Of a DNA stretch of 38,694 bases, positions 1 through 38,694 are shown in pieces. The translations under genes and the position numbers were made by a program. Within the stretch, counting starts at the first letter, position 1; each line of letters opens with the position of its first letter. A model generated the notes under the pieces. It was not told where the DNA came from, made no database searches, and saw only the letters and a list, made by a program, of their open reading frames with translations. Source of the DNA: a bacterium. GTDB lineage: Bacteria > Cyanobacteriota > Vampirovibrionia > Gastranaerophilales > Gastranaerophilaceae. The stretch is from the NCBI GenBank assembly GCA_017403285.1, contig JAFQOI010000109.1:1-38694 (forward strand), written 5' to 3'.

Positions 1-141
1 AATTTAGACACAACATATAAAATGAAAGAAATATTAGGCTACATAGCTGAATGTGAATGTGGATATTTTATTGTGAATAGATTAGGAAATTTACAGTTAT
101 TAAGATTTAATAAAGATTTAACAAAAAATATAGATAGATAT
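1..141. repeat. Left copy of 141-bp exact terminal repeat
   Basis: Bases 1-141 are identical to 38554-38694. The repeat lies inside one tail gene and the reading frame carries through from the right edge to base 1. This is the overlap of a circular or circularly permuted assembly, not two gene copies. The length of 141 equals the largest default k-mer of the MEGAHIT assembler, so it is most likely an assembly overlap and not a physical phage terminus. Confidence 0.95.
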
Positions 142-1497
142 AAAGAATTTAAACCAGCTGAAAATACAGTAATAGTTAAAAAAGTCAAATTTAATGAAAT
201 AATTTCAGGAGAAGAAGAAGGACATACACTTGAATTAGACAGTAATAACCCTTTTATTGTGGATAATATAATCCAAAATATTTATGACAACATAAAAGAT
301 TTTACATATATGCCATATACACTAAAACTAATACGTGGAGATGTAGCACAAGACATATTAGATTATATAACAATAACAGATACTAAGAACAATATTTTTA
401 GTAGTTATGTATTTAATAATAGTTGGACATTTAACGGTGCATTAAAACAAGATATGAGTGCAAAAGGTGAAAATACTTTAAAAAATTCACATAGTGCAAA
501 AGGTTTTATTGCAAGAACAATTGAAAAAATACAAAAAGAATTAATACCAAATACTTTAGAAAAAGCAATAGAAAATGCCACTCAAATGTTAACAGAATTT
601 AATGGTGGATATGTAATAAAAAAAGAGGGCGAATTATTTATATCAGATAATAAAGATTTAGATAAAGCAGTTAGGATTTGGAGATGGAATATAAATGGTT
701 TGGGATATAGTTCTACAGGTATAAATGGGCCTTATGGAACAGCTATTACAATGGATGGTTCTATTGTAGCAAGTTTTATCACAAGTGGGAGTATGACAGC
801 AGATAGAATCAAAGGTGGAACATTAAAAATAGGTGGAATAAATAACACCAATGGAGAAATACAAGTTGTTGATAAAGATGGAAACGAATTAGTAAAAATC
901 AATCTTGAAGGAATTACTTTAAGTAATGGAACAAAATTAATAGGTGGAAACGGAGTGTTAAGTAATTTTCAATTTGTTGGTAAAGTATCAAACAATGGAC
1001 TTTTAGGATTTTATGCTGATTATAATTTTAGTACAGTAAGAAAAAATAAAATGATATTTGATGTAATAATCCCTAATAATTTTGTTGTAGTACAAGCATA
1101 TGTAACATTAGTACATTCACCAATAAAATGGGCGAGTGACCAAAGTTCGAGTCAATTCTTTGGTTATTCAAGACAATTGAAAGTAAAGAAAATTACAGAT
1201 GTAAATTTCTTAAGAACTGCGTATGTGCTAAGTGAAATGTCTGAATATGATAATAGCTCATTAAGTGATTTGAACGTGTTGAATTTTACAGCAAGTACAC
1301 CATCAGATAATTCTCATAAAACTGAAATAGTAACAAGCGGAGATTTCTCAAAATCTATTTCAAGTGGCTACAATATGTTTGCATTAGAATCAGATATATC
1401 AACACCAGATTTTAGTGATGATTTTATAGAACAGGCTTGTTATTCTAAAGTAGGAGAAGTAAAGGCAGTTCTAAACGTAATAGGATATATGAGTTAA
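1..1497 (+). CDS. Tail/baseplate structural protein, C-terminal 498 residues (gene continues from 37984)
   Basis: This is the rest of the gene that starts at 37984; joined over the edge it encodes 688 residues. Frame 1 is open from base 1, so the ATG at 22 is internal and not the true start. The C-terminal half carries a glycine-rich segment with the core ITSGSMTADRIKGGTLKIGG (about residues 257-276 of this part), a motif common in siphophage tail-spike and prophage endopeptidase-tail proteins. It is followed by a beta-rich region that is probably exposed. The position after the tape measure and DUF6711-like genes fits a baseplate hub or tail-tip protein. The exact family is inferred from position and motif. 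It ends 14 bases before the next gene, in the same operon. Confidence 0.85.
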   Translation, partial: NLDTTYKMKEILGYIAECECGYFIVNRLGNLQLLRFNKDLTKNIDRYKEFKPAENTVIVKKVKFNEIISGEEEGHTLELDSNNPFIVDNIIQNIYDNIKDFTYMPYTLKLIRGDVAQDILDYITITDTKNNIFSSYVFNNSWTFNGALKQDMSAKGENTLKNSHSAKGFIARTIEKIQKELIPNTLEKAIENATQMLTEFNGGYVIKKEGELFISDNKDLDKAVRIWRWNINGLGYSSTGINGPYGTAITMDGSIVASFITSGSMTADRIKGGTLKIGGINNTNGEIQVVDKDGNELVKINLEGITLSNGTKLIGGNGVLSNFQFVGKVSNNGLLGFYADYNFSTVRKNKMIFDVIIPNNFVVVQAYVTLVHSPIKWASDQSSSQFFGYSRQLKVKKITDVNFLRTAYVLSEMSEYDNSSLSDLNVLNFTASTPSDNSHKTEIVTSGDFSKSISSGYNMFALESDISTPDFSDDFIEQACYSKVGEVKAVLNVIGYMS

Positions 1498-1511
1498 AGG
1501 AGAGTGATTAA

Positions 1512-3050
1512 ATGAGTGCTTTTACAAAATTTTTAAATTTATTTAAATGGCAACCAGATATAGATGGAGATGAAGAATTTGATATAGATAAATCTTTAAA
1601 TGAAAACTGGGATAAGATAGATACAAAATTAGAAACGTATATGACTGAATTATCAAATGACGTTGAAGTTTTTAAAAATAATACAAATACACAAGTTGAA
1701 GATATAGCAAATCAAGTTAGTGGATTAAGAGAAATCTCAATCTCCCCAACCCAACCAACCTCGAATGAAAGTGTATGGATAAAGAAGGGGAAGAATTTAT
1801 ATAATCCTAAAAATGCGTATATTACAGGAACCTTATCTCAAAATATAGGTCTAATATACAGCAATATTAAAGTTGGGCAAACTTACACTTTCTCTGCTAA
1901 TAATTATAGTTGGGTTAGTATAAAAGCTTATAATTCTTCTAATCAAATTATAAGAGAATTAGGTAATACAGAAACTACTAAAAATGTAACTATAACTATT
2001 CAAGATACAGAAGTATATATAGAATTAATGTTTTTTAGTGGTGTAAATAACTTAAATTCTATAAATAATGTTGATTTTACAAAAGTTCAATTAGAACAAA
2101 ATTTAACAGCAACAGATTTTGAAGAATTTGTAGAAGAAAAAATATTGATAAAAAATAATGCAGGAATATTTGAAGAATATAGCGACGTAGCAATAAGTCC
2201 AGTTATGCCAACACAAGGTAAAGTTTGGATAAAGAATAGGAAGAATGAGTTTGATAAAAGAAATCTTGAAATAGTAGAACATTGGAATGTAAATTATACA
2301 GTTGATGATAACAAAAAGATAACTGTAACAGTACCACAAGTAACACAAGCAGTTGCATATATAAAAACATCTAACTTTGTTATTCCAGAAGGACAACATA
2401 CAATTTCGTTAAAAATCGAAGGTCAATTAAATACTATGAAGTTAATTAATGCGCATAATACGGATATTTGTATAAAAGATACTAATGAAAATACATTTAC
2501 AGTTGATTTAGCAGAAGACACAACAGTATTTATATATTTTTATATTGACTCATCATCTACTGCAAATACTTTAACAATAGAAAATATACAAATTGAGAAA
2601 GGAAATACTGCAACAGATTACGAAGACTATGTAGAAAAAGAAATTTATGTAAAAAATGAAAAGGGTGTGTTTGAGAGGTTTTATAGTGAAAGTGAATTGA
2701 ACAAACAAGACTATTCAACAGAAGAACAAAAAATTGGAACTTGGAATGGAAAAAACGTTTATCGAAAAATATTTACTGGAAATAATCCAGACGTAACAGG
2801 GTGGCAAGCTATAGCGGATTTATCAGATTTAAACATTGATGACATCATCAATTTAACTGGAATAATAAAAAACACTATGTCTGATTTAAGAGTATTAAAT
2901 GTTAATACTTATGAAAACGAAAATTATAATTGTTCAGTGTCTTACTTTGGATTAACAAAAGCGCTTGAAATGAAGGTTACAGGGTGGACATACAATACGC
3001 ATGGTTTTGTGTATAGAATAATATTAGAATACACCAAAACAACTGATTAG
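1512..3050 (+). CDS. Modular tail fibre / receptor-binding protein with two carbohydrate-binding-like modules
   Basis: The 512-residue protein begins with a short tail-attachment segment (FLNLFKWQPDIDGDEEFDI, residues 8-26) seen in many Firmicutes siphophage fibres, then a short coiled coil (about 35-70). Two similar modules follow (about 75-225 and 226-390). Each opens with an SPTQPT/SPVMPTQG-like strand plus VWIK and closes with an acidic signature of the form Q-x-E-x-x-x-TAT-D-[FY]-E (QLEQNLTATDFEE, QIEKGNTATDYED). The C-terminal about 115 residues start with EEQKIGTWNGKNVYRK, a receptor-binding head type I recognise from gut siphophages. The same closing signature appears in the next gene. 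The start has a good AAGGAGAG site. Role in host recognition is inferred. Confidence 0.8.
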   Translation: MSAFTKFLNLFKWQPDIDGDEEFDIDKSLNENWDKIDTKLETYMTELSNDVEVFKNNTNTQVEDIANQVSGLREISISPTQPTSNESVWIKKGKNLYNPKNAYITGTLSQNIGLIYSNIKVGQTYTFSANNYSWVSIKAYNSSNQIIRELGNTETTKNVTITIQDTEVYIELMFFSGVNNLNSINNVDFTKVQLEQNLTATDFEEFVEEKILIKNNAGIFEEYSDVAISPVMPTQGKVWIKNRKNEFDKRNLEIVEHWNVNYTVDDNKKITVTVPQVTQAVAYIKTSNFVIPEGQHTISLKIEGQLNTMKLINAHNTDICIKDTNENTFTVDLAEDTTVFIYFYIDSSSTANTLTIENIQIEKGNTATDYEDYVEKEIYVKNEKGVFERFYSESELNKQDYSTEEQKIGTWNGKNVYRKIFTGNNPDVTGWQAIADLSDLNIDDIINLTGIIKNTMSDLRVLNVNTYENENYNCSVSYFGLTKALEMKVTGWTYNTHGFVYRIILEYTKTTD

Positions 3051-3063
3051 GAGGTGCTAAACA

Positions 3064-5358
3064 ATGCGAAAAGATATAAAAATAAACGTAGATACACAAA
3101 CAGATGGAATATCATTAAGTAGCAGAAGGCTAGGTATAAGTAGCGAGAATTTGCAAGGAAAAATCATATTCACACCTAAACCATTTATAGATGGAATATG
3201 CCGTATGTACATAGAAGGACATGGCACAATAGAAATGGACAAGCAAGAAGACTGCTATACATTAGATATAAAAAGCTCATTGCTAATAACACCATCTATA
3301 GATGTATGCTTTAAGATAACAGAGCCAGAAAAAGACAATGGTGTACCAATTTATGCTACAAAGATAATGCATTTTGAAGTGTTAGACACTATTGAAAGTA
3401 ATGAGCCAATACCAGAACAATACCCACAATGGACTGAAAAAATAGATAAATATGTAGAAACAAAGGAAACAGAGTTAGATACATACACTACTAATAAAAA
3501 GACAGAACTAGACACATACAAGACAGATTTAGAAAAAGAAATATCTACTACTAAAGATACTTTAGTAAACGATTTTAATAGCAATGCAGAAAGTAAAACA
3601 AACGCATTTAATGATAACGCAACAGAAAAAACAACTAATTACAATACTAACGCAGAAACAAAAATAAAAGAATACAACACAAACGCAACAAACAAAGTAA
3701 ATGAGTTTAACGAAAATGTAGATAGCTTGGAAAATGAGCTAACTGAATTAGCTAATCAAATGCCATGGAATACTACAGAAATACAAGATAGTATTCATGT
3801 TGAAGATAGTGCGAAGTATAGCAGAAATAAGTTAGGTTTGTTTGGGAATTTAGTGCAGGAGAAAACTGAAACAGGAAATAATAAATTTGATGGTATTTTA
3901 GAGGCAGGAAATATAGGTTATGAAACAGGATTAAATGAAGCATCTAATATTAGAGTTAGAAGTAAGAATTATATTGATGTATCAGGAGCAACAAAGATAA
4001 CAATAGTGGCAGAAAGTGAATATGAAACAGCTATAAGTATAGGACTTAGATTATATGATAAAGATTACAATTATATTGGTAGAAATGCAGTTTCTGATTT
4101 TACTAAAAGTGTATCTTTTAATGTAAGTGCTGCACTTATTGATAAAACAACTGTAGCAAAATACTGTAGATTTAATGTTGTTGATACAGATATTACTAAA
4201 AAGTTTTCTGTTAATATAAATGAAATATTAGAGTATGAAGAATATATTCCTAATAAGCCAAGTATAGAATATCCATCAATGCCAGTTGTTGCTACTGGGA
4301 TACAGAAGATAAGTAGATTAGGAAAGAACTATTTAGATATACCAGATATAGAAATCGAACAAAGTAGTGGTATAACTGCAAAAGTAGAGAATAATAAAAT
4401 AATATTAAATGGTACAGCAACAAGCAATCGTGCAATAATTATATCATCAACTTTAGGAATTGTTTTGGATGGCACATATACTTTTTCTCAAAAAGTGCTA
4501 AGTGGAAGTGCTTCAGGAGGAGCGTATAGAATTTATTTAAAAGAAAATAGTTCAATTGATTTACTACAATCGCCACTTACTTTTACTTCAGTAACAACAT
4601 ATGCAACAAACACAATAGATACAGTTGTAAATCAACTTGGAATGTATATAAATAAAGGAAATACTTTTGATAATTACACAATACAATTACAAGTTGAAAA
4701 AGGAGATACAGCAACATCATATGAAGAACCAATAGAAAAAGAAACATTCGAACTAGATTTAGGCACAACAGAACTATGCAAGATAGTAGATGAAAATAAC
4801 AATGTAGTTGCACAAGATAGAGCGGTATATAAAGATGGTAAGTGGCAGTTTGAAAAGAACATTAGAAAAATACTTTTAGATGGAAGTCAAGCATGGGTTA
4901 AGAGTTCTTATTCAGATGATGTTTTTTTATGTGTGTATTTGAAAAATCCAGCAGCGAATGTAAGACCAGAAAATATAGTAAATGATAAATTGCCAATAGG
5001 CGATTATGTGAGTGTTTTAGATAAAGAAGTGATTAAAAATGATAAACAATTTAAGTTAAGAATTTTAGTAAGCAGATTAAAGGAAAATTCTGTACAAGGC
5101 TTGCAAGATTATTTAGTATCTAATCCAATTACTATATATTCACCTATGATTGAGGCAACTTACGAAGACTGCACACCAGCCCAATCAGAAGTACTAGACA
5201 AGCTATATAAATTAAATCTACAACAAGGCACAAACAACATAATTGTAGAAAGTGAAAATGGAGTTACAACAGAATTACAACTTACATATATGCAAGACTT
5301 AATGAGTCAAATAAACGAATTAAAAGAAGCCATTGTGGCGTTAGGGGGTAATGAATAA
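3064..5358 (+). CDS. Large receptor-binding / baseplate protein with hendecad coiled-coil neck
   Basis: The 764-residue protein has an N-terminal beta-rich domain (1-120) like phage baseplate-upper or fibre-anchor domains, ending in a PQWTEKID motif. A coiled-coil neck follows, in which residues 171-225 are five consecutive 11-residue repeats of the form [FY]N-x-NA-x-x-K-x-x-x. Then come a DSIHVEDSAKYSRNKLGLFG linker, two beta-sandwich modules (about 270-425 and 425-580, the second closing with QVEKGDTATSYEEP) and a C-terminal part with a short helix (about 715-764). The module signature is shared with the gene at 1512. The RBS is AGGAGGTG and the stop overlaps the next ATG (TAATG), so translation is coupled. 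The ligand is unknown. Confidence 0.8.
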   Translation: MRKDIKINVDTQTDGISLSSRRLGISSENLQGKIIFTPKPFIDGICRMYIEGHGTIEMDKQEDCYTLDIKSSLLITPSIDVCFKITEPEKDNGVPIYATKIMHFEVLDTIESNEPIPEQYPQWTEKIDKYVETKETELDTYTTNKKTELDTYKTDLEKEISTTKDTLVNDFNSNAESKTNAFNDNATEKTTNYNTNAETKIKEYNTNATNKVNEFNENVDSLENELTELANQMPWNTTEIQDSIHVEDSAKYSRNKLGLFGNLVQEKTETGNNKFDGILEAGNIGYETGLNEASNIRVRSKNYIDVSGATKITIVAESEYETAISIGLRLYDKDYNYIGRNAVSDFTKSVSFNVSAALIDKTTVAKYCRFNVVDTDITKKFSVNINEILEYEEYIPNKPSIEYPSMPVVATGIQKISRLGKNYLDIPDIEIEQSSGITAKVENNKIILNGTATSNRAIIISSTLGIVLDGTYTFSQKVLSGSASGGAYRIYLKENSSIDLLQSPLTFTSVTTYATNTIDTVVNQLGMYINKGNTFDNYTIQLQVEKGDTATSYEEPIEKETFELDLGTTELCKIVDENNNVVAQDRAVYKDGKWQFEKNIRKILLDGSQAWVKSSYSDDVFLCVYLKNPAANVRPENIVNDKLPIGDYVSVLDKEVIKNDKQFKLRILVSRLKENSVQGLQDYLVSNPITIYSPMIEATYEDCTPAQSEVLDKLYKLNLQQGTNNIIVESENGVTTELQLTYMQDLMSQINELKEAIVALGGNE

Positions 5359-5786
5359 TGTTTAGAATAATTAAAAGTGTAATAAATAATAAAGATTTTA
5401 GATTAGAGGACATATTATATAAAATCAACAAAATGTATGTAGAAGATATGTTAAGTGAAGAAGAAAAGAATGAGCTAGATAATTTAGCTCGTTCTAAAGC
5501 TAAAATGGAAAACAGCTACGATATACAAAGACAATTTGCTGATATATATGAAAGACTAGAGAAGTTAGAAAACAATACTTCTACAGATGAAGAAGTAGAA
5601 GTTGAAGTTGAAGAATACCCAGAGTATAAACAACCAGCTGGAGCACATGACAGCTACAATATAGGTGATAAAGTAACATTTAAAGAAAAGAAATACATTT
5701 GTAAAGTAGATGGTTGTGCATGGAGTCCTGAAACATATCCGCCAGCTTGGGAGGAAGTTGTAGAGTCTGAAAGCGTGGTGGAGTAG
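5358..5786 (+). CDS. Small tail-tip protein with C-terminal chitin-binding-like (CBM5/12) module
   Basis: The 142-residue protein has a helical N-terminal half (1-80, with a VEDMLSEEEKNELDNLARSK segment), an acidic linker rich in E and V, and a C-terminal module at about 90-138. This has the pattern Y-x-x-GD-x-V-x-x-x-x-x-x-Y-x-C...P-x-x-W typical of carbohydrate-binding modules of families 5/12. Such proteins are common at the end of clostridial phage tail modules, next to lysis genes. Its start overlaps the previous stop by one base. Binding of cell-wall glycan is inferred from the module only. Confidence 0.7.
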   Translation: MFRIIKSVINNKDFRLEDILYKINKMYVEDMLSEEEKNELDNLARSKAKMENSYDIQRQFADIYERLEKLENNTSTDEEVEVEVEEYPEYKQPAGAHDSYNIGDKVTFKEKKYICKVDGCAWSPETYPPAWEEVVESESVVE

Positions 5787-6026
5787 ATGGATATAGCTAC
5801 AATATCAATAATATTAGCAATAGTCAGCTGTCTAATAGGAATAGCTGGCTGGCTATTGAACAGAGATAATAAAACAGATAAAGATGCAGAATGGAAAGGA
5901 ACTGTTAATGCTAAATTAGATACCATTATTTCATTAAATGCAGAGGTTTCGACTGCAAAAAATAAAATACAAGACCATGAAACAAGAATAACAATTTTAG
6001 AAAAAGATAATGAAAAAAAGAAATAA
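5787..6026 (+). CDS. XhlA-like membrane protein (haemolysin XhlA / holin-accessory family)
   Basis: The 79-residue protein has one N-terminal transmembrane helix (about residues 4-24, ISIILAIVSCLIGIAGWLL) followed by a charged coiled coil ending in KKK. The size, topology and place directly before the holin match the XhlA/haemolysin-associated family found in phage lysis modules. The ATG follows directly on the previous stop. A role in membrane permeabilisation together with the holin is inferred from family and position. Confidence 0.65.
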   Translation: MDIATISIILAIVSCLIGIAGWLLNRDNKTDKDAEWKGTVNAKLDTIISLNAEVSTAKNKIQDHETRITILEKDNEKKK

Positions 6027-6051
6027 AAAGATTTGAAAGGAATGATTTGAT

Positions 6052-6432
6052 ATGAATAGAAAAATGATAAGAACGGTAGATGTAAAATTAACAAGCGAGG
6101 AGCTTTCTGTTTTCTCGCTTTTCAAGGATAAGAATACAAGCGGAAATGATAGAGCTAAAGAAATAGTAGAAAAAATGAAAGATTGTAAATATGTACACTT
6201 AATGATACGAGGGAAATTAACAGATGGAAGTTTTTTCACATTTGTTGATGTAATAGTGCCAATCAAACAAGTAGAATATTTAAATAATAAATTATACGAA
6301 TTTGTTACAGTAACAAAAGATAAATCAGCATTATATTATAGCGAGATAGAAGATACTTTTGTAAATGTAAATTGTATTGGTAAAGCTCAAATTACAATAG
6401 TAGCAACAAAAAATGAGTTAATAGAAACTTAA
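6052..6432 (+). CDS. Unknown conserved-looking phage protein, 126 aa
   Basis: Not recognised. The protein is soluble and of mixed alpha/beta character, with no signal peptide, membrane segment or cysteine pair. It lies between the XhlA-like gene and the holin in the late operon and has an AAAGGAAT site 5' of the ATG. The repeated acidic, lysine and aromatic residues suggest a small globular protein. It could be a lysis-module accessory or a moron. Confidence 0.6.
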   Translation: MNRKMIRTVDVKLTSEELSVFSLFKDKNTSGNDRAKEIVEKMKDCKYVHLMIRGKLTDGSFFTFVDVIVPIKQVEYLNNKLYEFVTVTKDKSALYYSEIEDTFVNVNCIGKAQITIVATKNELIET

Positions 6433-6446
6433 AGGAGATGATTTAT

Positions 6447-6656
6447 ATGTTAGATAAATTAAAATCAAAGAAATTTTGGGAATGTGCAGTAGCACGTTGT
6501 ATAAGAACAGTATGCCAAACTGCATTAGCAACAATATCTACTGGTGTAGTTTTAACCGATATAAACTGGGTTATAGTTGCTAGTTCAAGTGCAGTAGCAG
6601 GAATAACATCTATATTAATGAGTATTGTGATGGGTATTCCAGAAAGTGAGGAATAG
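6447..6656 (+). CDS. Holin, r1t-like
   Basis: The 69-residue protein begins with a basic stretch followed by KFWECAVARCIRTVCQT, the FW...RxxxT-x-x-Q pattern of r1t-type holins. It has two hydrophobic segments (about 21-40 and 43-63) and an acidic end (PESEE). ATG 6447 was chosen over the in-frame ATG at 6438, because the AAAGGAG site at 6431-6437 touches the latter and stands 9 bases from the former. It acts in the cytoplasmic membrane to let the endolysin reach the wall. The next gene begins three bases after the stop. Confidence 0.8.
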   Translation: MLDKLKSKKFWECAVARCIRTVCQTALATISTGVVLTDINWVIVASSSAVAGITSILMSIVMGIPESEE

Positions 6657-6658
6657 TT

Positions 6659-6913
6659 ATGGATTTTGGAAAAGCAATTCAATTATTAAAAGAAGGAAAA
6701 AGAGTTCAACGTAGTGGTTGGAATGGAAAAAATCAATACATAGAATTAGCAACTAATATAAGTTATAAAAATGCTAATGGGGAAATAATTAATGCTGAAC
6801 ATGAGGCTATAGGAAATAAAGCAATAGCATTTGTAGGAACTAGCGGAGTTCAACTTGGCTGGTTAGCAAGTCAAGCTGATATGTTGGCTGAAGATTGGAA
6901 AATTGTTGAATAG
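6659..6913 (+). CDS. DUF2829 / Tad2-family protein (candidate anti-Thoeris)
   Basis: The 84-residue protein shows the family hallmarks: an N-terminal FGKAIQLLKEGKRVQRSGWN segment (the Ala-x3-Lys-x-Gly-Lys-x-x-x-Arg-x-Gly-Trp-Asn core) and a C-terminal GWLASQADMLAEDWKIV segment. DUF2829 was renamed after Tad2, a phage protein that sequesters the cyclic ADP-ribose-type signal of Thoeris defence. What I see is family membership; anti-Thoeris activity here is inferred, as the family is broad. It sits between holin and endolysin, so it is expressed late. The start is 2 bases after the holin stop, with the RBS (GAGGAA) inside the holin gene. Confidence 0.85.
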   Translation: MDFGKAIQLLKEGKRVQRSGWNGKNQYIELATNISYKNANGEIINAEHEAIGNKAIAFVGTSGVQLGWLASQADMLAEDWKIVE

Positions 6914-6924
6914 GAGGTAATCTT

Positions 6925-7935
6925 ATGATTAAAATAGGTTTAGATGCAGGACATGGTTTACGTACTGCTGGAAAACAAACACCAACTGGGATAAAAGAAT
7001 GGACTTTAAATGATATAGTCAGAGATAAAGTAGTATACTATTTAAAAGGCTATGATGTAAGTTTTGTGTTTACAGATAATGACGAAGGAAACACAGATGA
7101 AAGTTTAGGTTCAAGAGTAAAGAAATATATTGACGTTGGTGTAGATGTTTTTGTTTCAATTCATCACAATGCATTAAGTGGAAAATGGAATCAAGCAACT
7201 GGTGTAGAAGTATTTGTTGATAGAAATTGTACTGCTGAAGATATGAAACTTGCTGAAGCAATTTATAAGAATTTGCCAGCATATACTGGTTTAAAGGGTA
7301 GAGGAATTAAAAAAGAAAACTGGTATGTAATAAATCAAAATAAAATCCCAGCAGTTTTATGCGAAGGCGGTTTTATGGATAGTAGCATAGATTATCCAGT
7401 TATTACATCTGAAAAAGGTCAAGACGGATACGCAAGAGCAATAGCACAAGGTTTGATTGAATATTTAGGTTTAAAGAAAACAACTGAAACTAATACACAA
7501 GTGCCAAGTTCTAATGCACAAGTACCAAGTGTTAATTATTTAGTTAAAATCAATACTAAAGAATTAAATGTTAGAGCAGGAGCTGGTACAAATTATGATG
7601 TAACAACAAGAGTAAAACAAAATGAAGTATACACAATTGTAGAAGAAAAAATGAATGGTACTACTAAATGGGGTAAATTGAAAAGTGGTAGCGGTTGGAT
7701 TAGTTTAGCATATACAGTAAAAATAAATAATACAATAGAGTCTGAATATTATCCAATCCCAAATTATAGTGGTACATCTATAGTAGAGGCTTTAAAAACA
7801 ATAGGAATTAACAGTTCAAAAGAAAATCGTAGAAAAATAGCAGTAAAAAACGGTGTATATAATTATACTGGAACTGCAGTTCAAAATAATCGTTTATTGT
7901 CAAAATTGAAAGCAGGAAAAATGAAAAAGATTTAA
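6925..7935 (+). CDS. Endolysin: N-acetylmuramoyl-L-alanine amidase with SH3 and clostridial C-terminal domain
   Basis: The 336-residue protein has an Amidase_3 domain (1-175) with the zinc/catalytic set His10, Glu25, His80 (in SIHHNA) and Glu147 (in CEGGF). A Thr/Asn/Gln/Pro linker with a repeated QVPS leads to a bacterial SH3 domain (about 205-265, NVRAGAGTNYDV). The C-terminal about 60 residues (276-336, SIVEALKTIGINSS... YTGTAVQNNRLLSKLKAGK) are a wall-binding domain common to clostridial amidases. It cleaves the bond between muramic acid and L-Ala. AGGAGG precedes the ATG. It is the last late gene, followed by a terminator. Confidence 0.95.
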   Translation: MIKIGLDAGHGLRTAGKQTPTGIKEWTLNDIVRDKVVYYLKGYDVSFVFTDNDEGNTDESLGSRVKKYIDVGVDVFVSIHHNALSGKWNQATGVEVFVDRNCTAEDMKLAEAIYKNLPAYTGLKGRGIKKENWYVINQNKIPAVLCEGGFMDSSIDYPVITSEKGQDGYARAIAQGLIEYLGLKKTTETNTQVPSSNAQVPSVNYLVKINTKELNVRAGAGTNYDVTTRVKQNEVYTIVEEKMNGTTKWGKLKSGSGWISLAYTVKINNTIESEYYPIPNYSGTSIVEALKTIGINSSKENRRKIAVKNGVYNYTGTAVQNNRLLSKLKAGKMKKI

Positions 7936-7940
7936 AATTA

Positions 7941-7973
7941 AGAGGTGGATTGATTTCAGTCTGCCTCTTTTTT
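7941..7973 (+). terminator. Terminator of the late (structural/lysis) operon
   Basis: AGAGGTGGA at 7941-7949 pairs with TCTGCCTCT at 7960-7968 (nine pairs, two of them G-U), followed by T6. It starts 5 bases after the endolysin stop codon. Confidence 0.85.
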
Positions 7974-8000
7974 GCTTATTTACATAAAATATGTTATAAT
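7972..8000 (+). promoter_or_regulatory. Promoter for the Spo0E-like gene
   Basis: TTGCTT (7972-7977), a 17-base spacer, then TATAAT (7995-8000) with an extended -10 TG at 7992-7993. It lies just after the late terminator and before the small gene at 8018, so this gene can be transcribed in a lysogen independently of the late operon. Confidence 0.7.
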
Positions 8001-8017
8001 TATTAGAGGTGATTTGT

Positions 8018-8161
8018 ATGAGTACAGATTTATTAATTATCAGAAATAGAAATAAATTAGAAAAGTTAATTGAGGAAAATGCAGATTATAAATTGATATT
8101 AAGACAGAGTAAGCGACTTGATATGTATATTAACAGAAAAATGAAAGAATTGAGACGATAA
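8018..8161 (+). CDS. Spo0E-like small protein (putative Spo0A~P phosphatase)
   Basis: The 47-residue protein fits the Spo0E-like family: a first helix IIRNRNKLEKLIEEN, a short turn and the signature S-x-x-LD-x-x-I in QSKRLDMYI (residues 30-38). Family members are about 45-85 residues and dephosphorylate phospho-Spo0A, delaying sporulation. It has AGAGGTG before the ATG and its own promoter, is flanked by non-coding DNA and lies beside the lysogeny region. The sequence signature is visible; the effect on host sporulation is inferred. Confidence 0.7.
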   Translation: MSTDLLIIRNRNKLEKLIEENADYKLILRQSKRLDMYINRKMKELRR

Positions 8162-8238
8162 AGTATATGTCTTGATTTTTAAAAAGGCTTAAAATTGATT
8201 GTCGTGAGACGGATTTTTGTTGATATTATGCATAATTT

Positions 8239-8267
8239 TTGACATTTTACATAAAATGTGTTATACT
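8239..8267 (+). promoter_or_regulatory. Strong sigma-A-type promoter without an obvious gene
   Basis: TTGACA (8239-8244), 17 bases, TATACT (8262-8267), with an extended -10 TG at 8259-8260. No coding region starts directly downstream. Transcripts would run over the palindrome at 8297-8313 and into the small RNA beginning near 8355. Its spacer and -10 (ACATAAAATGTGTTATA) repeat almost exactly in the promoter at 7972-8000. Confidence 0.65.
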
Positions 8268-8296
8268 TATATTGGTATCAAAAAGTGTCAAAAAAG

Positions 8297-8313
8297 TAAC
8301 ACAATTTGTGTTA
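8297..8313. promoter_or_regulatory. 17-bp palindrome, candidate operator
   Basis: TAACACAATTTGTGTTA is a perfect inverted repeat around one central T. It lies between two promoters (8239-8267 and 8320-8348). Its right half, TGTGTTATA, recurs in the upstream promoter at 8257-8265 and in one-base variant form at 7991-7999. The binding protein is unknown. Confidence 0.5.
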
Positions 8314-8319
8314 TATCTA

Positions 8320-8348
8320 TTGACAAAATAAAATTACTCTAGTAAAAT
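8320..8348 (+). promoter_or_regulatory. Promoter of the candidate antitoxin RNA
   Basis: A consensus TTGACA (8320-8325), 17 bases, and TAAAAT (8343-8348). The predicted start is near 8355, and the transcript would end at the terminator 8444-8478. Confidence 0.7.
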
Positions 8349-8354
8349 ATATTG

Positions 8355-8478
8355 GACAGAAATGAGATAAGTGTTTAATGTCATAGCTTATCACCTCCTT
8401 TCTGTAAAAAGTTTGATAAATGATTTCATCGAACAGGAGAACAAAAATACTAGAGAACGCAATCTCTAGTATTTTTTT
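8355..8478 (+). ncRNA. Candidate type I antitoxin RNA, about 124 nt
   Basis: The stretch lies between a consensus promoter and a strong terminator and has no credible gene. It holds two blocks complementary to the - strand toxin mRNA at 8530-8635. One, TATCACCTCCTTTCTG (near 8390-8404), pairs with the toxin's Shine-Dalgarno region with one mismatch. The other, AGTTTGATAAATGATTTCATC (positions near 8410-8430), pairs with the start codon and first codons through one G-U. The genes converge and their terminators abut without overlap, so pairing must use these duplicated blocks. This is the logic of par (RNA I/RNA II) on plasmid pAD1. Function is inferred. Confidence 0.6.
8444..8478 (+). terminator. 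Terminator of the candidate antitoxin RNA
   Basis: AAAATACTAGAGA (8444-8456) pairs perfectly with TCTCTAGTATTTT (8463-8475); the loop is ACGCAA and the T tract runs to 8478. The perfect 13-bp stem has A/T runs on both sides and may also work on the - strand. Confidence 0.85.
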
Positions 8479-8481
8479 ATT

Positions 8482-8511
8482 AAAAAACAACCCCACATTT
8501 CTGTAGGGTTG
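8482..8511 (-). terminator. Terminator of the candidate toxin mRNA
   Basis: On the - strand CAACCCTACA, a GAAA tetraloop and TGTGGGGTTG form a 10-bp stem (one G-U) followed by six T (8487-8482). It lies 19 bases downstream of the toxin stop codon and 4 bases from the end of the opposing + strand terminator. Confidence 0.85.
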
Positions 8512-8529
8512 CCGCAACGAAGATATGTA

Positions 8530-8595
8530 CTAATCAAACATCTTTAAGATGTACGCAATAATGATTAATACTATAAGTTTAATAAATGATTTCAT
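8530..8595 (-). CDS. Candidate type I toxin: 21-residue hydrophobic peptide
   Basis: The peptide starts MKSFIKL, has a hydrophobic core VLIIIAYIL (residues 9-17) and ends KMFD, that is, one short membrane helix with charged ends, as in Fst, TxpA or Ldr-type toxins but shorter than Fst (33 residues). The start has a very strong site (AGAAAGGTGGTGAT). GGTTTCATC in the 5' leader (plus-strand 8619-8627) can pair with GATGAAATC at the start codon (8588-8596), which would hide the start and put the SD in the loop. It has its own promoter and terminator. Toxicity is inferred; I do not recognise the peptide from a named family. Confidence 0.65.
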   Translation of the reverse strand: MKSFIKLIVLIIIAYILKMFD

Positions 8596-8641
8596 CTCAA
8601 TATCACCACCTTTCTGATGATGAAACCAGAAGAACAAAAAC

Positions 8642-8670
8642 ATCATACCAAAATTAGACAAATTTTTCAA
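8642..8670 (-). promoter_or_regulatory. Promoter of the candidate toxin mRNA
   Basis: On the - strand TTGAAA (8670-8665), 17 bases, TATGAT (8647-8642) with an extended TG just before the -10. The predicted start near 8635 gives a leader of about 40 bases and an mRNA of about 155 bases. Confidence 0.75.
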
Positions 8671-8700
8671 TACAAAAAGATAAAATAATAAATAAAATTT

Positions 8701-8725
8701 AAGAACTAGCCCAACTAGTTCTTTT
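8701..8725. terminator. Perfect 9-bp hairpin, possible bidirectional terminator
   Basis: AAGAACTAG (8701-8709) and CTAGTTCTT (8715-8723) enclose CCCAA. Short T runs follow on both strands. It separates the toxin promoter from the attachment region, and would shield the toxin locus from integrase-side transcription. Confidence 0.45.
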
Positions 8726-8745
8726 ATTCGTTAAGGGGAAAATTA

Positions 8746-8892
8746 ATGCAATTTTTAATGCAACATGAAAGAGAAAGTATGAAAAGATATAAGAAACGAA
8801 AAGAAATGAAAAAAATAAATATTAAAAAAATACTTATTTTTAGCACTTTAAGAGATTTTATAAAACAGGAAGAGATAGGAAGAAAAGTTTAA
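8746..8892 (+). CDS. Possible small basic protein, 48 aa
   Basis: An ATG preceded by AAGGGGAAAATTA opens a 48-codon frame rich in Lys, Arg and Glu (for example HERESMKRYKKRKEMKK), with no known motif. It lies across the left arm-type repeats of attP, so the frame may be accidental. If real it could be a small DNA-binding or directionality factor, but nothing in the sequence proves it. Confidence 0.25.
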   Translation: MQFLMQHERESMKRYKKRKEMKKINIKKILIFSTLRDFIKQEEIGRKV

Positions 8893-8912
8893 AACAACAC
8901 GAGGAGCCATGA

Positions 8913-8960
8913 AAAGAACTCTTGAAAATGCAGTAACATCAAGCATTTCGAGAGTTCTTT
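8913..8960 (-). terminator. Long hairpin downstream of the integrase gene
   Basis: AAAGAACTCTTGAAAATGC (8913-8931) pairs with GCATTTCGAGAGTTCTTT (8943-8960) with one wobble and one bulge. On the - strand four T follow. It is placed about 30 bases past the integrase stop, inside the attP region, so it is probably the integrase terminator. Confidence 0.55.
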
Positions 8961-8989
8961 ATTATTTAATTAATGCAATTTTAATGCAA

Positions 8990-10186
8990 CTAAATATTTA
9001 TTGCTTTTATATATTGTTCAACTTTTGTCATTTCATCATCCTTAAATTGGTCAAAAACTGAGGTATATGTGTTAAGTGTTGTTTCAATATCCTTATGTCC
9101 TAATATCTTTTGTAAAACTACTGCACTCATTCCAGCTTCAATACATCTTGTTGCAAATGTATGTCTAAGCATATGAGTATTAACATTACTAGATTTTAAA
9201 TTTACATATACATCTTTTTTATTTTTATCTTTTTTCTTCTTTTTTGTAATAACAACTCTGATGTCTGCGTTCTTACATATTTTTTTAAAATGTGAATTAA
9301 TTGTATTTGGTGCAATAAAAGTTCCATTTTCTAAAAACAAGTAATTTGATGAATTATTAACTAAATATTCAAGTGTAGGTTTTAAAACACTTAAAAAAGG
9401 AATTTCACGTACACCAGCATATGTTTTTGTTGTTGAACCTAAAATAACTTTGTCATTAGAATCTTTAGTTAGTGTTTTATTTATGTTTATTCTTTCATTT
9501 GTAAGGTCAATATCATTTTTTGTTAATGCTAATATTTCTCCAATTCTCATTCCAGTATAGATTGCAACTAAAAAAACCTCTTTATATTTATCTTCACTTT
9601 GATTTAATTCTCTTAAAAAAGCTTTTTGTTCTTCTACAGTTAAAGCTTCGACAACTTTATCATTCTTTGTAGATTTCGGCTTTAAAATTGCACCTTTAAT
9701 ATTACAAGGATTTACATTAATAACTCGCAATAAAACCGCTGTATCTAGTGTTGATGAAATTAAGCCATAAATTTTAGATATAACAGAATTAGAGTAGTCT
9801 TTTATATTAGCAAGTGAATTATTAATGTCTGTAATTTTAATATTTTGTATAGGCATTTTTGCTATATCTAATGTGCTTATTATTTTGGCAGTTGATTTTT
9901 TACGATTATAACTAGCTTCTGATATGTTATTTGTATTATATTGTTGTTCAATATTATTATTCATTAATTCTATTAAAGCTATATTGTTTTTATCTATGAA
10001 TACATTATCTTGCACTTCAGCTAATGCTTTAGTCATTTTCTCTTTAACTTCTTTTCTTGTGTTCCCATAAACAGATTTACGATTTAGTTTTCCATCTGCT
10101 TTTCTTCCTGCTGTAAATTGCCCAACCCATTTATTTAGTTTTTCACTATAATAGATTGTGCCTTCGCCATTTCCTCTTTTTGACAT
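8990..10186 (-). CDS. int: Tyrosine-family site-specific integrase
   Basis: The 398-residue protein has an N-terminal arm-DNA-binding (AP2-like) domain (RGNGEGTIYYSEKLNKWVGQF), a SAM-like core-binding domain (about 65-160) and a C-terminal catalytic domain. The catalytic set is Arg214 (TGMRIGE), His338 and Arg341 (HMLRHTFATR), His364 (LGHKDIETT) and the nucleophile Tyr374. It catalyses phage integration and, with a directionality factor, excision. The start at 10186 has GGAGGC at a good distance and lies inside the 59-codon gene upstream, so the two may be coupled. The stop codon touches the attP arm sites. Confidence 0.95.
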   Translation of the reverse strand: MSKRGNGEGTIYYSEKLNKWVGQFTAGRKADGKLNRKSVYGNTRKEVKEKMTKALAEVQDNVFIDKNNIALIELMNNNIEQQYNTNNISEASYNRKKSTAKIISTLDIAKMPIQNIKITDINNSLANIKDYSNSVISKIYGLISSTLDTAVLLRVINVNPCNIKGAILKPKSTKNDKVVEALTVEEQKAFLRELNQSEDKYKEVFLVAIYTGMRIGEILALTKNDIDLTNERININKTLTKDSNDKVILGSTTKTYAGVREIPFLSVLKPTLEYLVNNSSNYLFLENGTFIAPNTINSHFKKICKNADIRVVITKKKKKDKNKKDVYVNLKSSNVNTHMLRHTFATRCIEAGMSAVVLQKILGHKDIETTLNTYTSVFDQFKDDEMTKVEQYIKAINI

Positions 10187-10314
10187 TGCTTTTTCGCCTC
10201 CTTTAAATCTATTTCATATAGCTTTCTTGCTATGTCTCTTGCTAACATGTCTAGAGCTTCTTTATCGCTAACTTCATTTAAAAACGTAACTTTTACAGTT
10301 CTTTCTTTTATCAT
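10135..10314 (-). CDS. Small protein overlapping the integrase start, 59 aa
   Basis: A strong AAGGAGG site stands 5' of the ATG at 10314. The charged helical protein (MIKERTVKVTFLNEVSDKEA...) overlaps the first 52 bases of int in another frame, so int is probably translated by coupling to it. No family recognised; short frames of this kind often precede integrases in Firmicutes phages. A TATAAT (plus-strand 10333-10338) lies just upstream without a good -35. Confidence 0.6.
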   Translation of the reverse strand: MIKERTVKVTFLNEVSDKEALDMLARDIARKLYEIDLKEAKKQCQKEEMAKAQSIIVKN

Positions 10315-10342
10315 GTTGAACCTCCTTTTTTAATTATAAAAT

Positions 10343-10366
10343 AAGATAAGTATTGCTACTTATCTT
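10343..10366. terminator. Perfect 10-bp hairpin between SAP gene and integrase operon
   Basis: AAGATAAGTA (10343-10352), loop TTGC, TACTTATCTT (10357-10366). It lies 6 bases downstream of the SAP-gene stop codon on the - strand. The - strand T run is weak, so it may be a weak terminator, or an operator over the int promoter. Confidence 0.45.
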
Positions 10367-10371
10367 TTGTT

Positions 10372-11364
10372 CTATTTAAATAAGTCTAATAAAGTTGATA
10401 TAAAAGATTTTTTATTGTTATTCTTATTAGAGTTATTATAAAAAATTTTATTATCATCCATACTGTAATATTTATAAATTGTACTGTTTGGATTCGGTCT
10501 ATTAAAATTATAATTTGTAACAACAAATTGTTTATCATTTATTAAATCACAAAAAATCTTATAACATTCGCTGTTATCAAAATATTTAAAAGGAATCTTA
10601 GTTGTAAATGTTTCGTTTTGCATATAATTGTATATGTCAAAATCAAAATCTTTTGTAATCGAAACAATACTTTTTAATTCTTTGATAAATGTATAATGAA
10701 AGAAAATCCCTGATAGATTTCCAAGATAATTATCATTATAAAAATTAAATAATTTTAATTTAAAGGATATGATATAATATTGTAATGCTTCTATATATTC
10801 ATCAAGCTGAAAATAATATTTTGCTAATTGAGATATTCTCATTTCATAGTCACTCCACTTTTTTTCAGTAGGTAAAGTTTTAATAGAATCAATAAGAATA
10901 AGTTTGACCAAATTTTCATTTTTTTCATTAGGGTATTTTGCGTATATATTTGCAATTTGTAAGTTAGTGAAACCATAATTATTTTTCTTGTTTAATATAA
11001 ATAAATAATTATTATTAATTAATTGTATACCACTATCAGTTAAAGAGAAAATTTTTTCAGGGAACTTTTTTTCAAGAGTATCAATATCAATATTTCCTAA
11101 TATTCTAAAAATCAAATCTTGTTTTTTCCCTGTTAATTCTAAATTATTTTCTCTTAAAATATCTTTTAATTGCGGAATAGTTAATTTTTTTAATGTTTTT
11201 TCAATATTTATTTTATACTCTATTAATCCAGCGTTTAATAATTTTTCTGAAGTTTTATTTGGTTCAATTCCATAAGTAAATTTCCAGTAATCTGGTAAAT
11301 TTTGAGTATATGACAATCCATCTAAATACTCTAAAAATAATATTTCATTTGGTTGTATATTCAT
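10372..11364 (-). CDS. SAP-domain protein of the lysogeny module
   Basis: The 330-residue protein has a SAP motif at about residues 59-92 (LTIPQLKDILRENNLELTGK...), a helix-extended-loop-helix DNA-binding fold. A longer helical region rich in Asn, Tyr and Lys follows. ATG 11364 was chosen because it has AAAGGAGG at 7 bases; an upstream extension would run back into the repressor gene without a site. It is probably co-transcribed with the repressor 19 bases upstream. SAP proteins occur beside repressors in several Firmicutes prophages. The function is unknown; superinfection or defence roles are possible but not shown. Confidence 0.75.
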   Translation of the reverse strand: MNIQPNEILFLEYLDGLSYTQNLPDYWKFTYGIEPNKTSEKLLNAGLIEYKINIEKTLKKLTIPQLKDILRENNLELTGKKQDLIFRILGNIDIDTLEKKFPEKIFSLTDSGIQLINNNYLFILNKKNNYGFTNLQIANIYAKYPNEKNENLVKLILIDSIKTLPTEKKWSDYEMRISQLAKYYFQLDEYIEALQYYIISFKLKLFNFYNDNYLGNLSGIFFHYTFIKELKSIVSITKDFDFDIYNYMQNETFTTKIPFKYFDNSECYKIFCDLINDKQFVVTNYNFNRPNPNSTIYKYYSMDDNKIFYNNSNKNNNKKSFISTLLDLFK

Positions 11365-11383
11365 AATGCCTCCTTTATAAAAT

Positions 11384-12034
11384 TTAAATTTTCCCTTGAT
11401 AAGAAACAACCTTACCAACAATCTTAATAGAAATATCTTTTGGATTATAAATCTGTACAACATGTTCTGAATTAGTTGACATAGGTGAAAGGATTACCAA
11501 ACTATTCTCATACTTGTATTTTTTTACTGTTGCATCCATTCCATCTACTAAAATAACACCTATTTCATCATTTTCTAGATCATCTTGTTTTTGTACTAAT
11601 ACAATGTCACCGTCACTGAATTTTAAGTTCATACTATCTCCATTTACTCTTAAATAAAAGTAATCAAAACCTTCTTTTATATATGAAGATGGTGCAAATT
11701 CGTATCCCTCTATATTTTCTGTAGCTAATAATGGTAGTCCAGCAGATATTTTCCCTAAAATAGGTACTGATATTGGCTTGTCTGTTATTGGAAAAATATT
11801 GCTTTCTTCATTATTTATAGGGACATCATATCCTAATAACCATACAGGACTTACATTAAGAGTTGTAGCTAATACATAAAGAGTATTTTGATTGGCTTTA
11901 TATCTACCATTGACATATGAAGAAATTTTTCCTTTATCAATTCCAGATTTTTCAGCTAATTCAATAGGTTTCATATTTCTTAAAAGTAATGCTTTTGATA
12001 ATCTGTTAGCAAAAGTGTCTATTAAATTATCCAT
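11384..12034 (-). CDS. CI/LexA-like repressor (XRE HTH plus S24 peptidase)
   Basis: The 216-residue protein has an N-terminal XRE-type helix-turn-helix (8-62, PIELAEKSGIDKGKISSYVNG) and a C-terminal S24/LexA autoprotease domain. The self-cleavage site is at Ala98-Gly99 (GKISAGLP), with catalytic Ser134 (in NGDSM) and Lys171 (in DATVKK). It represses lytic promoters and is inactivated by RecA-stimulated self-cleavage, so SOS induction of the prophage is expected. AGGAGG precedes the ATG. Its promoter contains one of its own likely operators, pointing to autoregulation. Confidence 0.93.
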   Translation of the reverse strand: MDNLIDTFANRLSKALLLRNMKPIELAEKSGIDKGKISSYVNGRYKANQNTLYVLATTLNVSPVWLLGYDVPINNEESNIFPITDKPISVPILGKISAGLPLLATENIEGYEFAPSSYIKEGFDYFYLRVNGDSMNLKFSDGDIVLVQKQDDLENDEIGVILVDGMDATVKKYKYENSLVILSPMSTNSEHVVQIYNPKDISIKIVGKVVSYQGKI

Positions 12035-12064
12035 ATAAACCTCCTAAAATTTTTTTCTGATTTT

Positions 12065-12093
12065 ATTATAACCTAAAAGTTTAGAAAAATCAA
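12065..12093 (-). promoter_or_regulatory. Leftward promoter of the repressor operon
   Basis: On the - strand TTGATT (12093-12088), 17 bases, TATAAT (12070-12065). The operator at 12078-12090 covers the spacer and part of the -35, so the repressor can limit its own synthesis. Confidence 0.8.
12078..12090. promoter_or_regulatory. Repressor operator, copy 1
   Basis: AGTTTAGAAAAAT matches 11 of 13 bases of the AGTTTAGAAAACT consensus (AGTTT, three bases, AAACT as inverted arms). It is inside the leftward promoter. Confidence 0.7.
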
Positions 12094-12125
12094 CGAAAAA
12101 TAAAATTTTATTTTATATCTAGTTA

Positions 12126-12138
12126 AATTTTCTAAACT
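12126..12138. promoter_or_regulatory. Repressor operator, copy 2 (inverted)
   Basis: AATTTTCTAAACT is the reverse complement of AGTTTAGAAAATT, one or two bases from consensus. It lies between the two divergent promoters, upstream of the rightward -35. Confidence 0.65.
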
Positions 12139-12154
12139 TTTTTTAAAAAAACTA

Positions 12155-12182
12155 TTGACATTTATTTGTATTGTGATATTAT
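12155..12182 (+). promoter_or_regulatory. Rightward early (lytic) promoter
   Basis: TTGACA (12155-12160), 16 bases, TATTAT (12177-12182) with an extended TG. The operator at 12189-12201 covers the transcription start region, as expected for repression by CI and Cro. Confidence 0.8.
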
Positions 12183-12188
12183 ATCTAT

Positions 12189-12201
12189 AGTTTAGAAAAC
12201 T
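12189..12201. promoter_or_regulatory. Repressor operator, copy 3 (consensus)
   Basis: An exact AGTTTAGAAAACT with inverted arms AGTTT/AAACT, just downstream of the early -10. Confidence 0.75.
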
Positions 12202-12227
12202 CAACAAAAAGAAAGAGGTGAGTATTA

Positions 12228-12458
12228 GTGAAAGAAAAGAAATACATTTTTGATTATCAAAAATTAAAAGGTAGAATAGTAGAAAAAAAACAAAAACAAG
12301 AAAACTTAGCAAATGAAATGAGCATTACTAAAACAACATTAAATTTTAAGTTGAATAATAAAATACCATTTAAACAACAAGACATAATAATGCTAAGCAA
12401 TATTTTAGAAATTCCAAAAAACGAAATAGCAGATTATTTTTTTACACTGAAAGTTTAG
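12228..12458 (+). CDS. Cro-like repressor (DUF739-type HTH)
   Basis: The 76-residue protein matches the Cro-like DUF739 pattern: FDYQKLKGRIVEKKQKQENL, a helix-turn-helix around NEMSITKTTLNFKLNNKIPF, and an end EIADYFFTLKV. It is the first rightward gene, divergent from CI. Start codon GTG 12228, with AAAGAGGTG 5' of it. Cro would shut down the repressor promoter in lytic growth. Its stop codon overlaps a further operator copy. Confidence 0.85.
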   Translation: MKEKKYIFDYQKLKGRIVEKKQKQENLANEMSITKTTLNFKLNNKIPFKQQDIIMLSNILEIPKNEIADYFFTLKV

Positions 12459-12464
12459 AAAACT
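12452..12464. promoter_or_regulatory. Repressor operator, copy 4 (consensus, distal)
   Basis: An exact AGTTTAGAAAACT across the end of the Cro-like gene, 251 bases beyond copy 3 and before the next gene. No convincing promoter is beside it. It could serve looping or a roadblock. Confidence 0.65.
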
Positions 12465-12486
12465 AAACAGAATGGAGGTGAACTAA

Positions 12487-12738
12487 ATGAAAGAAAAGAA
12501 ACCAACAAAAAACTATGAAGATTTACCAGATACTATAGGTATAGAAGATTATATGGAATGGCGAGGAGTAGGAGATGCAACAGCAAGAAATATATTTAAT
12601 AGTAAAGGTTTTCCAAGATTAAAAGGAACAGGAGTAAAACAGTTAGCAGATAAAAGAAGAGTTCTATTGTACGAACTAGGATTGACAGAAGAAGATAAAA
12701 AAGAAGTACTAAAAGAAATGGCACGAAAAATTATATAG
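12487..12738 (+). CDS. Small putative DNA-binding protein, 83 aa
   Basis: The core YMEWRGVGDATARNIFNSKG followed by FPRLKGTGVKQLADKRRVLLYEL looks like the winged-HTH or excisionase-type helix-turn-helix of phage early proteins: a helix, a G-x-G turn, a recognition helix and a beta wing. It starts after GGAGGTG and is second in the early operon, where excisionases or accessory regulators are often found. The assignment to excisionase is a guess; DNA binding is moderately supported. Confidence 0.6.
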   Translation: MKEKKPTKNYEDLPDTIGIEDYMEWRGVGDATARNIFNSKGFPRLKGTGVKQLADKRRVLLYELGLTEEDKKEVLKEMARKII

Positions 12739-12756
12739 AAAGAAGGTGAACAAAAG

Positions 12757-13026
12757 ATGATAAGTTTAGCAGAATGGAAGTTGATAGGAATAACAATGAT
12801 AGCAATGTTTTTTATATCAGCAATAGTTTACGGAATTATGTGCGAGATTGTTGCGAGAATAAAAAATAAGCAACAAAAAAAGGAAAGCAAACAAGTTATA
12901 TATAAAAGACCTAAAAACACATTTTCAATTGATTATGACAAATTTATTAATGCAAATTTTGAAAAGATTACATATTTATATGAAAACAAAAATAGAAAAT
13001 CAGAATTAGTAAGAATGATTGGATAG
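12757..13026 (+). CDS. Single-pass membrane protein, 89 aa, unknown
   Basis: One transmembrane helix (about residues 8-30, IGITMIAMFFISAIVYGIMC) is followed by a basic cytoplasmic tail. No family recognised. AAGGTGA stands before the ATG. It sits in the early operon and could be a host-takeover or exclusion factor. Confidence 0.6.
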   Translation: MISLAEWKLIGITMIAMFFISAIVYGIMCEIVARIKNKQQKKESKQVIYKRPKNTFSIDYDKFINANFEKITYLYENKNRKSELVRMIG

Positions 13027-13035
13027 GAGAAACTT

Positions 13036-13224
13036 ATGGTTTATGAAATTGAATACAAAGGTATTGATGAAAATACGCATAAACAAGAACTAAAAATATT
13101 ATTAGTCGAAGGTTCAAGAAATACTATGTTAGCAACTGTAAAGGATTTTAAAGACAGAGGAATAGAGATTACAGAAGTATGTAGGGTTAACAAAGATAGT
13201 ATATATACACCAATTAAATTTTAG
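13036..13224 (+). CDS. Small unknown early protein, 62 aa
   Basis: Not recognised. Beta-alpha-beta-like sequence (VYEIEYKGID ... LKILLVEGSR ... GIEITEVCRV) without membrane or metal motifs. RBS AGGAGAA. Confidence 0.55.
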   Translation: MVYEIEYKGIDENTHKQELKILLVEGSRNTMLATVKDFKDRGIEITEVCRVNKDSIYTPIKF

Positions 13225-13239
13225 AAAGGAGGGAAAATC

Positions 13240-13356
13240 ATGGATAGATTAGATAAATTATTTGTAGCAAATGAAGTTAGAAAAGCAAAATTATATTCAG
13301 TAGTGAAACCGCTACGCAAAAAAAGAGAACTAGCACTGTCTGGTAAACGTAACTAG
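13240..13356 (+). CDS. Small basic unknown protein, 38 aa
   Basis: The ATG follows a very strong AGAAAGGAGGG. The product is a short helix-rich basic peptide (MDRLDKLFVANEVRKAK... PLRKKRELALSGKRN). Spacing and RBS fit the operon. No family recognised. Confidence 0.5.
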   Translation: MDRLDKLFVANEVRKAKLYSVVKPLRKKRELALSGKRN

Positions 13357-13382
13357 TTCAAAAAAATGCAAATAACAAAGCA

Positions 13383-13417
13383 TTCTCTACATTTATATTA
13401 ACATAATTTGTAGAGAA
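13383..13417. promoter_or_regulatory. 9-bp inverted repeat in intergenic leader
   Basis: TTCTCTACA (13383-13391) and TGTAGAGAA (13409-13417) enclose 17 bases. There is no T tract, so it is not a plain terminator. It lies just before the RBS of the next gene and could be an operator or an mRNA structure. Confidence 0.35.
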
Positions 13418-13436
13418 AATCAAGGGAGGAAACAAA

Positions 13437-13658
13437 ATGAAAAAAGAATTTAGAGAAAATATGTATGTTGAAGTATTAAGTAGAAAAGGATTTATATTAG
13501 GAAACAATGGGTTTTATATTGAAGGACAACCTATAGGAAAGATTGTAAAAATTTTTGAAAACACAAAATCAAAATACAAATATAAAGTAAGAATAGCACC
13601 TAGAACTTATGTGTATTGTACTGAAAAAGAAATTAGAGATATGAAAATTGAAAAATAG
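13437..13658 (+). CDS. Unknown early protein, 73 aa
   Basis: Beta-rich, basic, KOW/SH3-like appearance (MYVEVLSRKGFILGNNGFYIEG ... KYKVRIAPRTYVYCTEKEIRDM, quoted in parts) but no safe family. Strong GGGAGG before the ATG. Confidence 0.55.
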   Translation: MKKEFRENMYVEVLSRKGFILGNNGFYIEGQPIGKIVKIFENTKSKYKYKVRIAPRTYVYCTEKEIRDMKIEK

Positions 13659-13669
13659 TGGAGGTTTTT

Positions 13670-13801
13670 ATGGAAGATATGAGAGAACCTTATGAACATT
13701 ACTATGACAATTATGAAGATAGTGAAATAAATTATGATTATTATTACGAATATTTAGCAGAAAGGGATGATATGAATTATGACGACAACTGCGACGAATA
13801 A
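13670..13801 (+). CDS. Very acidic, tyrosine-rich peptide, 43 aa
   Basis: The product has about 17 Asp/Glu and about 9 Tyr in 43 residues with very few basic residues. GTGGAGG precedes the ATG. No family recognised. The composition is like small DNA-mimic proteins, some of which inhibit restriction or other DNA-binding host proteins; this is inference from composition only. The next frame starts within its end. Confidence 0.55.
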   Translation: MEDMREPYEHYYDNYEDSEINYDYYYEYLAERDDMNYDDNCDE

Positions 13802-13934
13802 AAGAAAAATAAGTGATTTAAACGATAAAGAATTAATAAGTGAATTGAATTATGCCAATAAAATGAGTAAGTTCTACTATGCAAGGAAAGAAGAAATAAT
13901 GAAAGAAGTAGAAAGGAGAGCAGATAATGGTTAG
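13779..13934 (+). CDS. Small unknown protein, 51 aa
   Basis: It overlaps the acidic gene by 23 bases and the Rad52-type gene by 8 bases. The helix-rich basic product (SDLNDKELISELNYANKM ... YYARKEEIMKEVERR) resembles short phage proteins encoded before recombination genes. The RBS is weak (AAAGGGATGA). Family unknown. Confidence 0.5.
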   Translation: MTTTATNKRKISDLNDKELISELNYANKMSKFYYARKEEIMKEVERRADNG

Positions 13935-14442
13935 AGATTTAAAAGAAAATGAAATTGAATGTAAAGTTTCTGCAATAAGCGAAAAAGGATGTTCATTACT
14001 TCTTTATAAGACAGCTAGAACTGATATGGCAGTATTAGATGAAACTTATGGAGAAATGAATTGGCAATGTGAATATGCAGAAGTAAAAGGAAATATGTAT
14101 TGCACAATTAAAGTGTATGACAAAGAAAAAGAACAATGGGTATCAAAACAAGATTGTGGAGTAGAATCAGCCTTTGGAGATAAGGAAAAAGGTGAGGCAA
14201 GTGATGCATTTAAAAGGGCAGGGTTTAAATGGGGAATTGGTGTTGAATTATACACAAGTCCATTTATATGGATACCAGCAGATAAATGTAAAATTGTTTC
14301 AAAAAATGGAAAATATACAACATACGATAAGTTTATAGTTGAAAAGATAAAAATTGAAAATAAAGAGATTACAGGCTTAGCAATAGTAAATCAAAATACA
14401 AAGGAAAGGGTATTTGTATATGCAAAAAACGGAAATAATTAA
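13927..14442 (+). CDS. Rad52/Sak-type single-strand annealing protein
   Basis: The 171-residue protein matches the phage Rad52/22-like (Sak) family: LLLYKTARTDMAVLDETYG near the start, then EASDAFKRAGFKWGIGVELY (about residues 87-106), the segment most typical of this family. Members anneal complementary strands during phage recombination and replication. GAAAGGAG precedes the ATG. The HNH and replisome genes follow. No SSB gene is evident in the window. Confidence 0.85.
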   Translation: MVRDLKENEIECKVSAISEKGCSLLLYKTARTDMAVLDETYGEMNWQCEYAEVKGNMYCTIKVYDKEKEQWVSKQDCGVESAFGDKEKGEASDAFKRAGFKWGIGVELYTSPFIWIPADKCKIVSKNGKYTTYDKFIVEKIKIENKEITGLAIVNQNTKERVFVYAKNGNN

Positions 14443-14755
14443 AAGTCAATTTGAAGAAATATTATTGGATGATTGTCAGCAATATAGAGAATTGTTTAGA
14501 AAGTATAAAAATAGAACTCCAGAAGATATACAAACATTATATGAATTAACAAGTGATAGTTTAATGTTAGCTCAACGTTGGTCAGACATAGCAAGTAATG
14601 CATCGTTATACGCAAAGACTTATGAAATATCAAAGTGTGATTTTAAAGATTGGGCTTATCAAAGATACAGAAATTTACAAGAAATGCACACAGATTGTAG
14701 AGTATTTTACAAAGATGCAAAAGAAGATTTAAAGAATTTTGGTAGGGTAGAGTAG
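14420..14755 (+). CDS. Unknown helical early protein, 111 aa
   Basis: ATG 14420 fits the AAGGAAAGGG site at 14401-14410 better than the TTG at 14414. The gene overlaps the Rad52-like gene by 23 bases. The protein is all-helical with a conserved-looking YAKTYEISKCDFKDWAYQRY core. No family recognised; the context suggests DNA recombination or replication. Confidence 0.6.
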   Translation: MQKTEIIKSQFEEILLDDCQQYRELFRKYKNRTPEDIQTLYELTSDSLMLAQRWSDIASNASLYAKTYEISKCDFKDWAYQRYRNLQEMHTDCRVFYKDAKEDLKNFGRVE

Positions 14756-14756
14756 T

Positions 14757-14814
14757 TGGCACTAATAGAAGTCTATTTTAATGCAAGTAAGGAAAAAATA
14801 GTTTGTTAGTGCCA
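14757..14814 (+). promoter_or_regulatory. Inverted repeat in the leader of the HNH gene
   Basis: TGGCACTAA (14757-14765) and TTAGTGCCA (14806-14814) are perfect 9-bp inverted arms around a 40-base loop, in the only gap of this operon section. It ends 24 bases before the HNH ATG, which suggests a structured mRNA leader. Confidence 0.45.
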
Positions 14815-14838
14815 CAGGCCCCATAAAAAGGAGTATCA

Positions 14839-15228
14839 ATGATAGTAAAAAATTTAAGTAATAGTTTCTCTCCTTTTCCTAAAACACCTATAAAGGAAAA
14901 AGAGAAGAAAACAACAATAAAAAAGAAAAGTAATAAATTAGCAAAAAAAGAAAAAGAAAGATTTAGTATTTTAACAAAGAATTTAGAAAAATGTTATTTA
15001 TGTCAAAACAAGAAAAACGAAATACACGAAATTTATAAAGGATGCAATAGACAAACAAGTATGAAGTATGGATTTTGTATTCCAATCTGCAGAATCTGTC
15101 ATTCTAAGACAGAAATAGATTCCAAATTAGATTTACAACTAAAGAAAAAATGTCAAAAGGAATATGAAAAAACACATACAAGAGAAGAGTTTATTCAAAT
15201 AATAGGACAAAGTTATATAAAAAAATAA
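14839..15228 (+). CDS. HNH-type zinc nuclease-like protein, 129 aa
   Basis: A basic N-terminus (1-45) is followed by CYLCQNKKNEIHEIYKG (CxxC, then H-E) and CIPICRICHSKTE (CxxC-H), the cysteine/histidine pattern of compact HNH proteins found between annealing and replication genes in phages (DUF968/NinG-like). It probably nicks or cuts branched DNA in recombination. A match to one exact family is not certain. The RBS is AAAAAGGAG. Confidence 0.7.
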   Translation: MIVKNLSNSFSPFPKTPIKEKEKKTTIKKKSNKLAKKEKERFSILTKNLEKCYLCQNKKNEIHEIYKGCNRQTSMKYGFCIPICRICHSKTEIDSKLDLQLKKKCQKEYEKTHTREEFIQIIGQSYIKK

Positions 15229-15253
15229 CTTGTCAGAAAGGAGCAAAAGATAA

Positions 15254-16039
15254 GTGGCAGAAGTTAAATGGATAAAAATAACAACAGATATGTTTGATGA
15301 TGAAAAAATAAAAATTATTCAATCGTTACCAGAAGGAGATTCTATATTAGTTATCTGGGTCAGGTTAATTATTTTAGCGGGAAAAACTAATGCAAATGGT
15401 TATGTATATATAAATGAAAATTTACCATACACAGAAGAAACATTATCAATAATTTTCAATAAACCAATTTCAATAATAAAGTTAGCGTTACAAACATTTA
15501 GTAGCCTAAAAATGATTGAAAATGATATAGATGGAATTTATTTAATAAACTTCGAAAAATATCAAAATATAGATGGTTTAGATAGAATCAGGGAACAAAA
15601 TAGATTAAGAAAACAAAAACAACGTGAAAAACAAAAAATGTTAAATAGTCACGTGACATCACGTGACAGTCACGCAACAGATAAAGAAGAAGATAAAGAT
15701 ATAGATAAAGAAATAGATGATGTAGAAATAATAAAATGTTATGAAGAAAATATTGGAATAATAACACCAGCATCAGCAGAATTACTTTTATCTTATACAG
15801 ATACTTTTAATCAAGAAATAATATGTGAGGCAATAAAAAAATCAGCAATAGCAAATAAAAGAAGTTGCAAATATATAGTAGGTATACTTAAAGACTGGAA
15901 AAATAAAGGATTAAAAACATTATTAGACATAGAAACAGAACAAGAAAATTTTAAAAGCAAAAAAGGAAATAGAACAGAAACAGATGAAGAAAAGATGGCA
16001 AGAAAATTAAAAGCGTTAGAAGGTGATTCTAGTGACTAA
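15254..16039 (+). CDS. Replisome organizer (Phage_rep_org_N plus DnaD-like domain)
   Basis: The 261-residue protein has an N-terminal winged-helix replisome organizer domain (WIKITTDMFDDEKIKIIQSL...), a charged linker (about 115-155) and a DnaD/DnaB_2-like C-terminal domain (about 157-225, ending YIVGILKDWKNKGLKT). It binds the phage origin and recruits the helicase loader, whose gene follows with an 8-base overlap. The GTG start is 8 bases after AAAGGAGC. The linker-coding DNA contains GC-rich iterons, which in this family often are the origin. Confidence 0.88.
   Translation: MAEVKWIKITTDMFDDEKIKIIQSLPEGDSILVIWVRLIILAGKTNANGYVYINENLPYTEETLSIIFNKPISIIKLALQTFSSLKMIENDIDGIYLINFEKYQNIDGLDRIREQNRLRKQKQREKQKMLNSHVTSRDSHATDKEEDKDIDKEIDDVEIIKCYEENIGIITPASAELLLSYTDTFNQEIICEAIKKSAIANKRSCKYIVGILKDWKNKGLKTLLDIETEQENFKSKKGNRTETDEEKMARKLKALEGDSSD
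15648..15674. other. Candidate replication origin iterons inside the replisome organizer gene
   Basis: GTCACGTGAC (15648-15657, a perfect palindrome), ATCACGTGAC (15658-15667) and a partial GTCACG (15669-15674) follow one another at a 10-bp period. They are a GC-rich island in very AT-rich DNA, in the region coding for the linker. Origins in this place are known for related lactococcal phages of the TP901-1 group. Confidence 0.55.
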
Positions 16040-16439
16040 TGCAGAATTTATACAAGCTACAAGTAGATTAGAGAATTATTACGATAAAGAATATACAACA
16101 GAACAATTAAAAATAATGTTCGATATGCTAAAAGAATGGAATATACAAAAATATATTAGAGCAATTAATTATTGTATAAGAAATAACAAATTCTTACCAA
16201 AAGTTGCAGATTTAACAAGTGCAGAAAGTGACAATAATCAAGTAGTAGAAAAGCCTAAAATAGATTTTATAAAGTGCAATAAATGTAGCGAGGGATTTGT
16301 AAGATATTTTAAAGAACTGCAAAATGGAGGAAAACCAATAAAGTATGAATATTTAGCTTTATGTACTTGTGAAAATGGGCATAAACAAAGAGAAGTAAAT
16401 GGTTACAATTTTCCTTCAATTGCAGAAATAGGATTATAA
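16032..16439 (+). CDS. Helicase loader-like protein (G39P-like N-terminus, zinc-ribbon C-terminus)
   Basis: The 135-residue protein begins TNAEFIQATSRLENYYDKEY and has the RAINYCIRNNKFLPKVADL segment of the G39P/loader family. The C-terminal part has CNKCSEG and CTC...H, a likely zinc ribbon. It would load the host replicative helicase at the phage origin. GTG 16032 was chosen over GTG 16023 because AGAAGGTG lies just upstream. It overlaps the replisome organizer by 8 bases. Confidence 0.75.
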   Translation: MTNAEFIQATSRLENYYDKEYTTEQLKIMFDMLKEWNIQKYIRAINYCIRNNKFLPKVADLTSAESDNNQVVEKPKIDFIKCNKCSEGFVRYFKELQNGGKPIKYEYLALCTCENGHKQREVNGYNFPSIAEIGL

Positions 16440-16453
16440 GGAGTGAATTACAT

Positions 16454-16629
16454 ATGATAGAAAAAAACGGATATTCATACCAACTACAATGTGATTGTTG
16501 TAGTAACTATATAGAAGATTTTATAGATTTTCAAGAGGTTGTAGATTATAAAAAAGCAAATGGGTGGAAGAGTGAAAAATTGGTACTAAATGGATAGATA
16601 AGTGTCCTAATTGTTTAAAAAATAAATAA
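16454..16629 (+). CDS. Small zinc-finger protein with an apparent frameshift
   Basis: From ATG 16454 the frame runs 47 codons (CDCCSNYIEDFIDF ... ANGWKSEKLVLNG) to a TAG at 16595. In the -1 frame the sequence directly continues as KWIDKCPNCLKNK to a TAA at 16627, supplying the second CxxC that the first (CDCC) needs. The switch point is a run of five A near 16575-16579. Either one A has been lost (mutation or assembly error) or a -1 slip makes a 58-residue zinc protein. RBS AAGGAGTG. Function unknown. Confidence 0.55.
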
Positions 16630-16644
16630 AGGAGTGAAGTACAA

Positions 16645-16896
16645 ATGAAAATAAGTCAAAAAGACAGAATAATAAATTACATAAGAGAATTTGGTTCAAT
16701 TTCAAGTTGGGAGGCGTACAGCGATTTAGGAATAACACAGTTAGGTGCAAGAATTGACCAACTAAAGAAAGAGGGATATATGTTTGTAACAGAATGGGAG
16801 ACAGGAAAGAACAGATATGGAGAACCAACAATGTATAAAAGGTACAAATTAGCGGATATAGTTGCTGAAAATATGCAACATATCCCACAGATATAG
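16645..16896 (+). CDS. Winged-helix (HTH_39-like) protein, 83 aa
   Basis: The pattern QKDRIINYIREFGSISSWEA, a DLGITQLGARIDQLKKEGY recognition part and a wing ending MYKRYKL is that of the HTH_39 family found in many phage early regions. It probably binds DNA; the target is unknown. AAAGGAGTG precedes the ATG. Confidence 0.75.
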   Translation: MKISQKDRIINYIREFGSISSWEAYSDLGITQLGARIDQLKKEGYMFVTEWETGKNRYGEPTMYKRYKLADIVAENMQHIPQI

Positions 16897-16906
16897 GAGG
16901 ATGTAT

Positions 16907-17191
16907 ATGAAAAAAGGAGATATTTTAATTAATAGATTTGCTGGTCATATAGATTGTAGATATTTTATTTACTTAGGAACAGTTGGCGACTATATTGTTG
17001 GATTAGAGTTTATAGAAGGGAGACCAAGAAAAACAAGATTTTACAGAAGTAGCTTAGATGAAATAGTTCCAGCATTAAATAAAAAAGCTTTTGAAGTGGT
17101 TGGCCACACAGATTTTTTAAATATAGCAAAAAAAGACTTAGAAAGTATTAAAAAAGAGGATGATAGATTATGGAAAAAGAAGATATTATAA
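16907..17191 (+). CDS. Unknown early protein, 94 aa
   Basis: ATG 16907 stands 6 bases from AGGAGG; a longer in-frame start would lie inside the previous gene. Beta-rich N-terminus (GDILINRFAGHIDCRYFIYL) and a basic helical end. Not recognised. Confidence 0.55.
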   Translation: MKKGDILINRFAGHIDCRYFIYLGTVGDYIVGLEFIEGRPRKTRFYRSSLDEIVPALNKKAFEVVGHTDFLNIAKKDLESIKKEDDRLWKKKIL

Positions 17192-17403
17192 GAGAATGGA
17201 AAAAAGGTTTAAAAAAAGAAACAGTAGCAAAAGAATATATGAAGTCTGAAAATAAAAGACGTAAAGCATTAGGTGAAAAACAAATAACTGCACATGATGC
17301 TTTAGCACATGTTGAACCGATTATATTTGAATATCAAAAACAAGTAATGAGAGGAGCAGAAGATGGATATAACGATAGAGGAACTATTGAAACTAATGCT
17401 TAA
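17170..17403 (+). CDS. Unknown early protein, 77 aa
   Basis: It overlaps its neighbours on both sides. The charged helical sequence has a basic REWKKGLKKETVAKEY region that resembles an HTH but is too short to name, and ends YNDRGTIETNA. Function unknown. Confidence 0.5.
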   Translation: MEKEDIIREWKKGLKKETVAKEYMKSENKRRKALGEKQITAHDALAHVEPIIFEYQKQVMRGAEDGYNDRGTIETNA

Positions 17404-17767
17404 CTTCTTTCAAGATATAGATAAACAAATACAGCAGATAACAGCAGAACAAAGTCAAAAAGATTTAGAACGCGAAGATATATTGCATTATTATGAAAAT
17501 CACAATATGAATGCATCGGACTATTGCAAATACGGAAAAATGCTAAAAGAAGTACTAACGGAAAGAAGGAAAGTAAAATTTGATTTAGATAGAGCTAACT
17601 GTATTAGAGATACGTTAACTCAGAAATACAATAATAAATTGATTACTGGAGATATCATAAAAACATTAAAAGAATTAAAAGCAATAGATAAAAGACAAGC
17701 TAATCCAAAGTATGTTAATAGAACAAATATATTAGAGGAGTTGAATGCGAAAGATGAACAAATATAG
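17363..17767 (+). CDS. Unknown coiled-coil protein, 134 aa
   Basis: Starts within the previous gene, with AGGAGCAGA at the site. The helical protein (about 20-100 predicted coiled coil) ends KRQANPKYVNRTNILEELNA. Comparable small coiled-coil proteins precede DUF1064 genes in many Firmicutes phages; no function is known. Confidence 0.55.
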   Translation: MDITIEELLKLMLNFFQDIDKQIQQITAEQSQKDLEREDILHYYENHNMNASDYCKYGKMLKEVLTERRKVKFDLDRANCIRDTLTQKYNNKLITGDIIKTLKELKAIDKRQANPKYVNRTNILEELNAKDEQI

Positions 17768-18086
17768 AAACAAGAAAACAATTATTGATGGAATAAAATT
17801 CGATAGCATTGCAGAAGGAAGACGTTATAAAGAACTTAAATTACTTGAGAAAGGAAAATATATTACTGATTTAGAATTACAGCCTAAATTTGAATTACAA
17901 GAGAAATACACTAATGCAAAAGGAGAACATATAAGAGCAATTACATATAAAGCAGATTTTAGTTATATAGAAAATGGAAAAATAATTGTAGAAGATGTAA
18001 AAGGAATGGAAACCAAAGAATTTAAGTTAAAGAAAAAGCTATTTGAATATAAGTACAAGGATGTTGAATTTAGATTAATAAAATAG
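17745..18086 (+). CDS. DUF1064 protein, Holliday-junction-resolvase-like nuclease
   Basis: The 113-residue protein shows the family pattern: MNKYRNKKTIIDGIKFDSIAEGRRYKEL (with the E-x-x-R/K-Y-x-E-L part), LQPKFEL, then Y-x-AD-F-x-Y and a VEDVKG motif, giving the D...E-x-K restriction-endonuclease-like core (Asp in YKADF, Glu-Asp-Val-Lys). It is predicted to resolve branched DNA before packaging. ATG 17745 follows GAGGAG; ATG 17754 is an alternative that gives the more usual N-terminus. Confidence 0.85.
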   Translation: MRKMNKYRNKKTIIDGIKFDSIAEGRRYKELKLLEKGKYITDLELQPKFELQEKYTNAKGEHIRAITYKADFSYIENGKIIVEDVKGMETKEFKLKKKLFEYKYKDVEFRLIK

Positions 18087-18096
18087 GAGGTAGACA

Positions 18097-18426
18097 ATGA
18101 TAAGTAAAGAGCAATTTGTAAAAATAATAAATAGATTAAAAGATACAAATGATTTTGTAGAAGAAACAAATAGTAAAGCAAGAGAACTACAAGATGCAAT
18201 AGAAAGTGATTTTTATAACACAATGAGTTTATCAATATCACATGAAAGTATAGTTGTAGAGCTATTAGAAAATATGTTTAATGATAGAGATTATATAAGC
18301 TGGTGGCTATATGATTTAGCATATGGCAGAGACTACAAAGATGGATGTATTCAGGATGAAGAAGGAAAAATAATAGATTTATCAACACCAGAAAAGTTAT
18401 ACGATTTTCTTGTGGAAAATGTGTAA
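18097..18426 (+). CDS. Unknown early protein, 109 aa
   Basis: A helix-rich acidic protein with an aromatic core (NDRDYISWWLYDLAYGRDYK) common to small early proteins in many Firmicutes phages. The family function is not known. RBS AGGAGG. Confidence 0.6.
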   Translation: MISKEQFVKIINRLKDTNDFVEETNSKARELQDAIESDFYNTMSLSISHESIVVELLENMFNDRDYISWWLYDLAYGRDYKDGCIQDEEGKIIDLSTPEKLYDFLVENV

Positions 18427-18468
18427 AAGTTGTGGAAAAGTCGTAAGGAAAATGTGAAAGGAGCAAAT

Positions 18469-18642
18469 ATGACGAAAGATAATTTAATAAAAATAAAAGA
18501 ATACGATACTTATATCTTATTCCAACATAAAGATACAGGAATAAGAGAATGTTTTATGAAAAGTGATTTAGAAAAGCCAGTAAATAAAATAAAAACTGGT
18601 AGAAATAAATGGGAAAGAAAGGAAATAAGTAGAGTATGCTAA
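18469..18642 (+). CDS. Small unknown protein, 57 aa
   Basis: ATG 18469 has AAAGGAGC. The short beta-rich protein (LIKIKEYDTYILFQHKDTG) has a basic C-terminus. Not recognised; overlaps the next gene by 7 bases. Confidence 0.5.
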   Translation: MTKDNLIKIKEYDTYILFQHKDTGIRECFMKSDLEKPVNKIKTGRNKWERKEISRVC

Positions 18643-18878
18643 AGAAAGAGGAGAGAGTAAAAATAGATATAAGAAAAGAAATATTAGAACTAATACATAA
18701 AAAGTACAGCAACATAAGTGTAGGGGATTATGATCCAGATGAAATAGATATTGTGTTAGATGAATTAAAGGAAATAGCTGAGATGGTAAGAGATAAAGAC
18801 AAGCTAATGGAGTGGTATCAGCAAAGAAGACACAGTAGGAATAAAAATGTAAGCAAGTATTTTAATTTTGACAAATAA
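18636..18878 (+). CDS. Unknown early protein, 80 aa
   Basis: Helical, charged (IRKEILELIHKKY ... DEIDIVLDELKEIAEMVRDK), ending in basic residues. No family recognised. Its ATG overlaps the previous gene, which implies coupling. Confidence 0.5.
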   Translation: MLKKEERVKIDIRKEILELIHKKYSNISVGDYDPDEIDIVLDELKEIAEMVRDKDKLMEWYQQRRHSRNKNVSKYFNFDK

Positions 18879-18914
18879 ATACAAAAGAAATTTTAAATGT
18901 ATGTGGAGGTAAAA

Positions 18915-19181
18915 ATGATGAACATAGGGAAATGTAAGAATCAACCTAAATACATTTGTGATAAATGTGGAAAAGAAATAATAGGGTATCACAGAAATAG
19001 TAAAAAATATGAAAAACCACATAAATATTATAAATGTGATAAATGGAATCAACCTAGAAAAGATTTTGATTTATGTAGTAGCTGTGAAAGATTATTTAGA
19101 CAATGGCTACAAGAGAAAGAAATACCAACAGTAGAAAACTTATTAAGTAAATTTGAAATATATAAGGAGGACAAAAGATGA
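18915..19181 (+). CDS. Zinc-finger-like protein, 88 aa
   Basis: YICDKCGKEI and DLCSSCERLF form two CxxC knuckles (about residues 15-20 and 57-62), a likely zinc-binding protein. ATG 18915 or 18918 is set by GTGGAGG at 18903-18909; an upstream ATG at 18897 lies before this site. Function unknown. Confidence 0.6.
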   Translation: MMNIGKCKNQPKYICDKCGKEIIGYHRNSKKYEKPHKYYKCDKWNQPRKDFDLCSSCERLFRQWLQEKEIPTVENLLSKFEIYKEDKR

Positions 19182-19408
19182 TGTTTTTTATAGGATTAAT
19201 TGTAGGTGGATTTGTAGTATTAGTACTAATGTGTGCTATACAAGTAAATAGAACAAATGAAGCATTAACAACTGTAAAACAATGTGAAAGTGCAATGGAG
19301 CATGAAAGGGTTATAGCAATAAAGGAAAAGAAAAGTATAGATTACATAAATGGAATGAGTAGAGCAGTTGGTTTGTTTAAAGCTTTTTACGAGGAGGAGC
19401 TAAGATGA
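19178..19408 (+). CDS. DUF3789-like membrane protein, 76 aa
   Basis: One N-terminal transmembrane helix (about 2-22, FFIGLIVGGFVVLVLMCAIQ) directly followed by VNRTNE, the DUF3789 pattern, then a cytoplasmic helix. Common in phage early regions; function unknown. ATG overlaps the previous stop. Confidence 0.65.
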   Translation: MMFFIGLIVGGFVVLVLMCAIQVNRTNEALTTVKQCESAMEHERVIAIKEKKSIDYINGMSRAVGLFKAFYEEELR

Positions 19409-19539
19409 AATTATGCAAATATAATATAAATGGTATGTGTTATTGTGGAAAGGTTATAGGTTGGTTTTGTTGTGGCAAAAACTGCGAATATTATGAGAAA
19501 GAAGATGGTGTAATTAATGAACAAACAGCTAAAAGTTAA
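19405..19539 (+). CDS. Cysteine-rich small protein, 44 aa
   Basis: Six cysteines in 44 residues (CKYNINGMCYCGK ... WFCCGKNCEYY), so probably zinc-binding. GGAGGAGC precedes the ATG, which overlaps the previous stop (ATGA). Confidence 0.55.
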   Translation: MKLCKYNINGMCYCGKVIGWFCCGKNCEYYEKEDGVINEQTAKS

Positions 19540-19729
19540 ATTATTAAACGTATTAAAAGCAGATTTGAGAAGGTCAATAGAAGTAGATCCAAAAGAAGTA
19601 ATAGATGAAAAAATGAATGACGTTTATAAGCTATTTAAAATAATAGAAGTATTTGATGATAAAGATTTTATAAAACTAGTAGATGATTTTTTACATAAAA
19701 AGCACAAAAAAGAAAAGTGGGAAAGATAG
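19517..19729 (+). CDS. Unknown helical protein, 70 aa
   Basis: A charged all-helix protein (KADLRRSIEVDPKEVIDEK ... DFIKLVDDFLHKKHKK). It overlaps the Cys-rich gene by 23 bases; the start site (GATGGTG) is weak. Not recognised. Confidence 0.5.
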   Translation: MNKQLKVKLLNVLKADLRRSIEVDPKEVIDEKMNDVYKLFKIIEVFDDKDFIKLVDDFLHKKHKKEKWER

Positions 19730-19736
19730 TGTTGGA

Positions 19737-19811
19737 ATGAGTAAAGCAGACGAAATGTTTGAAGAATTAGGATATGAAAATCAAAGAAAAGGTAATGGAG
19801 GATTGCAATGA
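19737..19811 (+). pseudogene. Truncated N-terminal duplicate of the gene at 19808
   Basis: The 24-codon frame begins MSKADEMFEELGY, almost the same as the MSKADEMFDELGY of the next gene, then runs out as ENQRKGNGGLQ and stops in an ATGA overlap with the next start. The DNA around the two starts is repeated. It is a remnant of tandem duplication and may now only help translation of the intact copy. Confidence 0.6.
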
Positions 19812-20008
19812 GTAAAGCAGATGAAATGTTTGACGAATTAGGATACGTTAAAAAACACGATAATAGAAGACATATAATATATAAAAACGGATTAGGCATA
19901 ATTGAATTTACACATAAAAATAAATGGATTTTTGCAAATTTTAATATTGATATGCAAGAACTACAAGCAATAAATGAAAAAGTAAAGGAGCTTGGTTGGA
20001 ATGAATGA
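19808..20008 (+). CDS. Small conserved phage protein, 66 aa
   Basis: MSKADEMFDELGYVKKHD, then a beta-rich core (RHIIYKNGLGIIEFTHKN) and a C-terminal helix (MQELQAINEKVKELGW). This small protein type recurs in Firmicutes phages, often in several copies; function unknown. AATGGAGG precedes the ATG. Confidence 0.65.
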   Translation: MSKADEMFDELGYVKKHDNRRHIIYKNGLGIIEFTHKNKWIFANFNIDMQELQAINEKVKELGWNE

Positions 20009-20249
20009 TGGAGACTTAAAGATAGAAGAAAGAATAATAAAAAGATTAGATATACTTAAAAATGTCAAATTAGATAAAGCTGTTTTTAATATTAAAGATG
20101 TTCAAGATTTATTAAATTTATACAATAAAGAAAAAGAAAAGAACGAAGAAGCAAAAAAATATATATTAAAAAAACAATCAATTCAATACAAGTATGCATT
20201 ATCTAAAATAGAATGTGAAGAATTATTAAAAATATTGGAGGGGAAATAG
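20001..20249 (+). CDS. Unknown helical protein, 82 aa
   Basis: ATG 20001 has AAAGGAG at 19984-19990. The charged protein is mostly helical (DVQDLLNLYNKEKEKNEEAK) with a Tyr/Lys middle. It overlaps the previous gene by 8 bases. Not recognised. Confidence 0.5.
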   Translation: MNDGDLKIEERIIKRLDILKNVKLDKAVFNIKDVQDLLNLYNKEKEKNEEAKKYILKKQSIQYKYALSKIECEELLKILEGK

Positions 20250-20250
20250 A

Positions 20251-20436
20251 ATGTGTGAATATTGTAAAGAAGATTTTGATGGATATTATAAAACTTTAGA
20301 CAAAAATGGACATGTATGTATTTTTGATATGGCATATGAACAAATTTTAGATATCAACTGGTATGGGCATAAAATGAAAATAAATATAAGTTATTGCCCA
20401 ATGTGTGGCAGAAAGTTAGGAAGAGATAATAAATGA
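20251..20436 (+). CDS. Zinc-ribbon-like protein, 61 aa
   Basis: The cysteine pairs CEYC near the start and CPMCGRKLG near the end, about 50 residues apart, give a classic small treble-clef/zinc-ribbon protein of phage early regions. Function unknown. RBS TGGAGGGG. Confidence 0.6.
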   Translation: MCEYCKEDFDGYYKTLDKNGHVCIFDMAYEQILDINWYGHKMKINISYCPMCGRKLGRDNK

Positions 20437-20723
20437 TATATAAAAAGGAATGGTTTAAATATAAAGATATAGATGATGATGATGTTACGCTAGAAATAAA
20501 TTTTAATATGTTAAATGCAAAAGCATTCGCAACACTTTATAACTATAACGGCGAAGTAAAAAGCAGAAATAAAGTAATTGGTTGGTGGAGTGCTACAAAT
20601 AAAAAGAAATTTTTTAATATATTAAGAAACAATATTGGAAATATGTCTGAAGAAACAAGAAAAGAGTATTTAGAATTTATAACTGAATTAGAAGATAAAT
20701 ATAAGGAGTGTGATAACAAATGA
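20433..20723 (+). CDS. Unknown early protein, 96 aa
   Basis: A mixed alpha/beta protein with the aromatic core VIGWWSATNKKKFFNILRNN. Its ATG overlaps the previous stop. Not recognised. Confidence 0.5.
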   Translation: MIYKKEWFKYKDIDDDDVTLEINFNMLNAKAFATLYNYNGEVKSRNKVIGWWSATNKKKFFNILRNNIGNMSEETRKEYLEFITELEDKYKECDNK

Positions 20724-20965
20724 CTAAAAAAGAAAAAGAACGATTAGAAAAATTAGAATATTTAAACAAAATAGTAAATGAAAAAATAGAATTTGATGAA
20801 AGAAAAGAAGAGTTAGTATTAGATTTTATATTTAATATATTAGCAAGCAATGTAGTAAGCAATCGTTATTGCTGTACGATGTATGGAAATCTAGAAAAAG
20901 GAGAAACAATTAGATTAGCAGATTGTATAAATTATGTTGGAAGAAAAATAAGAAAAGAAATATAA
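20720..20965 (+). CDS. Unknown early protein, 81 aa
   Basis: A charged N-terminal coiled coil (KKEKERLEKLEYLNKIVNEK) followed by a compact part with a CC pair. ATG overlaps the previous stop; AAGGAGTG precedes it. Not recognised. Confidence 0.5.
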   Translation: MTKKEKERLEKLEYLNKIVNEKIEFDERKEELVLDFIFNILASNVVSNRYCCTMYGNLEKGETIRLADCINYVGRKIRKEI

Positions 20966-20978
20966 GGTGGTGGAATAG

Positions 20979-21104
20979 ATGGAAGAATTATTCAAAATAT
21001 TAAATATTAAAGAAATAACATTTTTATTTATAGATTATGTAGATAATCATGGGAATTTTAAAACATTAAAATTAGATTATAGACAAGAACGAAAAGACAG
21101 TTAG
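20979..21104 (+). CDS. Small unknown protein, 41 aa
   Basis: AAGGTGGTGG stands before the ATG. The short alpha-beta peptide reads MEELFKILNIKEITFLFIDY, then HGNFKTLKLDYRQERKDS. The RBS block TAAGGTGGTGGAATA is repeated before the genes at 21117 and 21417. Not recognised. Confidence 0.45.
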   Translation: MEELFKILNIKEITFLFIDYVDNHGNFKTLKLDYRQERKDS

Positions 21105-21116
21105 GTGGTGGAATAA

Positions 21117-21416
21117 ATGTTAAAAATAAAAGATAATGTGGATTTGAGAAAGCTAAAAAAATATGGTTTTAAAGAAATACAACAAAATAAAAGAATTAAC
21201 TATATATTTTTCCCAGGAGGTGAAAAAATAAATCGTTCAGGAAATGTTATTGTAATAAATAACGACAGGAATTTATTTAATTATGATTATTATATAGGAG
21301 AAGATAGAGAAATACATTTTGACTTAAACCCACAAGCATCATATGAATTTGAAGAGATAATGGATAAGTTTTTCGACCTAATAAAGGCAGATTTAGTAGA
21401 AAAGGTGGTGGAATAG
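21117..21416 (+). CDS. Unknown early protein, 99 aa
   Basis: A beta-rich protein with the core INYIFFPGGEKINRSGNVIV and an acidic helical end. Strong AGGTGGTGG site. Not recognised. Confidence 0.5.
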   Translation: MLKIKDNVDLRKLKKYGFKEIQQNKRINYIFFPGGEKINRSGNVIVINNDRNLFNYDYYIGEDREIHFDLNPQASYEFEEIMDKFFDLIKADLVEKVVE

Positions 21417-21749
21417 ATGACAGAAAAAGAAAGTATAGAAAGATGTAAACAGATAGTAAAAGATAATAATGAAATAATAAAAGAAGCAAGAAAAAATGGT
21501 GATATAAACACTATGAACCTAACTGCGAGTTTGGATAACGATAGTATAGCAATAGATACAGTTATTCAAGCATTAGAACAAAAAGACAAAATAATAAATA
21601 AAGTATATAAAGAAGCAAACAATATTTTATGGTTAGATGACAGTTCCGATTATTGTTGTGCACTATGGGATATTTTAAGAATAATTAATCCAGATTTAGA
21701 AGAATATCCAGAATTAAGTTATATAGATGAAAGTGAGGTTGAACAATGA
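21417..21749 (+). CDS. Unknown early protein with ALEQKDK segment, 110 aa
   Basis: Two N-terminal helices, then AIDTVIQALEQKDKIINKVY, a segment common in phage early coiled-coil proteins and shared with the next gene. The C-terminus is acidic with a WLDDSSDYCCALWDIL part. Function unknown. Confidence 0.5.
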   Translation: MTEKESIERCKQIVKDNNEIIKEARKNGDINTMNLTASLDNDSIAIDTVIQALEQKDKIINKVYKEANNILWLDDSSDYCCALWDILRIINPDLEEYPELSYIDESEVEQ

Positions 21750-22300
21750 CAGAAGAAAAAGCAATAGAAATAATGAAAGATTGGATAGTATTTCAAAAAG
21801 CACATAAAGAAAAAATAAACAAAGCTGATGAATTAATAGAAATACAAGAAACTATTTTAAAAGCATTAGAACAAAAAGACAAAGAATTAGCAGAAGAAAG
21901 AATAAAATACATAAGTAGTAACTTAAATAATACTATTAAGCAAAAACAAAAGGAAGATGAACAATTAAATGCACTTAATGAGGGTTGGAAAATTGAGTTA
22001 GAACAAAAAGACAAAGAAATACAAGAATTAAAAGAAGATAATCAACATCAATGGGATGAAAGATGTAAATTGACTTTTGAATTAGAAAAACAAGAAAAAG
22101 AAATGTAAAAATGAAAAGCAGATTTATATGAATGCAACAATATAATTTCTGATTATATAGATACGGTTAAAGAAAAAGATGAAATAATAGAGCAATACAG
22201 ATATATGATTTTAGGACATAAAAAACAATTAAATAAAAGTGGAATATATGGATATGATTATGATTTGAAAATATTAGAAAGCGAGGAAGAAAATGAATAG
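21746..22300 (+). pseudogene. Coiled-coil protein interrupted by two in-frame stop codons
   Basis: The intact part (21746-22108, 120 aa) is a long coiled coil with two EQKDKE units. After its TAA (22106) and a second in-frame TGA (22112), the same frame stays open for 61 codons (KADLYECNNIISDYIDTVKE... LESEEENE) to TAG 22298. The downstream part has no ATG or RBS near its beginning but keeps coiled-coil character, so it looks like the detached C-terminus of the same protein. The upstream part may still be functional. Confidence 0.5.
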
Positions 22301-22565
22301 AAAAGAAAAACTATTAAAAATAATAGATACATACAAAATAATGCCACAACTAAAATATTTTCAAAGTGAAGTGTTTGAGTTAAATGAGGCAATTATAAAA
22401 AATGAAAATATAGAACATATAGCGGAAGAGCTAGCAGACGTATTAGTTATGTTAGAACAGTTTAAATTATATTATAACATAAAGAATGAAGATATTGAAA
22501 AGATTATGGATTATAAAATAGATAGACAAATTAAGAGAATAGAAATAGGAGGGGAAAGAAAATGA
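22293..22565 (+). CDS. MazG-like nucleotide pyrophosphohydrolase, 90 aa
   Basis: The segment FQSEVFELNEAIIKNENIEH and then EELADVLVMLEQFKLYY has the E-x-x-E...E-x-x-D metal-binding pattern of the all-alpha MazG/dUTPase superfamily. It would hydrolyse an NTP or dNTP, adjusting pools or alarmones. Length is right for the phage single-domain form. GAGGAAG precedes the ATG. Confidence 0.75.
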   Translation: MNRKEKLLKIIDTYKIMPQLKYFQSEVFELNEAIIKNENIEHIAEELADVLVMLEQFKLYYNIKNEDIEKIMDYKIDRQIKRIEIGGERK

Positions 22566-22747
22566 GTGAAAGAATAGCAAATATATTTGTATTATTAGGT
22601 TGTATATTAATGGCATCAGGTTTTATTGCAGGTTGTTTTATGCTTCATTGGATACTTGGAATTATAGCACTAGGATTTAGTATAGTAATAATGGCAGTAT
22701 TATTCTCAACAGATGAATGTTCTAGTTGGGACGATTGGGATGATTAA
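22562..22747 (+). CDS. Membrane protein with two helices, 61 aa
   Basis: Two transmembrane helices (about 6-28 and 30-50) and an acidic, Trp-containing tail (STDECSSWDDWDD). AGGGG precedes the ATG, which overlaps the MazG-like stop. Not recognised. Confidence 0.55.
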   Translation: MSERIANIFVLLGCILMASGFIAGCFMLHWILGIIALGFSIVIMAVLFSTDECSSWDDWDD

Positions 22748-22764
22748 GAAGGAGGACTAACCTT

Positions 22765-22908
22765 ATGGATAAATACGAAAGATTTGATAAATATTTTATA
22801 TGCAGTTATTATGAATTAGACAGAAAAGTAGGAGTATTTAGTATAGATACACCGGAAGAAATTAGAGCAGAAGCTCAAAGGATGTTTGATGTTGTAGAAT
22901 ATGAGTAG
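22765..22908 (+). CDS. Small unknown protein, 47 aa
   Basis: A strong AAGGAGGAC site precedes the ATG. A short alpha/beta protein (KYERFDKYFICSYYELDRK ... TPEEIRAEAQRMFDVVEYE). Not recognised. Confidence 0.5.
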   Translation: MDKYERFDKYFICSYYELDRKVGVFSIDTPEEIRAEAQRMFDVVEYE

Positions 22909-22926
22909 GATAAGCTGGAGGTACAA

Positions 22927-23205
22927 ATGGAAAGTTTAGAAAAAATACAAATAGGTGTGCAATTAATGGCTGAAGGATTTGGTGATATATTAAAAGATAT
23001 AGCAAACAATATTGCTAAAACATGCAAAAAAATAACAGAAAATTTGAATCCAATATTAAAAAAGAAAATAACTAAAAAGAAATTTTGTAAGTTGTTACAA
23101 AGTTACAATATTCAAAGGAATGAAATTAATAAAATAATAAAAGATAATAAAAGACCATATAATTATAGTTTTTTATATGAGATTGTTAATGCGAGGGGGA
23201 ATTAA
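22927..23205 (+). CDS. Unknown early protein, 92 aa
   Basis: An amphipathic N-terminal helix region (GVQLMAEGFGDILKDIANNI), then a basic part (KKKITKKKFCKLLQSYNIQR) resembling a helix-turn-helix. RBS TGGAGG. Family unknown. Confidence 0.5.
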   Translation: MESLEKIQIGVQLMAEGFGDILKDIANNIAKTCKKITENLNPILKKKITKKKFCKLLQSYNIQRNEINKIIKDNKRPYNYSFLYEIVNARGN

Positions 23206-23206
23206 A

Positions 23207-23374
23207 ATGACATTAGCTAGTGTTTGGACAACTGTAGGAATAACATTTGGATTATTATTAATTGTAATTATGTTTGCAATTATAGTAATAATAATTCAAT
23301 CTATATTTAGAATTGGAGGTACAGATGAAAAATCAATATACAAAACAAGAAAACAGGATAATAAAAAAGACTGA
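23207..23374 (+). CDS. Single-pass membrane protein, 55 aa
   Basis: A long hydrophobic helix (about 5-35, VGITFGLLLIVIMFAIIVII) with a basic tail. ATG 23207 has GAGGGGG upstream; its 3' end overlaps the late regulator by 50 bases. Unknown function. Confidence 0.5.
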   Translation: MTLASVWTTVGITFGLLLIVIMFAIIVIIIQSIFRIGGTDEKSIYKTRKQDNKKD

Positions 23375-23816
23375 ATTGAAATTTGAAAAATTTTTAAATA
23401 GTTATGACTTCTTGATTGAAAAGCTAAATGATATACAAGAAACCAAGGGAATTGCAGAGCAACTTAATAAAGATACAACAATAGGATTTAGTACGAGTAA
23501 ACCATCAGGAAGTAAAATCGAAAAAACAATAGCAGAAGCTCAAGAAATTTCAGAAACATATAAAGATGAAATTACAACTATATTAAATAATAAAATAAAA
23601 TATACAAAGATAGCAACAACTATGGATTTTCCTTATGGAGAAATAATATTTTATAAATACATAAAAAATTATACTTGGGAAAAAGTTGGAGAAAAAATTG
23701 GATATGAAAGAGAAAGTGTGAACAAAAAGAAAAAAGAGGCGTTATTACGATTTTATAAAGCATCTTCGGAATTTTATAAAAACAATCACATTAAATCACA
23801 GAAAATCACAAAGTAA
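23325..23816 (+). CDS. Late transcription regulator (sigma-70 region 4-like, ArpU/RinA-type)
   Basis: The 163-residue protein ends with a helix-turn-helix of sigma region 4 type (about 114-150: FPYGEIIFYKYIKNYTWEKV, then GEKIGYERESVNKKKKEALLRFYK in parts), as in the ArpU, RinA and DUF1492 late regulators of Gram-positive phages. It is the last early gene, in the place of such regulators. ATG 23325 follows TGGAGG. Its last codons contain the AATCACA repeats that probably form its own target. Direct late activation is inferred. Confidence 0.75.
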   Translation: MKNQYTKQENRIIKKTELKFEKFLNSYDFLIEKLNDIQETKGIAEQLNKDTTIGFSTSKPSGSKIEKTIAEAQEISETYKDEITTILNNKIKYTKIATTMDFPYGEIIFYKYIKNYTWEKVGEKIGYERESVNKKKKEALLRFYKASSEFYKNNHIKSQKITK

Positions 23817-23828
23817 TAATGTTATAAT
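23784..23828 (+). promoter_or_regulatory. Candidate late promoter with three AATCACA repeats
   Basis: AATCACA stands at 23784-23790, 23794-23800 and 23804-23810, exactly one helical turn apart. After 12 bases follows TATAAT (23823-23828) with extended TG and no -35 match. The same repeat, period and spacing occur at 30171-30215. The array falls in the end of the late-regulator gene and is followed by a strong terminator. Confidence 0.6.
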
Positions 23829-23882
23829 TACAATGTCAGTAATGACACATGCTCCATAAAAAGATGTTGAATACGTTTGTTT

Positions 23883-23922
23883 AGAAAGTTAATTGCAGAA
23901 ATGTAGTTAGCTTTCTTTTTTT
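23883..23922 (+). terminator. Strong terminator after the early operon / late promoter
   Basis: AGAAAGTTAATTGCA (23883-23897), a GAAA tetraloop, TGTAGTTAGCTTTCT (23902-23916): 15 pairs with several G-U, then T7. It is about 50 bases downstream of the start predicted for the promoter at 23823, so transcripts from it would end here unless terminator readthrough is promoted. Confidence 0.85.
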
Positions 23923-23956
23923 ATTGAAAATATTAAGAAAAAGAAATATCTTTTGC

Positions 23957-23998
23957 GGAGCTTTGTTATAGATTTATTTTATAGCGAGGTTCTATTTT
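23957..23998 (+). terminator. Second hairpin with T-rich tail
   Basis: GGAGCTTTGTTATA (near 23957-23970) pairs with TATAGCGAGGTTCT (23980-23993), mostly with G-U pairs, loop of 9, followed by ATTTTT. It may be a second terminator or the first helix of the structured RNA that follows. Confidence 0.5.
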
Positions 23999-24005
23999 TC
24001 TAATA

Positions 24006-24137
24006 TGTGTAGTGGCGGAATAGACACCAGTAAGGTGGTAAATAGTAGACGCTAGGTTAAAATACATCAACTTTCTGCAGGAAGTATGTAGCCGAGTAGA
24101 GATACTTACATATTGAGTGCAAATCTCAATCTACACA
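24006..24137 (+). ncRNA. tRNA-like RNA with extra hairpins (class II cloverleaf outline)
   Basis: The helices resemble a leucine-type tRNA. Acceptor TGTGTAG/CTACACA (24006-24012/24131-24137); T at 24013; D-stem GCG/CGC (24015-24017/24050-24052); variable arm AGTA-GAGA-TACT (24095-24106); T-stem TTGAG/CTCAA with loop TGCAAAT (24113-24129). Departures: the D-loop is 32 nt and holds a CACC/GGTG hairpin (24025-24037). The anticodon arm is replaced by a long arm GGTT, ACAT, ACTT with matching AAGT, ATGT, AGCC (24055-24093), whose loop is not a 7-nt anticodon loop. No CCA is encoded and the T-loop has G in place of the usual second T. It is a tRNA-derived or tRNA-mimicking RNA; function unknown. 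Confidence 0.55.
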
Positions 24138-24452
24138 AATATGCTTATTAATGATACTAGATAAATTAATATATATAGCTTATTTATTGAAATAAGCCTC
24201 CTTTCTTAAAATTTATATATAGTTGCAAGGTACTGGTAAGCTGATTCTAGTTAAGGCTGTTATAAATAGTATGTAGGGTATATAAAAAATAAATTGCAGT
24301 TTGGCAAAAGTAGGTTGATATGAAGTATTGGAAAGTAATAAAAGCTGAAGTTAAGCCAAATAGTTCTAGGGTGCAGAATTTATTAGCCTTGTGATTATAC
24401 AGGGGTATATCTTACATAGTGTTTATAAAAATAAAGAAAGAGGTGACCATAT
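24138..24452 (+). ncRNA. Non-coding structured leader before terS
   Basis: No gene is present. GCTTATTT/AAATAAGC forms an 8-bp hairpin near 24178-24197. Farther on, AAGGCT (24253-24258) and ATAAAT (24262-24267) pair with AGCCTT (24385-24390) and ATTTAT (24378-24383). Nested inside, TTTGGC (24300-24305) pairs with GCCAAA (24355-24360). Nested long-range helices over about 140 bases suggest a large folded RNA. With the tRNA-like part, the whole block (about 450-600 nt) has the size and phage setting of large ornate RNAs such as ROOL or GOLLD; a true match is not shown. Confidence 0.5.
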
Positions 24453-24995
24453 ATGACAGAAGCACAAAAAAGATTTTGCGATGAATATTTAATTGACCTT
24501 AATGCAACTAGAGCATATAAGGTTGCTTATCCTAATTGTAAAAAAGATGAAACAGCAAGAGCTAACAGTAGCAGATTGATAGCAAATGCTAACATTCAAA
24601 CATATGTAGCAGAAAAAATTAAAGAACGAGAAAAAAGAACAGAAATAACACAAGATATGGTTTTAAATGAACTTGCTAAAATAGCGTTTTTAGATATAAG
24701 AAAAATTTATAATGAAACTGGAGGATTAAAAAATATACAAGATATAGATGATTCGACAGCAGGAGCAATTACTTCTATAGAATCAGTTGAAGAATTTGAT
24801 GGATATGGAGAAGATAGGGAACAAATAGGATATAACAAAAAAATTAAAATGTTAGATAAAACTAAAGCACTTGAACTGATAGGAAGACATTTAGGAATGT
24901 TTAAAGATAAAGTTGAAGTAGATGTAAAAGAAAAACAAGAAAAGAAAAATACTATTACAGATATTTTCTCTCAAATGAAAGAAGTTGATGAGTAA
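24453..24995 (+). CDS. terS: Terminase small subunit (Terminase_2)
   Basis: The 180-residue protein matches the Terminase_2 family: TEAQKRFCDEYLIDLNATRA with AYKVAYP, an HTH-like DNA-binding part, and a C-terminal ALELIGRHLGMFKDK segment. It recognises phage DNA and feeds it to TerL. AAAGAGGTGA precedes the ATG; the stop overlaps the terL start (TAATG). Confidence 0.92.
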   Translation: MTEAQKRFCDEYLIDLNATRAYKVAYPNCKKDETARANSSRLIANANIQTYVAEKIKEREKRTEITQDMVLNELAKIAFLDIRKIYNETGGLKNIQDIDDSTAGAITSIESVEEFDGYGEDREQIGYNKKIKMLDKTKALELIGRHLGMFKDKVEVDVKEKQEKKNTITDIFSQMKEVDE

Positions 24996-26362
24996 TGAGT
25001 TTAGTATTATCACCAAAATTCAAAGATTTTTTAAGTATAAAGTGTGAAAGAGAATATCTTGAAGGAACAACGGCAGCAGGAAAAACAACTGTAGGTATTT
25101 TTAAATTCATGTGCATGGTTGCAGGAAGTAAAAAGAAATTCCATATAATTGCTGGAGCGGATAAAGGAACTGTTGAAAAAAATATTATCAATGCAGAAAA
25201 TGGATTGTTAGAACAATTTGAAGGGATAGCAGAATATTATCCATCTGGAAAAGGGAAAATAACATTACCACATATTGAATATGAAACTTTTGATGGAATC
25301 AAAATTATTTATGTATGTGGTTATGATAATAAAAAACGTTGGGAAAAAGTATTAGGTGGACAAGTAGGTTGTGTATTCATAGATGAGGTTAATATTGCAG
25401 ATATGGAGTTTTTAAGAGAAATAACACATAGATGTGATTATATGATGACAGCATCAAATCCAGATGACCCAAACAATCCAGTATATAAAGAATTTATAAA
25501 TAAAAGCAGACCATTAAAGAAATATGAAAAAGATTATCCAGCAGAATTATTAAATGAACTAAGAGAACCACATATAAAAGGGTGGGTACATTGGTATTTT
25601 ACATTTTATGATAATGCTAGCTTAACAAAAGAGCAGATCAAAAAAAAAATAGATGCAGTTCCAGTTGGTACAAAAATGTATAAAAACAAAATACAAGGAC
25701 TTAGAGGTAAAGCAACAGGATTAGTATTTAAATATAGTAAAGAAAACATTATAACAAAAGAACAAGCAAAAGAAATGAAGTTTATATATTATTCATGCGG
25801 TGTTGATACTTCATATTCAAAACAAACACATGATAAATTAACTTTTACATTAGTAGGTATTACATTAGACAGAAAATGTGTTGTATTAAAAAATAAAGAG
25901 TTTAACAATAAAGATAGAACTGTACCTTTTGCACCATCAGACGTAATACCAATGTTAATTCAATTTTTAGAAGAATGTAAAATAGAATATGGTTTTGTAA
26001 AAACAACTTATATAGATAGTGCAGATACAGCTACAATTGCTGAAGCTCAAAAATATAAAAGATTAACTGCATGTATTTATGATTTTGAAGGGGCTTGGAA
26101 AAAGAAAACAAACATTGTAAGAGTTCAGTTCCAACAATCATGGCTACATACAAAAGATTTTTTAATTGTAGATGAGTGTGTTCCATACGTTCACGAATTA
26201 GACGTTTATAGCTTTAATGAGGATGGAACTTTAGAAGATGGTAACGACCATAGCATACAAGGTGGTCAATATGCTTGGTTGCCATATATAACAAAAATTG
26301 GTAATTATGAAGAATTAATGAAAATTATCAAAGACAAGGAGGATAAGAATGGGGTGGTTTAA
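24995..26362 (+). CDS. terL: Terminase large subunit
   Basis: The 455-residue packaging motor has an ATPase domain with Walker A GTTAAGKT (24-31) and Walker B VFIDE (127-131), and a coupling segment TASNPDD (about 154-160). The RNase H-like nuclease domain has acidic residues in CGVDTS (about 270) and YIDSAD (about 338), and a third in the DGNDHSIQGG region near the end. It is of the PBSX/SPP1-like Terminase_3 type, which generally goes with headful packaging. It overlaps the portal gene by 14 bases. Confidence 0.95.
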   Translation: MSLVLSPKFKDFLSIKCEREYLEGTTAAGKTTVGIFKFMCMVAGSKKKFHIIAGADKGTVEKNIINAENGLLEQFEGIAEYYPSGKGKITLPHIEYETFDGIKIIYVCGYDNKKRWEKVLGGQVGCVFIDEVNIADMEFLREITHRCDYMMTASNPDDPNNPVYKEFINKSRPLKKYEKDYPAELLNELREPHIKGWVHWYFTFYDNASLTKEQIKKKIDAVPVGTKMYKNKIQGLRGKATGLVFKYSKENIITKEQAKEMKFIYYSCGVDTSYSKQTHDKLTFTLVGITLDRKCVVLKNKEFNNKDRTVPFAPSDVIPMLIQFLEECKIEYGFVKTTYIDSADTATIAEAQKYKRLTACIYDFEGAWKKKTNIVRVQFQQSWLHTKDFLIVDECVPYVHELDVYSFNEDGTLEDGNDHSIQGGQYAWLPYITKIGNYEELMKIIKDKEDKNGVV

Positions 26363-27806
26363 AAATATGGTAAAAAATTGGTTAAACATACAAGAAAATC
26401 CAGGTATTAGCATTATGATACAAGAAACTAATACATTTGAAGGAAATTGTTTTGAAAATGAAATGTGGTATAGAGGAAACTCATCAGAATTACATCAATA
26501 TTATACTCAATTTGATGATTTTGTAGGTAATTCAAGATTTTGGGGAGCTGAATCAACAGAAGGAATAAAGTTTAGAAAAATACACACAGGATTGCCTAAA
26601 ACAATAGTAAATACATTAGCAGACATATTAATCGAAAACTTTAATGGAATTGAAATAAAAGGCAATGACAACAATAAAAAGTCTTGGGAAAAGATACAAG
26701 AAGAAAATGTTATGCAAGAACTTTTATATGATGCTTTTGTAGATTTAATGATTATTGGTGATGGTGCATTTAAAATAAGATATGACACAGATATAAGCAA
26801 GTATCCTATAATAGAGTTTTATTCTGGAAAAGATGTCGAATTTGAACGTGTTGGAAAAAGAATAAAAACAGTAATATTTAAAACACAATATAATTATGAT
26901 AATACACAATATACATTAAAAGAAAGATATGAAATAACAGGTAAAAACTCTGTAACATATCAATTATACGATTCAAATGATAATCCAGTAAAATTGAGTA
27001 AAGTTCCAGAATTAACAAATCTAAAACCTATTATTGAAAATGAATTTCCACTTGCTATTCCAGTAATACCAGTAAAATCAAAAACTTTTAAAGGTAGAGG
27101 AGAAAGTTTATTTGAAGGTAAAAAAGAAAACTTTGATTCTTTTGATGAAGTATGGTCACAATGGATAGAAGCAATAAGAGACAATAAGACTGTAACATAT
27201 ATTCCAGAAGATTTAATTCCACGTGATAATGCTGGGAATTTACTTTCTGCAAATACATTTGATAGAAGATTTGTAAAAGTAGAAAAATCTAGTAAAGAAA
27301 ATGATGCAAGTAAAATACAAAGAGAAAGTAGCGATTTTGATTACGAAGGAATGTTAAGTAGTTATTGTACAGCATTAGATTTATGTTTAAATGGCAAAGT
27401 AAGTCCATCTACATTGGGAATTGATACTAAGAAATTGGATAACTCAGAAGCTCAAAGAGAGAAAGAAAAAACAACATTAAATACAATAAAAAAATATATT
27501 AGAACAATTACACCTGTATTAAAGAAATTAGCTCAAATTTCAATAAACACTTACGAAAAGAAAGAAAAAAAGGCTATTTCAGAAGTAGATGCAGAGGCAA
27601 AATTTGCTGAATATGCAAATTCAAGTTTTGAGGCTGTAGTTGAAACTATTTCTAAAGCTAGACCAGGTCAACCTATAATGAGTATTGAACAAACTGTTGA
27701 AGAATTATATGGAGATAGTTTAAGTAAAGAGAAGAAAGAAATCGAAGTAAAAAGATTAAAAGAAGAGGTTGGAATAATAGAAAAAGAAGAACCTAGCATT
27801 GTTTAG
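26349..27806 (+). CDS. Portal protein (SPP1 gp6-like)
   Basis: The 485-residue protein is of the Phage_prot_Gp6 type: an N-terminal NSRFWG and LADILIENFNG region, a central crown part (FDSFDEVWSQWIEAIRDNKT) and a C-terminal helical part (LDNSEAQREKEKTTLNTIKK). Twelve copies form the DNA channel at the capsid vertex. AGGAGGAT lies in the end of terL. Confidence 0.9.
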   Translation: MGWFKNMVKNWLNIQENPGISIMIQETNTFEGNCFENEMWYRGNSSELHQYYTQFDDFVGNSRFWGAESTEGIKFRKIHTGLPKTIVNTLADILIENFNGIEIKGNDNNKKSWEKIQEENVMQELLYDAFVDLMIIGDGAFKIRYDTDISKYPIIEFYSGKDVEFERVGKRIKTVIFKTQYNYDNTQYTLKERYEITGKNSVTYQLYDSNDNPVKLSKVPELTNLKPIIENEFPLAIPVIPVKSKTFKGRGESLFEGKKENFDSFDEVWSQWIEAIRDNKTVTYIPEDLIPRDNAGNLLSANTFDRRFVKVEKSSKENDASKIQRESSDFDYEGMLSSYCTALDLCLNGKVSPSTLGIDTKKLDNSEAQREKEKTTLNTIKKYIRTITPVLKKLAQISINTYEKKEKKAISEVDAEAKFAEYANSSFEAVVETISKARPGQPIMSIEQTVEELYGDSLSKEKKEIEVKRLKEEVGIIEKEEPSIV

Positions 27807-27818
27807 GTGGTGGTTTAA

Positions 27819-29585
27819 TTGGAAAAAGAATATGATATAAAAGAAATATTTCAAGAAATAGAGGATAGATTAATATCCTCTATGAAAAGAAATTTATATA
27901 CACATAAATTAGATGAAAAACTAGAGGGATTTGATTGGGGACAATGGCAAGCTCATAAACTTAAATCAATGCAAAAGTTCAGAGAAGAAAATAAGGAAAT
28001 TTTTGAAGAATATAGTGATGTAATCAACAGATATTCATACAAAACTATTAAATCACAATTTAAAGAGGGTGCCAACAAAGTTAATAAAGAAGCTATAAAA
28101 TGTGGTTTTTTAAATAAAGAAGATAGTAAGCTTGGTGGTTCTTTCTTTAAGATGAATAAAAGAAAAGTAAATTCATTAATTGATGTTGTGAAAAATGATA
28201 TGAAAGATGTTAGAGTGGCAACATTAAGATTTATGAATGATACATATAGAAGTACTATATATAAAGCACAAATATTTGCAGGAACAGGTGCAGGAACATT
28301 ACAACAAGCTATAGACATGGCAACACATGACTTTTTAAAGAAAGGTATTAACTGTATTGAGTATAAAGATGGTAGAAGAATAAATATAGCTGATTATTGT
28401 GACATGGCAGTAAAAACAGCACAAACTAGAGCCACATTAATGGGCGAAGGTGCATTAAGAAAAAAAATAGGTATTTCTACAGTATATATAACAAAACATG
28501 GGACTTCTTGCGAAAAATGTTCTAAATGGCAAGGTAGAGTTTATATAGATGATGTTTGGAGTGGCGGAACTGAAAAAGATGGTAAGTATCCATTATTAAG
28601 TACTGCTATTGAGGGTGGATTATATCATCCACGTTGTAAACACGGTATGAGTACATATTTTGAAGATATAAATGAAGAACCAGAAGAAATAAAAGAAAAT
28701 GAACATAATCAGAGCGATGAATACATACAGGTTTTAAACAGAAGAAAAAGGGAATATGAAAGATTATCATTAGGAAGTTTTGATAATAAAGAATATAAAG
28801 ATAAAACAAAAGAGTTGCAAAAAGAAATAGAAGATAGTAAAATGGAGTGGAAAGATTTTGAGAGTATAGATGATGCAAAAGAATATGTTTATAATAATTA
28901 TGAAGATTCTGATATTGATAGTATAAAAAATATAGAATCAATAAATATTACATGTAAAACGTTAAATAAATTACAAGATAAATATCCACTTAATCAAAAA
29001 ATATTCATTAGAAATAAAACTATGTCTAAAGCAGCAGCTACTGGAAATTATCAAGGAATACAAATAAATACGTCACATTTTAACAAAGCAAATAAAAAAA
29101 GAATGATTGGTAATGAATGGATTCAAGATTGTAATAAACAAATTGAAGAATTGAAGCAATATTTAGGTGATATGCGATATAAACAGAAACCAATAGAAAA
29201 AGGAATTAAAGAATTGGAAAACAGAAAGAAATTTAAATGTTTTTCGATTTCGAGTTCTTATTCTGATTTAGAATCTATAAGAGCAACTATTTCGCATGAA
29301 TATGGTCATGTCATTGCAGACCAATATTTTGGACAAATAAATAAAATTAATGCTAATAAAAATTTTGATTATTTTGATTCGAATGAATGCTGGAAAAAGT
29401 GTATAGAAGTTTCAAAAGTATATAATGAGGCAATAAAGAATAATGATATATATAATATATCTTATTATGCATCAACAGATGAATATGAGTTTTTCGCAGA
29501 ATGCTTTGCTAAAAAACAAATGGGCGGAGAATTACCTGATTATATAAATAAAATGTTAGAAAGGGTATTAAAAAATGAAAAATAA
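27819..29585 (+). CDS. Minor capsid protein fused to a C-terminal zinc metallopeptidase-like domain
   Basis: The N-terminal about 290 residues match the phage minor capsid protein 2 / SPP1 gp7-like family, with a CEKCSKWQGRVY part and ending YHPRCKHGMSTYF. A coiled linker (290-340) leads to a C-terminal domain with HEYGH (493-497, an HExxH zincin motif) and a downstream DEYEFFAECFA (554-564) supplying Glu as third ligand. Usual family members lack the last 300 residues. Start is TTG 27819 with AGGTGGTGG. The protein likely sits in the head and may be ejected with DNA; protease activity is inferred. Confidence 0.85.
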   Translation: MEKEYDIKEIFQEIEDRLISSMKRNLYTHKLDEKLEGFDWGQWQAHKLKSMQKFREENKEIFEEYSDVINRYSYKTIKSQFKEGANKVNKEAIKCGFLNKEDSKLGGSFFKMNKRKVNSLIDVVKNDMKDVRVATLRFMNDTYRSTIYKAQIFAGTGAGTLQQAIDMATHDFLKKGINCIEYKDGRRINIADYCDMAVKTAQTRATLMGEGALRKKIGISTVYITKHGTSCEKCSKWQGRVYIDDVWSGGTEKDGKYPLLSTAIEGGLYHPRCKHGMSTYFEDINEEPEEIKENEHNQSDEYIQVLNRRKREYERLSLGSFDNKEYKDKTKELQKEIEDSKMEWKDFESIDDAKEYVYNNYEDSDIDSIKNIESINITCKTLNKLQDKYPLNQKIFIRNKTMSKAAATGNYQGIQINTSHFNKANKKRMIGNEWIQDCNKQIEELKQYLGDMRYKQKPIEKGIKELENRKKFKCFSISSSYSDLESIRATISHEYGHVIADQYFGQINKINANKNFDYFDSNECWKKCIEVSKVYNEAIKNNDIYNISYYASTDEYEFFAECFAKKQMGGELPDYINKMLERVLKNEK

Positions 29586-29748
29586 ATGTCAAAAATGTTT
29601 CTATTATGATTTATGTGTACAACATGATTATATTATAAAAGATGAAGGCGAAATTACAAATAATTACTGTGGAATATATGAACAAGGTATTCCTTCAAAA
29701 ATTTGGAATAATAAAGAAAATTGTGAAGAATTTATCAGAAAAAAATAA
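29575..29748 (+). CDS. Small cysteine-containing protein, 57 aa
   Basis: CQKCFYYDLC near the start and single cysteines at 32 and 50 give a likely zinc knuckle. The ATG lies within the end of the minor capsid gene (11-base overlap). Similar small Cys proteins follow minor head genes in many clostridial prophages. Function unknown. Confidence 0.6.
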   Translation: MKNKCQKCFYYDLCVQHDYIIKDEGEITNNYCGIYEQGIPSKIWNNKENCEEFIRKK

Positions 29749-29750
29749 TG

Positions 29751-29815
29751 TGTCGAAATATGTCGAATGATGTCAAAATAAAATGATTGCATCATTCAAC
29801 TTTTTATATTATACT
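29751..29815 (+). promoter_or_regulatory. Moron promoter with three TGTCGAA-type repeats and an operator-like palindrome
   Basis: TGTCGAA at 29751 and 29761 and TGTCAAA at 29771 stand at a 10-bp period. Then come the palindrome AATGATTGCATCATT (29782-29796), and a -35 TTGCAT (29787-29792), 17 bases, TATACT (29810-29815). The palindrome overlaps the -35, so repression is likely. Confidence 0.6.
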
Positions 29816-29841
29816 CCAATTAGATAAAAGGGGGAATGTAT

Positions 29842-30172
29842 ATGCAAAAAAATGATAGCATTTTAAAAACTATGTTAATAATTATAATAATTATTACGGG
29901 GTCTTGTGTAGGACTATATTATATAATGAAATCAGAAAAAACATCTAATTCAACAACTAATACAAGTAGTAATACAAGTAGTAATATTTCAAAAGAAACA
30001 AATAAAAGTGTAATTAATAATGAAAATAAAAATTATGAATATATAGAAGACACAGATATATTTACCCCTAGAAGTGCATGATGAGACTATGATGTATACA
30101 TATTCTAAAGATGGATTAAATGTTATTTTAGGAGTTAAATCAAATTCTTTTGAAATAACTTTATCTAAGTAG
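29842..30172 (+). CDS. Membrane-anchored moron protein, frame interrupted near the C-terminus
   Basis: It has an N-terminal transmembrane helix (about 10-28, TMLIIIIIITGSCVGLYYIM), a Ser/Thr/Asn-rich linker (SNSTTNTSSNTSS) and an outside domain. The first frame ends at TGA 30079 (79 aa). In the +1 frame the sequence continues as EVHDETMMYTYSKDGLNV, then ILGVKSNSFEITLSK, to TAG 30170. The change is at a CCCC run (30065-30068), so a one-base indel is likely. ATG 29842 fits the AAAGGGGG site. It has its own promoter and terminator within the head operon. Superinfection exclusion or host fitness roles are guesses. Confidence 0.55.
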
Positions 30173-30215
30173 TCACACAAAATCACAGTAAATCACAATT
30201 AAAATATGTTAATAT
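30171..30215 (+). promoter_or_regulatory. Second AATCACA repeat array with extended -10
   Basis: AGTCACA (30171-30177), AATCACA (30181-30187) and AATCACA (30191-30197), 10 bp apart, then 12 bases to TAATAT (30210-30215) with TG in the extended position. It has the same geometry as 23784-23828, and a strong terminator begins 18 bases after the -10. The first repeat overlaps the moron stop codon. Confidence 0.55.
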
Positions 30216-30232
30216 TATACTAGCTAAAAGCG

Positions 30233-30267
30233 AGAAGAAATTCAAAAATGAGTTTCTTCTTTTTTTT
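30233..30267 (+). terminator. Terminator after the moron gene
   Basis: AGAAGAAATTCA (30233-30244), loop AAAA, TGAGTTTCTTCT (30249-30260): 12 pairs with one G-U, then T8. Confidence 0.88.
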
Positions 30268-30288
30268 GCGCAAAAGGCGGTGATAATG

Positions 30289-30498
30289 ATGTATGAGTTA
30301 GAAGTAATAGTAGATGTTTTTAAAGATATTCGAACTAAAAAAGAATATAAAAAGGGCGATAAGTTTAAATGTGATAAACAAAGAGGAGCAAGTTTAATTG
30401 TTAAAGGAATATGCAAACTTGTTGCTGAAATAAAAGAAGATGCAAACAAAGAAAACGAAAATAAAGAAGATACAAACACTAAAAATAAACAAAAATAG
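30289..30498 (+). CDS. Small head-module protein, 69 aa
   Basis: A beta-rich N-terminus (YELEVIVDVFKDIRTKKEY, KGDKF) of a type often encoded near scaffold genes, then an acidic Lys/Glu/Asn tail. AAAGGCGG is 8 bases from ATG 30289. Precise function unknown. Confidence 0.6.
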   Translation: MYELEVIVDVFKDIRTKKEYKKGDKFKCDKQRGASLIVKGICKLVAEIKEDANKENENKEDTNTKNKQK

Positions 30499-30561
30499 TT
30501 ATCAGGCTGTACAGCAAAAAAAATATATAGTCGACGGACTTAAATCGGGGGAGGTTCCAAT

Positions 30562-31146
30562 ATGGAAAACGAAAACAAAGAAAATGTAGATACTCAAACT
30601 GCAACAGAAAAAGAGGAAAATCAAAGTACTCAAAAAACTGAAACCAAAAATGAGGGTGAGAAAGAAAAGAAAACTAATGCTACTAAAAATGGTGATGGTT
30701 CAATTACTTTCGGAAGTCAAAAAGAGTTAGATGGTTTTATTGATAGAGTATTTGCTAAGATGAAAGAAAATCAAGCAAATAATGTAGTAGAAGAAAATAA
30801 AACTACTCAAACAACACAAGAAACACAAAACGTTTCAACAGATTTTACAAGTGAAATAGCTTTAACAATGGCAGAAAGTGGAATTGATGCAACTAAAACA
30901 CGTAGATTAGCAAGATTGGTTGACCAATCTAAATGTGTAGTTAATGGTGTATTAGATTCAGATAAACTAAAGGCTGAAATTGAAGCTATTAGTTCTGAGT
31001 TTCCAGAATTTAAGAAAAAAGAGGAAACAACAGATAGTAAAGATGATAAAAAAGAAGGCTTTAAATTTGGAGCAGTAGGACAAGACGAAAGTCAAAGTCA
31101 ATCAACAGGTGCCGTTCCTAAAAAAAGATGGAATAGGTTTAATTAA
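30562..31146 (+). CDS. Capsid scaffolding protein (DUF4355 / GP20-like)
   Basis: The 194-residue protein is highly charged and low in complexity at both ends, with a central FGSQKELDGFIDRVFAKMKE helix and a C-terminal basic PKKRWNRFN that would contact the coat protein. Its place directly before the major capsid gene is the standard one for scaffold. It has GGGGGAGG before the ATG. Confidence 0.85.
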   Translation: MENENKENVDTQTATEKEENQSTQKTETKNEGEKEKKTNATKNGDGSITFGSQKELDGFIDRVFAKMKENQANNVVEENKTTQTTQETQNVSTDFTSEIALTMAESGIDATKTRRLARLVDQSKCVVNGVLDSDKLKAEIEAISSEFPEFKKKEETTDSKDDKKEGFKFGAVGQDESQSQSTGAVPKKRWNRFN

Positions 31147-31163
31147 TAAGGTAGGGATTTAAA

Positions 31164-32114
31164 ATGCCAAATTTAAATTATGCAGAAGTATGGGATAAAG
31201 ATTTATTAGCTATATTAAATCAAGGTATGTTAACTAGTCCATTCTTAACAACAAATGTTAAATGGGTTGGAGCAAAAACATTTCATTTTACACAAATGAA
31301 TACAAGTGGTTATAAATCACATAGCAGACAAGGTGGATGGAATAAAGGAAGTTATGAACAAAATGATGTTCCATACACAGTAACACATGATAGAGATATA
31401 TCATTCTTAGTAGATAAAGCAGATGTAGATGAAACAAATGCAACAGCATCAATAAAAAATATTTCAAAAACATTCCACGAAACTCAACAAGTACCAGAAA
31501 TAGATGCTTATTTCTTCTCTAAAGTAGCTCAAGAAGCTATGAAATTACAAGGATATCATTCTGAAACAGCAGAAGCTGATTATACAGTAGAAAATGTTTA
31601 TACAAAATTAAAAACAATGTTAGCTACTGGAAAATTAAGAAGATATGTAAAAAATGGTTCTTTAATTTGTTATGTAAGAAGTTTCATAATGGATTTATTA
31701 GAGAATTGTAAAGATTTTACAAGAAAAATAGAAATGACACAAATTGCTGAAGGTGGAATAGGTTTAGAAACAAGAGTAACAGAAATTAATGGTGTAACTC
31801 TTATGGAAGTAATTGATGATGAAAGATTTTATAATAAATTTGATTTTACAGACGGTTTTGAACCAGTAGCTAAAGCTGATGGTGTAGAAGGTTCAAAAAG
31901 AATTAATGTTTTAATTGCTTCTTTAGAAACTGTTAAAACTGTTCCAAAACTTTCAAGTATTTACTATTTTGCACCAGGTGCTCATACTGAAGGTGATGGA
32001 TACTTATATCAAGATAGAAGCTTATCTGATACATTCGTATTCCCAAACGGTAAAGATAATAAAATCGATAGTATATATGTAGATGTTGATACTACAGAAT
32101 ATACAGCAGAATAG
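31164..32114 (+). CDS. Major capsid protein
   Basis: The 316-residue protein has a family-typical N-terminus (YAEVWDKDLLAILNQGMLTS), a glycine-rich SRQGGWNKGSYEQ loop, the DRDISFLVDKADVDETNATA spine region and a C-terminal domain ending with a DTFVFPNGKDNKID segment. This is the HK97-fold coat protein type found after DUF4355-like scaffolds in Firmicutes siphophages. RBS GGTAGGG is modest, as in many highly expressed phage genes. Confidence 0.9.
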   Translation: MPNLNYAEVWDKDLLAILNQGMLTSPFLTTNVKWVGAKTFHFTQMNTSGYKSHSRQGGWNKGSYEQNDVPYTVTHDRDISFLVDKADVDETNATASIKNISKTFHETQQVPEIDAYFFSKVAQEAMKLQGYHSETAEADYTVENVYTKLKTMLATGKLRRYVKNGSLICYVRSFIMDLLENCKDFTRKIEMTQIAEGGIGLETRVTEINGVTLMEVIDDERFYNKFDFTDGFEPVAKADGVEGSKRINVLIASLETVKTVPKLSSIYYFAPGAHTEGDGYLYQDRSLSDTFVFPNGKDNKIDSIYVDVDTTEYTAE

Positions 32115-32125
32115 GGGGTATAACA

Positions 32126-32371
32126 ATGAAGAAAATTTATAAAGACAATGTAATACTTTCTGTTGATGAAAAGCAAGTAGATGAATATAAAAAAAGAGGT
32201 TTTAAAGTTGTAGGAGAAAAAGAAACTAAAGAAGATACTAAAACTTCTAAGAAAATCAAAGACTTAGAAAAACAAATTGAAACTTTAGAATCTGAAAAAG
32301 CTGAATTAGAAACTAAAGTAACAACTTTAGAATCTGAAAAAGCTGAATTAGAAAAGAAAATAACAAAATAG
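32126..32371 (+). CDS. Small coiled-coil head protein with tandem repeat, 81 aa
   Basis: The N-terminal part (MKKIYKDNVILSVDEKQVDE) resembles small head-associated proteins. The C-terminal half is a coiled coil that includes the tandem unit TLESEKAELE twice, repeated almost exactly at DNA level (about 30 bases). It could be a head fibre or a connector-related protein. RBS AGGGGGT. Confidence 0.6.
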   Translation: MKKIYKDNVILSVDEKQVDEYKKRGFKVVGEKETKEDTKTSKKIKDLEKQIETLESEKAELETKVTTLESEKAELEKKITK

Positions 32372-32381
32372 GAGTATATAT

Positions 32382-32753
32382 ATGAAGTATATAACAATAA
32401 AAGATTATATGCGAATCTCTAATACTCAAGAAGTAGAAAATGAAACAGACATAGAAGTATTAATAGAACTTGCTTCTATGTCTGTAAATAAAGCTACTTT
32501 AACTAGAATAGAAAAAAGAGGTTTTGATAATTTAACACCAAACCAACAAGAATTAATTAAAAAAGCTGTTGTAGAGCAAATGAACTATATTAGTGAAGAA
32601 TATTCAGAATTAAGTAATGTAAGTAGTTATTCTTTAAATGGTGATATTAGCATCAATTTTAAAGATAATAACGAGATATATGACAATTTAGAATTAACTA
32701 AAAAAGCTTATTTATATTTACAACAAACTGGATTAATGTTTAGGGGGTGTTAA
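32382..32753 (+). CDS. Head-tail connector protein (gp6/gp15-like adaptor)
   Basis: The 123-residue helical protein (MRISNTQEVENETDIEVLIE, then RGFDNLTPNQQELIKKAVVE) corresponds in place and form to the adaptor that extends the portal channel in SPP1-like phages. The ending LQQTGLMFRG is typical. Confidence 0.75.
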   Translation: MKYITIKDYMRISNTQEVENETDIEVLIELASMSVNKATLTRIEKRGFDNLTPNQQELIKKAVVEQMNYISEEYSELSNVSSYSLNGDISINFKDNNEIYDNLELTKKAYLYLQQTGLMFRGC

Positions 32754-32755
32754 AT

Positions 32756-33097
32756 ATGATTAAAAAGTTTAATAATAGAATATTAGAGCCATTTATACAA
32801 ACAGAATGTGTAGTTAGTATAAATAGAGAAGGAGTTTCTGAACAAGGAGAACCTTTGCAAGATTTAGTAATTAAAACTAAATGTAGATTTGTAGAAAAAC
32901 TAAAAAAGTTTTATACAAAAGAAGGACAAGAAGTTAAATTACTAGGAAGAATTACAACTTTAGGTGATATTGCACCAAATATTGAAATAAGTGGTGGAAC
33001 TGTAGAAGTTGAGGGAAGTAAATATTATATTTATGAAGCTAGACGTGGAAGAAATCCAGATGGTTCAATTCATCATACTGTTTTGGAGTTGATGTAA
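32756..33097 (+). CDS. Head-tail joining / head closure protein (Minor_capsid_1-like)
   Basis: The 113-residue beta-rich protein fits the second connector position. ATG 32756 is 8 bases from GGGGG at 32743-32747. Key parts: KCRFVEKLKKFYTKEGQEV and IEISGGTVEVEGSKYYIYEA. Confidence 0.7.
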   Translation: MIKKFNNRILEPFIQTECVVSINREGVSEQGEPLQDLVIKTKCRFVEKLKKFYTKEGQEVKLLGRITTLGDIAPNIEISGGTVEVEGSKYYIYEARRGRNPDGSIHHTVLELM

Positions 33098-33098
33098 T

Positions 33099-33473
33099 AT
33101 GAAAATTAATGTAAAAACTAAAATTAACAAAGGTAAATTACAGCAAATAACTAAAAATGCTGAAAAGGCATTAATAGAAACTGCTGAAGCAATAAAAACA
33201 GATTTATATCAAAGTCAAACAATGCCATTTGATACTGGAAACATGCAAAATAATTCTACTTTTGTAGATGATGCACAATCTAAAAATGGAGTTGTAAGAC
33301 TTGTTACAGATACACCTTATGCAAGAAAGACATATTTTCATCCTGAGTACAACTTTAAAAAGGATAATAATCCTAATGCTCAAGGGAGATGGCTTGATAT
33401 TTATATAACAGGAGTAAAAAAAGATTTTGCTCAAAAAACTTTTGCAAAATTAATGAAAAAAATGGAGGGGTAA
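33099..33473 (+). CDS. Minor capsid / tail completion protein (Minor_capsid_2-like)
   Basis: The 124-residue protein has MPFDTGNMQNNSTFVD, then DTPYARKTYFHPEYNF and NAQGRWLDIY, the conserved pattern of the Minor_capsid_2/HK97-gp10-like proteins that close the tail end joined to the head. Confidence 0.8.
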   Translation: MKINVKTKINKGKLQQITKNAEKALIETAEAIKTDLYQSQTMPFDTGNMQNNSTFVDDAQSKNGVVRLVTDTPYARKTYFHPEYNFKKDNNPNAQGRWLDIYITGVKKDFAQKTFAKLMKKMEG

Positions 33474-33475
33474 TA

Positions 33476-33859
33476 TTGGATATAGAAAAAGTAAAAGATG
33501 GCTTAAAAAGTATTATCACAATGGAAAATTGGTCTTGTGGAACTATTGATAAAAATAAAGAACAAGCTATTGGAGTATATGATAATACTAGAAGAATAGA
33601 AAAAATAAGTCAATTCGATAATTTACAAACATATACAATAGTACCTTTTTCTTTATTAATAAGATATACGCAAAATTATGTTAGTGCAAATAAAAAAGCT
33701 TATGAAATATATAATGCAATAAAAGATAAGAAAGTATTGGAAATTGATAATAAAAAATATTATATGATTTTGGTTGATGAAAATCCACAAAATACAGGCC
33801 CAGATGATAAAGGAATATATGAATTTGTTATTGATTTTAATTTATTAGGAGGAAAATAA
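33476..33859 (+). CDS. Minor capsid / tail terminator protein (Minor_capsid_3-like)
   Basis: The 127-residue protein has an IVPFSLLIRYTQNYVSANKK core and ends VDENPQNTGPDDKGIYEF. TTG start 33476 with GGAGGGG. Its position before the major tail gene fits a tail terminator. Confidence 0.75.
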   Translation: MDIEKVKDGLKSIITMENWSCGTIDKNKEQAIGVYDNTRRIEKISQFDNLQTYTIVPFSLLIRYTQNYVSANKKAYEIYNAIKDKKVLEIDNKKYYMILVDENPQNTGPDDKGIYEFVIDFNLLGGK

Positions 33860-33860
33860 A

Positions 33861-34295
33861 ATGGCAGATAATAACGGAGTATTTCCATGTTATCAAAACC
33901 AATTCCAAATTGGAAATGATAAAGAAAGTTTAAGTAATATAGCAGATATGGAAACTTTTTCACCTTCTTTTGATAATGGTATCGAGGAATGGACACCTTA
34001 TGATACAGAAGGATGGATAAGAAGATTAATGACTGCTAAATCAGTTACTATTTCTGTAACAGGAAAAAGAAATATAGGTGATACAGGAAACGATTTAGTA
34101 GCAGGTTTGTTAATGCAAAATGGTAGAGCTGTTGAAAAACCATTCCAATGGACTTTCCCAGATGGAACAACAGTATTATTCGAAAATGCAATAATAAATG
34201 TTACTGCATGTGGTGCAGGAGATTCAACTGGTGTTGGACCTTTAGAGTATGAAGTAATGTCAAACGGTAAACCTACTGTAACTGTAGCAGGATAG
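33861..34295 (+). CDS. Major tail (tube) protein
   Basis: The 144-residue beta-rich protein (NIADMETFSPSFDNGIEEWT, GWIRRLMTAKSVTISVTGKR, FPDGTTVLFENAIINVTACG) is the tube protein of short-MTP siphophages. TAGGAGG precedes the ATG; a terminator follows, usual for highly expressed tube genes. Confidence 0.85.
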   Translation: MADNNGVFPCYQNQFQIGNDKESLSNIADMETFSPSFDNGIEEWTPYDTEGWIRRLMTAKSVTISVTGKRNIGDTGNDLVAGLLMQNGRAVEKPFQWTFPDGTTVLFENAIINVTACGAGDSTGVGPLEYEVMSNGKPTVTVAG

Positions 34296-34302
34296 TATTT
34301 TC

Positions 34303-34331
34303 AAGAGGTAGTGTTGGTACTACCTCTTTTT
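34303..34331 (+). terminator. Terminator after the major tail gene
   Basis: AAGAGGTAGT (34303-34312) and ACTACCTCTT (34319-34328) form a perfect 10-bp stem, loop GTTGGT, then a T run. It likely attenuates transcription into the tail assembly genes. Confidence 0.85.
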
Positions 34332-34360
34332 AAAATTTAAAAATGAAAGGATGAAGCAAA

Positions 34361-34681
34361 ATGGCTGATATTAATATAAGTGATAGATTATCACAAGAAA
34401 AACAAACAATAACAATAAAAGAAGGGGTGACATTTGAAGTTGATTGTTCAGCAGAAACAATGATAAAGGCACAAGAAAAATTTAAAGCAGGTGCAGATTT
34501 AAATACTATGTTTGAAATAATTGATTTGTTATTAGTTGAGGAAAATGCTTTAGAAATTATAAAAGGAATGAAATTGAAAGCTAAACATATAGAAACTATA
34601 GTTTTAGCAATAATGGCACAAGTTCAAGAAATTCCATTTGAGGAAATGGAGAAACGATTTCGCGAAAACACAGCAGAGTAA
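34361..34681 (+). CDS. Tail assembly chaperone, G-type
   Basis: The 106-residue protein is acidic and helical (TIKEGVTFEVDCSAETMIKA, GADLNTMFEIIDLLLVEENA) and stands between the tube and tape measure genes, the standard chaperone place. The next frame (+1) overlaps by 44 bases, and a slip near 34658 would give a G-T fusion, as in lambda and Listeria PSA-type phages. Confidence 0.8.
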   Translation: MADINISDRLSQEKQTITIKEGVTFEVDCSAETMIKAQEKFKAGADLNTMFEIIDLLLVEENALEIIKGMKLKAKHIETIVLAIMAQVQEIPFEEMEKRFRENTAE

Positions 34682-35036
34682 TTTTGAACAATGGTATGAC
34701 ATGTTTGATGATTGGAAATTAATTGAATCAAGTATTGCTCAGCAATATGGAATAAGAGTAAGAAAAGAAATAAAAAATCTTACTTGGGGCGAATTATCTT
34801 CTTATATAGAAGGAATTAACTCAGATACTCCACTTGGACAAATTATTGCCATAAGGTCTGAAAATGACAGGGAAAAATTAAAAAGTTTTACTACTGAACA
34901 AAAAAGAATAAGAAATGAATACAGAAGTAAAATGGTAAAAAATAAACCTATTTCAGATGAAGAATTTAAGAAACAACTAGAAGGCATGAAACAAGCTTTC
35001 ATTGCTATGGCAGGAGGTACTGCTAAAAGAAAATAG
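34638..35036 (+). CDS. Tail assembly chaperone, T-type extension (Gp15-like)
   Basis: The +1 frame is open from 34638 to 35036. The sequence NFEQWYDMFDDWKLIESSIA, QQYGIRVRKE and TWGELSSYIEG is of the bacteriophage Gp15 type that follows the first chaperone in A118-like phages. The first possible start is TTG 34638 with no good ribosome site, so it is probably made as the C-terminal part of a frameshift fusion. Confidence 0.75.
   Translation: MRKWRNDFAKTQQSNFEQWYDMFDDWKLIESSIAQQYGIRVRKEIKNLTWGELSSYIEGINSDTPLGQIIAIRSENDREKLKSFTTEQKRIRNEYRSKMVKNKPISDEEFKKQLEGMKQAFIAMAGGTAKRK
34658..34663 (+). other. Candidate +1 programmed frameshift site in the tail chaperone pair
   Basis: The zero-frame codons are AAA CGA TTT CGC GAA. 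The rare CGC codon follows TTT, so tRNA-Phe could move from TTT (34658-34660) to TTC (34659-34661), whereupon GCG AAA ACA of the second frame is read. Both CGA and CGC are uncommon in this AT-rich genome, where arginine is mostly AGA, and would slow the ribosome. Confidence 0.5.
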
Positions 35037-35045
35037 GTGATGTAA

Positions 35046-37592
35046 TTGTCAGTAAATGTAGGAGAAATAGATTTAGAACTACTTTTGAGTAGTAATAAAT
35101 TTAATAAACAATTAGGAAACGTACAAAACATCGCAAATAAATCTGGTGGAGCAATAGCAGGTTCATTTAAAAAAATAGGTGTAGCAGTAGCAGCAGCTTT
35201 TTCTGTTAGTAAAATAGTAAGCTTTTCTAAAGAATGTATCGAATTAGGTTCTAATATTGCAGAAGTACAAAACGTTGTAGATGTAGCATTTAAAACAATG
35301 AATCAAAATGTGAATGATTTTGCAAACAATGCAGTAGAACAATTTGGATTAAGTCAGCTTGTTACTAAAAAATACATGGGAACATTTGGAGCAATGTCTC
35401 AAGCTTTTGGTTTTACAGAAAAACAAGCCTATGAAATGAGTAAAACATTAACTGGATTAGCAGGAGATGTAGCATCATTTTATAATTTGAGTACAGATGA
35501 AGCCTATACAAAACTTAAATCTGTATTTACTGGTGAAACAGAGAGCTTGAAAGATTTAGGTGTTGTAATGACACAAAGTGTATTAGACCAATATGCTTTA
35601 GCAAATGGTTATGGTAAAACTACTGCAAAAATGTCTGAACAAGAAAAAGTGGCTTTAAGATATAGCTTTGTATTAAAGCAACTAGAAATGGCTAGTGGGG
35701 ACTTTGTAAGAACACAAGATAGTTGGGCGAATCAAACAAGAGTACTTAGTTTAAGATTTGATGAATTAAAAGCAAGTATTGGACAAGGTTTAATAAATTT
35801 ATTTACACCATTAATAAAAGTAATTAACAGTGTTTTAGCAAGGTTGCAAGTATTAGCAAGTTCTTTTAAATCATTTACAGATATGATTACAGGAAATGTT
35901 AATAGTGGTAATAGTAGCGGATTCAGTTCTTTAGCAGAAAGTGCGACAGATGTGTCTGGTGCAGTTGATGGTATTGGAGATAGTGCTAAAAAAACACAAA
36001 AAGCATTAAGAGGTTTAAGAAATTTTGACATATTGAATAATATGACAAGTGCTAAAAGTGATAGTTCAGATACTGGAAGTTCTGCAAATAATATTGGAAT
36101 GGGAGCTATAGATTTTGAAAGTGTTTCAAGTTCTATGGACACAGCTTTTTCAAAAAGCTTTGAAGAGTTCTTTAAACCATTACAAAATTCTTGGGATAGA
36201 TATGGTGGAGAAATATTTGCTAACATAAAAAAGGCAGTAGGAAACTTTAAGAAATTATTTAAAGAATTAGGAAAAAGTTTTAAAAATGTATGGACTAATG
36301 GAACAGCTGAAACTGCACTAAATCATATACTATCAATAACTTCTAACATAATTGAAACTGTAGGAAATTTAGCAGGTGCTTTTACAAATGCTTGGGCAAA
36401 CGCAGGTAATGGAAATGCAATAGTTCAAAATATGTGTGATTGGTACAATAACTTATTATACATAGTAGATAGTATAAGTGAAAGTATAACAGAATTTACA
36501 AGTAGTCCAGAGTTTCAAGAGTTTGCTAACAGTACAATAGAAACCATAACCGCAATAACTGATACAATCAGCCATGTAGGGGATGTATTAAGAGAGTTAT
36601 GGGATGAATATGGAAAAGCTACTTTTGAGCAAATGTTAACTACATTAGCTAAGTTGGGAACTGCAATAAACAAAGTATGGAAACTAATACAACCTGTTGT
36701 AAATTGGATTATTGAAAATGTATTAAAAAAAGTAATAGAACGAATGATAGATAGAACAAAAGCTTTTTGGGAAATGCTTGAGGGCGTTGCTGATTTTGTT
36801 GTAGGAGTTTTTTCTGGTGATTGGTCAAGAGCTTGGGATGGAATAAAAGAGTGTTTTAAAGGTGCATTACACTTTATGAAAGCACAATTTGAAGTAATGT
36901 TTGGACCAATGATAGATAAATTTAAACTTGGTTGGGAAACTGTAAAAAGTGTTTGGCAAGGAGCAGGAAACTTCTTTAGTGGAATTTGGCAAGGAATTAA
37001 AAATGCTTTTGGTTCAGTAGGAACTTGGTTTAAAGATACATTTAGCAAAGCTTGGGAAAATGTTAGAAATGTATTTTCTACAGGAGGGCGTGTATTTGAT
37101 GGAATAAAGGATGGTATTGATAGAACTTTTAAAATTGTAGTCAATAAATTAATTGATGGTATAAATAGAGTAATTAAAATACCGTTTGATAAGATAAAAG
37201 ATGCATTAAACAAAATAAGAAATGTAGAAATTGCTGGATGGCATCCTTTCTATGGACTTCCTTATATATCTACGCCACAAATACCACGTTTAGCTCAAGG
37301 TGGATATTTCAAAGCAAATCAACCAACTCTTGCTATGGTAGGTGACAATATGACTCAAGACGAAGTTGTAACACCAGTTCCAAAAATGCAAGATGCATTA
37401 AGAACAGTATTAAATGAAGAAAAAGGAAACACAGAAATAGTTAGCTTATTAAAACAAATAATAAACTTATTAAAGAATATAGGTGGAGAAACAGTCTTAC
37501 AAATTGGTGAAGAAGAGTTAGCAAGAGCAGTAATAAAAGGAATGAGGGTTTTACAAGCTAAGTCAAGTAAACCAATATTAGATTTTATATAG
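35046..37592 (+). CDS. Tape measure protein
   Basis: The 848-residue protein, the largest in the genome, has an N-terminal helical part with SGGAIAGSFKKIGVAVAAAF, a family-typical region (FGLSQLVTKKYMGTFGAMSQ, TETLSGLAGD-like), hydrophobic and Trp-rich segments in the C-terminal half (GNFFSGIWQGIKNAFGSVGT) and the usual ending with a GGYFKANQPTLAMVGDN motif. Its length suggests a siphovirus tail of roughly 125 nm (about 1.5 angstrom per residue). TTG start 35046 with AGGTGATG upstream. Confidence 0.93.
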   Translation: MSVNVGEIDLELLLSSNKFNKQLGNVQNIANKSGGAIAGSFKKIGVAVAAAFSVSKIVSFSKECIELGSNIAEVQNVVDVAFKTMNQNVNDFANNAVEQFGLSQLVTKKYMGTFGAMSQAFGFTEKQAYEMSKTLTGLAGDVASFYNLSTDEAYTKLKSVFTGETESLKDLGVVMTQSVLDQYALANGYGKTTAKMSEQEKVALRYSFVLKQLEMASGDFVRTQDSWANQTRVLSLRFDELKASIGQGLINLFTPLIKVINSVLARLQVLASSFKSFTDMITGNVNSGNSSGFSSLAESATDVSGAVDGIGDSAKKTQKALRGLRNFDILNNMTSAKSDSSDTGSSANNIGMGAIDFESVSSSMDTAFSKSFEEFFKPLQNSWDRYGGEIFANIKKAVGNFKKLFKELGKSFKNVWTNGTAETALNHILSITSNIIETVGNLAGAFTNAWANAGNGNAIVQNMCDWYNNLLYIVDSISESITEFTSSPEFQEFANSTIETITAITDTISHVGDVLRELWDEYGKATFEQMLTTLAKLGTAINKVWKLIQPVVNWIIENVLKKVIERMIDRTKAFWEMLEGVADFVVGVFSGDWSRAWDGIKECFKGALHFMKAQFEVMFGPMIDKFKLGWETVKSVWQGAGNFFSGIWQGIKNAFGSVGTWFKDTFSKAWENVRNVFSTGGRVFDGIKDGIDRTFKIVVNKLIDGINRVIKIPFDKIKDALNKIRNVEIAGWHPFYGLPYISTPQIPRLAQGGYFKANQPTLAMVGDNMTQDEVVTPVPKMQDALRTVLNEEKGNTEIVSLLKQIINLLKNIGGETVLQIGEEELARAVIKGMRVLQAKSSKPILDFI

Positions 37593-37607
37593 AAAGGGGA
37601 GAAGTAT

Positions 37608-37973
37608 ATGGAAGAGAATAGGTCAATAATACAGTTTAAAGGAGAAAATATACCTTCTCCTTTACCACCTCAAATAGGAATAAAAGATTTAGACCAAGAT
37701 TCTGATACAAATGCACAGGGAGAATGTGAAAGAAATAGAATAGCAGTAAAAAGGACATTATCATTAGAATGGGGACCTTTGCCTTGGGCTGAAGTTAGTA
37801 AAATTTTAAATTTGGTAAAAGATGCATATGTAGAAGCAAATTACCCTGATCCACAAGATTTTAAATTTGAAACAAGAACATTTTATGTTGGTGATAGACC
37901 AGTTTTAGCAGCTTTTGAAGATAGTGGCACAATTATGTGGACAGGTTTAAAGTTTGAAATGGTTGAAAAGTAG
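37608..37973 (+). CDS. Tail protein, DUF6711-like
   Basis: The 121-residue beta-rich protein has the family pattern IPSPLPPQIGIKDLDQ, RTLSLEWGPLPWAEVSKIL and RTFYVGDRPVLAAFE. This gene regularly stands between the tape measure and the distal tail/baseplate gene in Clostridia phages. AAGGGGAG precedes the ATG. Confidence 0.75.
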   Translation: MEENRSIIQFKGENIPSPLPPQIGIKDLDQDSDTNAQGECERNRIAVKRTLSLEWGPLPWAEVSKILNLVKDAYVEANYPDPQDFKFETRTFYVGDRPVLAAFEDSGTIMWTGLKFEMVEK

Positions 37974-37983
37974 GGGGGATAAT

Positions 37984-38694
37984 ATGTATATAAAAAATCC
38001 TTACTATTATGAACTAATGAATGATGATAATAGAACGTATGACGTTTTAATAGAATCAAATACAAATAGATTAAATAGTAGAGTAATAAAAAGCTTAAAA
38101 TATGATTTAACATTAAACAGTACATCTAAGTTAGCTTTAGGTGGAGTATATGGAGCAACAATAAATTTAGATTTAATAAATTTTAACAATTTACTTGAAA
38201 ATGTGAATTTTGATAATAAGGAATTTAATATTTCTATAAGGTTAAATAGTGATTTGATTTATACAGTAAATAATATAGATACAATAAAAGTAGGAATATT
38301 TAACGCAATTCCAATAAAAAGAATAACTGGAATGTGGATTCCAATTGGAAAATTCTATGTTAGTGAATTGACGACAAAAGAAAAACAGAAGATAACACTA
38401 AAATTAACTGATAAAACAACGTTTTTAGATAATGATTATATTCCTAGAATTTCATTTCCAGCAACACTTAACGATATAGTTCAAGATATCTCATCACAAA
38501 TAGGAATTGCAATAGAACAATACGCAACAATTAATGAAAATATTTACATTAATAATTTAGACACAACATATAAAATGAAAGAAATATTAGGCTACATAGC
38601 TGAATGTGAATGTGGATATTTTATTGTGAATAGATTAGGAAATTTACAGTTATTAAGATTTAATAAAGATTTAACAAAAAATATAGATAGATAT
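37984..38694 (+). CDS. Tail/baseplate structural protein, N-terminal 237 residues (cut by the window edge)
   Basis: ATG 37984 follows AGGGGGG. The frame is open to the window end and continues at base 1 once the 141-bp overlap is counted once, giving 688 residues in all. The N-terminal region (YYYELMNDDNRTYDVLIES, then LTLNSTSKLALGG and WIPIGKFYVSELTTKEK) is a distal-tail/hub type domain found in the Gp37-like family of siphophage tail proteins. Its place after the DUF6711-like gene agrees with that. Confidence 0.8.
   Translation, partial: MYIKNPYYYELMNDDNRTYDVLIESNTNRLNSRVIKSLKYDLTLNSTSKLALGGVYGATINLDLINFNNLLENVNFDNKEFNISIRLNSDLIYTVNNIDTIKVGIFNAIPIKRITGMWIPIGKFYVSELTTKEKQKITLKLTDKTTFLDNDYIPRISFPATLNDIVQDISSQIGIAIEQYATINENIYINNLDTTYKMKEILGYIAECECGYFIVNRLGNLQLLRFNKDLTKNIDRY
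38554..38694. repeat. Right copy of the 141-bp exact terminal repeat
   Basis: Identical to bases 1-141. See the left copy; one of the two must be removed when the circular genome is written. Confidence 0.95.

What the first reader, a model, noticed from the sequence alone, without database searches (positions are those of the whole stretch)
24006..24137. tRNA-shaped RNA with hairpins in place of D-loop and anticodon loop, upstream of terS
Acceptor, D-stem, class-II variable arm and T-arm can all be drawn at normal relative places for a leucine-type tRNA, yet the D-loop carries an inserted hairpin and the anticodon arm is a long, multi-helix arm without a 7-nt loop. It cannot decode as it stands. 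It could be a tRNA mimic, a processing signal (RNase P/Z) separating leader and late mRNA, or part of a larger RNA machine.
Basis: partly seen in the sequence, partly recalled or inferred. Interest (0 to 1): 0.78.

Follow-up and report, generated by a model that had tools for sequence, protein, structure and literature searches.

The report
Phage tRNA-shaped carrier with swappable inserts
Just upstream of a prophage's DNA-packaging genes lies a tRNA-shaped RNA that cannot decode codons; it belongs to a large, apparently undescribed family found in many phages of mainly Gram-positive bacteria, in which a nearly constant tRNA frame carries highly variable, interchangeable RNA inserts of unknown job.

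Summary
ARAGORN and Rfam do not recognise it. It is not a decayed tRNA. Pattern scans of IMG/VR and GTDB genomes gave 181 non-redundant relatives (90 with the D-loop insert, 91 with a normal D-loop). Acceptor, D-stem and T-stem covary strongly (12 of 16 pairs with two-sided changes; 0/500 shuffles). Hallmarks: D-arm TGGYGGAATAGGTAGACRC, 6-bp T-stem, T-loop TGCAAAT, no anticodon loop, no CCA. The middle is hypervariable (139 insert clusters among 181) and recombines with different D-loop inserts. Unrelated L. plantarum phages share near-identical ends but different inserts; identity stops at the RNA's ends. SPP1, phi3T, Listeria, Enterococcus and Lactobacillus phages carry it, nearly always unannotated. 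No Rfam family or paper was found. Best reading: a natural tRNA scaffold displaying exchangeable RNA payloads. The frame is shown by comparison; the payload's target is unknown, and anti-host or anti-defence action is inference.

The parts
24006..24012 (+). acceptor stem, 5' strand TGTGTAG (pairs with 24131-24137)
   Evidence: 7/7 pairs here; 54 distinct acceptors among 102 relatives, 81 fully paired; covariation
24013..24023 (+). TG linker, D-stem 5' GCG (24015-24017) and first half of the D-loop GAATAG ending in G18
   Evidence: near-invariant in relatives; D-stem covaries C-G to T-A
24024..24044 (+). D-loop insert ACACCAGTAAGGTGGTAAATA exactly between G18 and G19; hairpin CACC 24025-24028 / GGTG 24034-24037, then GTAAATA
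   Evidence: 90 relatives carry such an insert, 91 have none and mostly read GGAATAGGTAGACGC; hairpin 1 covaries (position 3: TA34 CG26 AT20 GC6)
24045..24052 (+). second half of the D-loop GTAGA and D-stem 3' CGC (24050-24052)
24053..24093 (+). payload arm in the anticodon-arm position: GGT 24055-24057 / GCC 24091-24093; TACAT 24063-24067 / ATGTA 24086-24090; ACTTTC 24070-24075 / GGAAGT 24080-24085; loop TGCA
   Evidence: same payload class in L255, L309, L245 (with D insert) and L456, L457 (normal D-loop); compensatory changes GG/CC, GC/GC, GA/TC and TACAT/ATGTA to TGATC/GATCA
24094..24111 (+). variable stem GTA 24096-24098 / TAC 24107-24109 with loop GAGATACT, then AT linker
   Evidence: stem pairs in all six class members with changes on both sides (GTA/TAC, GAC/GTC, GCC/GGC, GCC/GGT, GGA/TCC, GAT/ATC); loop about RAGAWACW, read
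24112..24130 (+). T-arm: 6-bp stem ATTGAG/CTCAAT, loop TGCAAAT (G at position 55)
   Evidence: 100 of 102 relatives 6/6 paired; loop TGCAAAT in 120 of 130 hits found by the D-arm motif alone
24131..24137 (+). acceptor stem, 3' strand CTACACA; no CCA follows
   Evidence: CCA after 0 of 102 acceptors
24148..24258 (+). neighbouring element, not part of the tRNA-like fold: hairpins with loops GATACTAGATA (24153-24163) and GATTCTAGTTAA (24243-24254) whose ACTAGA/TCTAGT are complementary (kissing loops)
   Evidence: also in L008, L021, L252, L280, L293, L315 with changed stems and constant loops
23883..23998 (+). context: two terminator-like hairpins just upstream (23883-23916 and 23957-23993, each plus T run)
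23313..23816 (+). context: late transcriptional activator gene upstream
   Evidence: PHROG 36/248, E 1.6e-9
24453..24995 (+). context: terminase small subunit gene downstream
   Evidence: PF03592, E 3.6e-38

Best explanation
It is a member of a family of phage-encoded, non-decoding, tRNA-derived RNAs that work as a natural tRNA scaffold. A nearly constant Leu-type frame (acceptor, D-arm, 6-bp T-stem, TGCAAAT loop) folds the RNA and presumably protects it and lets it be processed like a tRNA. The anticodon-arm position, and in a subclass the D-loop between G18 and G19, carry exchangeable structured payloads. Shown by comparison: the frame, its covariation, absence of an anticodon arm and of an encoded CCA, modular payload exchange, occurrence in phage and prophage DNA, and host-linked end sequences in lactic and Listeria phages. 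Inferred: co-transcription with late genes or tRNA arrays, trimming by host tRNA enzymes, and that payloads bind host or competitor targets (an anti-defence or takeover RNA is the likeliest use of such diversity).
For: Covariation of all three frame helices. T-loop TGCAAAT in 120 of 130 hits selected on the D-arm only. Canonical anticodon arm in 1 of 181. 139 payload clusters; the largest D-insert cluster (25 members) is combined with 17 payload clusters, and payload cluster 0 with 5 D-insert clusters. The window's own payload class occurs with and without the D insert. Payload 78% identical over 147 nt in phage B2 and L344 although their acceptor and T-stem ends differ. Six L. plantarum-type phages, several from unrelated genera: 3' end 96% and 5' end 86% identical, flanks 38% and 29%. 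No universal protein partner within 2.5 kb, which fits a free RNA using host factors. Twofold enrichment next to tRNA genes, always on the same strand (56 observed, 27.7 expected).
Against: No expression, processing or phenotype data. The discriminator base is not conserved, so tRNA-like aminoacylation is not supported, and CCA addition is untested. B. subtilis phages do not share one acceptor, so host-linked ends are not universal. No payload target was identified and no payload matched Rfam.
Confidence: 0.5

Rival explanations
1. Decoy: the RNA titrates a tRNA-acting host enzyme or a tRNA-targeting defence nuclease, and the variable parts merely escape recognition.
For: tRNA frame and Leu-type D-arm, tRNA-array context; constant frame with drifting middle.
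Against: No anticodon loop to attract anticodon nucleases; G at position 55 removes the usual pseudouridine site (general knowledge); payloads keep defined structures by compensatory changes and are exchanged as modules, more than a neutral spacer needs.
Confidence: 0.2
2. Processing signal (RNase P/Z punctuation) that cuts the leader from the late mRNA.
For: Lies between a late activator plus terminator-like hairpins and terS in the window, and downstream of RinA-like genes in Sha1 and D6E.
Against: Many relatives lie in tRNA arrays or head genes (P1, Iacchus, SPP1); a signal does not need hypervariable structured inserts.
Confidence: 0.12
3. Part of a composite late-leader RNA together with the kissing hairpins and the long inverted pair downstream.
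For: The kissing element follows the tRNA-like unit in the window, L021, L252, L315 and others.
Against: Found in only a handful of the relatives; L008 has the kissing element with no family member detected next to it.
Confidence: 0.08
4. tRNA-Leu gene with removable inserts (intron-like) that matures to a decoding tRNA.
For: The D insert sits exactly between G18 and G19; leaving it out gives GGAATAGGTAGACGC as in insert-free relatives.
Against: Relatives without the D insert still lack an anticodon stem-loop.
Confidence: 0.03
5. Decayed tRNA pseudogene.
For: Leu-like frame, ARAGORN negative.
Against: Covariation; shared non-tRNA hallmarks across hosts and phage families.
Confidence: 0.01

Closest known systems
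Bacterial/phage tRNA-Leu
   Same: Class II frame, 3-bp D-stem with GGAATAGGTAGAC arm, 7-bp acceptor, T-arm
   Different: No anticodon arm, 6-bp T-stem, TGCAAAT loop, non-conserved discriminator, no encoded CCA, hypervariable inserts
YrlA, bacterial Y RNA with a tRNA-like module (general knowledge)
   Same: tRNA mimicry without decoding
   Different: YrlA works with the Ro60/TROVE protein; no TROVE gene in this genome, no Rfam hit; here the acceptor closes the whole RNA
GOLLD and ROOL RNAs (PMC12286853)
   Same: Phage/prophage non-coding RNAs of unknown function near tRNA islands
   Different: Those are 600-800 nt ornate RNAs forming cages of many copies; this one is about 83-330 nt with a tRNA frame; no Rfam match
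CBASS-activating phage RNA, cabRNA (PMC10686824)
   Same: Structured phage RNA from the terminase region
   Different: Transcribed from terS-terL coding DNA; no tRNA frame described
Engineered tRNA scaffold for recombinant RNA (general knowledge)
   Same: RNA cargo placed in the anticodon arm of a tRNA frame
   Different: Man-made; the family here is natural and a subclass also uses the D-loop

Membership tests
functional tRNA | 5-bp anticodon stem with 7-nt loop | tested here: not met
   ARAGORN none in window; canonical arm in 1/181 relatives
functional tRNA | 7-bp acceptor, 5-bp T-stem, T-loop TTCRANT | tested here: not met
   acceptor is 7 bp, but T-stem is 6 bp and the loop TGCAAAT
functional tRNA | CCA end and conserved discriminator | tested here: inconclusive
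   CCA encoded in 0 of 102; discriminator A36 T32 C17 G5 in insert members; addition of CCA after transcription not testable here
tRNA pseudogene | loss of pairing constraint | tested here: not met
tmRNA | tmRNA fold with tag reading frame | tested here: not met
   ARAGORN and Rfam negative
YrlA / Y RNA | partner TROVE (Ro60) protein | tested here: not met
   PF05731 absent from G000; the bin is 96.67% complete, so not absolute
GOLLD / ROOL | match to the Rfam models | tested here: not met
   window and relatives negative
phage tRNA-scaffold family described here | Leu-type D-arm, 6-bp T-stem, TGCAAAT loop, YAT linker, no anticodon arm | tested here: met
phage tRNA-scaffold family described here | expressed as a discrete stable RNA | not testable with these tools
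   no RNA data at hand

The most novel reading that the evidence does not exclude
Phages of Gram-positive bacteria share a class of tRNA-framed RNAs whose exchangeable inserts are diverse RNA effectors or aptamers against host defence or competing phages: a natural tRNA-scaffold display system under diversifying selection.
Probability: 0.3. Interest if true: 0.96.

Novelty: categorically new. Interest (0 to 1): 0.87.

Why it matters
A structured RNA class present in well-studied phages (SPP1, phi3T, Listeria, Lactobacillus and Enterococcus phages) has been left unannotated, probably because its middle is hypervariable. It would show nature using a tRNA as a display frame for interchangeable RNA modules, and hypervariability of this kind usually marks a conflict with a host or a rival. 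It is directly testable in laboratory B. subtilis with SPP1 or phi3T.

Tried and rejected
Single-sequence folding as proof (z only -2). Rfam at permissive cut-offs gave only chance hits. blastn of the whole 633-nt leader against phages found nothing; the family appears only by motif or by its ends. T-loop motif hits elsewhere in the own genome look like coding DNA (threonine synthase- and fmt-like), not members. Pattern hits L258, L303, L310 lack the T-arm and are chance. A housekeeping chromosomal RNA: strict T-arm motif in 0 of 289 genomes of the own class and in none of 148 other genomes of the class of G329 (the strict motif also misses the window's own variant, so this is a floor). One prototype core query found nothing in 20,395 E. 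coli records. A fixed protein partner: none found. cabRNA: different location, no tRNA frame described. Literature searches returned nothing describing this family; subscription papers and most preprints were not searchable, and the 2017 paper on 224 candidate RNAs was not held.

Full report
What is in the window. The stretch 24006-24137 lies in a 636-nt non-coding gap between a late activator gene (23313-23816, PHROG 36/248) and terS (24453-24995, PF03592) of a prophage with integrase and repressor genes. Minimum-energy folding gives the same acceptor, D-stem, T-stem and insert helices but is only weakly better than shuffles. ARAGORN finds no tRNA or tmRNA, and Rfam 15 finds nothing.

Finding relatives. 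terS relatives in IMG/VR showed, upstream, the same tRNA frame in L003, L013, L021, L039, L054 and L068. From these a motif was read: GTGGYGGAATAGACA-hairpin-TGGTRAA. It gave 69 stretches in IMG/VR and 51 in GTDB genomes, mostly uncultured Clostridia and Bacilli. 120 of 130 hits in the loci held continue to a T-arm whose loop is TGCAAAT, although the search did not ask for it. Of the ten others some are coding DNA or cut by contig ends.

The frame. Over 102 distinct elements the acceptor is fully paired in 81 and at least 6/7 in 98, and the 6-bp T-stem in 100; mates drawn at random are fully paired in about 10% and 17%. On 24 distinct trimmed cores 99.0% of cells pair, 12 of 16 pairs have changes on both sides, and no shuffle of 500 and no slide comes near. 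Relatedness inflates such counts, but 54 distinct acceptors with up to four pair types per position are hard to get without structure. No CCA is encoded, the discriminator varies, and a canonical anticodon arm occurs in 1 of 181 members, fewer than in shuffled inserts. So the frame is under selection, but not as a decoding tRNA.

A larger family. The window's D insert therefore sits exactly between G18 and G19. In the insert subclass hairpin 1 covaries, and a second hairpin is usual but absent in the window.

Modularity. Among 181 non-redundant members there are 139 payload clusters, and 45 D-insert clusters among 90. One D-insert cluster is joined to 17 payload clusters. The window's payload class recurs in L255, L309 and L245 with different D inserts and in L456 and L457 with none; its helices show compensatory changes. 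The B2 payload is 78% identical over 147 nt to that of L344, whose ends differ.

Known phages. The family is present, and nearly always unannotated, in SPP1 (X89721, between genes 9 and 11), phi3T, Goe27, L. plantarum phages Sha1, 8014-B2, Iacchus, phiJL-1 and Lenus, Listeria phages from temperate PSA to the 135-kb type, and Lacticaseibacillus, Enterococcus, Leuconostoc, Weissella and Aerococcus phages. A paper re-annotating SPP1 does not mention a tRNA. In L. plantarum phages of several unrelated genera the 30-nt 3' end is 96% identical while the flanks are at chance level, so conservation ends where the RNA ends. Listeria, Lacticaseibacillus and Enterococcus phages have their own shared 3' ends; Bacillus phages do not share one.

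Context. Neighbours are most often late activators upstream and terS, HNH or head genes downstream, usually on the same strand; no protein is universal. Canonical tRNAs lie within 1 kb of 56 of 181, against 27.7 expected. It does not look like a host housekeeping RNA in the genomes sampled, and one prototype query found none in E. coli genomes.

Mechanism. Shown: a conserved non-decoding tRNA frame and exchangeable structured inserts in phage DNA. Inferred: transcription with late or tRNA operons, protection and trimming by tRNA enzymes, and payload action on a host or rival target. A decoy role of the frame is the main rival. Which is right needs expression and deletion data.

Novelty. tRNA-like RNAs are known, but none I know of or could find combines a phage-wide tRNA frame with hypervariable modular cargo. 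'Categorically new' refers to that combination; the searchable literature was limited, so a prior description cannot be excluded.

Noticed in passing
window 24148-24258; L008, L021, L252, L280, L293, L315: Two hairpins with constant loops GATACTAGATA and ATTCTAGTTA and changing stems; the loops are complementary (ACTAGA/TCTAGT), i.e. a conserved kissing-loop element in the same leaders.
   Followed up: partly
window 24261-24275 with 24406-24427; L002, L005, L007, L008, L021, L039: Long inverted pair TATAAA-TAG-TATGTA ... TACATA-GTG-TTTATA just upstream of the next gene, with conserved internal loop TAG/GTG and a stem that varies in L021; possible leader or antitermination signal.
   Followed up: partly
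L401 about 4012: A tRNA-Lys (anticodon TTT) is nested inside the payload of a family member.
   Followed up: no
L207, L257, L307, L210, L266, L283, L302: Inserts contain nested T-arm-like hairpins (GGTTCGAATCC), in L207, L257 and L307 apparently with their own acceptor-like stem: tRNA-like inside tRNA-like.
   Followed up: no
L448 3540-3590 (SPP1), L445 2313-2375 (phiJL-1), L442 2470-2535 (P1): Mini tRNA-like units with acceptor and T-arm but no anticodon arm next to family members; in phage P1 the D-arm itself is replaced by one hairpin.
   Followed up: no
L324 2574-2644; L449 3363-3428: Rfam orphan RNAs skipping-rope and DUF3800-VIII lie near family members in Goe27 and phi3T.
   Followed up: no
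L455 1500-1672 (phage D6E): A likely relative with canonical T-loop TTCGAAT, a possible link to tRNA-Leu ancestry.
   Followed up: no
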